Source: Chitinophaga sancti (GTDB lineage Bacteria > Bacteroidota > Bacteroidia > Chitinophagales > Chitinophagaceae). From it: a DNA stretch of 64,000 bases. Below the pieces are notes generated by a model. That model ran no database searches, was not told where the DNA came from, and saw only the letters and a list, made by a program, of their open reading frames with translations. Both the position numbers and the translations under genes were made by a program. The stretch is from the NCBI RefSeq assembly GCF_034087045.1, contig NZ_CP139247.1, positions 5,358,001-5,422,000 on the forward strand, read 5' to 3'. Of this stretch, positions 1 to 64,000 are shown piece after piece. Positions within the stretch are counted from its first letter, which is position 1; the number at the start of each line of letters is the position of its first letter.

Positions 1-1
1 G

Positions 2-1348
2 AATTTTTTAGGTGGTAAGGACGGCCGTAGCTTAAAAGATGATTCTGACGAAGCAACCAGGGAATACGTACGGTTAAAGGATAAATATGTAAATCCTGAT
101 TCCGCACTCAACCACGACTCAAAAGAATATGCTTACTGGTTAAAGGTATCCGGCAAAATTGCCAGGCCTTCTACTGAAAGCAAAACGACTTATAAAGCCA
201 TGCTGAAACTGCAGGATAACGTGAATAAAGCCGGCGGCATTCTCACCACCTTCCTACGTACCAGCGACTTCAATGTACCCAAACTCGACAGCATCCAGAC
301 CAGGGACGAAGATGTAATGGTGGCAAAGAATTTCATGATCCGCCTGTTCAACAGCACCGGCGATTCTGCTATTACTTACACTGATTTCAAACCTGAGTTC
401 GAAGAGTACATCGAAGACCTGAAGAAGAAAGCAGAGATCTCTGACAACTATACCCCCAATGCAAAACGCCAGGAAATAGTAGGCGATGATATCAATGATA
501 TCAACGATAAATACTACGGTAATAATGATGTAATGGGACAATTTGGGTTCCATGGTACTCACGTATCCGGTATCATTGCAGCTGCAAGAAACAATGGTGT
601 AGGTATGGATGGTGTGGCAGACAATGTAAGGATCATGGCTGTAAAAGCAGTACCAGATGGTGATGAGCGCGATAAAGACGTAGCACTGGCTATACGTTAT
701 GCAGTAGACAATGGTGCACGTATTATTAATATGAGCTTTGGTAAATCATTCTCTCCACATAAGGATTGGGTAGATGCAGCTTTTAAATATGCAGCAGACC
801 ATAATGTATTATTGATCCATGCAGCGGGTAATGATGGTAAGAATGTAGACAGTACGGACAACTTCCCAAATGCCGATTTCCTGAATGGTGGTGTGGCTGG
901 AAATGTTGTGACTGTAGGCGCCAGCAGCAATGGTAAAACAGGTGCTAAGGTTGCAAGCTTTTCTAACTACGGTAAGCGTACGGTAGATCTGTTTGCTCCA
1001 GGTGTATCTATTTATGCAACCCTGCCAGGTGGTAATAAATATGGCAGCCTGAGTGGTACCAGTATGGCTTGTCCGGTAGTAGCCGGTGTAGCAGCGCTGG
1101 TATTGTCTTACTACCCTGATCTGACTGCAGAGCAGTTGAAATATGTATTGCTGAAATCGGCGGTACCTTTGCCGGACGGTACGAAGGAAGTAAATAAACC
1201 AGGTGCGCCGGGTCAGATGGTCGCCTTTGCTGATTTGTCTGCAACGGGTGGTTTGGTAAATGCTTACAATGCACTGAAGGTAGCAAGTACTATGAAGGTG
1301 GAGAAACTGGGGAAGAAACCGAAAGTAATGAAGATCAAAAAAGGATAA
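2..1348 (+). CDS. S8 (subtilisin-like) serine protease, 5' end outside the window
   Basis: The frame is open from base 2, so the ATG at 200 is internal and the gene starts before the window. The visible part holds the catalytic His in HGTHVSG (codon near 551), the oxyanion Asn in AAGND (near 830) and the nucleophile Ser in SGTSMACP (codon 1061-1063). The catalytic Asp motif is not visible and must lie upstream, which means a long insertion (over 180 residues) between Asp and His. Such insertions are known in Bacteroidota subtilases; that this is one of them is inference. The C-terminus ends in a short Lys-rich tail with no type IX sorting domain. It is followed by a strong terminator shared with the convergent DUF4870 gene. 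Confidence 0.9.
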   Translation, partial: NFLGGKDGRSLKDDSDEATREYVRLKDKYVNPDSALNHDSKEYAYWLKVSGKIARPSTESKTTYKAMLKLQDNVNKAGGILTTFLRTSDFNVPKLDSIQTRDEDVMVAKNFMIRLFNSTGDSAITYTDFKPEFEEYIEDLKKKAEISDNYTPNAKRQEIVGDDINDINDKYYGNNDVMGQFGFHGTHVSGIIAAARNNGVGMDGVADNVRIMAVKAVPDGDERDKDVALAIRYAVDNGARIINMSFGKSFSPHKDWVDAAFKYAADHNVLLIHAAGNDGKNVDSTDNFPNADFLNGGVAGNVVTVGASSNGKTGAKVASFSNYGKRTVDLFAPGVSIYATLPGGNKYGSLSGTSMACPVVAGVAALVLSYYPDLTAEQLKYVLLKSAVPLPDGTKEVNKPGAPGQMVAFADLSATGGLVNAYNALKVASTMKVEKLGKKPKVMKIKKG

Positions 1349-1416
1349 AATATCCATATAACAATATTCGTGGAAAAGGGAATTCATCAACAGGTATGAA
1401 TACCATTTTCAGAGAA

Positions 1417-1451
1417 AAAAAGGGCTTTTGCTGGTAGCAAAAGCCCTTTTT
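1417..1451. terminator. Bidirectional intrinsic terminator
   Basis: A 16-bp perfect stem (1417-1432 with 1436-1451) closes on a three-base GGT loop and has A-rich and T-rich flanks. It lies between the convergent protease and DUF4870 genes and can serve both. Confidence 0.85.
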
Positions 1452-1453
1452 AA

Positions 1454-1870
1454 TTATTTAACGAGTCTCAGGTTGATTGGATATCTATATACCTCTCCAT
1501 TACTCGCTTTGATCGTAGCGATAATAGAAAATATCACATTGATCAACCATACAATCCCATTACGGCCGCTTACGAACCTAAAACTGAAATTAGGTGAGTA
1601 AGACATCCACCAGAAAGTCGAGAGAGTCCAGAGAGTACCAATAAAGAAGAAAATCATATTTACTATCAGCGCTGCGAGGCTCATGGTGATCTGGAAGTTC
1701 AGTGCTTCCTTCCCTTCAGTGTCCAGGAAAGTAGACTGCTCTCTCTTGATCAGCCAAAGTACAAGCACAGCAATAATGTTACCGACAGGAGAAATAAGCC
1801 CTATTGTCATTCCTATAATGCCGGCAAGGCTGATAAATATCGCCCAGGTTCTTTCGTCTTTTTGAGTCAT
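1454..1870 (-). CDS. DUF4870 domain-containing membrane protein
   Basis: The 138-residue protein starts at MTQKDERT. A longer reading frame to 2002 exists, but it would run into the RNase P RNA gene and its extra 44 residues do not look like protein, so the ATG at 1870 is chosen. The protein has an N-terminal 'DERTWAIFISLAGI' type motif, three to four hydrophobic segments and a conserved 'EGKEALNFQITMS' stretch between the first and second helices, all typical of the DUF4870 (Tic20-like) family. The family's function is not established. It sits just downstream of rnpB on the same strand, so read-through from rnpB could contribute to its transcription. Confidence 0.85.
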   Translation of the reverse strand: MTQKDERTWAIFISLAGIIGMTIGLISPVGNIIAVLVLWLIKREQSTFLDTEGKEALNFQITMSLAALIVNMIFFFIGTLWTLSTFWWMSYSPNFSFRFVSGRNGIVWLINVIFSIIATIKASNGEVYRYPINLRLVK

Positions 1871-1920
1871 TGGGTATAATAGATTTGGGTGTAAGCTAGT
1901 CCATGTGAAGATAAAAACAA

Positions 1921-2307
1921 AAACTACAAACCTATAAGCCGGATTCTGTTCAATCGTCTTGCGACGACTGATGCTATCATTTATCTGCGACAACGTTCGC
2001 ACGTTATCTGTATCTGCCTACCCTCGGTCATTGGACGAGCCGCCCTTAATCGACCGTATACATGGCATTTCAGCACGCAAGGTTTACCCTTCTAGTATGT
2101 TGCCATTCCAGAACGTAGGCTCTTACCCTACATTTTCACCCTTACCCTGTACAAGACAAGGCGGTCATTTTCTGTGGCACTTTCTGTGACCTGTGCACAC
2201 CGTCAGAGACGAAGGGAACAGGTCCCCACCAGTTAGGTGGTGCGTTGCTCTATGCTGTCCGGACTTTCCTTACCAGTTGCCTGGAACGATAGCACGATTT
2301 GTAGTTT
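1921..2307 (-). ncRNA. rnpB: RNase P RNA (bacterial class A type)
   Basis: The minus strand begins near 2307 and carries the conserved GGAAAGTCCGGAC block (P4 and CR-I region, near 2260-2272) and ends with the universal ACAGAATCCGGCTTAT 3' signature (near 1933-1948). The two ends pair: AAACTACAAA at the 5' end matches TTTGTAGTTT at the 3' end, forming helix P1 (plus-strand 1921-1930 with 2298-2307). The length of about 385 nt fits the family. The RNA is the catalytic part of RNase P, which trims tRNA 5' leaders. It lies 20 nt after the Smr gene's stop codon. The short reading frames over this stretch are not genes. Confidence 0.95.
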
Positions 2308-2310
2308 TTG

Positions 2311-2318
2311 CAAAAATA
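2311..2318 (-). promoter_or_regulatory. Putative -7 element of the rnpB promoter
   Basis: TATTTTTG on the minus strand matches the Bacteroidota -7 consensus TAnnTTTG. It ends about 4 nt before the predicted RNA 5' end, which places the start site close to the P1 helix end. No clear -33 TTTG is seen at the usual distance, so this is a half match. Confidence 0.5.
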
Positions 2319-2327
2319 GTAAAAAGG

Positions 2328-3353
2328 TTACTTAAAAAATATCTCAGTTGCACCAAATCCGTACCTGGGGTGATATTCATTTGAGAATTTATCTACTTCA
2401 GGCGTATCCTTTAATATCTTATGGATTTCATCCCTGAGTCTGCCCTTCCCTACCCCATGGATCACGAACATATTATGTTGATGGTGGGAAATGGCCAGTT
2501 CCAGGTAGCGCACGAATTCATTGAGCTGTATTGCAAGAATTTCAATGTTCTTCATCCCTTTCCAGTCGTCTGTCAGCGTTTCGATGTGCAGGTCCAGTTC
2601 GTACTTGGGGGTAAGGGGTACTTCAGGAAGGGTATTGGTCGGGGTGGTCGTATTAGACGCCGCGAATTTACCGATAGCAGGCGTATCGAAATGACTGGCC
2701 GACTTTTCCGGTTTTGGCGGAAACTTATCGAACAGCAAATAACTTAATGTAGCGTTTCTCCTGGCCTGTAAATCACTCAGTTGCTGGAAGATCTGCTTTG
2801 TCTTCATCTTCCAGGTCTTCTGGAAACTCGGCGCCAGTTTTGGATCCGGTTCTTTGGGATAGAAGGTGAATTCTATTCTTGGACTATCGTTCAGCGCTTC
2901 GAAAGGAAGGTCGCTGAGATAGAAATTTGTAAATGGCTGGATTTCGTTTTTCATCTCCAGTTCCAGCTGATTTTTGAGGTATACCTGGAAATGGAACTTC
3001 CAGGCTGTATTGGTCTCGTTCGCCAGGTGAAACTTGAGTTGTTCTACATTTTCCTCATATCCCTCTACACGGAATACCGGCAGTACAGAGAGGAATACCC
3101 CTTTGTCCATTTTAAAAGTATCCTGTTTCTTTTCAGGCTTAATGTCAAAACCGGATTTTCTGGCAGGTGGGTTGCCATTTTTGGGCGTGGTTGTAAACCG
3201 GTGAAAATAAGGGAAATCGATTTGATCCAGGTACACGGGGAAGGTTACTTTGCCAATCTCTACCATCACCATATCGTTATTGATAATGTCAACAACAGTA
3301 CCTTCTTCTTTTGAATGAAGCAATAATATCTTATCTCCAATTTCGTACTTCAT
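2328..3353 (-). CDS. DUF2027 and Smr domain-containing protein
   Basis: The 341-residue protein has an N-terminal 'GDKILLLHSKEEGTVVDIINNDMV' module (DUF2027-like, beta-rich), a central beta-rich region, a Pro/Thr-rich linker near residue 225-245 and a C-terminal Smr domain (about 250-341). The Smr signature is seen as LDLHIETL near its start and HGVGKGRLRDEI near its middle. Smr domains in MutS2 and related proteins bind or nick nucleic acid; for this Bacteroidota architecture the role is unknown. A minus-strand -7-like element lies about 70 nt upstream. Confidence 0.88.
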   Translation of the reverse strand: MKYEIGDKILLLHSKEEGTVVDIINNDMVMVEIGKVTFPVYLDQIDFPYFHRFTTTPKNGNPPARKSGFDIKPEKKQDTFKMDKGVFLSVLPVFRVEGYEENVEQLKFHLANETNTAWKFHFQVYLKNQLELEMKNEIQPFTNFYLSDLPFEALNDSPRIEFTFYPKEPDPKLAPSFQKTWKMKTKQIFQQLSDLQARRNATLSYLLFDKFPPKPEKSASHFDTPAIGKFAASNTTTPTNTLPEVPLTPKYELDLHIETLTDDWKGMKNIEILAIQLNEFVRYLELAISHHQHNMFVIHGVGKGRLRDEIHKILKDTPEVDKFSNEYHPRYGFGATEIFFK

Positions 3354-3424
3354 GATTACTACACTGCGTCTCTAAATAACAATGACAGATAGCAGGAACC
3401 CCTGCTACCTGTATCGCAGTGCAG

Positions 3425-3432
3425 CAAAACTA
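3425..3432 (-). promoter_or_regulatory. Putative -7 element upstream of the Smr gene
   Basis: TAGTTTTG on the minus strand fits TAnnTTTG and would give a leader of about 65 nt. No -33 match was seen. Confidence 0.35.
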
Positions 3433-3466
3433 CATAAATTATGGGACTCTTACTTTTTGCAGCCGG

Positions 3467-3904
3467 TCATGCAGGATGCCGGCGCATATAACCATCATAA
3501 GAAATGGGGCCACTACCTTCTATAAGAAAAACTAACAGTAATAGTAGTACAAGGATGGAAAGGCCGGATTCACTATGTACATTGAATAACCCTGTAGGGG
3601 TATGTACAAAGATGAGGGCGCCGAGAAGAATGGGGATCTGTGCGACGACAGCAACTCGGGTGAGGAGACCAAATGCAATAAGGACCCCGCCCAGGAGATG
3701 AGCAAAGACAATGTAATGAGCAAGCCAGAATGATAATACGGTAATAAACGGGCTCTGGTTTATCACGGCTTTGAGAACATCAATATTTTGAATGAATACA
3801 ACTCCTTTCCAGAACAAAAATATTCCAAGAAGGACGCGAATGCCATCAACCCATTTTGGATGATGCGATTCGCCCCAATGGTCAATTCGCTGTAGCAGGT
3901 TCAT
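3467..3904 (-). CDS. DoxX-like membrane protein
   Basis: The 145-residue protein starts at MNLLQRIDHW (ATG at 3904). The longer frame reaching 4036 is rejected because it would cross the permease terminator. Four hydrophobic helices are visible, with a 'VLLGIFLFWKGVVFI' first helix, 'HLLGGVLIAFGLLTRVAVVAQIPIL' in the middle and a C-terminal helix, as in the DoxX/DoxD-like family. Members are small inner-membrane proteins of mostly unknown function, some linked to redox stress. It has no obvious operon partner. Confidence 0.8.
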   Translation of the reverse strand: MNLLQRIDHWGESHHPKWVDGIRVLLGIFLFWKGVVFIQNIDVLKAVINQSPFITVLSFWLAHYIVFAHLLGGVLIAFGLLTRVAVVAQIPILLGALIFVHTPTGLFNVHSESGLSILVLLLLLVFLIEGSGPISYDGYMRRHPA

Positions 3905-4010
3905 AAAATATGTGTTTAGGATCAAAGAACTACTTAAATATATGATTTTTTTATGGATTTCCCAAATTAGATATGTGCTACAAGTTGTTAAAGATGAGGT
4001 AGTTAAATAA

Positions 4011-4044
4011 AAAAGCGCTTGTACCAAAAGGCACAAGCGCTTTT
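4011..4044 (-). terminator. Intrinsic terminator after the amino-acid permease
   Basis: A 12-bp stem (4011-4022 with 4033-4044) with A- and T-rich flanks sits just past the permease stop codon on the minus strand. Confidence 0.8.
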
Positions 4045-4059
4045 TTTAAATGCAATTCT

Positions 4060-5727
4060 TTAGAAAGTATGCTTTGGTATATCCTGATTCAGCTTGCTCT
4101 TCCTGTAACTATAACCAAAATAAATAGTCAAACCGATGATGAGCCAGATCGTGAACACTACCCAGTTCCTGAAACCAATTTCCGTCATCAGGTAAAAACA
4201 ACTGAGCAAACCAAGTACAGGTATCGCCGACAGTTTCTTTACAAATGACAACACTACAAAGATCACGGCTGCTATGGCAAAGAAGAAGAATGGAATATTA
4301 TGTTTCCATACATCCCAGCCACCCTCAAATGAGAAACGGCCTGGTAATTCTTTTCTAAAGATAAAAATGAAGAGCAGCACGACCGCTGGTATGAGATACT
4401 GCCCATTGATGTATGGTAAACGGAATCGTTTGCTACCATCATTCTTCTCCTGTGGCGGCAGTAATAATACCCCACCACATACCAGGATGAATGCAAATAA
4501 TGTTCCGATACTGGTCAGGTCTGTCACTACTGTCAGGTTCAAAAAGAGCGCAGGTACACCTACGATCACACCTGTGATAATTGTTGCAAATGAAGGTGTT
4601 TTGAACTTCGGATGGATCTTACTGAATTTCTTTGGCAACAACCCGTCACGACTCATACTCATCCAGATACGTGGCTGACCGATCTGGAATACAAGCAGCA
4701 CACTCGTGGTGGCTACTACGGCACTTACAGAGATCAGGAAACTCACTTTGTGAAGGTTGACCGCATTGAATACGAATGCTAATGGATCCTCTACTTTCAG
4801 CTGTGAATAAGATACCATCCCGGTCAATACAAATGCAATCAGGATATATAATACGGTACAGATGATCAATGAATAGATCATGCCCTTGGGCAGGTCGCGC
4901 TGTGGATCTGAACACTCCTCGGCCGTGGTACTGATCGCATCAAAACCTATGTAGGCAAAGAATACGGCAGACACCCCTTTTAATACCCCTGAAAAACCAT
5001 TTGGCATAAACGGCGACCAGTTGTCAGGATGTACATAAAATGAACCGACTATAATTACAAAAAGGATCACTGCGATCTTGAGTCCTACCATGAAGTTGGC
5101 GCTCTTTTTACTCTCCCGGATACCTACATATGCGAGGTAAGTCACCAATATTACTATAATAAAAGCAGGTAGATTCAGTATAACAGGCAGGCCACCAATG
5201 TGTGGTGCCGCTGCATAAATTTCAGGCGTAGCACTATCATAATTACTCGTCAGCCACACCGGCAGGGATAAGTTCATTCCAAAGGCCTTTCCGACACCGG
5301 CGAGCAGGTTGTTGAAATAGCCGCTCCACGATATAGCGACGGCAATGTTCCCGATGGCGTATTCCAGGATCAGCGCCCAGCCAATCACCCAGGCTGCCAG
5401 TTCTCCGAAGGTCACATACGAGTAGGTATATGCACTTCCCGACACGGGTACCCTGCTGGCAAATTCGGCGTAACAAAGGGCCGAAAAACCACAGGTCACT
5501 GCTGTGATAATAAATAACAGGGAAACCCCGGGACCGCCATGAAACGACGCTTCGCCAATGGTTGAAAAGATACCAGCGCCAATAACGGCAGCAATGCCCA
5601 TTGCTGTCAGGTCTTTTACTTTCAGAACTTTATGTAACCCGCCACCATGTGCGTCATCTGATAAACCATCTTGTGCATCTTTCAGAATAGTAGTAATAGA
5701 TTTCTTTCGGAACAGCGATTTAGACAT
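4060..5727 (-). CDS. APC-superfamily amino-acid permease (CAT/YfnA-like)
   Basis: The 555-residue protein has at least twelve hydrophobic segments. The first helix carries the APC signature 'GIAAVIGAGIFSTIGEAS', and the third region has 'CYAEFASRVPVSGSAYTYSYVTFGELAAWVIGWALILEYAIG', typical of cationic amino-acid transporter (CAT) family members. 'GFDAISTTAEECSDPQRDLPKG' in the middle is another family hallmark. It should move amino acids across the inner membrane with protons or by exchange; the substrate cannot be told from sequence. It is transcribed alone: 252 bp separate it from the upstream polyprenyl synthase gene, and this gap carries diverged repeats. Confidence 0.9.
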   Translation of the reverse strand: MSKSLFRKKSITTILKDAQDGLSDDAHGGGLHKVLKVKDLTAMGIAAVIGAGIFSTIGEASFHGGPGVSLLFIITAVTCGFSALCYAEFASRVPVSGSAYTYSYVTFGELAAWVIGWALILEYAIGNIAVAISWSGYFNNLLAGVGKAFGMNLSLPVWLTSNYDSATPEIYAAAPHIGGLPVILNLPAFIIVILVTYLAYVGIRESKKSANFMVGLKIAVILFVIIVGSFYVHPDNWSPFMPNGFSGVLKGVSAVFFAYIGFDAISTTAEECSDPQRDLPKGMIYSLIICTVLYILIAFVLTGMVSYSQLKVEDPLAFVFNAVNLHKVSFLISVSAVVATTSVLLVFQIGQPRIWMSMSRDGLLPKKFSKIHPKFKTPSFATIITGVIVGVPALFLNLTVVTDLTSIGTLFAFILVCGGVLLLPPQEKNDGSKRFRLPYINGQYLIPAVVLLFIFIFRKELPGRFSFEGGWDVWKHNIPFFFFAIAAVIFVVLSFVKKLSAIPVLGLLSCFYLMTEIGFRNWVVFTIWLIIGLTIYFGYSYRKSKLNQDIPKHTF

Positions 5728-5794
5728 CTGGTGGTGATATTTTGTTGTTGACCTTCCTTAGGTTTAGCGATGATGCGAATATATTGAAATTTAA

Positions 5795-6020
5795 TTAATG
5801 CCCGCTTTAGAGCAGAAAATCAGGAAGTTCGGATCTTTGTTGCCTGAAATTCTTTTATGTTTTAAAAGGAAACCAAACCAATTCGTTAGTGAGTGGTCTC
5901 CTTTATGCATTAATATTCTCTTTTTAGCAGAAAACCAGCCAGTTCGGATCTTATGGCAGCTGGTTGTCCTGCATTTGCATTAATGTTCCCTTTTTAATAG
6001 AAAATCGGCCAGTTCGATCA
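5795..6020. repeat. Three diverged copies of a 40-45 bp element, one being the 3' end of the polyprenyl synthase gene
   Basis: On the minus strand, copies of GATC(C)GAACTGGC-like sequence followed by TTTTCTGCTAAAAAG and ending in ATTAATGC occur at about 5795-5838, 5907-5950 and 5976-6020. The last copy encodes the final residues and stop codon of the polyprenyl synthase (5980). The other two are non-coding, share an extra C after GATC and differ at several positions. They lie between the synthase and the permease. Confidence 0.7.
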
Positions 6021-6951
6021 AAGGTTGTTTCCTGGCAGATAATACCGCGATCTTTTCGAGGTGCTCCAATGCCAGGTCATGGAACCTTTCCTTCTCCTTT
6101 TCTGCCCACTGATCAATCTGGCAGTCATGGAATAATTGCAGTACCTGCGCAACCTTATCCTCCGGATTAGTCGCCAACAACTCCTTTAGCCTGGTCCGCT
6201 GTGTACTATTACAAAGTTCCAGTGCTTTGAGCAACAGGAAGGTCTTTTTATTCACCAGGATATCTCCCCCCTGTTGTTTCCCAAATTTCTCCGGGTCTCC
6301 GAAGGCATCCAGGAAGTCATCCTGGATCTGGAAGGCAATCCCTACGTTCTTACCAAACTGATACAGGTGATCCTGGTTGTATTCACTTCCTCCGCCGATG
6401 ATAGCACCCATCTTCAGACTGGCTGCCAGCAATACGGAGGTTTTGAGTGCGATCATGTGCACATAATCGTCGAATTGTACATGCTCCGGTTCCATCTCTT
6501 CAAAGTCCATATCTATCTGCTGACCTTCGCACACCTGGATCGCAGCTTTGTTAAAAGCGGCTAACAGTTTTTGTTTATACTGAGGCTGTACCTTGTTCAG
6601 GTATTCGTATACATTGATCAGCATCACATCTCCGGCCAGGATCGCAGCGGTATCGCCATACAGGGTGTGTACGGTCGGCTGGTTTCTGCGAAGGGGGGCC
6701 TTGTCCATCAAATCGTCATGTACGAGGGTGAAATTGTGAAATAGCTCCACCGCGGTGCCTACCTGGAACGAGTCGGGGTGAATATCATCAAACAATTCAT
6801 TGCCCATCAGTGCCAGTATAGGGCGTATACGCTTTCCACCTATTTTGAGTATATGGCTGGCAGCATCGTACAATTTCTTAGGTTTTTCCGGAAAATGTTC
6901 CTTTGCAAAGTGTTCTCCAAACTGGATCGTTAATTCCTGAAATGAATGCAT
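5980..6951 (-). CDS. Polyprenyl synthetase family protein (trans-isoprenyl diphosphate synthase)
   Basis: The 323-residue protein has both Asp-rich motifs of E-type prenyl transferases: DDLMD at 79-83 (FARM) and DDFLD at 211-215 (SARM), plus GGKRIRP at 38-44 for pyrophosphate binding. It condenses isopentenyl diphosphate with allylic diphosphates to make a longer trans-prenyl diphosphate, for example for the menaquinone side chain. The chain length cannot be set with confidence; the two residues before FARM are Val-His rather than the aromatic residues of short-chain enzymes. It is the last gene of the bioD-FCL-lpxK-rnr string, 34 nt after rnr. Confidence 0.9.
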   Translation of the reverse strand: MHSFQELTIQFGEHFAKEHFPEKPKKLYDAASHILKIGGKRIRPILALMGNELFDDIHPDSFQVGTAVELFHNFTLVHDDLMDKAPLRRNQPTVHTLYGDTAAILAGDVMLINVYEYLNKVQPQYKQKLLAAFNKAAIQVCEGQQIDMDFEEMEPEHVQFDDYVHMIALKTSVLLAASLKMGAIIGGGSEYNQDHLYQFGKNVGIAFQIQDDFLDAFGDPEKFGKQQGGDILVNKKTFLLLKALELCNSTQRTRLKELLATNPEDKVAQVLQLFHDCQIDQWAEKEKERFHDLALEHLEKIAVLSARKQPLIELADFLLKREH

Positions 6952-6985
6952 GGTATCTTGTCAATAATTATGAATCGGGTCGAAA

Positions 6986-9202
6986 TTATGCCTTTTTACG
7001 GGAAGCACCGCCACCCTTCTTTGCAGCGGATGATTTCTTCTTATCAGTGGCAGATCTGTCTCCTTTAGCTGATTTACTTTTGGCAGGACCACCACTCCTT
7101 TCGGAAGGTTGCTTTTTGCCGCGGTGAGGGCGATTAAAATCAGTATCCTGGTCTCTTCTGCCGCGTGGAGCTTCTCCACCACGACCCCGTACCACTCTAC
7201 CCTGCGGAGGAAAACCTGCATCCTCATCTTCTATCAGCTCATAATCCAGCTGTCTCTTTACCAGGTTTGCCGCAGCTACCTGCACCTTCACTTTATCTCC
7301 AATACGAATCTTCCGACCCGTATTCATCCCCACCAGTGAATATTCATTTTCATCATACTTAAAATCATCCTTCGTCATCATGCTCTGCAAACTCACCAGT
7401 CCTTCACACTTGGTATCCACAGTCTCTACCCAGAAACCAAAATGAGCGACCCCACTCACCACACCAGCGAAGGTCTCGCCCAGGAACTGCTGCATGTATT
7501 CCACCTGCTTGTATTTGTTCGCAGCTCTTTCTGCTTCCATCGCCTTGCGCTCCATCTCTGAAGAGTGTTTACACATCGCATCCATCCTTTTATCAGGATG
7601 AATATCATTTGCGAGACACTGCGCTACCACACGATGTACCAATACATCGGGGTAACGACGGATGGGAGATGTAAAGTGACAGTAGTGATCAAAACCCAAT
7701 CCATAGTGGCCGATATCTTCCGTCTGGTAAACGGCTTTGGCCATGGTACGGATACCGAGGGTTTCGAGTACATGCTGTTCTGGCTTGCCCTTCGCCATCT
7801 GCAACATCGCATTGAAGCTATTCGCCAGTGCTTCAGGATTAGAAAGATCCAGCTTGTGACCGAACTTGCTTGCGAAACCAGAGAACACTTTCAGCTTCTC
7901 TTCATCCGGCGTATCGTGGGTACGATATGGGAATGGCACCTGTTGGTTATTGCCGATGCGGATATTGTATACATACTCTGCTACCTTTCTATTGGCAAGC
8001 AGCATAAATTCTTCGATCAACTGGTGGGCTTCCTTGCTCTCCTTGATCATGATGCCGATCGGCTTTGCATGTTCATCCAGCTGGAAGCGAACTTCCTGCG
8101 AAGAGAAGTTGATAGCGCCATGTTGAATACGTGTTTTGCGCATAGTCTGTGCGATGGTATTCAACAACAGCAATTCGTCTTTGTAAGGTCCGTCTCCCTT
8201 TTCGATGATCTCCTGTACCTCTTCGTAGGTAAAGCGATGATCGGAATGGATCACGGTTCTGCCTATCCATTGCTCCCTGATCTCGCCTTGCTCATTGATC
8301 TTAAACACGGCAGAGAAGGTCAGTTTATCTTCGTGCGGACGCAGGGAACAGAGCTCGTTCGAGATCTTTTCCGGCAGCATAGGCAGTACACGATCCGGCA
8401 GGTATACAGAAGTAGCACGTTTGTCTGCTTCCTTATCCAGCGCGGTATCCGGCAGTACATAATGACTCACGTCTGCAATGTGCACACCGATTTCGTACCA
8501 GCCACCACGGGTCTTTTTGATAGAGAGGGCATCGTCAAAGTCCTTGGCATCCACAGGGTCGATGGTAAAGGTGAGGGTCTTGCGAAAGTCCTTACGTTTG
8601 TTTACTTCAGCACTGCCGATGTCTTCTTTGACAGCCTGTAGTTCCTCCATCACATCCGCCGGGAAGCTAAGCGGGAAGCCCGCTTCGATAAGGATCTCCT
8701 TCATAGCCAGGTCGTTGGCATCGCTGGCATCCAGTAGTTCTACAATCTCGCCAACGGGTTTGCGGGTCTTTTCGCCCCACTGTACAATCCTCACTACGGC
8801 CTTATCGCCGCTCTTCATGTCTTTTACCTCGTTCGCTGGAATATATATATCCGGCATGAAGATACCTTTGTCAGGTATAAGGAATGCGAATCCCTTATTC
8901 ACCTGCAGGGTGCCGGTAAACTCTGTCTTTTTACGTTTAGTAATCGCCGTTATCACCCCTTCCATTCGTCCCTGGTTCTTAGCTGGTTTGATAACATCAA
9001 CGGTTACTTCATCTCCGTCTAAAGCGGTATTCAGGTTTTTCTGCCTTACAAGTACATCTTTTTCCTGCCCCTCGACGATGACGAAGGCCATGCCGGAACG
9101 GGTGATTTCTATTGTTCCCTTGTAGGTTTTCTTTTGGCTGCTACTGCCTTTTTCTCTGCTGTGAGCGCCTTTTTCTTTTTGAGGTTTTTTCTTTTTAGTC
9201 AT
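6986..9202 (-). CDS. rnr: Ribonuclease R
   Basis: The 738-residue protein has a basic N-terminus, OB-fold cold-shock domains (about 25-155), the RNB catalytic domain (about 205-560) with the metal-binding acidic cluster D215, D218, D221, D223 and D224, and an S1 domain (about 590-665). It degrades structured RNA 3' to 5'. The last 70 residues are very rich in Lys, Arg, Gly and Ser, a common RNase R tail that helps grip RNA or ribosomes. It starts 11 nt after lpxK in what looks like one operon. Confidence 0.95.
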   Translation of the reverse strand: MTKKKKPQKEKGAHSREKGSSSQKKTYKGTIEITRSGMAFVIVEGQEKDVLVRQKNLNTALDGDEVTVDVIKPAKNQGRMEGVITAITKRKKTEFTGTLQVNKGFAFLIPDKGIFMPDIYIPANEVKDMKSGDKAVVRIVQWGEKTRKPVGEIVELLDASDANDLAMKEILIEAGFPLSFPADVMEELQAVKEDIGSAEVNKRKDFRKTLTFTIDPVDAKDFDDALSIKKTRGGWYEIGVHIADVSHYVLPDTALDKEADKRATSVYLPDRVLPMLPEKISNELCSLRPHEDKLTFSAVFKINEQGEIREQWIGRTVIHSDHRFTYEEVQEIIEKGDGPYKDELLLLNTIAQTMRKTRIQHGAINFSSQEVRFQLDEHAKPIGIMIKESKEAHQLIEEFMLLANRKVAEYVYNIRIGNNQQVPFPYRTHDTPDEEKLKVFSGFASKFGHKLDLSNPEALANSFNAMLQMAKGKPEQHVLETLGIRTMAKAVYQTEDIGHYGLGFDHYCHFTSPIRRYPDVLVHRVVAQCLANDIHPDKRMDAMCKHSSEMERKAMEAERAANKYKQVEYMQQFLGETFAGVVSGVAHFGFWVETVDTKCEGLVSLQSMMTKDDFKYDENEYSLVGMNTGRKIRIGDKVKVQVAAANLVKRQLDYELIEDEDAGFPPQGRVVRGRGGEAPRGRRDQDTDFNRPHRGKKQPSERSGGPAKSKSAKGDRSATDKKKSSAAKKGGGASRKKA

Positions 9203-9213
9203 TCTCGTAACAT

Positions 9214-10281
9214 TTAATCATGGTTACTTCCAAACCGTTCCACGTAATCAAAAATATAATTATTAAATGAATCTCCTTCCCCAAACAGGAAAGATATTTC
9301 CACCGGCATAACGGCGATGGTTATGTTTCGCTCCCGGAGTTGCGGGGCCAGGAGCTGTAGCCTTACGGCATCTTTTTCTGTGGTGATCACCATTTTATTC
9401 TCCCCGGGCAGGTTCCCGAGTTCACGTTGTATCTTATCAAGGTCGTGCACCCCATAGTAATAATGATCGGGAAAAGGCAGCAGGAAGACCTCCCGGTGGC
9501 TGCTTTTCAAGTGCTGCAGGAGTGGTTCAGGACGGGCGATACCTGCTACCAGCAACAGCGTTGTATCGGCCGGTATGGTAGTGGGTGCACCGCTGAACAG
9601 GTCGTACAGCTGACCATATTGCAAGGTGGTAAAATATACATGTTGCCCAGGCAATGGATTGATTTCCTGCCAGATAGCGTTTTTTTCAGTTTCAGAAAGG
9701 TGGGGCGGACATTTGGATACGATGATACAATTGGCCCTTTCGTATCCTTTGCGTCCTTCCCGGAGGCGGCCAAAGGGTACCACATGATCTTTGGTAAACC
9801 GGCGGCTGTAGTCGGTGATCATGATGTTCATACCTGGTTTTACAGAGCGGTGCTGGAAGGCATCGTCCAGGAGGATCACCTGAGTTTCAGGGCGCTCTCC
9901 GAGCAGTTGGGGAATGGCGAGCATTCTCTCTTCGCCCACGCAAACGCTGATGTCCGGGTACTTTTGGTGAAACTGCATAGGTTCATCACCCAGCTGTGAG
10001 GCGGTGCTGTTTTCATCTGCCAGCAGGTAGCCCCTGGTACGGCGGTTGTAACCTCGGCTCAGGGTGGCGGTGTGTACGCGGTCTTTGAGCAGGCGGATGA
10101 GATGTTCGACATGGGGAGTCTTGCCGGTGCCTCCTACAGAAAGGTTGCCCACTGCTATCACGGGCAGGTCGAATTCCACAGCATTGAGTACTTTATTGTC
10201 GTACATCCTGTTGCGGGTCCACATTACCAAACCGTACAAAAGTGAGAAAGGATATAATAAGATCTTAAGATATTGAAGCAT
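9214..10281 (-). CDS. lpxK: Tetraacyldisaccharide 4'-kinase (lipid A pathway)
   Basis: The 355-residue protein has a hydrophobic N-terminal helix (about 5-21) that anchors it to the inner membrane, followed by a Walker A motif within GNLSVGGTGKTP (45-56). 'RGYNRRTRGYLLA' and 'LLDDAFQHR' are LpxK family motifs. It phosphorylates the 4' position of the lipid A disaccharide precursor. The start at 10281 leaves only 3 nt to the upstream cyclo-ligase gene, so the two are likely co-transcribed and perhaps translationally coupled. Confidence 0.95.
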   Translation of the reverse strand: MLQYLKILLYPFSLLYGLVMWTRNRMYDNKVLNAVEFDLPVIAVGNLSVGGTGKTPHVEHLIRLLKDRVHTATLSRGYNRRTRGYLLADENSTASQLGDEPMQFHQKYPDISVCVGEERMLAIPQLLGERPETQVILLDDAFQHRSVKPGMNIMITDYSRRFTKDHVVPFGRLREGRKGYERANCIIVSKCPPHLSETEKNAIWQEINPLPGQHVYFTTLQYGQLYDLFSGAPTTIPADTTLLLVAGIARPEPLLQHLKSSHREVFLLPFPDHYYYGVHDLDKIQRELGNLPGENKMVITTEKDAVRLQLLAPQLRERNITIAVMPVEISFLFGEGDSFNNYIFDYVERFGSNHD

Positions 10282-10284
10282 GCA

Positions 10285-10866
10285 TCAGCTTTTTGTGAAA
10301 TGATAAGTCGTATTGGGTGTGACCACGATATGCAGTGGAACATCCCAGGCGCCGATGTCGGCGATGCCGGTTACCGGGTCGAACAATGACAGTCCGATGG
10401 TGGTAACGTCCGGGCGGCATTGTTCCAGGAAGCGGTCGTACATCCCTTTTCCATAACCTACGCGGTGGCCGGCGGTATCGAATGCCAGCAGTGGTACAAA
10501 TACCATGTCCAGCTCAGATGGCGCAATGAGCGTACCTGACGTGGGTTCGGGAATGCCGTAGTTGTTCTTTTCCAGTACGGTGTTTTGATCCCAAAGGTAA
10601 TGCAACATGGTGCTATCAGCCATATTGGAACGGGAAATTACCCATTGGAGGTCCGGAAAATGGATCCGGGTATAGTCTACAAGGGCAAGTGTATCCACTT
10701 CCTTTTTTTCCCTGATAGGTAGAAAAATGTGTGCCAGCTTGTAAGGGCTGAAATCCAGTAGCCTGCATTGTGCGAGCAACTGCCCATTGAGCGTGGTAAT
10801 CTGGTCGGAGGGAGTATTCATTCTTTTTTCAAGAAACTCCCGGCGTATATCCTTTTTTGTTAACAA
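10285..10866 (-). CDS. 5-formyltetrahydrofolate cyclo-ligase
   Basis: The 193-residue protein begins with 'TKKDIRREFLEKR', and carries the family's C-terminal signature 'GHRVGYGKGMYDRFLEQ'. It uses ATP to turn 5-formyl-THF into 5,10-methenyl-THF and returns stored folate to the one-carbon pool. The length is normal for the family. It lies 14 nt after bioD and 3 nt before lpxK. Confidence 0.92.
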   Translation of the reverse strand: MLTKKDIRREFLEKRMNTPSDQITTLNGQLLAQCRLLDFSPYKLAHIFLPIREKKEVDTLALVDYTRIHFPDLQWVISRSNMADSTMLHYLWDQNTVLEKNNYGIPEPTSGTLIAPSELDMVFVPLLAFDTAGHRVGYGKGMYDRFLEQCRPDVTTIGLSLFDPVTGIADIGAWDVPLHIVVTPNTTYHFTKS

Positions 10867-10880
10867 TATGATACGCTGAG

Positions 10881-11513
10881 TTATTTTAACTGTAAAGATA
10901 GCTTTTCTGCCTGTTCCTTTACAAAAGCCTTGTCAATATGGCTGGTTTGAGGAATTCTGCCCAGTTTGGGGAACCCGGACCAGGAGACAACTTCGTCTTC
11001 ATTAGTATGTGTTTCGCCGCTGAAGATCCAGCCCAGAACGGGGATCTGAGCCTGCTGGAGGACTTTTGCGGTGAGCAAAGAATGGTTGATGGAGCCGAGG
11101 TAGTTGCCTGCTACAATAATGACTTTGGCTTTGAGTTGTTGGATCAGGTCGATGGTAAAGGTGGTTTCGGTGATAGGTACCATGAGGCCGCCGGCGCCTT
11201 CGATAATGAGGGGGCGGTTGGCCGGTTGGTAAGTCTCAGCTATTTCTATTATTCTTTTTACATTAATGGTTACGTTTTCGAGCCTTGCAGCAAGGTGCGG
11301 GGAGGCTGGTTCCTGGAGGCGATAGGCCTCTTTATGGCATCTTGAAACTGGATTTGTGAGTAGATTTTTTATGGTATCAGTATCGGTACCTTCTGTCAGA
11401 CCGGTTTGGACAGGTTTCCAGTAATCGGCCTGGAGAGACTCGGTGATGCAGGCGGAGGTGATGGTTTTGCCTACGCCCGTGCCAATGCCGGTGATGAAGA
11501 TGCGGTTTGTCAT
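10881..11513 (-). CDS. bioD: ATP-dependent dethiobiotin synthetase
   Basis: The 210-residue protein starts at MTNRIFITGIGTGVGKT, where the P-loop sits right at the N-terminus as in BioD. A longer frame to 11576 is rejected because it would put residues before this conserved start. 'EGAGGLMVPI' is the second family motif. BioD closes the ureido ring of biotin from DAPA, CO2 and ATP. No other bio gene is present in the window. The minus-strand -7 element at 11521-11528 lies right at the start codon, which would give a very short or absent leader. Confidence 0.93.
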   Translation of the reverse strand: MTNRIFITGIGTGVGKTITSACITESLQADYWKPVQTGLTEGTDTDTIKNLLTNPVSRCHKEAYRLQEPASPHLAARLENVTINVKRIIEIAETYQPANRPLIIEGAGGLMVPITETTFTIDLIQQLKAKVIIVAGNYLGSINHSLLTAKVLQQAQIPVLGWIFSGETHTNEDEVVSWSGFPKLGRIPQTSHIDKAFVKEQAEKLSLQLK

Positions 11514-11520
11514 AATTGTG

Positions 11521-11528
11521 CAAAGATA
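11521..11528 (-). promoter_or_regulatory. Putative -7 element for the bioD operon
   Basis: TATCTTTG on the minus strand fits TAnnTTTG and ends 7 nt before the bioD ATG. This implies a nearly leaderless transcript. No -33 TTTG is found at 19-21 nt. Confidence 0.4.
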
Positions 11529-11616
11529 TTGTATATTAATTATATAGTGGATATTGAGTGATTTGGGGCAAATCATTCATTTACCTTATTTTCGCTCCGA
11601 TCAATTCAATATAGAT

Positions 11617-12975
11617 ATGAAGTTTTGTAACAGCATCCTTGAAACCATAGGAAACACCCCATTGGTAAAACTCCACCGCGTTACCGCAGGCCTTCCCTGC
11701 CCTGTCTTTGCCAAAGTAGAATTTTTTAACCCTGGTAACTCTATCAAAGACCGTATGGCAATCAAAATGGTAGAAGTCGCAGAAAAACAAGGTTTACTAA
11801 AACCAGGCGGCACCATCATAGAAGGCACCTCCGGCAACACAGGTATGGGGCTTGCGCTGGCCGCTGTGATCAAGGGTTACAAATGTATATTTACCACCAC
11901 CGATAAACAGTCCAAAGAAAAAGTAGACATCCTCAAAGCCGTAGGCGCCGAGGTGATCGTATGCCCTACAAACGTAGAGCCTGAAGATCCCCGCTCCTAC
12001 TACTCCGTATCCAAACGCCTGGCTACTGAGGTGCCGAACAGTTTCTATGTAAACCAATATGATAACCTTGCCAATCGTGATGCACACTACGAACAAACGG
12101 GTCCTGAAATATGGGAACAGACAGATGGAAAGGTGACGCACCTGGTTGTGGCCACGGGTACTGGCGGTACCATTACCGGTACGGGCAAGTTCCTGAAAGA
12201 AAAGAATCCGGATATAAAAGTTTGGGCCATAGACAGCTACGGCTCCCTGCTGAAGAAATACTTTGAAACAGGTGAACTGGATATGTCGGAAGTTTATCCT
12301 TACATCACAGAAGGTATCGGCGAAGACTTTGTACCGCAGAACTACGACATGAATGTGATTGATGCTTTTACAAAAGTAACGGACAAAGACGGCGCGGTGA
12401 TGGCCAGACGTATTACCAAAGAAGAAGGCATCTTTGTGGGTTACTCCGCCGGTTCTGCGATTGCAGGGCTATTACAACTGAAAGCGTCGTTGAAACCAAC
12501 GGATGTAGTGGTAGTGATCTTCCATGATTCCGGTAGCCGCTATGTAGGTAAAGTGTACAATGATCAGTGGATGATGGAAAGAGGTTTCCTCGATGTGAAG
12601 ACTGTGAAAGATGTGGTGAATGGTCGCCGCAACCAGCCATTGGTGACGATAGAGCAGGAAGAGAAAGTGAGTGAGGCGATCAATAAAATGAAGAAATATG
12701 ATATCGAACATATCCCGGTTTTACATCAGCAGGAAATAGTAGGCTCTATATCTGAAAATGGGCTTTTCAACAGGCTGATTGATGATGTGAACCTGAAAGA
12801 TGCGCAGATCAAACAGGTGATGCAGGCAGCATTTCCGGAGGTAAAAATGGATACGCCGATAGAGAAATTGTCCTCTTATATCAATAAAGAAAATGGTGCG
12901 GTGCTGACACGCGATGAAAGTGGAAAGGCACACATCATTACCAAATACGATATTATTCAGGCACTTGGCAACTAA
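11617..12975 (+). CDS. Pyridoxal-phosphate cystathionine beta-synthase-like enzyme with tandem CBS domains
   Basis: The 452-residue protein starts at MKFCNSILETIGNTPLVKL. The N-terminal 310 residues form a fold-type II PLP enzyme, with the Lys in NPGNSIKDRMA and the phosphate loop EGTSGNTGMG. The region from about 330 to 452 holds two CBS domains that sense adenosyl ligands in homologues. The reaction is serine (or O-acetylserine) plus a thiol, giving cystathionine or cysteine; this domain layout favours cystathionine beta-synthase, but cysteine synthase activity is possible. It is divergent from bioD and is followed 18 nt later by the metal-receptor gene. Confidence 0.88.
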   Translation: MKFCNSILETIGNTPLVKLHRVTAGLPCPVFAKVEFFNPGNSIKDRMAIKMVEVAEKQGLLKPGGTIIEGTSGNTGMGLALAAVIKGYKCIFTTTDKQSKEKVDILKAVGAEVIVCPTNVEPEDPRSYYSVSKRLATEVPNSFYVNQYDNLANRDAHYEQTGPEIWEQTDGKVTHLVVATGTGGTITGTGKFLKEKNPDIKVWAIDSYGSLLKKYFETGELDMSEVYPYITEGIGEDFVPQNYDMNVIDAFTKVTDKDGAVMARRITKEEGIFVGYSAGSAIAGLLQLKASLKPTDVVVVIFHDSGSRYVGKVYNDQWMMERGFLDVKTVKDVVNGRRNQPLVTIEQEEKVSEAINKMKKYDIEHIPVLHQQEIVGSISENGLFNRLIDDVNLKDAQIKQVMQAAFPEVKMDTPIEKLSSYINKENGAVLTRDESGKAHIITKYDIIQALGN

Positions 12976-12993
12976 GTTTTAAATAGCGGAAAG

Positions 12994-13797
12994 ATGGATA
13001 CTACCTTTTCTGATTTACCGCTTAAAGATCAAACCGGCCATCCGGTGAGGTTGTCCTTTCCGCCTCACCGGATTGTATCATTAGTTCCTTCGCAAACAGA
13101 GTTATTATTTGATCTTGGACTTTGTGATGAGATTGTGGGGGTGACAAAATTTTGTATCCACCCGGTGAATGATAAACCTCATATTGGGGGAACGAAGAAA
13201 TTACATATAGACCAGATTAAGGAGTTAAAACCGGACCTGATTATTGCTAATAAAGAGGAGAATGAACGGGAGCAGGTCTTATCCTTAATGGCCGATTTTC
13301 CTGTTTGGGTGACGGATGTGCATGATTTGGAGAGTGCATTGGAAATGATTTCACAAATTAGTGCGATTACAGACCGGGCAGCAAAGGGGGCGCAAATTTG
13401 TTCGGAGATAAAAACAGCCTTTGCGCAGTTGGCCTTTTTTTCTAAAAATGGTCCACCTCGTAAAAAAGTGGCCTATTTCATTTGGAAAGATCCCTGGATG
13501 GTAGCCGGTGGAGACACATTTATATCTGCCATACTGGAGCAATGTGGGTTTGAGAACGTTTTTAAAAAAAGGACCCGTTACCCCGTTATCACCCTTGATG
13601 AATTACAGGATACTGATTGTCAACTAGTTCTATTATCTTCTGAACCTTTTCCTTTCAAAGAGGCCCATTTATCTTTTTTTAAATCTCTCCCTGTTCAGCT
13701 GGTAGATGGAGAAATGTTTAGCTGGTATGGCAGTAGAATCTTGTGCGCTGCGGCTTATTTTCGGGATAATTTCTATCAAAATCAGGCTTTTTTTTGA
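12994..13797 (+). CDS. BtuF/FepB-like helical-backbone metal receptor without a signal peptide
   Basis: The 267-residue protein matches class III ABC substrate-binding proteins: 'HRIVSLVPSQTELLFDLGLCDEIVGVTKFC' at the start, 'IDQIKELKPDLIIANKEEN' in the middle and 'VAGGDTFISAILEQCGFENVF' after the backbone helix. Related proteins bind cobalamin or ferric siderophores in the periplasm. No signal peptide or lipobox is visible at MDTTFSDLPLKDQ, so this one appears cytosolic unless the start is wrong. No ABC transporter partner is nearby. Its ligand is unknown. Confidence 0.78.
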   Translation: MDTTFSDLPLKDQTGHPVRLSFPPHRIVSLVPSQTELLFDLGLCDEIVGVTKFCIHPVNDKPHIGGTKKLHIDQIKELKPDLIIANKEENEREQVLSLMADFPVWVTDVHDLESALEMISQISAITDRAAKGAQICSEIKTAFAQLAFFSKNGPPRKKVAYFIWKDPWMVAGGDTFISAILEQCGFENVFKKRTRYPVITLDELQDTDCQLVLLSSEPFPFKEAHLSFFKSLPVQLVDGEMFSWYGSRILCAAAYFRDNFYQNQAFF

Positions 13798-13860
13798 CGA
13801 ATATCATATAAATCACTAGAAAACATGATTCTAACACTATAAAACTTGTTATTTAGTACT

Positions 13861-13868
13861 TATATTTG
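13861..13868 (+). promoter_or_regulatory. Putative -7 element of the aldolase promoter
   Basis: TATATTTG fits TAnnTTTG and lies 31 nt before the aldolase ATG. A TTG at 13846-13848 is too close to be a normal -33 element. Confidence 0.5.
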
Positions 13869-13899
13869 CTGTCCTTAAATGTAAAACAATCCGAAAGCT

Positions 13900-14967
13900 A
13901 TGGGAAAATACAGAGCTGGCGTATTATTCGGCGAAGAGCTGGAAGCGCTGTACAATGATGCCAAGAACAATGCATGGGCAATGCCTGCGGTAAACGTGGT
14001 AGGTACCAATACAGTAAATGCTGTACTGGAAACTGCTGCAAAAGTTAACTCACCTGTTATTATTCAGTTTTCTAACGGTGGTGCACAGTTCTTTGCAGGT
14101 AAAGGAATGCCGAATGATAAGTTGCAGGCAAACATTGCAGGTGGCATTTCCGGTGCAAAACACGTACATGAAGTAGCGAAATACTACGGTGTACCGGTTG
14201 TATTGCACACAGACCATGCTGCTAAAAAATGGTTGCCATGGATCGACGGTCTGCTGGATGCGGGTGAAGAATTTAAGAAACAAACCGGTCAGCCACTGTA
14301 CAGTTCCCACATGCTGGATCTTTCTGAAGAGCCAATCCATGAGAACATCGAGATCTCTAAAAAATATTTCGAGCGTATGAACAAGCTGGGAATGTCCATC
14401 GAAATCGAGCTGGGCGTAACTGGTGGTGAAGAAGACGGTGTTGATAACTCCGGCGTAGACAACTCCAAGCTGTATACTCAGCCTGAAGATGTAAACTTTG
14501 CTTATGAGCAACTGTCTCAGGTAGGTTCCCGTTTCACAGTAGCTGCTGCTTTTGGTAACGTACATGGTGTATATTCACCAGGTAACGTAGCACTGCGTCC
14601 TGAGATCCTGCAGAATTGCCAGGACTACATCCAGGCTAAGCACAAAACTGCTGCTAAACCAGTTTATTATGTATTCCATGGTGGTTCAGGTTCTCCTAAG
14701 CACCAGATTACAGAAGCACTGGGTTATGGTGTGATCAAGATGAACCTGGATACAGATATGCAGTGGGCATTCTGGGAAGGTGTTCATGATTTCTACGAAG
14801 CTAAGAAAGATTATCTGCAGGCTCAGCTGGGTAACCCAGAGGGTGCTGATAAGCCAAATAAGAAATTCTATGATCCTCGTGTATGGCTGCGTAAAGGTGA
14901 AGAGACTTTTGTAAAACGCCTGGAAGAGGCGTTCAAAGATCTGAACTGCATCGGCAGAAATGCTTAA
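13900..14967 (+). CDS. fbaA: Class II fructose-bisphosphate aldolase
   Basis: The 355-residue protein has the class II zinc-ligand motif VLHTDHAAKKW, the 'SIEIELGVTGGEEDGVDNS' glutamate and loop region, and 'VFHGGSGSPKHQI' with the third zinc His. It splits fructose 1,6-bisphosphate into two trioses in glycolysis and works in reverse in gluconeogenesis. Length and motifs match the long (class IIA, E. coli FbaA-like) group. It is a single-gene unit with its own -7 element and terminator. Confidence 0.95.
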   Translation: MGKYRAGVLFGEELEALYNDAKNNAWAMPAVNVVGTNTVNAVLETAAKVNSPVIIQFSNGGAQFFAGKGMPNDKLQANIAGGISGAKHVHEVAKYYGVPVVLHTDHAAKKWLPWIDGLLDAGEEFKKQTGQPLYSSHMLDLSEEPIHENIEISKKYFERMNKLGMSIEIELGVTGGEEDGVDNSGVDNSKLYTQPEDVNFAYEQLSQVGSRFTVAAAFGNVHGVYSPGNVALRPEILQNCQDYIQAKHKTAAKPVYYVFHGGSGSPKHQITEALGYGVIKMNLDTDMQWAFWEGVHDFYEAKKDYLQAQLGNPEGADKPNKKFYDPRVWLRKGEETFVKRLEEAFKDLNCIGRNA

Positions 14968-14993
14968 TATTGAGGGAGATATACTTCAGGGAG

Positions 14994-15018
14994 GCCGGTA
15001 ATTGTAAAGATTACCGGC
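14994..15018 (+). terminator. Intrinsic terminator after fbaA
   Basis: An 8-bp stem GCCGGTAA/TTACCGGC (14994-15001 with 15011-15018) is followed by a T-rich run. Confidence 0.8.
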
Positions 15019-15208
15019 TTTTTCTTTTAAGGCGGGATCCGGAAGAATTGAAAACCAGCCACTTTTGAATAAATCAGCTCCCAGCCTGCCCGTTCTCAAA
15101 GAAAATCCTGACCGCCAACCTGTTTTGTTATAATATTGCAAACGAGATACTTTTGAAGTTAATTTAATTTGTATCTTGCACAACTATTTTGTAACCTAAT
15201 AGTTCAAT

Positions 15209-16057
15209 ATGTCAAGCTGGTTTAAGCGAATTAAACAAGGCATTCAAACGTCTACAAGTGAGAAGAAAGAAGCGCCGGATGGTTTGTGGCACAAATGCCC
15301 TAGCTGCAAAAAAACAGTTACGGTCAAAGACCTGAAGGACCACTTTTACGTGTGCGATAAGTGTAATTATCATAATCGCATTGATTCTGCTGAATATTTC
15401 GAGATCTTATTCGATAACAATCAGTTCGAAGAGCTGTTTCCTAATATTTATCCAAAGGACTTTTTGGGCTTCAAGGACTTAAAGCCGTATGGTGCAAGGT
15501 TGGTAGATGCTCAGAAGAAATCCGGCCTGAAAGACGCGATGCGTGTAGGTGTGGGTAAAGTATTTGGAAACGACCTGGTGGTTTCCTGCATGGACTTTGC
15601 TTTTATTGGCGGTTCTATGGGTTCAGTGGTAGGTGAGAAAATCGCCCGTTCCATTGATTATTGTATTGCACACAAAATGCCATTGATGATCATCTCCAAA
15701 TCTGGTGGTGCCCGTATGATGGAAAGTGCTTTTTCCCTGATGCAAATGGCAAAAACTTCTGCCAAGCTGACGCAGTTGGCAGATGCGAAGCTGCCTTTCA
15801 TCTCGCTGGCAACAGATCCGACCACGGGTGGTGTAACGGCTTCATTCGCAATGCTGGGTGACCTGAACATTGCAGAGCCTAAGGCCCTGATCGGTTTTGC
15901 TGGTCCACGTATCATTAAGGAAACGATCAAGAAAGACTTGCCTGAGGGCTTCCAGAGTGCTGAGTTCCTGCTGGAGCATGGCTTTTTGGACCTGATCATT
16001 GACCGTAAAGAAATGAAGGCCAAACTGGCACAGTTGCTCGAATTGTTTAAAAATTAA
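15209..16057 (+). CDS. accD: Acetyl-CoA carboxylase carboxyltransferase subunit beta
   Basis: The 282-residue protein carries the AccD N-terminal zinc ribbon (C30, C33, C49, C52) followed by a crotonase-fold carboxyltransferase domain with '[20 protein letters not shown]' and '[14 protein letters not shown]'. Together with AccA it moves the carboxyl group from carboxybiotin to acetyl-CoA, making malonyl-CoA for fatty-acid synthesis. AccA, AccB and AccC are not in this window. A long hairpin and smpB follow. Confidence 0.95.
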
Positions 16058-16071
16058 TTTTTCAAAATAAC

Positions 16072-16114
16072 TGCGGATTACAGCTGGTGTGAATTCATGC
16101 CATTGTAATCCGCA
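16072..16114. other. Hairpin between accD and smpB
   Basis: An 11-bp perfect inverted repeat (16072-16082 with 16104-16114) encloses a 21-nt loop. No T-run follows, so it may be a weak terminator, a processing site or a leader structure of smpB. Confidence 0.4.
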
Positions 16115-16135
16115 ATTTGTAAATCCCAATTTAAA

Positions 16136-16573
16136 GTGGCAGAACTGAGGAACAGATCGGCATTTTATGAGTACGCAATAGAGGATAAATTTATTGCAGG
16201 GATGGTATTGACAGGTACTGAGATTAAATCTATCCGACAGAGCCGGGTTAGTTTTAATGACTCATTCTGCTATTTTTCTAAAGGAGAATTGTTTGTTAGA
16301 AGCCTGCATATCACCGAATATTCGCATGGCGCCTACGCGAATCATGACCCATTACGCGAGCGTAAGTTGCTGTTGACAAAACGGGAACTGCGCAAGATGG
16401 AAGGGAAGATTAAGGAGAAAGGGTTTACCATCGTTCCATTACGTATTTTTTTGAGTGAGAAGGGGTTGGCGAAGATGGAGATAGGGCTTGGCAGAGGAAA
16501 GAAACTGCATGATAAGCGTGAGTCAATTAAGGAGAGAGATACGCAGAGAGAGATTAAGCGGTATCTGAAGTAA
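16136..16573 (+). CDS. smpB: SsrA-binding protein SmpB
   Basis: The 145-residue protein has the SmpB start 'ELRNRSAFYEYAIEDKFIAGMVLTGTEIKSIR' and the basic C-terminal tail ending in 'HDKRESIKERDTQREIKRYLK', which enters the ribosome's mRNA channel. It delivers tmRNA to stalled ribosomes. The start codon is GTG at 16136; no ATG fits the conserved N-terminus. The tmRNA gene itself was not seen in the window. Confidence 0.95.
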   Translation: MAELRNRSAFYEYAIEDKFIAGMVLTGTEIKSIRQSRVSFNDSFCYFSKGELFVRSLHITEYSHGAYANHDPLRERKLLLTKRELRKMEGKIKEKGFTIVPLRIFLSEKGLAKMEIGLGRGKKLHDKRESIKERDTQREIKRYLK

Positions 16574-16607
16574 GATCTTTTTATACACTGGGGACTATAC
16601 CTATATC

Positions 16608-17774
16608 ATGATAAACAAACCTAACTGTCGCTGGTGGCTGATAGCACCACTTATTTTTGCATTGTCCTGCAAATCAGGAGAGAAATTGTACAATAAGGGT
16701 CGTTATGACGAAGCCGTTATTGCATTTGTAAAGAAACTCCGCAAAACTCCCACACACCAGTCGTCACTGACTTTATTGCCACAGGCATATGCGCAATCAG
16801 TACAGTTGCATGAAAAAAATGCATCGGCTGCATTGGGCACCACTGCAAATTTAAAATTTGAAGCAGCATTGAGGGAGTACCAGGTACTGCAAAACCTCTA
16901 TAATAATATTGAAGCGTGTCCGGCATGCCTCACGGTGGTGACACCAAAGGATTACCGGAATGCGATATCAGCATCCCGGGATACGGCAGCAGCTACGAGA
17001 TATGATCGTGGGATGGCCTTATTGAGGAATGGAGATCGATTTAGCGCACGGAAAGCATATAGTAATTTCCAGGCGGCTTTGTCGCTGGTGCCGGATTATA
17101 AGAATGCGAAGGAGATGATGGATCAGGCGTACCAGATGGGACTGGCTTTTGTGGAAGTACGCGATGTGGCATTGATATCACAGTATGACCAGAGAGCCCT
17201 GGAGCCGGGGGCAGCGATCTTCAGAGATAATGTGTTGAATAACCTGCGGGCGAAGAACAATAATAGTTTTGTGCAGATATTGCCGGAAAGTGAAGTAGTG
17301 AAAAATAAGATCCATGCAGATTATGTGGTGGATATCAGGGTAGAAGATTTCCTGGTGAGTAAGCCGAATATACAGAAGAATTACAGGGAGCTGGTTAAGA
17401 CAGTGGAGATTATAGAGCCTGCGGATACAACTAAGCGGCCGAGACAAGCGGATAAGGTGAGGAAGGAGACATATAAAGGGGTGTTGTATTTTACTACGGT
17501 GAGTGTGGTGACTGGGGGGAATATTGTGTGTTATCTCATAGATGGGGCGAATGATGATGATATGGAGAAGATTGTGTTGCCTGCGGATGCGGGATGGAGT
17601 AATTCGTTTTGTTATTTTAAGGGAGATGAAAGGGTGTTGACACCGGAGGATAGGAAGTTGATTGGCGGGCAGGATTTGCCTTCACCTACGGTGGGGGAAT
17701 TGTTTCAGGCGGCAGTGGGGAAGTCTTATGGGGAGATAACGAATATTGTGATGAAGCATTATGCGGGTTTTTAA
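16608..17774 (+). CDS. TPR-containing lipoprotein of unknown function
   Basis: The 388-residue protein has a lipoprotein signal peptide with lipobox ALSC (Cys21), so it should be anchored in a membrane facing the periplasm or cell surface. Residues after the Cys ('GEKLYNKGRYDEAVIAFVKKLRK') form a TPR-like helical pair, and a second such region lies near 130-175. The C-terminal half is mixed alpha/beta and not recognised. The protein starts 34 nt after smpB and may be co-transcribed with it. The function is unknown. Confidence 0.8.
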   Translation: MINKPNCRWWLIAPLIFALSCKSGEKLYNKGRYDEAVIAFVKKLRKTPTHQSSLTLLPQAYAQSVQLHEKNASAALGTTANLKFEAALREYQVLQNLYNNIEACPACLTVVTPKDYRNAISASRDTAAATRYDRGMALLRNGDRFSARKAYSNFQAALSLVPDYKNAKEMMDQAYQMGLAFVEVRDVALISQYDQRALEPGAAIFRDNVLNNLRAKNNNSFVQILPESEVVKNKIHADYVVDIRVEDFLVSKPNIQKNYRELVKTVEIIEPADTTKRPRQADKVRKETYKGVLYFTTVSVVTGGNIVCYLIDGANDDDMEKIVLPADAGWSNSFCYFKGDERVLTPEDRKLIGGQDLPSPTVGELFQAAVGKSYGEITNIVMKHYAGF

Positions 17775-17855
17775 AGTGATGAACAGATGAATGTAATGAA
17801 TGATTTAATGCATTCTATTAGTTTAGGCATTTACTGGCATTATGTATTAAATCAT

Positions 17856-17902
17856 ATTCAATAAAAAGAGGGTCGCTGGTAGCGACCCTCTTTTTATTGA
17901 AT
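17856..17902. terminator. Perfect 22-bp bidirectional terminator
   Basis: The arms 17856-17877 and 17881-17902 are perfectly complementary over 22 bp around a GGT loop, with T-runs on both strands. It sits between the TPR lipoprotein gene and convergent RNase H. Its right arm extends into the tandem repeats. Confidence 0.85.
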
Positions 17903-17957
17903 GTTATACCAGGTTTTTATTGAATGTTATACCAGGTTTTATTGAATGTTATACCAG
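17891..17957. repeat. Three tandem copies of a 23-bp unit
   Basis: The unit TTTTTATTGAATGTTATACC plus AGG occurs at 17891-17913, 17914-17936 and 17937-17957 (one base shorter). A decayed fourth piece, TTTCATGAATGTTCG, follows at 17961-17975. The first copy begins inside the terminator's right arm. Confidence 0.85.
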
Positions 17958-17984
17958 AACTTTCATGAATGTTCGAAATGCCAT

Positions 17985-18443
17985 TTAATTTCCCGCTTCA
18001 AAACCCTGATCTATCAACCATTGTCCACTATCAGCAGCGGCAGTAGCCAATTCATCACAGCGGTTATTGAGTGGGTTGGTAGCGTGCCCTTTTACCCAGG
18101 TAAATTTCACCTGCTGTCTTTTGTAAGCAGGAATGAACCGCTGCCACAGGTCTTTATTCTTTTTGTCTTTGAAGCCGATCTTTACCCAGTTCCAGAGCCA
18201 ACCTTTTTCAATAGAATTGACTACGTATTCACTGTCGGTGAAGATGCGGACTGGCAAGCCGTCCTTTTTGAGCGATTCGAGCGCGACGATTACCGCGAGG
18301 AGTTCCATGCGGTTGTTGGTGGTTTTACGATATCCCTGGGAGAGTTCTTTGCGAACTGAGTTCCACATGAGGATGACGCCGTAGCCACCTGGGCCTGGAT
18401 TGCCGCGGGATGAACCGTCTGTGTAGATTATTACTTCGGACAT
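17985..18443 (-). CDS. rnhA: Ribonuclease HI
   Basis: The 152-residue protein starts at MSEVIIYTDGSSRGNPG; a start three codons earlier (18452) is also possible. All four acidic catalytic residues are visible: Asp in YTDGSS, Glu in MELLAV, Asp in TDSEYV and the final Asp in NRCDELA, with the flap His in KGHATNP. It cuts the RNA strand of RNA-DNA hybrids. The gene converges on the TPR lipoprotein gene. Confidence 0.93.
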   Translation of the reverse strand: MSEVIIYTDGSSRGNPGPGGYGVILMWNSVRKELSQGYRKTTNNRMELLAVIVALESLKKDGLPVRIFTDSEYVVNSIEKGWLWNWVKIGFKDKKNKDLWQRFIPAYKRQQVKFTWVKGHATNPLNNRCDELATAAADSGQWLIDQGFEAGN

Positions 18444-18559
18444 AGCGGGCAAAGATAGGGAATTTGGTTTGGGCCTGCCACAGCAAGAAAGAAAGATCTT
18501 GTTTTTTCTTAGCGTAGCGGAAGATTGTGATCAACGTACAGCATGATAGGAAGGTCTTT

Positions 18560-20197
18560 CTACACCTGAAAAACGCCCAAACTAAAATTATTCTCCACCG
18601 GCGCCTGGTTCGCGGCCTTTATACTCTCAGAAATTATTCTTCGTGTATCCAACGGGTCTATTATTTCATCTACCCATAACCTGGCCGCCGCATAGTAAGG
18701 CGTGGTCTGACTATTATACTTCGCTGTGATTTCAGACAGCAATTTATTTTCATCCTCAGGCGTAATCTCCTCCCCTTTTGCTTTGAGCGAAGCCACCTGG
18801 ATCTGCAACAATGTCTTTGCCGCCTGCTCCCCTCCCATTACCGCAATTTTTGCATTGGGCCATGCATAGATAAAACGTGGATCATATGCCTTCCCACACA
18901 TCGCGTAGTTGCCGGCACCATAAGAGTTACCCACGATTACTGTAATTTTTGGAACGATAGAATTCGCCACTGCATTCACCAGCTTTGCACCATCCTTAAT
19001 GATACCCGCATGTTCACTACGGCTACCCACCATAAACCCGGTTACATCCTGTAAAAACACCAGCGGTATTTTCTTCTGATTACAATTCATGATAAAACGG
19101 GCAGCCTTATCCGCACTATCATTGTAGATCACACCCCCCATCTGCATTTCACCTTTCCTGCTTTTTACGATCTTCCGCTGATTCGCTACTATACCCACTG
19201 CCCAACCATCTATACGGGCATAGCCACACAGAATGCTTTTACCATAATCTTCTTTGTATTGATCAAATTCTGAATTATCTACTATTCGTGAAATTACGTC
19301 CACCATATCATAAGGACGGGTACTATCTTCAGGAATAAGGCTATATAATTCCGAAGGATCTTTTGCCGGAGCAACTGCTTCGATCCTGTCGAAACCCGCA
19401 TTGGCCGGGTGCCCCAGCTTGTTGACTATTTTCTTTATATGGTCCAGACATTCCTCATCTGATTTGAATTTATAATCAGCAATACCAGAAATCTCTGTAT
19501 GTGTTACGGCGCCACCCAGGGTCTCGGCATCGATGGTTTCACCAATAGCTGCTTTTACTAAATATGGCCCTGCGAGAAAGATAGAACCATTGCCTTCTAC
19601 CATCAGCACTTCATCACTCATGATAGGCAGATACGCACCTCCTGCCACACAACTACCCATCACCGCCGCTATCTGGGTAATACCCATGGCACTCATACGC
19701 GCATTATTGCGAAATATACGGCCAAAATGCTCCTTATCCGGGAAGATCTCATCCTGCATGGGCAGGTATACTCCCGCACTATCTACCAGGTAAATAATGG
19801 GCAAATGATTCTCCATCGCGATCTCCTGCAGGCGAAGATTTTTCTTCCCCGTCATAGGGAACCAGGCCCCCGCTTTCACGGTCATATCATTGGCCACGAT
19901 CATACACTGCCGCCCGGCAATGTAGCCGATACCACCGACAGTGCCTGCCGCCGGACACCCACCATGTTCTTCATACATTCCATAGGCAGCAAAAGCCCCT
20001 ATTTCTGTAAAGGTCGTGTCCTTGTCACAGAGATATGCGATACGTTCACGGGGAGTCAATTTGCCGCGCTGGCGGACTTTTTCGAGGTTCTTTTTACCTC
20101 CGCCCTGTTCTACAATGGCGAGGCGTTGTTTCAGGGTACTGAGCGATCTGCGCATGGCATCTTCATTCCTGTTCTTATCCAGTTGCTGTTCTTCCAT
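18560..20197 (-). CDS. Acyl-CoA carboxylase, carboxyltransferase (beta) subunit
   Basis: The 545-residue protein is a biotin-dependent carboxyltransferase of the propionyl-CoA/methylcrotonyl-CoA carboxylase type. It has two crotonase-fold halves: the N-half with 'RQRGKLTPRERIAYLCDKDT' and 'GAWFPMTGKKNLRLQEIA', and the C-half with 'IPLVFLQDVTGFMVG' and 'GNSYGAGNYAMCGKAYDPRF'. The sequence resembles methylcrotonyl-CoA carboxylase beta chains most (leucine breakdown), but substrate choice is not certain. No biotin carboxylase partner is in the window. Confidence 0.88.
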   Translation of the reverse strand: MEEQQLDKNRNEDAMRRSLSTLKQRLAIVEQGGGKKNLEKVRQRGKLTPRERIAYLCDKDTTFTEIGAFAAYGMYEEHGGCPAAGTVGGIGYIAGRQCMIVANDMTVKAGAWFPMTGKKNLRLQEIAMENHLPIIYLVDSAGVYLPMQDEIFPDKEHFGRIFRNNARMSAMGITQIAAVMGSCVAGGAYLPIMSDEVLMVEGNGSIFLAGPYLVKAAIGETIDAETLGGAVTHTEISGIADYKFKSDEECLDHIKKIVNKLGHPANAGFDRIEAVAPAKDPSELYSLIPEDSTRPYDMVDVISRIVDNSEFDQYKEDYGKSILCGYARIDGWAVGIVANQRKIVKSRKGEMQMGGVIYNDSADKAARFIMNCNQKKIPLVFLQDVTGFMVGSRSEHAGIIKDGAKLVNAVANSIVPKITVIVGNSYGAGNYAMCGKAYDPRFIYAWPNAKIAVMGGEQAAKTLLQIQVASLKAKGEEITPEDENKLLSEITAKYNSQTTPYYAAARLWVDEIIDPLDTRRIISESIKAANQAPVENNFSLGVFQV

Positions 20198-20251
20198 AAC
20201 GATTGTTTTGTGTTCGGGGATGATTCTTCTTAAAAATAAGGGATTGGGGCC

Positions 20252-20290
20252 AAATAAAAACGCTTCTGCAGGACAGAAGCGTTTTTATTT
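20252..20290 (-). terminator. Intrinsic terminator after the acyl-CoA carboxylase or NlpC/P60 gene region
   Basis: A 17-bp perfect stem (20252-20268 with 20274-20290) with T-runs on both strands sits between the NlpC/P60 stop codon (20302) and the carboxylase start (20197). On the minus strand it ends the NlpC/P60-CapA unit. Confidence 0.8.
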
Positions 20291-20301
20291 CTATAATTTC
20301 T

Positions 20302-21093
20302 TTATTTTTTGCTCTCATTCATTGGCAGTGGCTCCTGACAGGAATCTACCGGCATTGGCGAGAATATACGTTTTGCAGCGACTAATCTCTTTTTGTAATA
20401 AGTACTGTTCGTGATGTCAACGATATTCACCCCCTGGTTGGATGAGTGAATCATCATCACCTTACCACCTTCCACCTTATAGACCATTCCTACGTGACCT
20501 ACTTTCTTTCCTTTTACATTCTTCCTTCCTGTAAAGAACAACAGATCACCAGGACTGAAATTTTCCGGACTCACCACCTGCCCTAATACGGAAATACTCG
20601 CCGCCGTTCTTGGGATGGTCATACCGATGGCATTAAAACCATAGTTGATCAACCCGCTACAATCAAACCCGATGGGACCAATTGCACCACGAACATAAGG
20701 TTTGCCCAGTTCCGATACAAGGGTAAGCAGCATATTGCGCACTTCCTCCTGTTTAATACTGGCCAGATCTGCACTGTCAGGTACATACACCTGGTGCACC
20801 GGCTCGTCTGGTAAATCAGGATTGACACCCGAAGCAGGTCTTACCGCCATAGCATGTTTCCCCCCCTTTACAGTGTGATGAGCAATCCCTTTCTTTCCGG
20901 GTTTGGTATGTGGCAGATGAACCGTTTTTCCAGAATGGGAATTATTCGCATGCGCTGTGGTTTTAGCATGCGTGGAATGTACCACGTGCGTTTGCTTTTT
21001 CGCAGGCGTGGCTTTGGTTTTCTTTTTCTGCTGTGCTGCAGCAGTCGTTATGGTCGCCCCCAGGGGCAGTAGCAGTAGTATTAGCCTCTTCAC
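20302..21093 (-). CDS. Secreted NlpC/P60 (C40) cell-wall peptidase
   Basis: The 263-residue protein has a signal peptide ending near 'TTAAAQQ' (about residue 20), then a basic, His/Lys/Thr-rich low-complexity linker (about 21-90), and an NlpC/P60 domain (about 115-245). The catalytic Cys is in GFDCSGLINYGF and the His in KVGHVGMVYKV. Such enzymes cut D-gamma-glutamyl-diaminopimelate bonds in peptidoglycan stem peptides. The linker could bind the wall electrostatically (inference). It follows the CapA-like gene by 16 nt. Confidence 0.9.
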   Translation of the reverse strand: MKRLILLLLPLGATITTAAAQQKKKTKATPAKKQTHVVHSTHAKTTAHANNSHSGKTVHLPHTKPGKKGIAHHTVKGGKHAMAVRPASGVNPDLPDEPVHQVYVPDSADLASIKQEEVRNMLLTLVSELGKPYVRGAIGPIGFDCSGLINYGFNAIGMTIPRTAASISVLGQVVSPENFSPGDLLFFTGRKNVKGKKVGHVGMVYKVEGGKVMMIHSSNQGVNIVDITNSTYYKKRLVAAKRIFSPMPVDSCQEPLPMNESKK

Positions 21094-21109
21094 AATTACA
21101 TGTTTTGCA

Positions 21110-22240
21110 TCACAGTGTCCCTACATTCACATCTGTATATCCAAAATCCTTCTCAGACAATGAACGGATCAATTTGAAAGCTTTCATAGCCGAGTCCGGT
21201 TTTGGGATACCTTCTCCTTCTTGCTTGAAAGAGAAGATTTTATTGTCCAGCATTCTCCCCTCTTTTGTGATTGTTACCTGCAACAAAGGTGCAATATTTA
21301 GCGGATATTTTAAATTGAATTGGTGATAAGTTGAAAAATTACCTAAACTATAAGCGATTAATTTTTCCTTATATATCTCCATTCCCCGCACTACATGGGG
21401 ACCTGAGCCGATTACCATATCCGCCCCGGCGTCTACACAAAGACGTGCAAAATGACGGACATTTCCCCTGTTTTGCCCAAAAAAGACCTCTTTTGTTTTC
21501 GGGGTGGTCATTTTTGAGGCCCCTTCTGCACCCCCGTGGAAGAATACGACTACGATGTCAAAACGGGGCTTTAGTTCGGCTATCATGGCAGTCACCAACG
21601 AATCGTCATTGAGATCCAGGCAGTTACTGTGTGGGGCAAAGGATACGAACCCGATGCGGGTATTCCTGACCGTGATGCTGTCTGTAGGGTGCTGCGGGGT
21701 ACCACTGGTGCGGATATTATTCTCCTGCAACCAGGCGAGGGTGTTAGTGACCCCTGTGAGACCGAAATCAAAACTGTGATTGTTAGCCAGGTTGAGGTAT
21801 TCGAAACCGGCGTCTTTGTACCACTGGGCAAATTTCGTGGGCGTACGGAAAGCGAAGCACTGGTTAGTGCCACAGCTTTTGAACACAGGGGCCGAGTCGG
21901 ATACACAGCTTTCCAGGTTTCCAATGCGGAGATCGGTTTGTGATAACACGGGCAGCGCCTCCTGCAGGATGGTTCCACTATCATATTTTGGAAGATAATA
22001 GGTGGAGGGATAGCTGGAACCGATCATGAGATCTCCTACTATCGAGAAACTGACAGTATCGGCAATGCCAGGTCCATGTAACCTTGTAACGGGTACTGTC
22101 GCTTTGAGCAACACAGGTTTTCGGGGGGTGGATGTATTGGTATCCAGACCTCCGAGTAGTAATTGGGCTAACACAATCAGTAAAATGCCATTGAATGAAA
22201 ATAGCAGTTTACCGCTTTTTGAACGATTCAAATTCAACAT
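21110..22240 (-). CDS. CapA-like (poly-gamma-glutamate synthesis) metallophosphatase-fold protein
   Basis: The 376-residue protein has an N-terminal hydrophobic helix (about 13-31) and a CapA/PGA_cap domain. Family motifs seen are 'FSIVGDLMIG', 'RIGNLESCVSD', 'LANNHSFDFGLTGVTNTL', 'VVVFFHGGAEG' and 'IGSGPHVVRGMEIYK', which supply the metal-binding Asp, Asn and His residues. CapA homologues are involved in poly-gamma-glutamate capsule export, but many stand-alone copies have unknown roles. There are no capBC neighbours here. It pairs with the NlpC/P60 peptidase, which hints at work on gamma-glutamyl bonds in the wall (inference). Confidence 0.88.
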   Translation of the reverse strand: MLNLNRSKSGKLLFSFNGILLIVLAQLLLGGLDTNTSTPRKPVLLKATVPVTRLHGPGIADTVSFSIVGDLMIGSSYPSTYYLPKYDSGTILQEALPVLSQTDLRIGNLESCVSDSAPVFKSCGTNQCFAFRTPTKFAQWYKDAGFEYLNLANNHSFDFGLTGVTNTLAWLQENNIRTSGTPQHPTDSITVRNTRIGFVSFAPHSNCLDLNDDSLVTAMIAELKPRFDIVVVFFHGGAEGASKMTTPKTKEVFFGQNRGNVRHFARLCVDAGADMVIGSGPHVVRGMEIYKEKLIAYSLGNFSTYHQFNLKYPLNIAPLLQVTITKEGRMLDNKIFSFKQEGEGIPKPDSAMKAFKLIRSLSEKDFGYTDVNVGTL

Positions 22241-22317
22241 ATATTGATGGGGAATGATTCACTATTGTCCGCCTACGATACAAACTGCACAGTATGTAAA
22301 GGTATAATAAATTATGA

Positions 22318-22358
22318 GAAAATACCCTGTGATTGCGAAGCAGTCACAGGGTATTTTC
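22318..22358 (-). terminator. Intrinsic terminator after the GH76 gene
   Basis: A 15-bp perfect stem (22318-22332 with 22344-22358), with a short inner TGC/GCA helix, has A/T-rich flanks. A GC-rich second hairpin-like stretch (22362-22383) lies between it and the gene. Confidence 0.8.
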
Positions 22359-22409
22359 AGGGGCTGGTGGCCAGTGGCCAGCCTGAGGGGAGAATACCCG
22401 CTGGCTGGC

Positions 22410-24257
22410 TTATTTTATGAATTTACGTACATATTGTTGATTCCCATGTAGTAACACGAGTGTATATACGCCGGATGGTAAACGGGATACATCTATCTTA
22501 CCTGTTGAGGTATAGGTAGTTAATACAACTCTACCGGAAATATCTACTACACGCACAATTTCTTTAGAGAAATCAAATCCGGCTTTTACTGTCAACACAT
22601 CTTTTACCGGGTTAGGATAAATAGTAAATGAAGGATCGTTCGCTACGCGGGAAGAAGATGATACGAGTGATGCCGGTGATGAGGCAGCAATCACCGCAGC
22701 CGTTGCCGTAATCTTAATAGATGATGTTGAATCATTAAAATTATCATCTACCAGACAGGCATCATCCGCCGTCTTTACGATTGTTCTTCCGCCGAAATTA
22801 TCATTCAGATAAAGTGTTACCTGGTACCCGCTCGTCACTTTCAATGAAGAGACATCATCATTCAGAATACCTCTTGCCTGTAACTGTGACAAGGTATATG
22901 TACCCGCTGTCAGGCTCACGAACGCACCTGCATAATTACAATCCTTATAGAAAGTAGCTACGCCTACGGGATGGACAATCAGAGATGAAGCACTATCATT
23001 CCATGCAGTACCGATCCACGTACTCAATCCTGTAATTGTGAGATTTTCTCCTGAGAAATTATCATTCTTATACAGCGTTACCTGGTACCCTGCAGGGATG
23101 GCATAACTGGTGATATCATTATTACTGATACCTTTTGCCATTAACGCAGCCGTATTGTAAGCGCCTAATGGTAAAGGCCATGCATAACCGCCATAAGTGA
23201 TATCTTTGTAGAAGAATGCCTGGTCTAAATTGGCCGCTGCTTCTTCCAGCATTACACCACTCAGTTGTGTGGAATAATCTGTAGAGGATGAAGGGGGCAC
23301 TGACCAGTTAGGGCTTACGAGGTTGTTAGAAGTATTGATGCCCTGTGTACGGAGTACTTCTGCATTATACTGGATAGCGGCATTGTACTTTGCTCTTACA
23401 GCATCTGTCAGAACCCCTTCCCTGGCTAAGATAGAGAGATAGCGAATAAAGATACCTTTGAACAAACCTCCATCTCCTCCCCCTGTTTCATCTGCAAAAA
23501 ACATCCCGTTTGGACGACGGCTATTGTAAGCATATTCAGCCGTCTTGATCGCATCATTCAGGTAAGTGACATCATTCGTTGCCTTGTACAATTCCCAGGC
23601 GGCGCCGATGTACGTACCTACATTGTAAGAGAAGACCCAGTCCTTCTGCGTCACCCCTGTGTTCAGGTTGATGTTGTCCCACACTGCACCGGTAGTGGCA
23701 TCTACGAGGTTAGCTTTTACAAAGGTGTAGATATCCTTTGCCCTTTGCAGGTCAGCTGCATTGCCGGTGTAGCGATAGATGCGTGCACCCAGGATCACCG
23801 CAGGTGTATTGGCACAGGTGTTTTTACACCCGGAGCAATTCTTGTTCCAGTCGATCGCACCATTGGAATACCCCGTGTTGATGTCCGTCCAGAGCAGGGA
23901 AGCTACGCTGTAGTAATCAGCATCGGCAGTTGATTTGTACGCATTCAATGCGGCTAATCCCATCCACTCCATATCATCATAGAATGTGTTGATATAGGTG
24001 TTGCCGTTAAATGATTTGGTACCCAGCAGGAGGTTCTTCATACGGGTCTTGTACGTGTCGGAGCGGGTACGTAAATAACCGTCGTTGAGGGCGTCTACAC
24101 CATGCGCACACCACCAGTAATTATTCGTGGGAACGCCAAATGTGTTGTACATACTTGTCTGTAAAGTTTCTGCTACAGGACCATAGGTAGCAAGCTGGCC
24201 GAAGGTGCACAGCTGTATGAATAACAGCAGGACACTGAGTGTAAAAATGGGTTTCAT
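22410..24257 (-). CDS. Secreted GH76 alpha-1,6-mannanase with beta/gamma-crystallin-like repeats and a type IX sorting domain
   Basis: The 615-residue protein has a signal peptide (about 1-20) and a GH76 catalytic domain (about 25-385) with the Asp-Asp pair D94-D95 in YDDMEWMGLA. This is followed by beta/gamma-crystallin-like motifs (about 388-515; 'GYQVTLYKNDNFSG' and 'GYQVTLYLNDNFGG') and a C-terminal Por-type sorting domain (about 540-615; 'YPNPVKDVLTV' to 'VRKFIK'). GH76 enzymes cut alpha-1,6-mannan of fungal walls. Crystallin motifs often bind calcium or, in some proteins, glycans. The C-terminal domain marks it for type IX secretion. It stands alone between two terminators. Confidence 0.92.
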   Translation of the reverse strand: MKPIFTLSVLLLFIQLCTFGQLATYGPVAETLQTSMYNTFGVPTNNYWWCAHGVDALNDGYLRTRSDTYKTRMKNLLLGTKSFNGNTYINTFYDDMEWMGLAALNAYKSTADADYYSVASLLWTDINTGYSNGAIDWNKNCSGCKNTCANTPAVILGARIYRYTGNAADLQRAKDIYTFVKANLVDATTGAVWDNINLNTGVTQKDWVFSYNVGTYIGAAWELYKATNDVTYLNDAIKTAEYAYNSRRPNGMFFADETGGGDGGLFKGIFIRYLSILAREGVLTDAVRAKYNAAIQYNAEVLRTQGINTSNNLVSPNWSVPPSSSTDYSTQLSGVMLEEAAANLDQAFFYKDITYGGYAWPLPLGAYNTAALMAKGISNNDITSYAIPAGYQVTLYKNDNFSGENLTITGLSTWIGTAWNDSASSLIVHPVGVATFYKDCNYAGAFVSLTAGTYTLSQLQARGILNDDVSSLKVTSGYQVTLYLNDNFGGRTIVKTADDACLVDDNFNDSTSSIKITATAAVIAASSPASLVSSSSRVANDPSFTIYPNPVKDVLTVKAGFDFSKEIVRVVDISGRVVLTTYTSTGKIDVSRLPSGVYTLVLLHGNQQYVRKFIK

Positions 24258-24315
24258 TTTCGTGGGTTTATTTTGAGAGATATAAAAACCAGTAACGTGG
24301 ATTGTTAAGGTAGTA

Positions 24316-24357
24316 AAAAAAAATAGCTTATGCCGCTAGGCATAAGCTATTTTTTTT
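24316..24357 (-). terminator. Intrinsic terminator after the MarR-GNAT gene
   Basis: A 19-bp perfect stem (24316-24334 with 24339-24357) around a GCTA loop, with long T-runs on both strands. Confidence 0.85.
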
Positions 24358-24401
24358 CAAAAGGATCATTTTGGCTTGTGGCTGTGTAATCCTTGTTTAT
24401 T

Positions 24402-25334
24402 TTAAACGAGATCCATGTCGTAACGCTCTTCGTTCATGTGCTTTCCGTACAAGCCAACCGGTTTTTCGCCTGTCTTGCGGAAGCCAGTTTTTCTGAACAT
24501 GTTATTAGCCGTTTCGGCCAGGTTGGTTGAAAAAAGGTAAATTTTATGATACCCTTTCTCCCTGCAATTGATAATGGCATCTGCCAGTAACTTGCGGCCC
24601 AGCCCCATCCCCCTGAAATCAGGATGTACCAGGAACCATTTGAGCTGTGCGGCATAGCGGGAATGCCAAACGACGGCGATTGAAGCCACGATCTGGTTAC
24701 CATGTAGTGCGAGGTACACCTGGTCCTTGGAAGGATTGTACGCTTCCAGGAACTCGGCGAAGTTCTTACATACGCTGGTATCGAATTCCAGGTTATATCC
24801 CAGTTCTTTGGCATACAGGGTGCCGTGCATATACATGAGGTAACCCGGGTCTCCGGGGAGCAACTGGTATCTCCATGTAATATCGTCGGCGGTGATCCGG
24901 CTTTCTTCGGACAGGATGTGGCGGATGGTCTTCATGGCGGCAGCCAGCGCTAACTGTTGCTCGTCAGGAATTGGGTCCAGCAACTGACGGATCTGTTCAC
25001 CCGCTGTCTCCTCCATCATCTCCAGCAGTTTTCGTCCTTTGGCAGTGATCTGCAGGAACCAGGTACGGCCATCCAGCGCAGATTTCTTGCGGGAAAGCAG
25101 TTGTTCGCTTTCAAAAGCTTTGAGCATACGGCTTAGGTAGCCGCCGTCTATTCCAAGATTATCCACTAGTTTGCCAGCGGTGCATTGGTCTTCAGCTGTT
25201 AAGGTGTGGAGTACCCTTAAGGCCGTCAAGGTAAGGTTGTTTTCTGATACGTGTCGGTTCAAGGTTTCCGACAAACTGGTATAGTATCTGTTAAACTCAC
25301 TGATCTCCTGTACCACTTCAAGATTCGATGACAT
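24402..25334 (-). CDS. MarR-type HTH fused to a GNAT acetyltransferase
   Basis: The 310-residue protein starts at MSSNLEVVQEISEFNRYY. Residues 1-140 are a MarR winged helix ('LTALRVLHTLTAEDQCTAGKLVDNLGIDGGYLSRMLKAFESEQLLSRKKS' type pattern). Residues 155-310 are a GNAT domain with the acetyl-CoA loop in 'HPDFRGMGLGRKLLADAI'. Such fusions are common in Bacteroidota and Proteobacteria; the acetylated substrate is not known. The first start (25382) is rejected because a good promoter lies between it and 25334. Confidence 0.9.
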   Translation of the reverse strand: MSSNLEVVQEISEFNRYYTSLSETLNRHVSENNLTLTALRVLHTLTAEDQCTAGKLVDNLGIDGGYLSRMLKAFESEQLLSRKKSALDGRTWFLQITAKGRKLLEMMEETAGEQIRQLLDPIPDEQQLALAAAMKTIRHILSEESRITADDITWRYQLLPGDPGYLMYMHGTLYAKELGYNLEFDTSVCKNFAEFLEAYNPSKDQVYLALHGNQIVASIAVVWHSRYAAQLKWFLVHPDFRGMGLGRKLLADAIINCREKGYHKIYLFSTNLAETANNMFRKTGFRKTGEKPVGLYGKHMNEERYDMDLV

Positions 25335-25351
25335 GTCCCATTGAATTTGTA

Positions 25352-25383
25352 CAAAAATATAAATCAGTTTTATAATATGCAAA
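25352..25383 (-). promoter_or_regulatory. Bacteroidota-type promoter of the MarR-GNAT gene
   Basis: On the minus strand TTTG (25380-25383), a 20-nt spacer and TATTTTTG (25352-25359) match the -33/-7 consensus TTTG-N19-21-TAnnTTTG. The start site would be near 25346, about 12 nt before the ATG at 25334. This is the best promoter match found in the window. Confidence 0.65.
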
Positions 25384-25417
25384 TATGTTGAAAATGAAGG
25401 GCGAGGGAATAATAAAA

Positions 25418-25444
25418 AAGGCCGGCCACATTTCAGCTGGCCTT
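25418..25444 (-). terminator. Intrinsic terminator after the cytochrome c gene
   Basis: A 9-bp stem with one wobble pair (25418-25426 with 25436-25444) is followed on the minus strand by TTTTTT. Confidence 0.7.
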
Positions 25445-25449
25445 ATTTA

Positions 25450-25920
25450 TTACTTAATTTTTGCCCTAACGGCTTTGACCTCTGCGGGTTTTATGGCGCT
25501 GGCCTTATTCCCGAAACTGTTTCGTACAAAGGTGAGCACATCGGCTATTTCCTCGTCCTTGAGTTGTGCCTGTGGCGGCATAGGATTGGAGTAATACTCC
25601 CCTTCTATTTCCACATCGTCATTCAGCCCATTCAGGACGATGGTGATCAATTTTGTTTTATCGCCCAGTACGAAACTTGTCCTGATCAGGGGCGGGTTCA
25701 TGCGGGGTACCCCGCTGCCGTCTGCCTGGTGACAGGCTAAACATATATTCTGGTACAGCACTTTTCCGCGGGCTATCGAACCGGTGTTGACAGCAGTACT
25801 GCCGGTGGCTTTGCCTGTTGTATTACCCCCAGCCTTACCAGCCGTCTTGCTTTTAGTCTGTGCCATACCAACACCAGCAACACTCATTAGCAGCATGGCT
25901 GCCATTATCCATCTTATCAT
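25450..25920 (-). CDS. Secreted or periplasmic c-type cytochrome
   Basis: The 156-residue protein has a signal peptide (about 1-20), a Lys/Gly/Thr-rich spacer and one cytochrome c domain with the heme motif CLACH and a distal Met in 'NPMPPQAQL'. It begins 1 nt after the sugar dehydrogenase stop codon, so the two are almost surely co-translated. It is likely the electron acceptor of that enzyme and passes electrons into the respiratory chain (inference from pairing). Confidence 0.9.
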   Translation of the reverse strand: MIRWIMAAMLLMSVAGVGMAQTKSKTAGKAGGNTTGKATGSTAVNTGSIARGKVLYQNICLACHQADGSGVPRMNPPLIRTSFVLGDKTKLITIVLNGLNDDVEIEGEYYSNPMPPQAQLKDEEIADVLTFVRNSFGNKASAIKPAEVKAVRAKIK

Positions 25921-25921
25921 A

Positions 25922-27199
25922 CTACTTTTTATATATAATCCGGTACACGGTTCCTTTCACATCGTCAGATACGTACAGGGAGCCATCAGGGCCCTGTGCC
26001 AGTCCGCATGGACGGTGTTGCGCCTGACCTGGGGATTTGATTTCACCAGGACCAGCAAATCCTTCTGCAAAGATTTCCCAATCGCCGGCAGGCTTGCCAT
26101 CTTTGAATGGCTGGAATACTACGAAATAACCTTTCTGAGGTTCAGGGGCACGGTTCCAGGAGCCATGGAAGGCGATGAAGGCACCGTTGCGATACTTTTC
26201 AGGGAACATGGTGCCTGTGTAGAAAAGCATATCATTCGGCGCCATGTGACCCGGATAGGCAGCAGCGGGATCCAGAATATGGTCTCCACCTGTTTTTTTG
26301 CCATCGCCACCGTATTCAGGTGCAAGGATCTTTTTGTGCTGGAACTGGTCGTAGTAGATATATGGCCAACCGCAGTCAGCACCTTTGTGTAGCGCATACA
26401 TACACTCAGCAGGGAGTTCGGCAGATTTCTTTTCGTCGTACAGGTCAGGGAAAAGGTCATGCAGCTGGTCACGGCCATGCTGCATTACAAACAGCTGGTT
26501 CAGCTGCGTGTTCCAGTCAAGGCCCACCACGTTGCGCAGACCGGTAGCATAGCGAACGCCATCGCCGTAGGTCTGGTTCAGTTTGTCAGCTTTGAACTGC
26601 CAGATACCACCGGCAGAATCCAGGATGGGACAAGGTTGCATACCGAGTGAACCCTTGGTACGGTCTTTTATCTGGCAGGAGTTGGAGTAAGCACCGATGT
26701 TCACGTACAGGTTGCCATCGTTGTCCAGCTTGAATGCTTTTGCTTCGTGCTGGTGACGGTTGATAAGGCCTGTAACGATGACTTCCGCTTTGGAGGTATC
26801 TATCACCTGGTGTTTGTTACCCAGTTTGAAACGGTACACATCCGTGTTGGAAGAGGCATATAAGTAGTTGCCTTTTACTTCGATACCAGTGCCGTCGTAT
26901 TTGAAGAAGCCGGTTTTGTTATCAATTTTACCATCGCCGTTGGTGTCTTGCAGATACCAGATAGTATTTCCTTTATTGCGGGTACCTTCTACTTTTACAT
27001 AGAGGTCGCCTTCGGGAGTGACGGTCAGGTGGCGAGCGTGGCCGAGGCCTTCAGCTGCTACCAGGGCGCCGAAACCGGAAGGGAGTTTCAGACCTGCATT
27101 GTCTGCATCAGGGGTTACGGTAGTACCAGGCACACCGGGGCCGAAGCTGGTGAGGAGGCTGGTAAGTGCTACAGTAGCCAGTGTGAATGCTTTGTTCAT
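25922..27199 (-). CDS. PQQ-dependent sugar (sorbosone/glucose) dehydrogenase-like protein
   Basis: The 425-residue protein has a signal peptide (about 1-20) and a six-bladed beta-propeller of the GSDH/sorbosone dehydrogenase family. 'GHARHLTVTPEGDLYVKVEG', 'QHEAKAFKLDNDGNLYVNIGA' and 'GPDGSLYVSDDVKGTVYRI' are blade motifs, and 'WNTQLNQLFVMQHGRDQLHD' matches the PQQ site. An EF-like 'DTNGDGKID' loop could bind calcium. It oxidises sugars or alcohols in the periplasm with PQQ. No PQQ synthesis genes are in the window, so the cofactor may be taken up or made elsewhere. Confidence 0.88.
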   Translation of the reverse strand: MNKAFTLATVALTSLLTSFGPGVPGTTVTPDADNAGLKLPSGFGALVAAEGLGHARHLTVTPEGDLYVKVEGTRNKGNTIWYLQDTNGDGKIDNKTGFFKYDGTGIEVKGNYLYASSNTDVYRFKLGNKHQVIDTSKAEVIVTGLINRHQHEAKAFKLDNDGNLYVNIGAYSNSCQIKDRTKGSLGMQPCPILDSAGGIWQFKADKLNQTYGDGVRYATGLRNVVGLDWNTQLNQLFVMQHGRDQLHDLFPDLYDEKKSAELPAECMYALHKGADCGWPYIYYDQFQHKKILAPEYGGDGKKTGGDHILDPAAAYPGHMAPNDMLFYTGTMFPEKYRNGAFIAFHGSWNRAPEPQKGYFVVFQPFKDGKPAGDWEIFAEGFAGPGEIKSPGQAQHRPCGLAQGPDGSLYVSDDVKGTVYRIIYKK

Positions 27200-27250
27200 T
27201 TGGGTTGCGTGGTTTTGAGTTTTTTTAAAGCCGGGATGAAATTACAAAAT

Positions 27251-27275
27251 ACCCCCGCTCCTGCGGAGCGAGGGT
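27251..27275 (-). terminator. Intrinsic terminator after the first SusD/SusC unit
   Basis: A stem of six GC-rich pairs (27256-27261 with 27265-27270), extended by four pairs after one mismatch, is followed on the minus strand by ATTTTG. Confidence 0.7.
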
Positions 27276-27319
27276 AGCTATTTTTTAAATGAGTGGTAAT
27301 TTATGAGGTTAATTGGCCA

Positions 27320-29137
27320 TTAAAAACCCGGGTTCTGTACCAATTTGCTATTTCTATTGATCTCATCCCTTTGTATCGGCATAAAATACATCTTATCCAG
27401 CCACAACCTGTTCTCATTTACCATTGTAACCGGGGTATAGGTATAATCATAATTAGTCGGATCATACTTATACAAAGTCACCTGGCTCCCCGCCTTAAGT
27501 TTTCCCTGTACATTGATCCCTCTCAGCGCCCGACCGATAGTAGCCGGTGCAATCATCCAACGCCTTACATCAAAAAAACGTTGTTCTTCAAACGCCATTT
27601 CTATTTCACGTTCATGCTGGTAATCTGCTTTCAGCACCGCACCAGAAGAGGTGATATCAGGCATGGCTGCTCTTTTCCTGATCATGTTCAGGTAAGTACG
27701 CGCCTCTCCTTCCTGTCCTAATTCCATCAGAGCTTCTGCATAGTTGAGAATGATCTCTGTATACCTGAAAAATGGCCAGGGCACTTCCTGTCTGAAATAT
27801 TGTGCATCTATGGCAGGGTCGATGAATTTCTTTAAATAATACCCGGTGAAACTACCATTCCAGTCTTCTACCGGACCCTGGCGGGTATCCAGGCCTGGAT
27901 TAGCAATAGCCTTCGATCCATCCCATACCTCATAGGTACCGGTCTGCACCTGATTGGCCGGATCCATATCCGCCACATCTGTAGGGCGCTGGCGCCAGTT
28001 AGCACCATCATACAAAATAGATGCATAAAAACGGGGATCACGATTCACGTATGGGTTTGCCTTATGTGTCGCATTGTTCCAGTCAAAAGAGCTACCATCA
28101 CTCATTTCGTAATCATCAATCAATAACTGAGTAGGTGTATTTCCTGACCAGTTATGATAGCCATTTAATCCATTGTATAAACCAATCTGTCCACCAGCTT
28201 CTGACTTGGCATTCACAAAATAACGGGAGAAGATACTTTCTGTATTATCCTTCAGGAACATGGCCTGATAGTTAGTAGTGGCTTCCTCTGCAGAAGCAGG
28301 ATCAGGAGAAGCTAAGGAATATGTACCTAGATCCATTACAGCCTTTGCAGCATCCAGTGCTTTCTGCCAGCGGCTGTTACGATCACCGGATGTATAACCT
28401 AATAACTCAGGTTGAGCAGCAGCTGCAATGGTAGCGGACTTACTTTTCGCTGTCGGTATATCATGCAGATCACTCGCTGCATACAATAAGATACGGGATT
28501 TGAGTGCCAGCGCCGCACCTTCCGTAGCACGACCTTTTACCGACACTGTTTCAGTACCATGCAGATAATATGCAGCGGAGTCACAATCTTTCACGATGTG
28601 ATCCACACATTCTTCAAATGTATTTCTGGCTATACTATAGTCGGCATCTGCTAAACTATACACCTGATCGACCAAAGGTACGCCTCCAAAACTCCGCACC
28701 AGCTGCTGGTAGAACCATGCACGCAGGAAGAACACTTCTCCCCTCAAACGGGCTGCCTGCAATTGTTTATCAAAGTTCACCTTCGATATATTCGCAAAGA
28801 AATTATTGCACGCACGTATACGCAGATACATGGTTCCCCACTGGAATGCACCACGGGAATTTACATATTCTGCATCAGTAGGGCTAATGGTAGACTCGAC
28901 CATATTCTTCATACCATAGTTATGCGTAAACATGGTTTCATCTGTAGCAGAAGACAACATTGTTTCGGGAAAACCACCATTTCCCAGGCCATTATAAATA
29001 TCATTGACATACGCTTCTGCCAGCGCAGGATCAGTCCACACATCATCTGAAGTAGCCTCTCCCAAAGGTCTGGTATTCAGGAAGTCAGTATTACAGGCAG
29101 CTGTTGTCAGCAACAATAATAAGCATATATATTTCAT
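27320..29137 (-). CDS. SusD/RagB family outer-membrane lipoprotein
   Basis: The 605-residue lipoprotein has lipobox TAAC (Cys15) and the SusD fold: N-terminal 'FLNTRPLGEATSDDVWTDPALAEAYVNDIYNG', TPR-like helices such as 'EVFFLRAWFYQQLVRSFGGVPLVD', and the C-terminal 'REIEMAFEEQRFFDVRRWMIAP' and 'YFMPIQRDEINRNSKLVQNPGF' typical of the family. It acts as the lid that captures substrate over the SusC barrel. It lies 12 nt after the SusC gene. The substrate is unknown. Confidence 0.93.
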   Translation of the reverse strand: MKYICLLLLLTTAACNTDFLNTRPLGEATSDDVWTDPALAEAYVNDIYNGLGNGGFPETMLSSATDETMFTHNYGMKNMVESTISPTDAEYVNSRGAFQWGTMYLRIRACNNFFANISKVNFDKQLQAARLRGEVFFLRAWFYQQLVRSFGGVPLVDQVYSLADADYSIARNTFEECVDHIVKDCDSAAYYLHGTETVSVKGRATEGAALALKSRILLYAASDLHDIPTAKSKSATIAAAAQPELLGYTSGDRNSRWQKALDAAKAVMDLGTYSLASPDPASAEEATTNYQAMFLKDNTESIFSRYFVNAKSEAGGQIGLYNGLNGYHNWSGNTPTQLLIDDYEMSDGSSFDWNNATHKANPYVNRDPRFYASILYDGANWRQRPTDVADMDPANQVQTGTYEVWDGSKAIANPGLDTRQGPVEDWNGSFTGYYLKKFIDPAIDAQYFRQEVPWPFFRYTEIILNYAEALMELGQEGEARTYLNMIRKRAAMPDITSSGAVLKADYQHEREIEMAFEEQRFFDVRRWMIAPATIGRALRGINVQGKLKAGSQVTLYKYDPTNYDYTYTPVTMVNENRLWLDKMYFMPIQRDEINRNSKLVQNPGF

Positions 29138-29149
29138 ACAAGGATTGTA

Positions 29150-32100
29150 TTAAAGCGTTAATGTAAAACCGGCATTGATCACTCTGGCCTGTGGATAATA
29201 CTGGCCATTTCCATTCACGGATTCAGGATCCAGGATACCTAATTTATCCAGCGTAAACAGGTTCAGGCAATTCGCATAAATGCGCAGTCCATTTATGCCT
29301 GAACGTTTCTTTATTAAGTCAGATAAACTGTAACCGATTTCAAGATTTTTCAACCGGATATAATTAGTTTTTCTGAACCAGTAGGTATTACCGGTAGCCC
29401 AATAGGTATCGTTTCTGTCATTGACACGTGGATCAACAGAACTGGGGTGATCAGGACTCCAGCGATGGTCGTAATAATCTTTAGTGAAGTTGCCGATCTC
29501 ACCAGATTCTGTGTTGATGGCCAGTGCACCACCGGTAGCGCCTTGTATCAACACGGCCATATCAAAGCCTTTGTATTGTAGACTAATGTTGACACCACCT
29601 GTAAATGTCGGCTGGGTGCTCTTATCATTCCTTACCTTGTCGTCGCCATCAATTTTACCATTGCCATCTATGTCTTTAAACTTCATATCGCCCGGTTTGA
29701 GGTTATTGGTCAGAGCGCTGTAATCGATTGTATTTTTGTTTATATCATCAAAATCTTTGAATACGCCATCATATTCATAGTAGAGCGCTGTGTTCATAGG
29801 ACGGCCTGTAGACCTTTGCCAGCTGGGTGCGCCGGGTGCTTCATCCCAGAAGATGATCTTATTTTTTGAATAACCACCATTTACACTGACGTCGTACCTG
29901 AAATCAGGACCGATCTTGTCGGTATAACCAATGCGGAATTCAAATCCTTTGTTATCGACCTTACCAATGTTTTCCGCAGGTAGTGTCATGCCCGTGGTTT
30001 GTGGCACAGAAGCATTCCTTCTTACGAGGATACCGGTACGTTTATTCATGAATGCATCCAGTTCGAAGTAGAGTCGGCTGTTCAATAATGCACCATCTAA
30101 ACCGATGTTGTAATTATTCGCTACTTCCCAGGTTATGAAGGGGTTAGGCATACGTGCTTCATAGAGTGATTTCACCACATTGCCACCGAGAATATAACTA
30201 TTGAAACCATAAGAAGCGTAGTATTGATATTCCTGCAGCGTAAGCGTACCATCTCCATTATCATCAAAATAGATCTGGTCATTACCCAGTTTACCCCACG
30301 AAGCACGAAGTTTGAGGTAATTGATGAATTTCACATTGTTCTTCCAGAAATTCTCTTCTGAAATGCGCCACCCTGCCATGATACCGGGGAAGAAACCGAA
30401 ACGGGAAGAAGCAGGGAACATATACGAACCATCATATCGCCATACAAATTCAGCGAGGTATTTTTCTTTGTAATTGTATGCAGCACGACCAAAATAATTT
30501 AAGCGTGCACGATCCCATGCACCTCCATAGTTATCTTTTTCGGCATCACCACCTGCACTTAGCTGGTCAATCAGGCTGGAAATAAAGTATTTGCGGGAAG
30601 CACCGAAATCGTCGAAGCTGACAGTTTCTTTTTCTATACCAAATACCAGGTTTACTGTATGATCTTTATTGAAAGTATGGTCATAAGTGAGCAAGCCTCT
30701 TAATAAGAGATTCGTCTGGTCTTCAGCACCCTGTGAAAGGCTGGCCTGGTCTGTCCCTCTTTTGCTTTTGATGAGCAGGGGTGTTTTACCATCGTCTTCA
30801 TAAGTTTTCTTATCCCAGGTATACAGGTACCAGGGCGTCATCCAGTCTTTGGTCCGCTTCAGGTATTTATCGTAAGCGATGTTGCCGCTCAGCTTCAATC
30901 CTTCTACCCATGGAATGATGATGTCGAGTCGTGCATTGCTCTGTACATAGTAACGACGATCTTTGTCATAACCGGTTTGGTCGGTGGTGATCACAACAGG
31001 GTTGTTACCATATTCAATATCAGGACCGGGCAGACCATTTGGCCAGAAAGCAGGCTCTGTAGGCTTTCCACGCATGAGCATACGAAAAATGTCGCTGGCG
31101 CTACGTGTGGGGAAATGACGGTTTTCTTCCCTGCCCATCAGGTCTACAGCTACATTCATGTACTTATTGACCTTCGCATCGAGATTTACGCGGAGGCTGT
31201 ACTGATTATAACCGGTAGCAGAGTTTTTGTAATAAGCGTCCTGTGACTGGTAGCCAAACGAGGTGAGGTACTTTACATTTTCAGAACCACCGGACATTTG
31301 CAGGCTGTGATTGGATTGTGGAGACCAGGTTTTGAAAGTAGACTTATACCAGTTGGTATTCGGGTATAACCAGGGGTCGGATCCATCCTTGTATTTCTGA
31401 ATTTCATCCAGGCCAAAGGCTACATCCCAGGTCTTGCTGGTAGAAGGAGAAGTGTAAGTGCCATGCTGTTGGTATACACTCCATGCATTGTTCCATTCTG
31501 TAGCCGGAACATCCCTGTACAGACTGAGTTCATCACGCAACTGTGCATACTCAGGGGCATTGGACATATCGGGAATGTGGGTAGGCTGAGACCATCCCTG
31601 GTTGAATGAATAGGCCAGCTGGGGCTTGCCTGACTTCCCTCTTTTGGTTGTAACAAGGATGACACCATTTGCTGCGCGGGCGCCATAGATGGCAGCCGAG
31701 GCATCTTTTAAAACGGAGATACTTTCGATATCCACGGGGTTGATTCTTTCCAATCCACCTACACGGTTGGCCACACCATCGATCACAACGAGGGGATCAT
31801 TATTGCCCAGGGTGTTGGAACCGCGAATGCGGAGAGTAGAACCATCATACCCTGGTTCACCGCTGTTCTGCATAGCAGTGACACCTGGCATGCGGCCGGA
31901 AATGGAATTGGATAAATTCGTAGCGGGCGACTTGATGAGGTCCGCACCTTTTACACTGGTGATAGCACCGGAAATGGCTTCTTTTTTCTGGACGCCGTAA
32001 CCTACTACGACTACTTCACTCAGGCCTTTGGTATCAGCTTCGAGGGAGACATCGATAACCGGACCATTGACGGTGAGTGTCTGGGGCAGGTAGCCGATAG

Positions 32101-32335
32101 CGCTGACAGTGATCTTCGCCCCTTTGGCTACGGGCAGGGTAAAAGAGCCTTCGGGGTTTGTGGTAGTACCTTTTGAGGTGCCGTCTATTTTGATGGTGGC
32201 CCCGATGACAGGCGCATTGGTTTTGTCTACGACACGCCCTTTGAGAGGGAGATCTTGTGCCTGTATAACGCTACAATAAAAAAGCAGGGTCAGGGCATGG
32301 CAAAGCCAGCCCCGGAAGAGGAGCAAATTTTTCAT
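29150..32335 (-). CDS. SusC/RagA family TonB-linked outer-membrane transporter
   Basis: The 1061-residue protein has a signal peptide (about 1-26), a carboxypeptidase-like regulatory domain (about 30-105), the TonB-box-like 'EVVVVGYG', a plug domain (about 115-230) and a long TonB-dependent beta-barrel ending in an aromatic-rich strand (NAGFTLTL). It should import oligomers across the outer membrane together with the adjacent SusD. The 294 bp upstream contain two AAAC-type dyads that may be operators. There is no ECF sigma or FecR partner, so control is of another type. Confidence 0.93.
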   Translation of the reverse strand: MKNLLLFRGWLCHALTLLFYCSVIQAQDLPLKGRVVDKTNAPVIGATIKIDGTSKGTTTNPEGSFTLPVAKGAKITVSAIGYLPQTLTVNGPVIDVSLEADTKGLSEVVVVGYGVQKKEAISGAITSVKGADLIKSPATNLSNSISGRMPGVTAMQNSGEPGYDGSTLRIRGSNTLGNNDPLVVIDGVANRVGGLERINPVDIESISVLKDASAAIYGARAANGVILVTTKRGKSGKPQLAYSFNQGWSQPTHIPDMSNAPEYAQLRDELSLYRDVPATEWNNAWSVYQQHGTYTSPSTSKTWDVAFGLDEIQKYKDGSDPWLYPNTNWYKSTFKTWSPQSNHSLQMSGGSENVKYLTSFGYQSQDAYYKNSATGYNQYSLRVNLDAKVNKYMNVAVDLMGREENRHFPTRSASDIFRMLMRGKPTEPAFWPNGLPGPDIEYGNNPVVITTDQTGYDKDRRYYVQSNARLDIIIPWVEGLKLSGNIAYDKYLKRTKDWMTPWYLYTWDKKTYEDDGKTPLLIKSKRGTDQASLSQGAEDQTNLLLRGLLTYDHTFNKDHTVNLVFGIEKETVSFDDFGASRKYFISSLIDQLSAGGDAEKDNYGGAWDRARLNYFGRAAYNYKEKYLAEFVWRYDGSYMFPASSRFGFFPGIMAGWRISEENFWKNNVKFINYLKLRASWGKLGNDQIYFDDNGDGTLTLQEYQYYASYGFNSYILGGNVVKSLYEARMPNPFITWEVANNYNIGLDGALLNSRLYFELDAFMNKRTGILVRRNASVPQTTGMTLPAENIGKVDNKGFEFRIGYTDKIGPDFRYDVSVNGGYSKNKIIFWDEAPGAPSWQRSTGRPMNTALYYEYDGVFKDFDDINKNTIDYSALTNNLKPGDMKFKDIDGNGKIDGDDKVRNDKSTQPTFTGGVNISLQYKGFDMAVLIQGATGGALAINTESGEIGNFTKDYYDHRWSPDHPSSVDPRVNDRNDTYWATGNTYWFRKTNYIRLKNLEIGYSLSDLIKKRSGINGLRIYANCLNLFTLDKLGILDPESVNGNGQYYPQARVINAGFTLTL

Positions 32336-32408
32336 ACGCGAGATTTGATAGTTACAGAATACGAAGCCAGCAGTAACGGGTGTTACTGAAGATTTTGGTT
32401 TTCAACGA

Positions 32409-32442
32409 GTTTAATAAACGAAAATGGCCGTTTGGTTAAACG
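32409..32442. promoter_or_regulatory. Two GTTT...AAAC dyads upstream of the SusC gene
   Basis: GTTTAATAAAC (32409-32419) and CGTTTGGTTAAACG (32429-32442) are inverted repeats whose GTTT parts begin 21 bp apart, about two helical turns. They lie about 75-105 bp before the SusC start. The remainder of 32336-32629 shows no gene. Confidence 0.4.
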
Positions 32443-32629
32443 CTTTTATTTCGGATGATCATCACAACGTGGTTTTGTTTTTAATGAATGATGAAAATAA
32501 GGCGCCATGAATCTGGCTGATGAATCAGGTTTTAGCTACAATTACACAAATGAAAAGTCCGGGTTGTTAAACACAATCCTAAAATAGAAAAAATAATCAA
32601 GGAAGAATAATTTCTTTGACAATCACGGG

Positions 32630-33148
32630 TTAATAATCCGTCTCGAACGAGATAGCAGTAATACTGAACTGGCTTCCCCTCGCTACGAGGTAGAGGTCAT
32701 GTACACCAAATGAGTATTTGGAATTGCCTGTCATTTTGAGGGCATATGTTGTGTCTCCGGTATATGGGATCTTCAGGGTACCTATACGACGACTTTTCTT
32801 TCCTTTAGGGCTGTTAATTCTAAATTCGAGTCTGGAACCTTTTGATTGTTTATTTTCACAAAAGACAGTCACTCTGACTGCTACTTCCCCCAGCCCGAGA
32901 TTTACTTGTCCAAAACCAAGGTAGCTCCCTGATTTCATTTTAAATTCAGTTTCAAAGTTTCCTTTTCTTACTACTGGCGCAGGAGTAGTTGGAGGCGGAG
33001 GCGTGTTGCCCGGTCCACCACTTGCAGGAGGTGCCGTTGCTAAAGGCGTTGCTGCCGGTGGCGGTGAAGCAGCCGGAGGCGACGATTGTGATTGTCCCCT
33101 GACAATCAACTGCGCGATAATAAAAAATAGACATAGGATAGGCCTCAT
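32630..33148 (-). CDS. Small secreted protein with a proline-rich linker and a CBM6-like domain
   Basis: The 172-residue protein has a signal peptide (about 1-20), a Pro/Ala/Ser/Thr-rich linker (about 22-60) and a C-terminal beta-rich domain. 'GSYLGFGQVNLG', 'LEFRINSPKGKKSRRIGTLKIPYTGD' and 'GVHDLYLVARGSQFSITAISFE' match the pattern of carbohydrate-binding module family 6. No catalytic domain is present, so it is either a stand-alone binding protein or the remnant of a larger enzyme. It is placed between a SusCD locus and a signalling kinase. Confidence 0.72.
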   Translation of the reverse strand: MRPILCLFFIIAQLIVRGQSQSSPPAASPPPAATPLATAPPASGGPGNTPPPPTTPAPVVRKGNFETEFKMKSGSYLGFGQVNLGLGEVAVRVTVFCENKQSKGSRLEFRINSPKGKKSRRIGTLKIPYTGDTTYALKMTGNSKYSFGVHDLYLVARGSQFSITAISFETDY

Positions 33149-33395
33149 AGCTATATGGGTAGGTCTGGCTCATAGTCATTTTCGATCACTATTGCCCAAC
33201 CAGTGTCAAATTTTGTAATCAGAACGAAATTTACGCAAAATTATATTAAATTTTACAATAATAATATATAATGATTACCAAGGGTTTGTTAATAATATTT
33301 GAACTCCTCCTTTATTTTACGTACTGCGACGGGGATTTATTGTATCTGTGGGGATAAAATCGACGAATGTGGATATGTTATCTTTTTATTATATA

Positions 33396-33419
33396 CGCTT
33401 TTACCTTCGGGCAAAAGCG
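33396..33419 (-). terminator. Hairpin after the CheR-PAS-kinase gene
   Basis: CGCTTTTACC and GGCAAAAGCG (33396-33405 with 33410-33419) pair at nine of ten positions around a TTCG-like loop, right at the kinase stop codon. The following minus-strand bases are AT-rich but lack a clean T-run. Confidence 0.5.
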
Positions 33420-33420
33420 C

Positions 33421-36400
33421 TTATTGTTGTAATTCTGGTATAATGATGTGGAAGGCGGCGCCCTGATGTTCTACCCCAAATGCCTGAATATCACCGTTAT
33501 GGATATCCATTATCTTGCGGCATAAGGCTAGTCCGATACCCGTACCTTCGAATTTTTCCTTCTGGTTCAGGCGTTGGAAGATCACAAATAATTTATCGGC
33601 ATAAGACTGGTTAAATCCGATGCCATTATCTGCCACCACGATACGGTACCAGGATGTATTTTTACTCAGGTGTGGGTAATCGTTCATGTCTGTGGCTGTC
33701 AGCTTTTTGGCACTGATGGTGATACGGCAGGAATCGTTTGGATTCGAGAATTTCAGGGCATTGCCGATCAGGTTGTAGAACAACTGGTTCATTTGCAATG
33801 GCACGGCATCCAGTACGGGCAGTTCGCTGATTTCCATTTGTGCCTGTTTTTCCCTGATCAGGAGCTCAAAATCTTCCGTCACATTGGCAACTATCTGGTT
33901 CAGGTCCACAGGCAGGAAGGCATTTTCGCCCAGTTCCAGGCGGGAATATGCAATCAGGTCACGGATCAGGTCCGACATGCGGATGGCAGATTGTTTGACC
34001 TTACCCAGGTACAACCTGGTATCAATTTTATTGTTGTCAGGCTTTACACTTTCGAGCATGTCTGCAAAGAGGCGGATCTTTCTCAGCGGTTCCTGCAGGT
34101 CATGACTGGTGATGAATACAAATTGTTCCAATTCGTGGTTGCGTTTGGAGAGGTTTGCATTGGCCTCTTCGAGGGCGATGGTACGCTCGCGCACTTTTCT
34201 TTCCAGCGCATCTTCCACCATTTTCTGATCATCGATGTCTACACAGGCTCCAATAAAACCTACGAATTCATCCTGCCCTATAAAGCGGGGAATACCGGAG
34301 CAGGATAACCAATGATAGCTGCCATCCTGTCTTTTCAGGCGGAACTCAGCATAGAAATTCCGTCTGTCGCGGGAGGAACGGCTAAAGTTGATCTTCCATT
34401 TATCGATATCATCCTGATGCATAATGTCGTACCAGCCTTTGTCCTTATCCTGGTCCATGGAGCGACCTGTGTATTTTTGCCACGCCTTGTTGAAGAAGGA
34501 GAAGGAGCCGTCTTTTTCCGCGATCCAGATCATGGCAGGAGCGGTATCGGCAATCATCCTGAAGTAGGCTTCGCTTTGTTGCAGGTGTAATTGAGCCTGT
34601 TTGCGTTCCGTAATATCCTGGGTGATGCCGATCATGTGTTTCACACCGGTTTGTTCGTCGGTTACAGATTGTCCCCGGGCCATTACCCAGCGTATAACAG
34701 GGTCATGGCCTTTGATCCTGTATTCTTCTGAAAACGGTGTTTGGTTTGCCAGTGCAATATCCAAAGCCTCCCTGACCCGGGTGCGGTCTTCGGCATGGAT
34801 AGCCTGCAGGAGTTTGTCGATGGTCACTACAGCGTTTGCAGGCAGGCCATAATTTGCCTTGCACAGTTCATTGCACTCCAGTATGCCTGTTTCGACATTG
34901 AGCTCCCATGAGCCTAATTTGCCCGTTTCCAGGGCAAAGTTCAGGCGGTTGTTCACGTCCTGTAAATGACGCTGGTATTGTTTTGATTCCGTAACATCTG
35001 TCACCACGCCTAAAATGCGGTTGGCGATGCGTTCTTCAAAGAATACCTGCGCCTTGCAGGAGATCCATTTGATCCTGTCTTCGCTGGCTGTAATACGGAA
35101 ATCGATATTGATCTGTCCATTGTCAATGCCTGCCAGTGCGGCCTGAACAGCGCCCTTTACTCCTTCTACATCCAATGGATGGATTGCTTTGATGAAGGTA
35201 TCATATTCTACAGGGGCATCACTGCTGATATTGAACAATTCGCGGCTTCTGTCGGATAATAATATTTCCCTGGTAGCGGGATTGAACTCCCAGGTACCGG
35301 TTTTGGTACCATCCAGCGCCAGGCGCAAACGCTCTTCGTTGTTACGCACCTGTTCCTGCTTACGGGCGATCCGTTCACGGGCTTCCCTGACTTCGGAGAT
35401 ATCTTCGATTGCCAGCAGGATCAGGTCTTCCTTAAGATCCTGGGAGGTAATGAGCTGACCATTCAGCAACATGGTACGCTCCCCTATTGTATTGAATTTA
35501 TGCGTGAGTTCGTAATTGATAAACGGTGTTCTGGAAGAATGCAGGTTTTCCAGCAGGGAACGCAGGTCGGAATTGTTCCATTGTTTATTACCCAGTTCGT
35601 AGAAGATCTTGCCTTCGGTTTCCTTTCTGTCAATTTTGAAGACGCGATAGAAAGAAGCGTTGGCACTTACTACGCGGATATTTGCATCCAGGATGACGAG
35701 TGATTCATGTACGGTATTTACGATGGCTTCTGCATACAATCGCGCGTTATTCAACTGGTTATTTCGTTCCAGCAGGTCGTTGTTGCGGGTACTCAGTTCA
35801 TCGTTGATCACCTGTAGTTCTTCCTGCGAAACTTCCAGTTCCTCATTCAGACTTTTCAGCTCTTCATTGGCAGATTGCAGTTCTTCGTTGGTCGCCTCGT
35901 ATGCTTCGGCTACAGCGCGCAGTTCGTCTTTGAAGCGTTGCACTTCCTTTTCCATTTGCAATACGCGCAGTGTCTTATCATCAGTGCTTTCGGTGACAGG
36001 TTCTGTTCTCTTCGTATCGGCGGCGTATGGGTCAGGAGATTGGTGATTAAAGATGACCAGGTAGTAAGTCTCGTGCAGGTTGACGATAGGCACAATCTCA
36101 AAGCCAACGGTGAGTTGGCCGGAAACCACCGAGATGGTGATCCCTTCTTTCTTTACATTTCTTTTGCCTGTTTGAGCCTGGTTCAGGGCACTGCGCAGGC
36201 TATGTACCAGATCTCTGTGAGCTAGTTTCAGGATATTCAGACTGGCTTTACCCGGTCCGTGCTCAAAAAACTGCAGGGTTACACCCCGGAATTCGATAAT
36301 GTCAAATTGTTCATTGAGTAATACAGCTGACGGAGCAAACATGGAAAGTATAATACTATCAGCGGCCTTCTGTGCATCAACATTTTCATCTCTTTCCTGG

Positions 36401-37323
36401 TCGAAGCTGGGTGTCATGTGCTTGATTTTTTTATTAGTGGGGAACGCACTTCTCAGCGTCCACTTATCTACGTTCTTTTTTAAATAGATCTTCGTCTTTT
36501 TCGAAGGCATTTCAAACAGGTCGGGCGAGCGGTTGGTTTCGGATTTGCCCAGCCAGAGGTAGCCTTTATCTTTCAGTGCGTAGTTGAAAATGCTAAGCAT
36601 TTTCTTTTGTAGTATGGGTTGCATGTATATCAATACATTGCGGCAACTGATCAGATTCAGTTTAGCAAATGGCGGATCAGTGAGCATATTGTGGGATGCA
36701 AATACGCAGACGTCGCGGATATAACTGACTACTTCGTATCCCTGTTCTACTTCTCTGAAAAACTTTTCCAGCCTTGCATCAGAAACGCCTCCCATCTGCG
36801 TTTTAGCATACACGGCTTTCCTGGCTGTGGCTATCACAGCATCAGAGAGATCAGTGGCAAAGATTTTTACCTTTTCGGTGAAGTTGTCGTGCCCCATGAT
36901 TTCATAGAGACAGATGGCAATAGAATAGGCTTCTTCTCCGGTGGCGCAACCGGCCACCCAGATACGTACCTGGTCGTCCCCATCAACCGCCTGCCGGGTA
37001 ACCATTGGCAAGATGGTTCTGAAGAGATATTCAAAACTGCCGGGGTCCCGAAAAAACGACGATACATGAATTAAAAGTTCAGCAAATACTACATTCTGTT
37101 CGTTCTCATTATCTTTTATTAAAGTTAGGTACTCTTCAAAACCTGGAATGTTCATTAACGACATCCTGCGTTGTAACCGTCTTGTAATGGTGGAAAGCTT
37201 GTACTGCAAGAAATCTACACCTGAAAATTCTGACAGGATAGATAGGATACTTTTTAATGCAGCATTAGGCCCCGCACCGATTCGTTTCCGGTTACTCTCA
37301 GCATCTTGATGCATGTCAGGCAT
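33421..37323 (-). CDS. CheR methyltransferase - multi-PAS - histidine kinase
   Basis: The 1300-residue protein begins with a CheR domain (about 20-290; 'VRIWVAGCATGEEAYSIAI' is the SAM-binding site and 'LISCRNVLIYM' the family motif). It continues with a linker region, a Glu/Asn-rich coiled coil (about 455-535), about four PAS/PAC domains (near 540, 680, 805 and 935), a HisKA domain (SHDLQEPLRK, His near 1080) and a C-terminal HATPase_c (N box NLIGNALKF, G1 box DNGIGF, G2 box GTGIGLAL). It lacks a transmembrane segment, so it is cytosolic. CheB-CheR-PAS-kinase proteins control sensing and gene expression rather than classical chemotaxis. CheB is encoded separately upstream. Confidence 0.93.
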   Translation of the reverse strand: MPDMHQDAESNRKRIGAGPNAALKSILSILSEFSGVDFLQYKLSTITRRLQRRMSLMNIPGFEEYLTLIKDNENEQNVVFAELLIHVSSFFRDPGSFEYLFRTILPMVTRQAVDGDDQVRIWVAGCATGEEAYSIAICLYEIMGHDNFTEKVKIFATDLSDAVIATARKAVYAKTQMGGVSDARLEKFFREVEQGYEVVSYIRDVCVFASHNMLTDPPFAKLNLISCRNVLIYMQPILQKKMLSIFNYALKDKGYLWLGKSETNRSPDLFEMPSKKTKIYLKKNVDKWTLRSAFPTNKKIKHMTPSFDQERDENVDAQKAADSIILSMFAPSAVLLNEQFDIIEFRGVTLQFFEHGPGKASLNILKLAHRDLVHSLRSALNQAQTGKRNVKKEGITISVVSGQLTVGFEIVPIVNLHETYYLVIFNHQSPDPYAADTKRTEPVTESTDDKTLRVLQMEKEVQRFKDELRAVAEAYEATNEELQSANEELKSLNEELEVSQEELQVINDELSTRNNDLLERNNQLNNARLYAEAIVNTVHESLVILDANIRVVSANASFYRVFKIDRKETEGKIFYELGNKQWNNSDLRSLLENLHSSRTPFINYELTHKFNTIGERTMLLNGQLITSQDLKEDLILLAIEDISEVREARERIARKQEQVRNNEERLRLALDGTKTGTWEFNPATREILLSDRSRELFNISSDAPVEYDTFIKAIHPLDVEGVKGAVQAALAGIDNGQINIDFRITASEDRIKWISCKAQVFFEERIANRILGVVTDVTESKQYQRHLQDVNNRLNFALETGKLGSWELNVETGILECNELCKANYGLPANAVVTIDKLLQAIHAEDRTRVREALDIALANQTPFSEEYRIKGHDPVIRWVMARGQSVTDEQTGVKHMIGITQDITERKQAQLHLQQSEAYFRMIADTAPAMIWIAEKDGSFSFFNKAWQKYTGRSMDQDKDKGWYDIMHQDDIDKWKINFSRSSRDRRNFYAEFRLKRQDGSYHWLSCSGIPRFIGQDEFVGFIGACVDIDDQKMVEDALERKVRERTIALEEANANLSKRNHELEQFVFITSHDLQEPLRKIRLFADMLESVKPDNNKIDTRLYLGKVKQSAIRMSDLIRDLIAYSRLELGENAFLPVDLNQIVANVTEDFELLIREKQAQMEISELPVLDAVPLQMNQLFYNLIGNALKFSNPNDSCRITISAKKLTATDMNDYPHLSKNTSWYRIVVADNGIGFNQSYADKLFVIFQRLNQKEKFEGTGIGLALCRKIMDIHNGDIQAFGVEHQGAAFHIIIPELQQ

Positions 37324-37378
37324 ACAAACTTTTTTGACTTGTGTCTATATAAATCGATAAAGATATATAAAAATAGCA

Positions 37379-37981
37379 TCAAATCATTCGCTTATCAGTT
37401 ATCAGGTATCGCTGCAGGAACTTGGCAATTTCCGGTGGCGGCAGTACCGCATGCGGATCATCTCTATTGATGGCTGTCAGGGGCAGGATATTGAAGTCGG
37501 TGGTATCCGGATCCTGCACAAGTACGAGGCCATGCCTGTCCTCTATCGCTTTAATACCATCAATACCATCCGTGCCCATACCGGACAGGATGATTCCCAC
37601 CGCGTTCTCAGCATAACATTTGGCCATTGATTTGAAGAAGATATCAATTGACTTGTTGATGACTTCGCGGGAATAGCGTTTCCGCACCCGCAATATATGA
37701 TCTTCAACAATCATCATCTTACCTTCTACCAATACATACACATTATCGGGTTGCAGATTCACGGTATCGGTCACACGATGAACCGGCATTTCTGTAAACC
37801 GTTGCAGAATGTGGCTGAAACGGCTTGGATAATCGGCTGATAAATGCGGTATCACCACAAAAGCTGCGCCTGTTTTTTCTCTGAAGTGCTGAAAAAATTC
37901 ACAAACGGGTTCCAGGCCACCTGCGGAACAGCCAATGCCAATGCACAAAGAAGGGAATTTAACAACATTACTCATGGTCAC
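37379..37981 (-). CDS. CheB-type protein-glutamate methylesterase (no receiver domain)
   Basis: The 200-residue protein is a bare CheB catalytic domain with Ser19 (GCSAGG), His46 (PHLS) and Asp138 (GMGTDG) in the expected order. It lacks the N-terminal receiver domain of chemotaxis CheB. It lies 55 bp before the CheR-PAS-kinase gene and should form a methyl-switch with it. In many Bacteroidota these two parts are one polypeptide; here they are separate genes with stop codons between, so the split is not a single frameshift. Confidence 0.92.
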   Translation of the reverse strand: MTMSNVVKFPSLCIGIGCSAGGLEPVCEFFQHFREKTGAAFVVIPHLSADYPSRFSHILQRFTEMPVHRVTDTVNLQPDNVYVLVEGKMMIVEDHILRVRKRYSREVINKSIDIFFKSMAKCYAENAVGIILSGMGTDGIDGIKAIEDRHGLVLVQDPDTTDFNILPLTAINRDDPHAVLPPPEIAKFLQRYLITDKRMI

Positions 37982-38150
37982 ATCTAATTAACGGTTTCAC
38001 AATAAAGATGCCTCTGATTCGAGGACGGGTTCAGCCATTAAATTCAAAGAAAATGCCAGAGTGTGCAGGGGTGGTACTATTTTAACACAATTTGTAGAAA
38101 TAGAGGGGCAACGGGGGATTCAAGAAGGCCGGTGTTACCCGGCCTCCACA

Positions 38151-38753
38151 TTATTTTGATTCCTTTAACACCATGTCGATGGTGATGGCACCAGCTACGA
38201 TGGCGATCTTTTTCAGATCTTCAGGGCATTCTTTACCTATGATCACACGGTATTTATCAGCTGTGGTGAATACTTCTTTCATCACACCTGCCCACTTTTT
38301 AGTAATTTGTCCCAATTCATTCCCACTTGCATCCACAATTGTGAAATTCCATGCCTTCCAGTCGCCTTTGATCTCGGCAATCACAGCACCATATTGATCA
38401 GTGATATGGAATAAAGGCTTGAAAAGTTTGAACTTGTGTTTGATGCCACCGATTTGATTACCATTCCCATCGAGGATAGTGATTTTCGACATCCAGAAAG
38501 TCCAGCCACGGTGAATGGAGGCGACTACGGTGTTGTCCATTTCCTTAATGTCGAGGGTAAAAGGGAATACGGCTTTGCTCAGGAATAAACGCAGGAGCTT
38601 GTGCCAGACAGGTACGGTTTGTTGAATATTTCCGATTTGCTGTCCCTGATCATCGTACACTTTATAGGCATTAGAGAATTTGAAAAGCCCGATTTTTTCG
38701 TCAATGAAATAATCGTGGTGATTGAAGAATTTAGGTAAGTTCGCTTGTCCCAT
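38151..38753 (-). CDS. LURP-one-related / scramblase-like family protein
   Basis: The 200-residue protein has no signal peptide and repeats a beta-hairpin pattern ('YKVYDDQGQQIGNIQQ', 'ITILDGNGNQIGGIKH', 'FHITDQYGAVIAEIKGDW', 'FTIVDASGNELGQITKKW') that fits the tubby-like LOR/scramblase fold. A C-terminal helix ('IAIVAGAITIDMVLKE') is typical. The function is unknown in bacteria. A 7-bp hairpin (38126-38145) follows the stop codon but lacks a T-run. Confidence 0.75.
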   Translation of the reverse strand: MGQANLPKFFNHHDYFIDEKIGLFKFSNAYKVYDDQGQQIGNIQQTVPVWHKLLRLFLSKAVFPFTLDIKEMDNTVVASIHRGWTFWMSKITILDGNGNQIGGIKHKFKLFKPLFHITDQYGAVIAEIKGDWKAWNFTIVDASGNELGQITKKWAGVMKEVFTTADKYRVIIGKECPEDLKKIAIVAGAITIDMVLKESK

Positions 38754-38820
38754 TAAGAGAATTTTAAGAGTTAAGGTTTAACAACGGGGGCGAAGGTATA
38801 TAAATATTATTATATAAAAA

Positions 38821-38849
38821 ATCGTTTATGCCTGTTAAGCATAAACGAT
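38821..38849 (-). terminator. Intrinsic terminator following an orphan gene tail
   Basis: The 11-bp perfect stem ATCGTTTATGC/GCATAAACGAT (38821-38831 with 38839-38849) is followed on the minus strand by TTTTTATATAA. It lies 10 bp after the stop of the relic frame at 38859. Confidence 0.75.
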
Positions 38850-38858
38850 CCGATGATC

Positions 38859-38966
38859 TTAATCAGGATACTTTTCCAATAAATCCAGTAATTCTCTGGC
38901 CTTATCAGGATATTTACTGACGAGGCGCGTAGAGCTGTCTGCCACCTGCCAGCAAACAAAAAGCGT
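38859..38966 (-). pseudogene. Orphan C-terminal gene tail (no start codon)
   Basis: The minus strand encodes 35 residues, ending 'STRLVSKYPDKARELLDLLEKYPD', then TAA. The amphipathic helix and normal codon use look like the end of a real protein. It has no start codon, its upstream side hits a stop at 38967-38969, and only the SusD terminator lies beyond. It appears to be the surviving 3' end of a deleted gene that kept its own terminator. The family was not recognised. Confidence 0.5.
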
Positions 38967-38993
38967 TTATACTTAACATATATTATTAAAAAA

Positions 38994-39018
38994 GGGGCCA
39001 GCCATTACAGCTGGCCCC
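38994..39018 (-). terminator. Intrinsic terminator after the sigma/FecR/SusCD operon
   Basis: A 9-bp GC-rich stem (38994-39002 with 39010-39018) is followed on the minus strand by TTTTTTAATAATA. Confidence 0.8.
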
Positions 39019-39050
39019 ATGCTCAAATATAAGGGGGAAAATGTAAAATA

Positions 39051-40571
39051 TTAGTAGCCCGGATTTTGGTACATACCGGTTGGGTTCAGCTTGACCTCAT
39101 CAGAAGGAATAGGATAATACCTGTCCTTGGTGGTAAAGTGTTGCGGAATTGCGATTCCATATCTTGCCGGATCTTTTGCCTGGAAGTAGCTTACCAGTTC
39201 GTCAGTAGTGAATGTTCTCAGCAGGTCATACCATCTGTGGTTTTCGAATGCCAGTTCAATTCTTCTTTCGTGCAGGATAGCCAGTTTCAGTGTTGGGTAC
39301 TTAGCCGCATAGTTAGCATCCTTTGAGGCAGTTGCATAATCAGACATACCTGCCCTTGTTCTCACCTGGTCCAGGAAAGAGATCGCAGTCGTCTGGTCGC
39401 CCAGCAAATTATTTACCTCAGCCAGGTTCAGGATGATGTCTGCATAGCGCATCAGGATCCAGTCGTTACCCCCATAACCATTCACGCCGGCAGCATCCGA
39501 AGCATCGCGGAACTTGGTAATGAAGTAATCCTTTACATTGGAAGCATTCGCATATTTCACAGAGAAATCCATTCTTGGATCACCGGTTTCATAATCATCG
39601 ATCAGATCACCTAAAACGTTGCCACCTACACCTGTTGCTTCTTTTTGTGAGTTGATGGTTTCACCGGCAGCCTGGTTATTTGCAGCTATAGAAGAGGAAT
39701 AAGTAGCATCACCTTGTTTATACACAATCTGCATGATCAGCTCAGGGCAACTGGACTTTTTATCCACGCTAAACACATCTGAATAAGGGATTTCGCTCAG
39801 CTGACCGAAGTTGCGCATATTGTAACAAGCCTCGAGGTATGTTTTTGCATCCTGTAAGTGAGCTGTGCTTTGACCGTCTTCAATTGTCTGAGACATAGTC
39901 AGGTACACCTGACCCAGCAGACCATTGGCAGCTGCCTTGGATGCGCGGCCAATTTTATCGCCGGTCTGGAAGTTGGGCAGTGGACTTTCCAATACATCTT
40001 TCAGGTCAGTAATGATTTGCGCATATACAGCTGTATCAGCTGCGCGATAGGTATAAGCAGTTACCTCGTCGGAAGTAGTCAACTGCTTTGTTACCAAAGG
40101 TACAGCCCCCCACTGGCGTACCAGGTGGAAGTACATCAATGCCCGCAGGAATTTAGCTTCAGCAGCGTAACCCAGCTTCGTATCATTGCTGGAATAGCTT
40201 ACACCATCAATGTTGGATAATACCACATTCGCACGGGAAACAGTTTCATATAAGGCTGCCCAGTGAGACAATAAATAAGAGTTACCGACTAATACTGAGA
40301 AATCATTAAACTGGAACGGCTCACCAGAGTTGGAATAGTCATTACGACCGGTATTGTCTGATCGCTCTTCCAGGTACAGGCCACTGTTTTCACCGATACA
40401 GTTAGAACTTCTCAGGGATTGGTAAATACCGTTTACTGCTAAAAGGACATCATTTTCTGATGCAAAATAATCAGATACACTGAGCGCATTGGGGTTAGAC
40501 TGGTTCAGAAAATCCTTACTACAGGATGCCAGTACCACAGTGGCTGCTATTGCTAATAAGATACGTTTCAT
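39051..40571 (-). CDS. SusD/RagB family outer-membrane lipoprotein
   Basis: The 506-residue lipoprotein has lipobox LASC (Cys17), 'SKDFLNQSNPNALSVSDYFASENDVLLAVNGIYQSLR' at its N-terminus and 'RRIELAFENHRWYDLLRTFTTDELVSYF' plus 'YYPIPSDEVKLNPTGMYQNPGY' at its C-terminus, as in the SusD family. It partners the STN-SusC encoded 26 nt upstream and closes the sigma-FecR-SusC-SusD operon. Confidence 0.93.
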   Translation of the reverse strand: MKRILLAIAATVVLASCSKDFLNQSNPNALSVSDYFASENDVLLAVNGIYQSLRSSNCIGENSGLYLEERSDNTGRNDYSNSGEPFQFNDFSVLVGNSYLLSHWAALYETVSRANVVLSNIDGVSYSSNDTKLGYAAEAKFLRALMYFHLVRQWGAVPLVTKQLTTSDEVTAYTYRAADTAVYAQIITDLKDVLESPLPNFQTGDKIGRASKAAANGLLGQVYLTMSQTIEDGQSTAHLQDAKTYLEACYNMRNFGQLSEIPYSDVFSVDKKSSCPELIMQIVYKQGDATYSSSIAANNQAAGETINSQKEATGVGGNVLGDLIDDYETGDPRMDFSVKYANASNVKDYFITKFRDASDAAGVNGYGGNDWILMRYADIILNLAEVNNLLGDQTTAISFLDQVRTRAGMSDYATASKDANYAAKYPTLKLAILHERRIELAFENHRWYDLLRTFTTDELVSYFQAKDPARYGIAIPQHFTTKDRYYPIPSDEVKLNPTGMYQNPGY

Positions 40572-40597
40572 GTTGAATAATTTTGAAAATAAAAGGA

Positions 40598-43500
40598 TTA
40601 GAAGCCTACCTTAACACCTAAATTATATGCACGTACCAATGGATACTTACCATAATCTACACCTGGTGTCAGGTTATTTCCATCATTATAATCTACTTCA
40701 GGATTGTAACCTTTGTATTTAGAAATAGTGAACAGGTTGTCTACACTTGCATAGACTCTTGCGCTGCTCAGGCCAAGGCGGTTTTTCAGCACTCTTGACT
40801 TAATGTCATAACCCAGTGTGGCATTTGTACAACGGAAGAAAGAACCATCCTGCAGGTAGAAAGTAGACAGACGGGTACTGTTACTCTGTGTACCACTTCT
40901 GGATGCACGGAATACATGACCGTTACCTGGATTAGCTTCGCTCACATAGTGGCCTGCTGCATCCGCATATTGGTTTCCTGAACCTTCCATGTTGTACAGG
41001 TAATAATCCTGACCATCCAGTACTTTGTTGCCATAAGAACCATTGAAAGAAGAAGAGAAAGTGAAATTCTTATAACTGGCATTCAGTGCGAAACCATAAG
41101 TAAATTTAGCATATGGAGAACCGATCACCCTTTTATCATTATCATTTACAACACCATCCTTATTTACATCTTCAAAGTATAAATCGCCTGCTTTCAATGG
41201 AGAGCTGTTAGCAGAAGATTCAGCCACCTTACCCACATCACCTGGTTTGGCCACACCCAATACCTTGAAACCATAGAACATACCCACCGGCTGGCCTTCC
41301 TGTGTAATGTGTGTCTTGTAAGAACGCTCAGCACCGGCCTTGATAATAGTGCTACCGCCACCTAAATCCAAAACCTTATTTTTATTGATAGAGATATTAC
41401 CCGCTACACCCAGGTGAAAATCTTTACCATCAATAACCCTGGCATCTACCTGCAGGTCTATGCCACTATTACGGATCTTTGAATCACGCAGGTTAGTGAG
41501 GATGGAAGTAGAACCTGAGATAGCAGAGATAGTTTGTTGGAACAACAGGTTGTAGGAATAAGAAAGGTAATAGTTAGCAATGAAATTCAAACGACCTTTC
41601 AGGATGCCAATGTCAAGACCTGTATTAAACTGTGAAGTAGATTCCCAACCCAGTTTCTGGTCTTTCAGGTCTCCCGGATAATAGGCAGAGTTCACAGTAC
41701 CGGAACCAAATACGGTACCGGTGGCTGTGGCCATAGTAGTCATCGTATTGTAGTTGCCAATATTATTGTTACCACTTAAACCCCAGCTGGCACGCAGTTT
41801 CAATGTAGAGAACTGACCCAGCCAGTCATGGTAGAAAGATTCGCTTGAAATATTCCAGCCTGCAGATACAGAAGGGAATACACCCCACTTGTTCTGAGGG
41901 CCAAAACGGGAAGAACCATCTGTACGTATAGATCCTGTCAGGAAATATTTTTCATTGTAATTATAACTTGCACGACCAAAATAAGACATCATCGTCCAGG
42001 TAGATTTGTAGGCATCCGTCAGTTGGAAATCCGTTCCATCAGCACCTTTTGCGGTGATTTCCTGGATACGGTCATCTTCAAAACCTTTTGCAGTCACTTT
42101 TACCAGGTCAGTGGTATTTATCTGGGCAGAATAACCTGCCAGACCAGTAATACTATGATTACCAAAACGCTTGTTATAGTTCAACGTGAACTCAGCCAGC
42201 TGGTCTACAACGTTCTGGTTTTGAGCAACACCATTTGCAGCAGCCTTTGCATTGTCAGAATAAGGTGCACTTACCCCACTACTTAAGCTGGTAGGGTAAT
42301 AATAGTTATACTTCTCGGAATAACTCATCATACCTACGTTGGCCTTCACGGTCAGTGCCGGCAGGATGGTATAAATAGCATAAGCGTTGTAGTTACTACG
42401 GTTACCTTTGCGGGTAATGTTAATTTCCTTTGCCAGCGCAATCGGGTTTTCGAAGCTGTTGTAACCATAGGTTGCAGATAGTGCAGCAATTTCATTCTTC
42501 AGTGGATTACCATTAGAATCGTATGGCTGTGCACTTGGAGGCATCAACAGCGCTGTCATGATCGGGTTGTGATCCCAGCGGCCTTCACTCAATTCCCTGT
42601 TCTGGTTGTTGGTGTAAGAAATGTTTACACCCGCCTTTAATCTTGGATTGATCGTTGCATCCAGGTTCATTCTCAGGTTGATCTTTTTTACACTTGTATT
42701 CAGTACCACACCATCCTGATTCTGGTAACCGCCGCTCATATAATACCTGATATTGTCAGTACCACCAGAGAAGGAAACATTGTGACGACCAAAGAAAGCA
42801 TTCCTGTAGATCAGGTCCTGCCAGTCAGTATTATATTTGGAAGGAATGACCTTTTGATTGGCGAAGTCATAATAGCGGGGATCGATCTGCACAGCGTTTG
42901 CATTCCCCACATTTGCCACACGGGTCGCATTGTTATCACTCATCATACCATCATTCCATGTCAGAGAGGTATTGTTTTCTATCAGGTTCCTATAAGTACC
43001 ATTACGACCGTCTACCAACAGTTGCAGGAACTGGTTGCTGTCTAACAGCTTCACTTTCTTAGACACCTGGTTTACACCAGTAGTATAGCTATATTCGAGT
43101 TTACCTTTGCTGCCGGATTTTCCTCTTTTGGTAGTGATCATCACCACACCGCCGGAAGCGCGGGAACCATAGATGGCTGCAGAAGCCGCATCCTTGAGGA
43201 TGTCGATGGTTTCGATATCTTCAGGGTTAATGAAAACGTCTGCGTCTACAGGATAACCATCTACTACGTACAATGGATCAGAGCTCGCATTGAAGGAGCC
43301 GATACCACGCACACGAATCTTTGTGCTCTTGTAAGGTGCACCGCTCACCTGCGATACCTGTACACCAGCTACTTTACCTACGATGGCCTGACCTACGGTA
43401 GGCGCTGTGAGGTTCATTTCGCTGGATTTCACGCTGGATACGGCACCGGTCAGGTCGCTCTTTCTTACTGACTGGTAACCGATGGCTACCACTTCCTGCA

Positions 43501-44125
43501 GCTGGCTGTGCTGGCTTTTCAGCCGTACGTTCAGCATGTTCTCTGAAGTAACCGGTACTTCCTGTGGTGCGTAACCGATGAAGTTAAATACCAGTACATC
43601 ACCGATATTTACTTTGATGGAGTACTTACCATTTACATCGGTAGTCGTGTTTACCTTAGAAGTTTTTTCGTGAATGCTCACACCTGGAATAGGCATGTTG
43701 CTTTCGTCAGTAACCATACCAGAGATGGTCACAGTTGCTGCATCGGCAGTTTGTGCTACTACAACTGGTGCAGCTTTTATTTTTTCAATCTTCAGGAAGA
43801 TGTGACGTTCATCTACCTGTTTCACCGCACCTTCGTACCCTTTCAGTAAATCCTGCAAAACGGAAGCCAGCGGGGCCCCAGCAGCTTTGTAGCTCACAAG
43901 CTGATTGTCTGCAACATGCGTAGCGTTGTAACCAATGGAAAGACCAGTCTGAGATTCAATGAGTAAAAATACTTTTCTGAGTGGTGTGTTTTTAACGTCT
44001 AAATTAATGCGGGTATCACGAACCTGTATCGTGATCTGGTTGCGGAGTTCTGTCGCAAAGGCCATTACATGACAAGTCAATAATATGAGCAGCAGGTAAG
44101 ACCGGCGCGTCATATTTGTTGGCAT
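40598..44125 (-). CDS. SusC/RagA transporter with an STN signalling domain
   Basis: The 1175-residue protein starts at MPTNMTRRSY; ATG at 44143 or 44113 are alternatives. After a signal peptide it has an STN (secretin/TonB N-terminal) domain (about 45-110, 'LDVKNTPLRKVFLLIESQTGLSIGY'), a carboxypeptidase-like domain (about 130-210), the TonB-box-like 'QEVVAIGYQ', a plug with 'DITNL'-less 'GYPVDADVFINPEDIETIDILKDAASAAIYG' and a full barrel ending in YNLGVKVGF. The STN domain is what contacts FecR to report substrate binding. It follows fecR closely (about 8 nt). Confidence 0.93.
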   Translation of the reverse strand: MPTNMTRRSYLLLILLTCHVMAFATELRNQITIQVRDTRINLDVKNTPLRKVFLLIESQTGLSIGYNATHVADNQLVSYKAAGAPLASVLQDLLKGYEGAVKQVDERHIFLKIEKIKAAPVVVAQTADAATVTISGMVTDESNMPIPGVSIHEKTSKVNTTTDVNGKYSIKVNIGDVLVFNFIGYAPQEVPVTSENMLNVRLKSQHSQLQEVVAIGYQSVRKSDLTGAVSSVKSSEMNLTAPTVGQAIVGKVAGVQVSQVSGAPYKSTKIRVRGIGSFNASSDPLYVVDGYPVDADVFINPEDIETIDILKDAASAAIYGSRASGGVVMITTKRGKSGSKGKLEYSYTTGVNQVSKKVKLLDSNQFLQLLVDGRNGTYRNLIENNTSLTWNDGMMSDNNATRVANVGNANAVQIDPRYYDFANQKVIPSKYNTDWQDLIYRNAFFGRHNVSFSGGTDNIRYYMSGGYQNQDGVVLNTSVKKINLRMNLDATINPRLKAGVNISYTNNQNRELSEGRWDHNPIMTALLMPPSAQPYDSNGNPLKNEIAALSATYGYNSFENPIALAKEINITRKGNRSNYNAYAIYTILPALTVKANVGMMSYSEKYNYYYPTSLSSGVSAPYSDNAKAAANGVAQNQNVVDQLAEFTLNYNKRFGNHSITGLAGYSAQINTTDLVKVTAKGFEDDRIQEITAKGADGTDFQLTDAYKSTWTMMSYFGRASYNYNEKYFLTGSIRTDGSSRFGPQNKWGVFPSVSAGWNISSESFYHDWLGQFSTLKLRASWGLSGNNNIGNYNTMTTMATATGTVFGSGTVNSAYYPGDLKDQKLGWESTSQFNTGLDIGILKGRLNFIANYYLSYSYNLLFQQTISAISGSTSILTNLRDSKIRNSGIDLQVDARVIDGKDFHLGVAGNISINKNKVLDLGGGSTIIKAGAERSYKTHITQEGQPVGMFYGFKVLGVAKPGDVGKVAESSANSSPLKAGDLYFEDVNKDGVVNDNDKRVIGSPYAKFTYGFALNASYKNFTFSSSFNGSYGNKVLDGQDYYLYNMEGSGNQYADAAGHYVSEANPGNGHVFRASRSGTQSNSTRLSTFYLQDGSFFRCTNATLGYDIKSRVLKNRLGLSSARVYASVDNLFTISKYKGYNPEVDYNDGNNLTPGVDYGKYPLVRAYNLGVKVGF

Positions 44126-44133
44126 TTTACATC

Positions 44134-45105
44134 TTATTCGCATGATGCTGTATTGATTTTAATTTCATTATGATTAATCTGATAGGTAATGCCGGATAAC
44201 TGAGACAGCAATCTCATGGCATTCTCTACCGTTTCATTCTTCAACTGTAGTGTGTATTTACAATTGTGTCTGGCTTGTCCTGTCAGTGTGATATGGATAT
44301 TGTATTGTCGTTCTAAAACAGCGGCTATTTCCTGAATACTGGCTTGTTCGAAGTAGAAAACATTGTTCTGCCATGCGGCAATTTCATTTGACTTTCCTGT
44401 ACCTATACTTAAGGAGTCGTGTTCTTCATTGTAGGTTAGTACCTGGTCCTGGGTCAAACCTGCAGAGAGTACAGTAGTTTGGGCGGCTGCCTTTTTCTCG
44501 ATCCTTACCTTACCGGTCAATACCGCAATCTCAACATTTTTTTCACCGGGATAGGCTTTCACGTTAAAGGAAGTACCCAATACTACTGTTTGCAGGTTTC
44601 CACTACGAACAATAAATGGTTTTGCAGTCTGGTGCGCTACATCAAACACGGCTTCACCTGTCAGTTCGAGTACACGATCATGTACGCCAAAGTCAGACGG
44701 GATGCGGAGTTGTGTATTCGCATTGATGGTCACGATGCTACCATCAGGCAAGGTGATTTTTTTACGCTCAGCTTTTCCTGCCTGCAACAATGCATATGTA
44801 ATGGGAGCAGGAGGCTGGTGTAATTGTTTATATATAAATAGGACAGACGTACATACTAATATAAATACGGCGGCAACTTTCAGGATGCGGGGCAATACGT
44901 GCACCTTCACTTTAGGATGGAACATGCGCTCCAAAGCCTCCAGGGCAGCGTCATTAGCAGCATCGGTAAATGCCGGATCGTCTTGTAATTCTTCGAAAGA
45001 ATCAAACCACTCCCTGATACGGGCAGCTTCCTCCGGTGTAGCTTCACCGGCTCTGTACTTTTTTAAAAGCGATAATATCTCTGCTTTGTCTGATGATGTG
45101 TGCAT
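44134..45105 (-). CDS. FecR-family anti-sigma factor
   Basis: The 323-residue protein has a cytosolic N-terminal anti-sigma part with the 'YRAGEATPEEAARIREWFDS' motif, one transmembrane helix (about 72-90, 'ILKVAAVFILVCTSVLFIY') and a periplasmic FecR domain ('RKKITLPDGSIVTINANTQLRIPSDFG' and 'RVLELTGEAVFDVAH'). The C-terminal STN-binding region ('FYFEQASIQEIAAVLERQYNIHITLTG') is present. It should hold the sigma factor until the STN-SusC signals. It starts 15 nt after the sigma gene stop. Confidence 0.94.
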   Translation of the reverse strand: MHTSSDKAEILSLLKKYRAGEATPEEAARIREWFDSFEELQDDPAFTDAANDAALEALERMFHPKVKVHVLPRILKVAAVFILVCTSVLFIYKQLHQPPAPITYALLQAGKAERKKITLPDGSIVTINANTQLRIPSDFGVHDRVLELTGEAVFDVAHQTAKPFIVRSGNLQTVVLGTSFNVKAYPGEKNVEIAVLTGKVRIEKKAAAQTTVLSAGLTQDQVLTYNEEHDSLSIGTGKSNEIAAWQNNVFYFEQASIQEIAAVLERQYNIHITLTGQARHNCKYTLQLKNETVENAMRLLSQLSGITYQINHNEIKINTASCE

Positions 45106-45120
45106 TCATCAGTATAGTCT

Positions 45121-45735
45121 CTAAATCATATAAGCGGTACCGTTAAGGAATTGTGAACACAATGTTAACAGAATGTAAACGGAGAGCCAATGGTCTGTTT
45201 GTAAACGGAGGCGGATCCTTTTGAGGGCAAGGGATATGGTATTCTTTACGGTTTGCTCTGAGAGTCCGTATTCCTGGGCTATTTCGCGGATAGACTTGGA
45301 TTCCCAGCGGCTGGAAATAAAAACTTTCCGCATGGTATCATTCATCTTTGCGACTTCAGTATCCACCTTTTCCCGCATTTCGCCGGCTATCAACTGGTTC
45401 TCGACAGGGAAAGTACTGGGTTCGTCTTTTTCTAATAAGATAGTTTGCCGCGCTAATATTTTTTTATGTGCTATCTGCCAGTCTATTACAGAATAGTAGG
45501 CGGCACGGCACAAGTAGTTGAAGATTTTTTCGGGGTTTTGAATGTTGTACCGGTTATTCCAGCAGGAGATCAGTACTTCCTGCAGTATATCTTTGGAGTC
45601 ATCTTCCGATCGCACGCGGGCATAGATATACTTATACAACGCTACATTGTAACGTAATACAAGTATGGCAAAAGCTTTCTCATCATTCTCCTGCTGAACT
45701 AAGGATAATAATTCCGCATCGGTCAAATTCTTCAT
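45121..45735 (-). CDS. ECF RNA polymerase sigma-70 factor (Bacteroidota expansion type)
   Basis: The 204-residue protein has region 2 ('AFAILVLRYNVALYKYIYARVRSEDDSKDILQEVLISCWNN') and region 4 ('MNDTMRKVFISSRWESKSIREIAQEYGLSEQTVKNTISLALKRIR'), with a short hydrophobic tail. It directs RNA polymerase to the SusCD operon once FecR releases it. It heads the operon, with no clear promoter match in the 70 bp upstream. Confidence 0.93.
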   Translation of the reverse strand: MKNLTDAELLSLVQQENDEKAFAILVLRYNVALYKYIYARVRSEDDSKDILQEVLISCWNNRYNIQNPEKIFNYLCRAAYYSVIDWQIAHKKILARQTILLEKDEPSTFPVENQLIAGEMREKVDTEVAKMNDTMRKVFISSRWESKSIREIAQEYGLSEQTVKNTISLALKRIRLRLQTDHWLSVYILLTLCSQFLNGTAYMI

Positions 45736-45805
45736 ATAAGACGGAGCTCTAAAGCGATGCGAAATTATTATCGAAAAAAATGGTTGTATGTTATGTTTAA
45801 GTTAA

Positions 45806-46954
<1,149 letters not shown>

Positions 46955-46975
46955 GATGATATGTGTTGTTTGCAG

Positions 46976-46998
46976 CAAAGATATGCAACTTTGTTGCA
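46976..46998 (-). promoter_or_regulatory. Zur-like operator overlapping the promoter of the COG0523 gene
   Basis: The perfect dyad TGCAAC-TTT-GTTGCA (46984-46998) sits right beside the minus-strand -7 element TATCTTTG (46976-46983). A wider pairing, GTTTGCAGCAAAG with CTTTGTTGCAAAC (about 46969-47001), matches at 12 of 13 positions. The spacing to the start codon is 22-30 nt. The 15-bp inverted-repeat shape fits Fur-family sites; assigning it to Zur is inference from the zinc-chaperone neighbour. Confidence 0.6.
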
Positions 46999-47048
46999 AA
47001 CAGAAATTTTCCATAAAACTTTCGTAACTTCTGAATAAATCCTTTGTT

Positions 47049-48455
47049 ATGAAACCCATCTACCCTATTCTGTGCCTGCTGGCACTCAGCGCCTGTTCCC
47101 GGAAGGATATGCTTCCTACTATCAACAATTCAAATCCTGACACTATAATTCCGAAATCTGCTATCAATGATTTTATTGAACAACGGCTTAAAGAGGAGGA
47201 TCATTTCGACTGGACCATGGCCAATGATAGTATGTTGTGGAGTGCATTGATCCAGTCAGATAGTGTATTAAGCATAGGCTATAATACCGGCGATAAGGAG
47301 AAAGTATTAAAAGTGGTACGGGAACATGAAGGCGCGCTTATTTATCCATTCAAAGAAGGGAAATTGCCATTTCTTAATCTGAAAGTAGGTAATTATGCTA
47401 CCATCAAAGCACTGCGTGGATTTGTTCGTTATGCAGATCCTATTGGCTATGGCGCTTATAGTCAGGCTAATGCAAGGCCAGCCAGTAGCCTATTAAATTT
47501 CGGCTGCGGGAGTAATACAGCCCAAACAAATATTGATTATACTTCGATACTCCCCGCAGCTAAACAATCCTGGAATTACACCTATCACCACATTCCTGAG
47601 GCATGGTCACAATCTACCGGGGCGAATATCAAGGTTATGATCATTGATACAGGTATCAGTGATGCGCAGGAAAACTTAGGCTCCACATTCAACCAGGGAT
47701 ACTCTTCGGGAAGAAGCATTACCCGTGCGGTGACTTATTCCGGAGCGACCACCAATGACGATTGCGGGCATGGAACCAGTATGGCGGGTGTACTGGCAGG
47801 GCCACGCGGCACAGATGGCAATACGGCAGGTATTGCCTACAATTGTAATCTGCTCATGGTACATGCGGCTGAAAATGTGGTGATCCTCTCTTCAAATTCC
47901 GTGAATGGTGTAACTGATGCTTATGTACTAGGTGCAGATGATCCGGATGTAAAGATCATCAGTATGAGTTTGGGTACTATTTTTAGCTATGGCCAGATCA
48001 AAGATGCGATTGCCTATGCTGATAGCAAACAAAAATTGATGTTCTGTGCAGCAGGTACTTCTTTTTCATTCTTTGCAAGTTTTGTGGGCGTGATCTTCCC
48101 GGCTAATCAGCCACAGGTACATGCAGTAACGGGGGTAAAAGATAACCTGACCACACGTTGTGATGACTGTCATGTAGGGAGCAAAGTAGATTTTACAATA
48201 GTGATGGAAAAAGCCAGTAACGGTTTGCATCCATTGAGTATTGCGATGAGCGGCGATGTACCTTCCACAGTAGGCGGGTCATCAGTAGCGACGGCCAGCT
48301 GTTCGGCCATCGCAGCATTGATATGGAGTAAAAACCCGGGGTATCCAAGGGATAGCATTATCAGCAAGATGCGGAGAGCAGGCTCCTACCCTGTGACCCG
48401 CAATAGTTCTTTTGGCTGGGGTGTGGTAAATGTGGCTACGGCCTTATCGCTTTAG
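47049..48455 (+). CDS. Lipoprotein S8 (subtilisin-like) protease with an altered oxyanion hole
   Basis: The 468-residue protein has lipobox LSAC (Cys16), a pro-region of about 150 residues and an S8 domain with Asp200 (IIDTGIS), His241 (GHGTSMAG) and Ser412 (GGSSVATA). The usual AAGN motif that supplies the oxyanion Asn reads AAGT (Thr337). Cys residues around 371-374 (CDDC) may form a disulfide or bind metal. It is divergent from the COG0523 gene, with 94 bp between. The last codons overlap the convergent LytTR gene by 12 bp. Confidence 0.88.
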
Positions 48456-49256
48456 GAAACGGTTATGTAAAATGCGTTGTAGTGTTTCTTCCTTCTGATA
48501 TTTTGAAACAGTGATCTGAAAAGCACCTACATACAGCGTATTGCCTTCAATACTATTGATCTTGCCGATGGCCACCAGGTAAGACTTGTGTGGTTGTACA
48601 AAGGATGTTGCGGGCAGGTGCTCCTGCAACATCTTTAATGTAAGGTGCGTAATGATCTTTCTGTCAGGTACGTGAATAGCAACATAATTCTCCATGGCTT
48701 CGACAAAGAGAATGTCATTCACGCTGATCTTTTCCAGCTTGCTATCTACTTTTACAAACAAGTAATCGCTTGTGGATGGTTGGGTTTGGAAATGATCATA
48801 GATCTTATTGGCGGTTTTGAGAAAGCGTTCAAAAGAAATAGGTTTTAGTAAATAATCCAGTACTTCCAGTTCATACCCGTGCACAGCGTATTTTTCGTAT
48901 GCAGTTGTGAATACAACCTTTGGCGGACGAGTTAGGTTTTTTAATAATTCAATACCTGTCATATAAGGCATCTCAATATCCAGGAATAAAACATCTACCT
49001 GTTGTTGTTTTAGCAACGAGTTCAATTCTATGGCATTTTCACACTCGCCTTTCAGATCAAGAAAATCTATCTTCTCAATATACACACTCAATGATAGCTT
49101 TTCAGAGGCACGTAATTTTTGCAGGCTGATAAAACTCTCCAGGTAATTCAATTCCTGTCTGACAGGTACCGTTAGTTGCTGGTCATACAATTGATATCTT
49201 ATTAATGAAAGATAAGCACGCCAAAGATAGCGAGGATCCGGAGCCAGTCTAACCAT
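48444..49256 (-). CDS. LytTR-family response regulator with a rearranged N-terminus (probable pseudogene)
   Basis: The 270-codon frame is a chimera. Residues 1-17 are an out-of-frame reading of an acyltransferase fragment. Residues about 18-58 ('LIRYQLYD...YLESFISLQKLRASEKLSLSV') match the middle of LytS-type sensor kinases. From about residue 59 it is a response regulator that lacks its first 15-20 residues, including the acidic DD pair, but keeps Asp93 (LFLDIEMP), Thr117-118 and Lys138. The LytTR DNA-binding domain (about 165-265) looks whole. It might still make a DNA-binding protein that cannot be phosphorylated, or be dead. Confidence 0.75.
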   Translation of the reverse strand: MVRLAPDPRYLWRAYLSLIRYQLYDQQLTVPVRQELNYLESFISLQKLRASEKLSLSVYIEKIDFLDLKGECENAIELNSLLKQQQVDVLFLDIEMPYMTGIELLKNLTRPPKVVFTTAYEKYAVHGYELEVLDYLLKPISFERFLKTANKIYDHFQTQPSTSDYLFVKVDSKLEKISVNDILFVEAMENYVAIHVPDRKIITHLTLKMLQEHLPATSFVQPHKSYLVAIGKINSIEGNTLYVGAFQITVSKYQKEETLQRILHNRFLKR

Positions 49257-49279
49257 GCCTGACGGGGAGTTAATTGCAT
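49202..49279 (-). pseudogene. N-terminal fragment of an acyltransferase-3 family gene
   Basis: The minus strand from ATG 49279 reads 25 codons (MQLTPRQAW...LIFH, then TAA). 'WLDWLRILAIFGVLIFH' is the usual first helix of acyltransferase family 3 membrane proteins. The frame stops where the LytS-like sequence begins, so the rest of the gene was lost. It overlaps the 5' end of the LytTR frame in another reading frame. Confidence 0.6.
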
Positions 49280-49394
49280 AAGTTTGAGTTTATACAGGCA
49301 AATTAGCGTTGGAGGCAGGGAGGGGGAAATTAGTTTGACGTAAGGGCGGATTTTGGGGGTGTAAGGAGGATATAGAAAGAAAGACCTTTTAAAA

Positions 49395-50117
49395 CTATGG
49401 CAATTTTGCCACCAACTTTTCAGGCATCCATCTCAATACCTGATATATAAGTTTCCATTTTATGCCCGGTACAATCGTAAACCCATTACCGGCATTTACA
49501 ATTTCACGCGCAATAAACGGAGGTTCCATCAATAAAGACGCCGGGAGGTCAAGTCCGGCCGTCATCTTACTGCGTATATAACCTGCTACTATTACATTGA
49601 CCACTATCTTTCTGGCAAACAAATATTGTCTCATCCCTGCCAGGTATTGCGTAAATGCCGCTTTTGTACTACCGTAAATAAAGTTACTTTTTCGTCCCCG
49701 CACACCAGATAATGAAGATAACCCGATGATCCGTTCCAGATGATCATTTCCCTTGTCATTTACAATGATATTAATGATGGATACAGCGCCGGCATAGTGT
49801 ACCTGCATCATCCGATAACTTCCTTCCCAATCTGTCAGGGCCTGTTCATTCACGACCTGAAAACCGGCTGCATATACAACGATATGGGGTTTTGCAGGTA
49901 ATGCAGCGTAGAAAGCCGCATGTGTTTCAAAAGCAATGGCATCAAAATAACAGATGGTCAGGCGGCTATTGGAAACATGCTTTGCTTCCATAAACGATTT
50001 TATCGCTGCAGTACTACGGGATGCTGCTATCACCTGATATCCTTTTACGAGATATAATAAAGTAGCTTCTTTCGCCACATCAGAATTGGCGCCGAGGATC
50101 AATACAGTTTTGGACAT
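49395..50117 (-). CDS. Short-chain dehydrogenase/reductase
   Basis: The 240-residue protein starts at MSKTVLILGANSDVA; a start three codons earlier is possible. It has a GxxxxxA nucleotide-binding loop (GANSDVA, 9-15), 'VVYAAGF' in place of NNAG, and the active-site YGSTK. 'GLSSLSGVRGRKSNFIYGSTKAAFTQYLAG' surrounds the catalytic Ser, Tyr and Lys. The cofactor and substrate are unknown. The C-terminal segment 'GIKWKLIYQVLRWMPEKLVAKLP' resembles DprE2/decaprenyl-phosphoryl epimerase-type SDRs, which is a weak hint. Confidence 0.85.
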   Translation of the reverse strand: MSKTVLILGANSDVAKEATLLYLVKGYQVIAASRSTAAIKSFMEAKHVSNSRLTICYFDAIAFETHAAFYAALPAKPHIVVYAAGFQVVNEQALTDWEGSYRMMQVHYAGAVSIINIIVNDKGNDHLERIIGLSSLSGVRGRKSNFIYGSTKAAFTQYLAGMRQYLFARKIVVNVIVAGYIRSKMTAGLDLPASLLMEPPFIAREIVNAGNGFTIVPGIKWKLIYQVLRWMPEKLVAKLP

Positions 50118-50263
50118 AAAAAGCAATCTAAGGAAAAACTAAATCATTTTAGCAACCCCATCGGCTAAAATCCTGCTATTCTTTGTTAATTCCCGCAAAT
50201 ACCCTCTCCATTTTTCATAATACTTTTCCATCCAGCATCATCCAACTGTAGTTATGAAAACAA

Positions 50264-50399
50264 TTGTAAACGATTACTTTAATTCAACCAAGGGACAATA
50301 TCCTTTATTACATCTACGCGAAAAACTGTTTTATTATGAAACGAATTGTAAACGATTACGTTCGCTACCTTTTTATATCGAATGATGCAAACGTTTGCA
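50264..50399 (+). promoter_or_regulatory. Three LacI-like operator dyads upstream of the double SusCD operon
   Basis: TTGTAAACGATTAC occurs at 50264-50277 and 50346-50359, each within a 26-bp direct repeat with two mismatches (50252-50277 and 50334-50359). A perfect palindrome TGCAAACGTTTGCA follows at 50386-50399. All share the AAACG core typical of LacI-family sites. The spacings are 82 and about 40 bp. The 50127-50447 gap otherwise holds only two short ATG frames (50254-50385, 50336-50431) that start inside the repeats. Confidence 0.55.
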
Positions 50400-50447
50400 A
50401 ACAACCACTAATCGGGGATTCCATTTTGTAAAAACAATTTCTACATC

Positions 50448-53400
50448 ATGATAAAACGACTACTCTTACAATGGTCGGTAGCCCTCCTATTTCTTCAACT
50501 AATAGGATCACCCACCACCTACGGGCAAAGCACCCTTACTGTAAGCGGTACGGTACGCTCCGGCAATGAAGTGCTCATCGGCGTGAGCGTCTACCAAAAG
50601 AACAATATCAACATCGCTACCAAAACAGACGAAAACGGTCACTTCAAACTTACTGTACCAGACAATGCTACCCTGATCTTCTCCTTCATCGGTTACCACC
50701 GGCAGGAAGTGAATGTCAACGCACGTCCTATTCTCAACATCAACCTCGTCACGGAAGATAAAGCACTGGGCGAAGTGGTGGTTGTAGGCTACGGCAAACA
50801 AAAAGCGCCTACCGTGACAGGGGCTATTTCTACTGTTGGCGGCAAAGAGCTCGTCTCTACCCCCGTGTCCAACATCACCAATATGCTTGTGGGCCGTGCC
50901 TCCGGTATCAGTGCCGTACAGTCCAGCGGTGAACCCGGGCAGAATGCTGCAACCATCCACATTCGTGGTATTGCAACTTTAAACGGTCAGGATCCGCTCA
51001 TCGTAATCGATGGTATACAGCAACCGGCAGAGCAACCTTACGTGGTGCTCAATGCCATGGATGCGAACGAAATCGAAGGCATCTCTATCCTGAAAGATGC
51101 TTCTGCTACCGCTGTATATGGTATCCGGGGTGCGAACGGTGTTATCATCGTCACCACCAAAAGAGGGAAACTCAATAAACCTACCTTCGGTTTCACCGCC
51201 AATGGAGGTTTTACAAACGCGACCTCCCTCCTGCCCATTCTCAATTCCTACCAATATGCCCTCTTCCGCAATGAAGGTGTCCGCAACGCGGAAGCCGCCG
51301 GCAACAGCAGCTTCGATAACCTGCTCTTCACCGACAATGAATTGTGGAAATTCAAAAATAACAGGGATTATACGACGGACGAAATCAACAGCCTTGAAAT
51401 AGGGAGCAGCGACAGACAGGCACTGGCCAACAGCCCCGCCCTGTACTACACTTCCCATAACTATTTCAAGGAAATCTTCGGAGGTAAGGGCCAGCAACAA
51501 CAATACAACATGAATATATCCGGCGGGGTTGAAAAAGTAAGGTACTTTGCTTCGCTGGGTTACTATCACCAGCAAGGTATTCTCAACGACTACAACTACG
51601 GTGGTGCTAATACGAATTCGAACTTCAAACGTTATAACTTCCGATCCAACTTCGACATCGACGTATTCAAAAACTTCCAGATCAGTGTGAACCTGGCAGG
51701 GCAATCAACCGTTGGACATGTGCCTTCCGGCGGCTATAGCTCTTCGGACCAGGGCGATCGCTACCAGCTCATCATCCAGAAGATCTTTGAAAGTAGTCCG
51801 TTCGTAGGGCCCAACTTCGTTAATGGTAAACTGGTGAATGGGTTTATCGGCACCTCCGGCGATGGCATCAATCCCCTTGTAGATAAAGGTGGCAGTGGTG
51901 TTTCGCCCATCAGTGACTTCCTCAGTGCCGGTACGCTGAACCAGTATATCACTACCCTCACCAGTACTGTGAACCTGAAGCACCAGATGGACTACATCAC
52001 CCCGGGACTGAATCTGAATGGAAAGATCGCCTACGATGACAGTTATACGAAAGGCTTCTACGAAACTACCAGTATTCCGCTTTACAAAGCCATGCGCGAT
52101 CCCAACAATCCTAACAACATTGTGCTTGCCGGTGGTCAGTTAAACCCTGACTACACCTCCGACAACTGGGGTAATGGTGCCTGGCGCAAAGTATACCTGG
52201 AAGCTTCTATCGACTACGCCCACAGCTTTGGCAACCACAACGTGTCCGCGTTATTCCTTGGCAATGCCCAGAAGTACACGGCACACGACCTGGCATATAA
52301 CACCCCCTCCGGTTTAATGGGTCTGGTAGGCCGTGTTACATACAATTTTAGTGAACGCTACCTGCTGGAATTCAACATGGGCCTGAATGGTACTGAAAAC
52401 TTCGCACCTAAGCGCCGCTTTGGTTATTTCCCCGCTGTATCTGCAGGTTGGGTCGTAACAAAAGAACCATTCTATCCTAAGAACGATGTGCTTACCTGGC
52501 TCAAACTTCGCGGCTCCTATGGAGAAGTGGGTAGCGACAGGCTGGGAACTCGCCGCTATCTCTACCTGCCCAATGGCTGGTCATCCAGTTCAAGCGGTTA
52601 CTATTTTGGCAATAGCAATGGCAGCAGTGCAAACCCTTATTTCTCCGGCGCCAGCGAAACCACTTTGGGTAATCCTGATGTGACCTGGGAACGTGCAAAG
52701 AAACTAAACCTTGCCGCTGACCTACGTTTGTGGAAGGATAAGATCACCCTCTCTGCTACCCTCTTCAGGGAAAAAAGGAATAACATCCTCGTGAACCTGC
52801 AAACCATACCGGCTACCTATGGGGTGTCTTCTTCTATTGTACCTCCTGCGAATATTGGCCGCGTCAGCAACCAGGGTTATGAGATAGAGCTAGGGTACAA
52901 TGATAATATTGGTAAACTCAGTTATTTCCTCCGTGGCAATTTCTCCTATGCGCGCAATAAGATTGAATACATGGCAGAACCGTCTTACCAGTACCCATGG
53001 ATGAACGAGACTGGCTACAGCATTGGGCAGTACAAAGGTTATGTATGGGATGGTTTCTTCAACACGACCGAAGAACTGAATAACCGCCCGTATAATACGA
53101 ACGGCAACCAGGCAAGACTGGGCAATATCCGTTACAAGGATATCAACGGCGATGGCATCATTGATACCAAAGACCAGGTGCCTATCGGTTACTCCAACCT
53201 GCCACGCATAGCCTACAACCTGACTATCGGTTTCTCTTATAAAGGTTTTGATATCTCTGCACTGTTTATCGGTACAGCACAGGGTTCTTTCCCACAATCC
53301 GGCTATGTGCTGAGTACCCCGTTTGCCAAGAACGTTGGCGCTGTATTCCAGCCTTACTACGATGGTCACTGGACACAGGAAAAGTATGAGAAAGGTGAAA

Positions 53401-53714
53401 AGATCACCTATCCCTCCTTCTCTTTCAGTGGTTCCGGACCCAATAACCTGTTCAGCGACTTCTGGCTCAAGTCTAATAACTTCAAGCGTCTTAAGAACCT
53501 TGAAATAGGTTACAGCATCCAGGACAGGGCATTACTCACGCGTGCGCATATTCGCAGTATCCGTTTCTATGCCAATGGTAATAACCTCATTACCTGGAGC
53601 AAAGAAGTGATGAAAGGCATTGACCCTGAGCTGGCGGACGATGGCAAGAACAGTATGGGATATATGTACCCGCTGACCCGCACGTTCAACTTTGGTACCA
53701 ATATCCAGTTCTGA
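50448..53714 (+). CDS. SusC/RagA family TonB-linked outer-membrane transporter (first of two)
   Basis: The 1088-residue protein has a signal peptide (about 1-26), a carboxypeptidase-like domain (about 30-105), TonB-box-like 'GEVVVVGYG', a plug domain (about 115-235) and a TonB-dependent barrel ending in TFNFGTNIQF. It forms an import channel with the SusD 19 nt downstream. The 321-bp upstream region has LacI-like dyads, so the operon is probably controlled by a LacI-type or similar regulator outside the window. Confidence 0.93.
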   Translation: MIKRLLLQWSVALLFLQLIGSPTTYGQSTLTVSGTVRSGNEVLIGVSVYQKNNINIATKTDENGHFKLTVPDNATLIFSFIGYHRQEVNVNARPILNINLVTEDKALGEVVVVGYGKQKAPTVTGAISTVGGKELVSTPVSNITNMLVGRASGISAVQSSGEPGQNAATIHIRGIATLNGQDPLIVIDGIQQPAEQPYVVLNAMDANEIEGISILKDASATAVYGIRGANGVIIVTTKRGKLNKPTFGFTANGGFTNATSLLPILNSYQYALFRNEGVRNAEAAGNSSFDNLLFTDNELWKFKNNRDYTTDEINSLEIGSSDRQALANSPALYYTSHNYFKEIFGGKGQQQQYNMNISGGVEKVRYFASLGYYHQQGILNDYNYGGANTNSNFKRYNFRSNFDIDVFKNFQISVNLAGQSTVGHVPSGGYSSSDQGDRYQLIIQKIFESSPFVGPNFVNGKLVNGFIGTSGDGINPLVDKGGSGVSPISDFLSAGTLNQYITTLTSTVNLKHQMDYITPGLNLNGKIAYDDSYTKGFYETTSIPLYKAMRDPNNPNNIVLAGGQLNPDYTSDNWGNGAWRKVYLEASIDYAHSFGNHNVSALFLGNAQKYTAHDLAYNTPSGLMGLVGRVTYNFSERYLLEFNMGLNGTENFAPKRRFGYFPAVSAGWVVTKEPFYPKNDVLTWLKLRGSYGEVGSDRLGTRRYLYLPNGWSSSSSGYYFGNSNGSSANPYFSGASETTLGNPDVTWERAKKLNLAADLRLWKDKITLSATLFREKRNNILVNLQTIPATYGVSSSIVPPANIGRVSNQGYEIELGYNDNIGKLSYFLRGNFSYARNKIEYMAEPSYQYPWMNETGYSIGQYKGYVWDGFFNTTEELNNRPYNTNGNQARLGNIRYKDINGDGIIDTKDQVPIGYSNLPRIAYNLTIGFSYKGFDISALFIGTAQGSFPQSGYVLSTPFAKNVGAVFQPYYDGHWTQEKYEKGEKITYPSFSFSGSGPNNLFSDFWLKSNNFKRLKNLEIGYSIQDRALLTRAHIRSIRFYANGNNLITWSKEVMKGIDPELADDGKNSMGYMYPLTRTFNFGTNIQF

Positions 53715-53733
53715 TCCACTAAAAACATTTGAG

Positions 53734-55416
53734 ATGAAACCTTACTATATTATATGCATGGTGCTGTTGCTGTTTGCCTGCCAGAAGGACTTTCTGCAAA
53801 TGCCCATCTCCAATACAACAACGACAGATTCGATATTCTCTACAACTATCAAAGCGCAGGGAGCTATCGCCAACGCCTATAAGAAAGTGCTGTGCCAGGG
53901 TCTGCCCTACCAGGCTTACTGGAACTCACTCATCCAGGACAATATATCCGGTGCCCTTACCTATGGCTTCTCCTGGACATGGGGCTATGGTATTGCCACC
54001 AGTACCGGCCTCACAGCAACAGGCAATACGGAAGACATGGATGGCTACGCCTATAATTTCACCGCCATCAGACAAGCCTACCTGGTCAGGGAAAACATCG
54101 ACAAGGTTACCGACATGACGGCCGCTGACAAAGCCATTGTGAAAGCAGAAATGCTGGCACTGATCGCTTACGACTATGAACAAATGGTGATCATGTACGG
54201 AGGGGTTCCTATCGTGACCAAATCACTGACGGTAAACGATGATCTGAATATTCCCCGTGCTCCTGTAGCGGAAGTAATAGATTCTATCAGTAGCTGGTGT
54301 GATGCAGCAGCAGCTGTATTGCCAGCCGTATGGTCTGCTACCTGGACCGGCCGGATGACGAAGTCCGCCGCCTTGTCCATCAAAGCAAAAGCGCTGTTAT
54401 ACGCGGCACGTCCACTCTTTAATACGGCTACGCCTTACCTGGATCTGGGAGCAAATAATAACCTCATTTGCATGGGCAATGAAGATGCTTCCCGCTGGCA
54501 AACGGCTGCCACCGCTGCCGAAGCTGTGATCAAAGAAGCAGAGAACAATGCAGGTATTAAGATCATCAATACCGGCAATCCGCTGGATGATTATGGAACA
54601 GCGACCTCCACCCCTGCCAATGCCGAGATCATACTGGCATTTAAATACGATGCCGGTGGTAGTGGCATGAACACGTTTTACAACATGCATAACTGGCAGG
54701 CATATGGGAACGGCCTCACCACCAGTTATCTTGAGAACTACTACAAAGCAGATGGAACCGACCAGGTATGGCCAACATCCACCACGGCCTTCTCTGACTA
54801 CACCACCCGTATGCAGGCGATGGAACCCCGTTTTAAAGCGAGCTTTAAAGCATGGGAAATTGACACCTGGAACAACCCGAATGATAATAACTGGGCGAAT
54901 TCCAACCTCTTTCAATGGGCGATGAACGTAGCCGCAGTACCTGTAAAGTTCTATTACAAAGCAGGCACCCGTAACTGGTTTGAGTTCCCTATCTTCCGCC
55001 TCGCAGCTTATTACTTATCTGCTGCAGAAGCGTATAATGAATTGGGACAATCTGCCAATGCACTGGCTAAACTCAACATCATTCATCAGCGTGCCGGCCT
55101 ACCAGCTATTACTGAAACCGATCAGGCAAAATTGAGAAAGATTATCCAGAGAGAATGGGCGGCAGAGTTCTTCGATGAGAACTATTGGCTGCATGATATC
55201 AAACACTGGAAAAGAACTGACATCGGCGATGGCCTGATTGGCGGCGTGATTCGTACCCTGCATTTTAACAGTGATGTAGGCTCAAAAATGACAGGTAATA
55301 CAGACTATCATGATGGCAAAATGTACCAGGGCTTCTGGGCACCCCGCCAGTTCCTAAATCCTTTCCCGCAAACGGAAATCAACAAGGGTACCCTGATTCA
55401 GAATCCCGGCTACTAA
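53734..55416 (+). CDS. SusD/RagB family lipoprotein (first of two)
   Basis: The 560-residue protein starts at MKPYYIICMV (ATG 53734), 19 nt after SusC; the earlier frame start at 53692 lies within SusC and lacks a signal peptide. It has lipobox LFAC (Cys16), 'KDFLQMPISNTTTTDSIFSTTIKAQGAIANAYKK' and C-terminal 'REWAAEFFDENYWLHDIKHWKRTD' and 'FPQTEINKGTLIQNPGY'. It should be the surface lid for the first SusC. Its substrate is unknown. Confidence 0.92.
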   Translation: MKPYYIICMVLLLFACQKDFLQMPISNTTTTDSIFSTTIKAQGAIANAYKKVLCQGLPYQAYWNSLIQDNISGALTYGFSWTWGYGIATSTGLTATGNTEDMDGYAYNFTAIRQAYLVRENIDKVTDMTAADKAIVKAEMLALIAYDYEQMVIMYGGVPIVTKSLTVNDDLNIPRAPVAEVIDSISSWCDAAAAVLPAVWSATWTGRMTKSAALSIKAKALLYAARPLFNTATPYLDLGANNNLICMGNEDASRWQTAATAAEAVIKEAENNAGIKIINTGNPLDDYGTATSTPANAEIILAFKYDAGGSGMNTFYNMHNWQAYGNGLTTSYLENYYKADGTDQVWPTSTTAFSDYTTRMQAMEPRFKASFKAWEIDTWNNPNDNNWANSNLFQWAMNVAAVPVKFYYKAGTRNWFEFPIFRLAAYYLSAAEAYNELGQSANALAKLNIIHQRAGLPAITETDQAKLRKIIQREWAAEFFDENYWLHDIKHWKRTDIGDGLIGGVIRTLHFNSDVGSKMTGNTDYHDGKMYQGFWAPRQFLNPFPQTEINKGTLIQNPGY

Positions 55417-55439
55417 TCACGCTTTAAAAATTATTGAAC

Positions 55440-58211
55440 ATGCGCTACAGAACGCTACTATATATGCTGGCCTTTTCCGGTAAAGTGCTGGCGCAATCCG
55501 TTCCGGATTCGATACCTACGGCTTCCGTGTCAAAGGTATCCGGGGAGGAATTATACAAGACACCGGCTGCAAATATCACCAATACCTTCTATGGCCGTCT
55601 GCCAGGTATCATTACCGAACAGGCCAGCGGCGAGCCGGGCTATGACAATGCCAGCTTTGTAATTCGCGGCATGGGCACTTACGATAATAATGACCTCGCC
55701 ATATTTGTAGATGGATTTCAGGTGAACAATACCTACTTCCAGTATTTATCTGCCATAGAAATTGCGGAAGTTAAATTATATAAAGACGCCGCTGCACTTG
55801 CTGCCTTTGGTATGCGTGGCGCAAACGGCGTACTATGGATCACTACAAAAAGAGGCCATGCAGGCAAACCCACCGTACAGGTGCAGGTGAGGAATGGCGT
55901 ACAACAGGCGGAAAATATCAATAAACCATTGCGGTCTTATGACTATGCACGGCTCTATAATCAGGCAGTGAGCAATGACCTGTACGCAGTAAACAACCAT
56001 CAATATATTTACACGCCAAAGTATACCACCACACAACTGGAGGCGTATAAAAATGGTACTGGTACAGATATAGACTGGTTTGATGAGGTTCTGAAAAAGA
56101 ACGCCGTATTCAGAGATGCAAATATTACTTTCAGTGGCGGTGACACGACTACCCGGTATGCACTCATCGTAGATTACATGAAGAACCAGGGTTTGTATAA
56201 TGTGGAAACAAATTCCACTACTTCAAATGCACAGATCCAGCGCTTTAACCTGCGGGCCAACCTGGATTTTAGCTTCTTCAAAATATTCGAAGCCAGGGTA
56301 GACCTGGGTGGCCGTATTGAAGACAGGCGATATCCGAACTTCAACGGTCCGAGCTTATGGAATAATATGGCAGTATACCCTTCCAATGTGTACCCGGTGA
56401 AAGATGAAACGGGCAACTGGTCAGGTACGACCGTTTATTCAAATAACCCTGTGGCATCGCTGAAAGCACTGGGTTGGACATCGACACATGACAGAACATT
56501 ACAGGCGAATTTTAACCTGAAAGAAAAACTGGATTTCATTACTCCCGGGTTATACCTGAATGAAGCAGTGAGTTTCAATACATGGACCAGAAGCGCTGCC
56601 AGCAAAACAGCTACTTATGCACGTTATTATAATGGCGTGCAAACGACAACAGATGTTACTTCAGATCTTGTAGCCAGTGCCAGTTCACCGACTAACCAGT
56701 ACGACTGGAAACAAGCGAACCTGAGTGCAGGGTATGACCGTACTTTTGGTTCCCATGCTGTACATGCACTGGTGAATTACTTTGCCAGCAACTATATAGA
56801 AGACTGGAATGGCAATTTCAATGGTTCAGGATATAATACAGGCAATAATATCTTCCATCACTATACGAACTTAGGCGGCACCATTAACTATACATACCGT
56901 GAAAAGTATATGTTGGGCTTTGGTTTTGGATATAGCGGTTCAGACAACTATGCTATAGGGCAGAACCATGGTTTCTATCCGGCCATCTCTGCGGGATGGA
57001 TCGCACTGACAGCGCCTCGTTACCTGAAAGTGAGAGCTTCTGCTGGCAAATCAGGAAATGAAAATTCTGCCCAGGGCAGGTATCTTTACCAGCAGTATTA
57101 TGGCACCTCCACCGCATTCTATACGGGGGTGACCAGTTTGAATTCTAACACAGCCATCGCACCTACCTATATAGCCAACCCTGATATCTTTGCAGAGCAC
57201 AGCATGAAGTATAATGTCGGCTTTGATATGACCCTGATTAAGAAACTGGATATTATAGCAGATGCATACATGGATAAACGTGGGGGTATAATCACCTACG
57301 ATCAGGCCAGTTATGCCGCTACTATTGGCACGGCACTGATGTATAAGAACATCGGGAAGATGACGAATAAAGGATTTGAACTCACGATGAACTACCATGA
57401 TACATGGAAAGGGTTGGGTTACCATGTAGGGGGCAGCATGCTGTATCATAAGAACACAGTAGACTATAAAGCTGAAATTGCGCCTGTGAATAGTTTTAGC
57501 AAAACGACAGGGTTATCTGTCAATACGCCCACGGGGTTAATATCAGAAGGGTTTTACCAGACAGACGATTTCAATGCAGATGGTACATTAAAGTCAGGAC
57601 AACCAGTACCAGTTTTTGGTGCAGTACAGCCCGGAGATCTGAAATACAAAGACCTAGACAATAGCGGATTCGTGGATCAGAATGACGTGACTAAAATCGG
57701 GCATCCGGCCTATCCATCTCTGTATTATTCTTTTAATGCATCACTGGATTACAAAGGTTTTGATGTGGCGATCCTATTTCAGGGAGGTGCTGGTGCTGAT
57801 TTCAATCTGCTAAATGCAGCCACGCAGACCCTGGCATTCGTAAGTAATAACAATGCCTTCCCAATGGCCAAAGGTGCCTGGGCCTATTATCCGTCAGAAG
57901 GTATTGACACAAGGAACACGGCTACCTATCCAAGGCTCACGACCCAGTCAAATACCAATAATTACCGGAATTCAACTTTCTGGATAAAGAAAAACAATTA
58001 CCTGCGCATCAGGAATATAGAAGTAGGCTATTCTTTGCCTGAGGCATTCCTGAAAAGAGCACACCTGAGCCGTTTGCGCCTGTTTATGAGTGCGACGAAT
58101 CCTGTCACCATCAGCAAGCTCTTAAGGGATTACAACTTTGATCCGGAGACCCCAACAGGATACCCTGGACTGAAGTCGTACATCGGTGGACTCAGTGTTT
58201 CATTTAACTAA
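55440..58211 (+). CDS. Short SusC/RagA-type transporter lacking the carboxypeptidase-like domain (second of two)
   Basis: The 923-residue protein starts at MRYRTLLYMLAFSGKVLAQ (ATG 55440); a TTG two codons earlier (55434) is in frame. After the signal peptide it goes straight into the plug ('VSGEELYKTPAANITNTFYGRLPGIITEQASGEPGY') and lacks the usual N-terminal regulatory domain and the VVVxGYG TonB-box motif. The barrel is complete and ends in GGLSVSFN. It starts 23 nt after the first SusD. Confidence 0.9.
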   Translation: MRYRTLLYMLAFSGKVLAQSVPDSIPTASVSKVSGEELYKTPAANITNTFYGRLPGIITEQASGEPGYDNASFVIRGMGTYDNNDLAIFVDGFQVNNTYFQYLSAIEIAEVKLYKDAAALAAFGMRGANGVLWITTKRGHAGKPTVQVQVRNGVQQAENINKPLRSYDYARLYNQAVSNDLYAVNNHQYIYTPKYTTTQLEAYKNGTGTDIDWFDEVLKKNAVFRDANITFSGGDTTTRYALIVDYMKNQGLYNVETNSTTSNAQIQRFNLRANLDFSFFKIFEARVDLGGRIEDRRYPNFNGPSLWNNMAVYPSNVYPVKDETGNWSGTTVYSNNPVASLKALGWTSTHDRTLQANFNLKEKLDFITPGLYLNEAVSFNTWTRSAASKTATYARYYNGVQTTTDVTSDLVASASSPTNQYDWKQANLSAGYDRTFGSHAVHALVNYFASNYIEDWNGNFNGSGYNTGNNIFHHYTNLGGTINYTYREKYMLGFGFGYSGSDNYAIGQNHGFYPAISAGWIALTAPRYLKVRASAGKSGNENSAQGRYLYQQYYGTSTAFYTGVTSLNSNTAIAPTYIANPDIFAEHSMKYNVGFDMTLIKKLDIIADAYMDKRGGIITYDQASYAATIGTALMYKNIGKMTNKGFELTMNYHDTWKGLGYHVGGSMLYHKNTVDYKAEIAPVNSFSKTTGLSVNTPTGLISEGFYQTDDFNADGTLKSGQPVPVFGAVQPGDLKYKDLDNSGFVDQNDVTKIGHPAYPSLYYSFNASLDYKGFDVAILFQGGAGADFNLLNAATQTLAFVSNNNAFPMAKGAWAYYPSEGIDTRNTATYPRLTTQSNTNNYRNSTFWIKKNNYLRIRNIEVGYSLPEAFLKRAHLSRLRLFMSATNPVTISKLLRDYNFDPETPTGYPGLKSYIGGLSVSFN

Positions 58212-58215
58212 TAAA

Positions 58216-59871
58216 ATGACCCTCATGCAGAAACTAACAATCTATATAGTCATTTTGCTGGTGCTGAGTGCCTGCTCAAAAGACTTCCTAAATACAAAGA
58301 TCGATTCATCCGAAACAGACGAGACGCTCAATTCGGATTACAGTACCCTGATCTCCCTGGGCAATGCGCCATATGCATATATCAGGAATGGCTTTTTATC
58401 TGTGGATGATAATCTTTTTGCAGCGGCCACAGACGAGGCGGAACAAACTTCAGGTATTTCCAATGCACAGCTGTTTAACCAGGGAAGCTGGAATGCAACG
58501 ACGAACCCGGATAACTACTACACTAGCTATTATAGGGGTATCAGGGCGGCGAATTACTTCCTTGAACACTCCGTGAATTACAAAGATATCTTAGGTGCTA
58601 ACAGGGACACGATCTCCGCTGCCGGGGCTATCAGTTACAAAAATGATGTGACGAATGTGGCATGGTACAGGGCGGAAGCACACATTCTAAGAGCATACTT
58701 CTATTTTGAATTATCAAAAAGATATGGAGGTGTACCGCTGCTGACGAGGGTGCTGAATGCAGATGAGAATACGATTATGCCGGCTACGCCTTATGATAGT
58801 GTGATGAGTTTTATAGTTGATGAGGTAACATCCTATCAGGACAGTTTGCAGGTGAACTGGAAAACCTCTTCTTTTTCCAATTATGATGGCCGGTTTACAA
58901 AGGGGGTGGCACTGGCATTAAAGGCAAGAGCATTACTATTTTGGGCCAGTCCATTGCACAATACAGGCGGAGATGTGGTGAGATGGCAGCAGGCTGCTGC
59001 TGCTGCCCATGATGTGATTGCGTTAGGAATATATAGTTTATCGGCTGATTACAGGAATTACTTTTTACAAAGTAATACGTTAAGCAGCGGCGAAACGATT
59101 CTGGCAGTCAGGCAGGCAGCGAATCATTACATGGAAACCCTGAACTATCCCATCAGTACTTCCGGTGGTCAGAGCGGGGTAACACCTTCTGAAAATCTTG
59201 TATCAGATTATGAATATACAGGTACGCCGGATCCCGCGAACCCTTATACCAACCGTGATCCAAGACTGGGGATGAGTGTTGTAACAAATGGAAGTACCTG
59301 GAATAGCAGGGTGATCAACGAAGCCCCGGGTGGTACGGATGATATGGCAAATACAAATGCAAGTAAGACGGGGTATTATCTGAAAAAATTCCTGAATGAT
59401 GGATTGAATCTTGTGCAGGGAGGTACTGCCACACACCATTGGGTGGTGATGCGATATGGAGAAGTATTGCTGGAATATGCAGAGGCGATGAATGAAGCCT
59501 ATGGTCCGGATAATGATAATGGTTATGGATTAACAGCCAGGGCCGCGATCAATATGGTGCGTGCACGAACAGGGGTAAATATGCCGGCGGTGACAGCCAC
59601 CAGTCAGGACGAATTCAGAACTGCTGTAAAGCATGAAAGAAGAATTGAATTAGCATTTGAGGATTATAGATACTGGGACCTGCTCAGGTGGAAGGATGCT
59701 GCAACGGCCTTAAATAAGCCTCTTTTAGGCGTAAAAGTGAATAATGGAGTATATACCACCTTCAGCGTAGAAGAGCGCGTTTTTGATGCCAGTAAGATGT
59801 ATTATTATCCATTTCCGCAGACGGAGATCAGTATTTCCAAAGGAGTGCTGGTGCAAAACCCGGGTTGGTAA
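58216..59871 (+). CDS. SusD/RagB family lipoprotein (second of two)
   Basis: The 551-residue protein starts at 58216 (MTLMQK) or 58225 (MQK), 4-13 nt after the second SusC. Lipobox LSAC is followed by 'SKDFLNTKIDSSETDETLNSDYSTLISLGNAPYAYIRNG'. The helical core has 'WYRAEAHILRAYFYFELSKRYGGVPLLTRVL', and the C-terminal part has 'RRIELAFEDYRYWDLLRWKDAAT' and 'YYYPFPQTEISISKGVLVQNPGW'. It is the partner of the second SusC. Confidence 0.92.
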   Translation: MTLMQKLTIYIVILLVLSACSKDFLNTKIDSSETDETLNSDYSTLISLGNAPYAYIRNGFLSVDDNLFAAATDEAEQTSGISNAQLFNQGSWNATTNPDNYYTSYYRGIRAANYFLEHSVNYKDILGANRDTISAAGAISYKNDVTNVAWYRAEAHILRAYFYFELSKRYGGVPLLTRVLNADENTIMPATPYDSVMSFIVDEVTSYQDSLQVNWKTSSFSNYDGRFTKGVALALKARALLFWASPLHNTGGDVVRWQQAAAAAHDVIALGIYSLSADYRNYFLQSNTLSSGETILAVRQAANHYMETLNYPISTSGGQSGVTPSENLVSDYEYTGTPDPANPYTNRDPRLGMSVVTNGSTWNSRVINEAPGGTDDMANTNASKTGYYLKKFLNDGLNLVQGGTATHHWVVMRYGEVLLEYAEAMNEAYGPDNDNGYGLTARAAINMVRARTGVNMPAVTATSQDEFRTAVKHERRIELAFEDYRYWDLLRWKDAATALNKPLLGVKVNNGVYTTFSVEERVFDASKMYYYPFPQTEISISKGVLVQNPGW

Positions 59872-59892
59872 TTCATTTAAAAAATTCAATCT

Positions 59893-60969
59893 ATGAAACA
59901 ATCAATCATTTTCATATTTCTTTTATCGCTCTGGGCTTGTAAAAAGGACGCCGACAGTTATGGCATTCCTGATATTTACATGCCTCAGGCGCTCAATATC
60001 TCTGGTGGTATCAGTGCTAATTATCCTGTGCCAACCGGTACGGATTCTTCCACCTATAATTACACCATTGATGCGGCTGCCAATAAACTCAATATCATCC
60101 TGGGTGTTGCCCAGGCAAGTACGTACAAACCAGCAGGTTATACTGTCAATGTTACAACCGATGCTGATACTATTGATCTCTTAAAGTTCAACAATATCCT
60201 GGACGCGAATACTATACTAATGCCGGAATTGCTCTATACCCTTCCAACTTCTGTCAGTGTTCCTGCCGGAAAAAGTGAGGGGACCTTTTTTCTATCACTC
60301 GATATCGATCAGTTAAAATCATCTGATTACGAAGGTAAGAAGCTCGCGCTGGCAGTAAGACTGAAAAGTACAGGGCAGTATGAAATAGCTTCCAATGCCG
60401 CGGTAACAATTGTGATTGTAGATGTAGATGCGCTGGTCATTGGCCCATCCAAAGATATTTCCTCCCAATATCTGAAGAATACCTCCACCCCATTCACGAT
60501 CGCAGGTCTGCACTCAGGTGGCCGCTGGGGTACACTGACGGACTGGATTGCCAATACGGCGGCAAAAAGCCATGACGGGTATGGTGGGTATGCAACAGAT
60601 GAAGGAGGCACCATAGATATGGAAAGTGGCTGGGGATCTCCGGCTATTCATAATGGCAAGATCTGGCAGACTACCGGCAGTGCGCTGCCTGCGGGTACCT
60701 ATACTTTTGATGTATCTGATCTGGACTGGCAGGGAACAAAGGATCCGACTTATATTGTAGTAGCCCCGGGGTTGGATACGATTCCGGATTATGGGGATAT
60801 AAGCGGGAATACGACGATTCATTATACGCTGTTCAGTGATCCAAAGATTACGTTTACGCTGACGGAAGAAACTAAAGTTACAGTTGGTTTTGCCGCGAAT
60901 TATATTCAGGATCAGCAAGGGTTTAAGATATATAGTGTAAAACTATTAAATTATCCCAAGCACCTATAA
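59893..60969 (+). CDS. Surface lipoprotein with DUF1735/DUF5013-like domains
   Basis: The 358-residue protein has lipobox LWAC (Cys16). The N-terminal half (about 20-180) resembles DUF1735 (BT_3987-type domain: 'YNYTIDAAANKLNIILGVAQAS' and 'VPAGKSEGTFFLSLDIDQLK'). The C-terminal half (about 195-358; 'GGRWGTLTDWIANTAAKSHDG' and 'TTGSALPAGTYTFDVSD') resembles DUF5013-type carbohydrate-binding regions. Such proteins are SusE/SusF-like partners that help bind glycan at the cell surface. It closes the operon before the terminator at 60975. Confidence 0.85.
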   Translation: MKQSIIFIFLLSLWACKKDADSYGIPDIYMPQALNISGGISANYPVPTGTDSSTYNYTIDAAANKLNIILGVAQASTYKPAGYTVNVTTDADTIDLLKFNNILDANTILMPELLYTLPTSVSVPAGKSEGTFFLSLDIDQLKSSDYEGKKLALAVRLKSTGQYEIASNAAVTIVIVDVDALVIGPSKDISSQYLKNTSTPFTIAGLHSGGRWGTLTDWIANTAAKSHDGYGGYATDEGGTIDMESGWGSPAIHNGKIWQTTGSALPAGTYTFDVSDLDWQGTKDPTYIVVAPGLDTIPDYGDISGNTTIHYTLFSDPKITFTLTEETKVTVGFAANYIQDQQGFKIYSVKLLNYPKHL

Positions 60970-60974
60970 TTTCT

Positions 60975-61003
60975 ATACCGCCCCCTACAAAAGGGGGCGG
61001 TAT
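60975..61003. terminator. Bidirectional intrinsic terminator
   Basis: A 12-bp perfect, GC-rich stem (60975-60986 with 60992-61003) around an ACAAA loop separates the convergent lipoprotein and decarboxylase genes. Confidence 0.85.
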
Positions 61004-61009
61004 GTTATA

Positions 61010-62476
61010 TTAAATTTCTCTGATTGCTTTTAATATTTCTTTGATATCCTCAATCGTAGTTAAAGGATTCAAAATAGTAAACTTCAGATAAAACTTCCCA
61101 TCTACTTTCGTACTTGCTATCAATGCTTCCCCGCTAAAAAACAACCGCTCTTTTATCTTTTTATTCAACTCACAGGGCGATACATTTAAGCCGGCCGGAT
61201 AATACCTAAATACCAACACTCCCAGATCACTATGACTCAATAATTGGAAATCCTCCTGCTCCTCTATCAAACACGCCGCCGCTTCTGCCGTTTCTATAAT
61301 CGTATCGGTATACGCCCCCAGCTGCTGCCTGCCCATGAGCCTTAAAGTAAACCATAATTTCAATGCATCAAACCGCCTGGTACTCTGCGTCACCGATTTA
61401 TTGATCTGAGCTGGTAGCGCATCATAATCCTGCTCCTTCGGATTCAGATAATCTGCATGATGCCTGATAATATTCAGGTGTACCCTGTTCCTCACAATAA
61501 ATGCACTAGCGCTGATCGGCTGAAAAAACGACTTATGATAATCAATCGTCACCGAATCTGCTAACTCAATCCCATCCAGCAAATAACGATACTTATCCGT
61601 CAATAACAACCCACAACCATAAGCCGCATCCACATGATACCACAACTGATTGCGCTTTGCCACCCCTGCTATACCCGATAACGGATCTACATTCCCGAAA
61701 TCCGTGGTACCAGCCGTCGCTATCACTGCTATTGGAATATTCCCCAATTCTCTTTCTTTCTGAATCGCGGCTTCCAGCGCACCCACATCCATCCTAAACC
61801 GTTCATCAGTCGCCACTTTTATCACCGCCTGCTCTCCCAACCCCATCAGCGAAGCATTCTTCTGATTACTAAAATGTGCCTTCTCAGATACAAATATCCT
61901 GAAGCGGTTGGCTTCTACCGGATGCCCATCCAGCTTAATATTATGATGCAGGAAGTTCAGCGCATAATAATCCCTTGCCAACAACAACCCCATCATATTA
62001 CTCTGGGACCCACCTGCTGTAAACACGCCATCACACTGATCATCATACCCGATCTGCGCACCCGTCCAGTCTATCAGTTTCCGCTCCATAAATGTTCCAC
62101 CCGCACTCTGATCGTAGGTATCCTGGCTACTATTGATCGCACTGATGATCACCTCTGCCGCCAGCGCCGGTATTACTACCGGACAATTCAGGTGTGCAAT
62201 ATACTTAGGCAAATGAAAGGCCGTTGCATGCTGAATATACAACCGATCCACCTCTTCAAACAATCGCTCATAATCAGGAAGCGGGGTGTCGAAATCCACT
62301 TCCCTGAACTGCGCCAGCAAAGCTGCGGGCTTTATCCCGCTAAATGGTCGCTTATTATTTTCCAGAAAAGCCGTCACCCGCTCTGCAGCAGCCGTGATAG
62401 CAGCATTGTATTCTGCCGCTGCCCCCTCATAAAAGAGATCTTTTACAGGTGCAGCAACCAGGGTTGGTTGATTCAT
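61010..62476 (-). CDS. PLP-dependent group II decarboxylase (2,4-diaminobutyrate / lysine decarboxylase-like)
   Basis: The 488-residue protein starts at MNQPTLVAAPVKDLF (ATG 62476, 7 nt after the hydroxylase stop); an earlier start at 62503 would overlap that gene by 20 bp. It has 'GVFTAGGSQSNMMGLLLARD', 'HVDAAYGCGLLL' with the Asp that binds the PLP nitrogen, and the PLP lysine in DYHKSFFQP. It removes the alpha-carboxyl group of an amino acid. With the preceding hydroxylase it probably decarboxylates a hydroxylated basic amino acid (inference). Confidence 0.88.
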   Translation of the reverse strand: MNQPTLVAAPVKDLFYEGAAAEYNAAITAAAERVTAFLENNKRPFSGIKPAALLAQFREVDFDTPLPDYERLFEEVDRLYIQHATAFHLPKYIAHLNCPVVIPALAAEVIISAINSSQDTYDQSAGGTFMERKLIDWTGAQIGYDDQCDGVFTAGGSQSNMMGLLLARDYYALNFLHHNIKLDGHPVEANRFRIFVSEKAHFSNQKNASLMGLGEQAVIKVATDERFRMDVGALEAAIQKERELGNIPIAVIATAGTTDFGNVDPLSGIAGVAKRNQLWYHVDAAYGCGLLLTDKYRYLLDGIELADSVTIDYHKSFFQPISASAFIVRNRVHLNIIRHHADYLNPKEQDYDALPAQINKSVTQSTRRFDALKLWFTLRLMGRQQLGAYTDTIIETAEAAACLIEEQEDFQLLSHSDLGVLVFRYYPAGLNVSPCELNKKIKERLFFSGEALIASTKVDGKFYLKFTILNPLTTIEDIKEILKAIREI

Positions 62477-62483
62477 GTTTGAT

Positions 62484-63611
62484 TTATTTAAATAGACTGC
62501 CATAATGTTCTTCCATAATTAAATAAGGGTCGTCCGCGTGCGTTACTCCCCTGATGCCAATGAGACTGGTCTTACTCATCATTCTCAACATCATTCGCCG
62601 CTCACACTTCACCATCCTGTCATTCTCTTTCCGATATCCTGCCACAAATGCATTTCTGCCATGGGCACACAAATGATTGTTCACAAAAATGAGATCACCT
62701 GACTCCGGTATATAATCATTGTATATCAGCTGCCTCGCCTCCTCCCAGAAATGCTTCAGGTGAGCCATTGCCTCCGGAGTTTGCCCGGCCGCTTCATTGT
62801 ATATTTGCTCTGCCGCATCAAATCGAATGAAAGGATTCTCCCTGTTTCCATACAAAACCGGTGTAGTCACTTCCTCTCCCTTCGCCATATCAGCATCATA
62901 ATTCGCATCTTTCGGGCATTTATAAATAGGTTGGAACAATGCTTCCATTTCCGGTCCCAGCATTCCATGCGAACGAATACTATACAGGGAACTCGGTACA
63001 TTTTCTTCATTCCTTAAAAACAAAAAGCTCAAAAAATCCGCCGCATTAAAGAGAAAAGCATCTTCCGTATGTACAAACAAATCCGTTCTTGACCCGGACC
63101 CTGTCTGGGTAAAATTCATTTTCTCATCGGGAATTATCGCATGCAATAACCCACCTCCCTTGCGCTGGGCATAGTACTGTACCGGCTTGGAAGGCACCGC
63201 TCCATGCAACAACGCACAGATAAAACCATATCGGTTGATCTTCGTATAATCCATCTGTTTATAAGAAGGGGGTGTAGGACCCAGCTGATCCTGATCTACA
63301 TTCACCAACCCTCTCAGTACGATCGCCCCATATTGAGAAGCTGAGAAGTCAGTGCCAAAACTGCTGAGGATACGTGATATTCTTTCTGGCAATAACTGAA
63401 ATGCATGTAAATGCAACTCGGCAATGAATGCCGGATTTTCATAGCTACCAAATGCCAATGCCAGCATATCGCCCAGTTTTGTCAGTGCAGCCCTTTCACG
63501 TGGTGTAATGTCTATAACGAGTGGGGCCATTGGCGGATAGGCGCGTGTTACGGAGAGCAACACATCATGCATGGGTTCCATCAGTGGCATGTTCGCTGTA
63601 TTGGGTTCCAT
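62484..63611 (-). CDS. Fe(II)/2-oxoglutarate-dependent amino-acid hydroxylase (clavaminate synthase/lysine hydroxylase-like)
   Basis: The 375-residue protein is counted from MEPNTANMPLMEP (ATG 63611). Starts at 63590, 63581 or 63572 are also possible, and the upstream gene overlaps by 8-47 bp. It has the HxE iron triad of the clavaminate synthase-like group (His181 and Glu183 in FVHTED) with the distal His317 (CAHGRN) and an Arg near 343 for 2-oxoglutarate. Close members hydroxylate free lysine or arginine, and Chitinophaga lysine 4-hydroxylases are known. Lysine as the substrate is inference. It is co-transcribed with the decarboxylase. Confidence 0.85.
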   Translation of the reverse strand: MEPNTANMPLMEPMHDVLLSVTRAYPPMAPLVIDITPRERAALTKLGDMLALAFGSYENPAFIAELHLHAFQLLPERISRILSSFGTDFSASQYGAIVLRGLVNVDQDQLGPTPPSYKQMDYTKINRYGFICALLHGAVPSKPVQYYAQRKGGGLLHAIIPDEKMNFTQTGSGSRTDLFVHTEDAFLFNAADFLSFLFLRNEENVPSSLYSIRSHGMLGPEMEALFQPIYKCPKDANYDADMAKGEEVTTPVLYGNRENPFIRFDAAEQIYNEAAGQTPEAMAHLKHFWEEARQLIYNDYIPESGDLIFVNNHLCAHGRNAFVAGYRKENDRMVKCERRMMLRMMSKTSLIGIRGVTHADDPYLIMEEHYGSLFK

Positions 63612-64000
63612 ATTTTTTCTTTTTAGAAAGTGGATATTGATATTCCTTCCAGGCTTCATCCCTGTATGTAGCAGCCATTTTGCCACCGTCTATATGATTC
63701 CATCCAGGAGGTTTGAGGACATAGCGTATTTTATCAATCAGGCGGGGGGCAGACCGGATATCCATCCATAGATCCCGCCAGAGTAGTAGTTGTACCTGCC
63801 AGAGGCTTTTGGGGTTAATCTTTTCACTCAGGATGCCATACACGGGTTTGATATCATCCAGTTCTGTCTGAAACGTGCGAAACAATTTATCCCATATAGA
63901 GAAGGTCTCACCATAATTGCGATCCAGGTAGATATAATTCTTTGCATGATGTACCCTGTGTACAGATGGTGTGATAAACAGGAATTCAAGGAATCGTTGT
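63565..64000 (-). CDS. Sterol desaturase / fatty-acid hydroxylase family protein, 5' end outside the window
   Basis: Only the last 144 or so residues are present, and the frame is open to the end of the window. The His box 'TPSVHRVHHAKN' near residue 8-19 of this part is a diiron-binding motif of membrane-bound hydroxylases, and 'YLDRNYGETFSIWDKLF' follows as in the sterol desaturase family. The C-terminus is basic. The stop codon overlaps the start region of the hydroxylase gene, which suggests an operon. The substrate is unknown. Confidence 0.82.
   Translation of the reverse strand, partial: QRFLEFLFITPSVHRVHHAKNYIYLDRNYGETFSIWDKLFRTFQTELDDIKPVYGILSEKINPKSLWQVQLLLWRDLWMDIRSAPRLIDKIRYVLKPPGWNHIDGGKMAATYRDEAWKEYQYPLSKKKKYGTQYSEHATDGTHA

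Follow-up and report, generated by a model that had tools for sequence, protein, structure and literature searches.

On its minus strand, between a short-chain dehydrogenase (SDR) gene and a convergent S8 protease gene, the window (a 64,000-nucleotide stretch of the Chitinophaga sancti contig NZ_CP139247.1) carries parts of three genes joined head to tail: the beginning of an acyltransferase-3 gene, a mid-gene piece of a LytS-type sensor kinase gene and a LytTR response-regulator gene that lacks its start (Table 1). The junctions were placed by residue and base alignments against the related species C. silvisoli, which put them at 49208–49205 and 49083–49080, in agreement with the positions near 49205 and 49080 proposed in a first-pass annotation of the sequence.

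The acyltransferase piece, whose 25 codons that annotation had recognized, reads from the ATG at 49279 for 25 residues, 24 of them identical in C. silvisoli, and then meets TAATAA just past junction 1. The kinase piece, which is identical to residues 201–241 of C. silvisoli LytS at 37 of 41 positions, lies in a different frame from the acyltransferase piece, as had been annotated, and junction 2 joins it in frame to the LytTR piece (88% protein identity). The LytTR piece contains no stop and no frameshift, and the codons deleted from it include the native start and the DD pair. Loss of the acidic pair had been called correctly in the first-pass annotation; the truncation, given there as 15–20 residues, amounts to 20–21 codons. 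An open reading frame of 270 aa (48444–49256, minus strand) is present across the region, and its ATG is an out-of-frame codon inside the acyltransferase piece. At junction 1, C. silvisoli shows the four bases TCAT at its lytS side; at the acyltransferase side they are seen in the window only, the C. silvisoli sequence there differing from them by two bases; the identity of four bases on both sides of this junction would thus be a property of the window lineage's own ancestor.

Table 1 Features of the remnant and of the two genes that flank it (window coordinates)
Feature	Position	Strand	Remark
S8 (subtilase) gene, convergent, 12-base overlap with the LytTR 3' end	47049..48455	+	same overlap in C. 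silvisoli
270-codon mechanical open frame through all three remnants	48444..49256	-	
Remnant 3: LytTR response-regulator gene lacking the first 20-21 codons	48444..49082	-	
Junction 2: LytS codon ~241 to LytTR codon ~21	49080..49083	-	~0.35 kb deletion
Remnant 2: ~41 mid-gene codons of a LytS-type kinase (second half of His_kinase)	49083..49204	-	
Junction 1: acyltransferase codon 25 to LytS codon ~200	49205..49208	-	~1.70 kb deletion
Remnant 1: first 25 acyltransferase-3 codons with native start	49205..49279	-	24/25 residues as in C. silvisoli
SDR gene just upstream of the remnant	49395..50126	-	

Domain content of the remnant

The pieces were compared with domain and family profiles. The LytS-derived segment of the 270-residue translation matched Pfam His_kinase at residues 17–54 with an E value of 2.2e-5 and 25.1 bits, just under the cut-off of 25.2 bits; in isolation the piece scored 28.1 bits (E 2.4e-6). 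Together with the similarity to C. silvisoli LytS, this bears out the earlier assignment of residues 18–58 to a LytS kinase. The match covers profile positions 43–81 of 81 only, so that the whole domain is missing, as is the C-terminal part of LytS, and about 41 of 338 LytS residues are left. In the regulator part, Pfam Response_reg matched residues 60–148 beginning at profile position 18: the N-terminal strand of the receiver and its acidic pair are absent, and the DD of relatives sits in the deleted codons. The aspartate of the LFLDIEMP motif (D93 of P0001), presumably the phospho-acceptor as in other LytTR-family response regulators, is retained and occupies a column that is invariant in 21 sequences. 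The LytTR domain (PF04397) was matched at residues 173–257 over profile positions 2–92 of 98 (E 5.5e-18, 65.4 bits).

The isolated 25-residue acyltransferase piece matched positions 2–19 of the 326-position Acyl_transf_3 profile at E 0.0012 and 18.5 bits against a curated cut-off of 31, and it stops after these 25 residues. Because this Pfam score is weak by itself, the acyltransferase origin of the piece rests on the operon comparison described below. With the C. silvisoli acyltransferase as query, the scrap in the window was matched at E 3.3e-10; the intact C. silvisoli protein is assigned to Acyl_transf_3 at E 1.6e-31 and scored 125.6 bits against the NCBIfam MdoC model, below the cut-off of 338. 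No NCBIfam family exceeded its cut-off for the four proteins searched, among the matches listed (the best 25 for two of them). The best NCBIfam matches of the window frame were the BtsR/LytR-type regulators PRK11697 (117.4 bits, residues 56–237) and PRK14084 (76.4 bits, residues 57–252), far under the respective equivalog cut-offs of 246 and 375; the intact C. silvisoli regulator also falls far short of them (134.8 and 90.7 bits). Unlike these regulators, the window copy lacks the first 20–21 residues. A homologue sharing the full N-terminus of the chimeric frame was sought and none was found among the matches listed (the best 80 of 138 in one search).

The intact operon in related genomes

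The intact acyltransferase, LytS and LytTR genes that the first-pass annotation had predicted for related genomes are present in C. silvisoli (locus L039) as an operon in which they overlap head to tail, with the acyltransferase at 8220–9407, LytS at 9404–10420 and LytTR at 10417–11115. Downstream of both this operon and the window remnant follow convergent S8 protease, CobW GTPase, sigma factor and anti-sigma factor genes. The window thus shares gene order and downstream neighbours with C. silvisoli and has none of the three operon genes whole. Nucleotide alignment of the window with L039 gave three collinear pieces separated by jumps of ~1.70 kb and ~0.35 kb; what is absent relative to C. 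silvisoli runs from acyltransferase codon 26 through LytS codon 200 and from LytS codon 242 through LytTR codon 20. A chance origin of the three-piece match, a separate explanation that was considered, is ruled out by this syntenic DNA alignment.

Twenty genus loci were fetched, hand-picked among LytTR matches and including G052 and G053, the nearest relatives of the window genome; apart from these two, the three genes stood in order at 18 of 18 loci, C. silvisoli (G048) among them. The wider set of loci L038–L059 (22 of 80) contained the LytS-LytTR pair in 21 cases, the exception being L038, the ATCC 35208 locus. The acyltransferase was also present at 11 of these 21 loci; the ten lacking it are Flavitalea, Puia or metagenome bins by title, in some cases on short contigs. 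Across 79 genus genomes, an acyltransferase match (E ≤ 1e-40) was found in 55 and a LytS match (E ≤ 1e-80) in 56, thresholds that count paralogues as well and do not cover gene order. The operon is therefore not universal, the acyltransferase match being missing in 24 and the LytS match in 23 of the 79 genomes. The window genome, G052 and G053 have neither match at these thresholds.

Relocation of the acyltransferase to another site was considered; at E ≤ 1e-5, no second copy was detected in the window genome, G052 or G053, and the sole match was the window scrap itself (a 29-residue piece). For LytS, these three genomes contain distant paralogues only, the best-scoring having 36% identity in the window genome and 40% in G052 and G053. 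In G052 and G053, the paralogue 40% identical to the lost kinase is found at L139 (G052 C314) and L140 (G053 C1:4215923–4216864), beside a LytTR gene (47%; G052 C314 63790–64425, G053 C1 4215196–4215831) to which the window genome has no equally good match. A literature search combining Chitinophaga and LytTR returned nothing in the material available to us.

A fused remnant of an operon, probably lost recently

Chimeric pseudogenes born by deletion are a general kind in bacteria. The window resembles them in its junctions between neighbouring genes, the short identities at these junctions, the loss of native starts and the existence of intact syntenic copies elsewhere; unlike such pseudogenes generally, its last reading frame stays open to the native stop. 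Relatives thus hold intact copies at the same place and the window a disabled one, and we consider the region very probably a recent pseudogene, the leftovers of the acyltransferase–LytS–LytTR operon. As the first-pass annotation had also supposed, two deletions, of ~1.70 and ~0.35 kb, would have fused three neighbouring genes, and the operon intact in C. silvisoli and other relatives agrees with that account. The short junction identities would be compatible with end-joining or with slippage between short direct repeats; no repeat of at least 10 bases with copies at both ends of a deletion was found.

The region upstream of the acyltransferase may still drive transcription, and translation from the native acyltransferase start would end after 25 codons. 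The LytTR part, having neither its own start nor coupling to an upstream frame, would most likely remain unmade or be made by chance internal initiation only. Any product would miss the first strand and helix of the receiver together with its acidic pair, and should not be switchable by phosphorylation.

The same annotation had taken the surviving 270-codon frame to mean that a DNA-binding protein could still be produced, a suggestion that found no support. The LytTR gene's own start is gone, and the in-frame starts upstream are the out-of-frame ATG of the acyltransferase piece or TTG and GTG codons within the LytS scrap. Neither LytS nor LytTR retains its native start in the window; in C. silvisoli these starts overlap the upstream genes. 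The two nearest relatives carry reduced or dead versions, as described below. When 20,000 double deletions were simulated at random in the C. silvisoli operon, within bounds chosen by us, 28% kept an ATG-led frame to the LytTR stop that began within the acyltransferase piece or a short way upstream; frames shared with the native start were counted as well. Because more than a quarter of such deletions keep a frame, its survival speaks neither for selection nor for a product. The LytTR part, a former gene, is open for that reason, and the LytS scrap had a one in three chance of being in frame with it. Overall, the case that the 270-codon frame makes for a product is weak. A promoter scan covering a limited range of promoter types found six promoter-like sites against 3.1 (s.d. 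1.8) expected, and a terminator scan one terminator-like site against 0.8 expected; neither count supports a further claim.

Selection on the LytTR piece

Over the 211 codons of the LytTR piece, the window and G052 differ by 30 synonymous and 8 nonsynonymous changes (dN/dS, omega, 0.067). The ratios of intact neighbours in the same comparison were 0.046 for the S8 gene, 0.070 for the CobW GTPase, 0.105 for anti-sigma and 0.194 for sigma. The data reject full neutrality of the piece since the split of the two genomes (p 3e-13) and put an upper bound of 10–14% (one-sided 95%, for an assumed constrained ratio of 0.022–0.045) on the neutral part of its divergence; the same bound is 11–13% for the intact CobW control, nearly that of LytTR, and 5–7% for S8. 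The acyltransferase and LytS scraps, compared with C. silvisoli, likewise show 32.3 synonymous vs 7.7 nonsynonymous changes, rounded to 32 and 8 for the neutrality estimate. Because scraps of no evident use also changed mainly synonymously, the operon appears to have stayed intact for most of the period after the split and to have been lost recently and separately in each lineage. The losses in the window and sister lineages were probably recent and independent, and the low LytTR ratio may reflect such a recent loss or, equally well, a truncated protein that is still used.

A codon model with a separate window branch gave a degenerate estimate (omega 8.5, branch length 0.004, 2dL 0.05 vs omega 1), as it did for the intact sigma gene; outgroups near synonymous saturation (dS > 1 for LytTR) are the probable cause. 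Individual replacements were examined against 90 distinct relatives. At position 211 the window LytTR has T in place of the P found in 89 of 90 relatives, and its codon 33 encodes E in a column that is mostly V (62/90) and whose eight commonest residues, together accounting for 89 of 90, do not include E. The other two clear window-specific replacements, L128 and G193, occur in relatives too, leaving two of four at odds with the relatives. P211T and the codon 33 replacement could hint at decay of the LytTR piece. At columns conserved to at least 98%, the window departs once and 13 of the 90 relatives once or twice; at 90%-conserved columns, there are five departures in the window and four each in G052, C. 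silvisoli and G045.

These data bear on whether the remnant is still a working gene, in which internal initiation would yield a truncated, phosphorylation-blind LytTR DNA-binding protein acting constitutively on the old targets. We think this quite improbable. A LytTR domain match of 65.4 bits that spans almost the full profile, a frame open to the native stop, the low dN/dS against G052 and the lack of excess departures from conserved columns are all what a working gene would show. Against it stand the missing native start, with an out-of-frame acyltransferase codon as the sole upstream in-frame ATG, the dead or further truncated versions in the two nearest genomes, and P211T at an almost invariant proline; the low ratio, shared by the scraps without evident use, is accounted for by constraint that preceded the deletions.

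A different deletion in the sister lineage

G052 ([Flexibacter] sp. ATCC 35208; L038, NZ_MTKN01000056.1) and G053 are 92–95% identical to the window across long aligned pieces of the region. Both carry a different deletion in the same operon, of ~2.24 kb by arithmetic on C. silvisoli coordinates, in which the LytS scrap is gone and the acyltransferase is reduced to its first seven or eight bases, fused to LytTR codon 22. The LytTR frame of G052 runs for 200 aa from an internal ATG, and the G053 regulator carries a stop and a one-base insertion, its listed frame having 92 codons. Since the shared deletion, the LytTR genes of G052 and G053 have accumulated no synonymous and three nonsynonymous changes in addition to the stop and the one-base insertion, small numbers that look like decay; the count leaves out the stop codon as well as 12 codons around the insertion.

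That the window genome was misassembled or missequenced here, for which nothing specific speaks, can be given next to no weight: the genome is one 8.32-Mb contig with 99.93% completeness, two other assemblies lost the same genes with a different junction, and the ends of the deletions are not paired by any reported repeat of at least 10 bases.

The LytTR-side breakpoints of the two lineages lie ~2–5 bases apart (window ~49080, L009 ~2135, L014 ~2136). No repeat or motif was found that accounts for this near-coincidence, which was spotted post hoc and may be due to chance. In an alternative order of events, the ancestor of the three genomes would first have suffered the 0.35-kb deletion, which produced a functional in-frame fusion of the N-terminal part of the kinase to the DNA-binding regulator, later destroyed by the second deletion here and by the 2.24-kb deletion in the sister lineage. 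The in-frame junction 2, the nearby sister breakpoint and the constraint on the LytTR piece through most of the interval after the split are consistent with such a fusion. In-frame joining is nevertheless a one in three chance, the fusion would lack the receiver DD pair and the kinase C-terminal part, none like it occurs at any locus examined, and this order of events leaves the coincidence of the sister breakpoint itself unexplained. We regard it as unlikely. Still more speculative, and in our view highly unlikely, is that loss of the kinase and of the receiver's switch by deletion made the regulated LytTR factor a short protein that binds DNA constitutively, possibly through an intermediate LytS-LytTR fusion anchored in the membrane, with the sister lineages cutting at nearly the same codon in parallel.

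If the preferred reading of separate, recent losses is right, the locus would offer a clean case of operon loss caught part-way, with the sister lineage having lost the same genes by another deletion. The paired losses help to date and order gene decay and caution against giving the 270-aa frame a regulator annotation. Were a product made, it would provide a natural test of a LytTR protein without its phosphorylation switch.

Possible changes in the neighbouring genes

DNA similarity to C. silvisoli ends at ~49367, upstream of the remnant. The SDR gene beyond this point was matched only at L118, L119 and L038 (G052, G053 and ATCC 35208) of 42 loci searched, many others of which hold the upstream side only in part. 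Sequence comparison suggests that 49367–50126 may represent a rearrangement or insertion beside the decayed operon. On the other side of the operon, the interval between the sigma and S8 genes, which houses a CobW-type GTPase gene in C. silvisoli and the window, contains in G045 (L120 3865–4378) two weak, overlapping pieces of it only (residues 261–397, 47–48% identity). The CobW-type GTPase seems to have been lost or replaced in G045, and gene loss in the same neighbourhood may have occurred in other lineages too.
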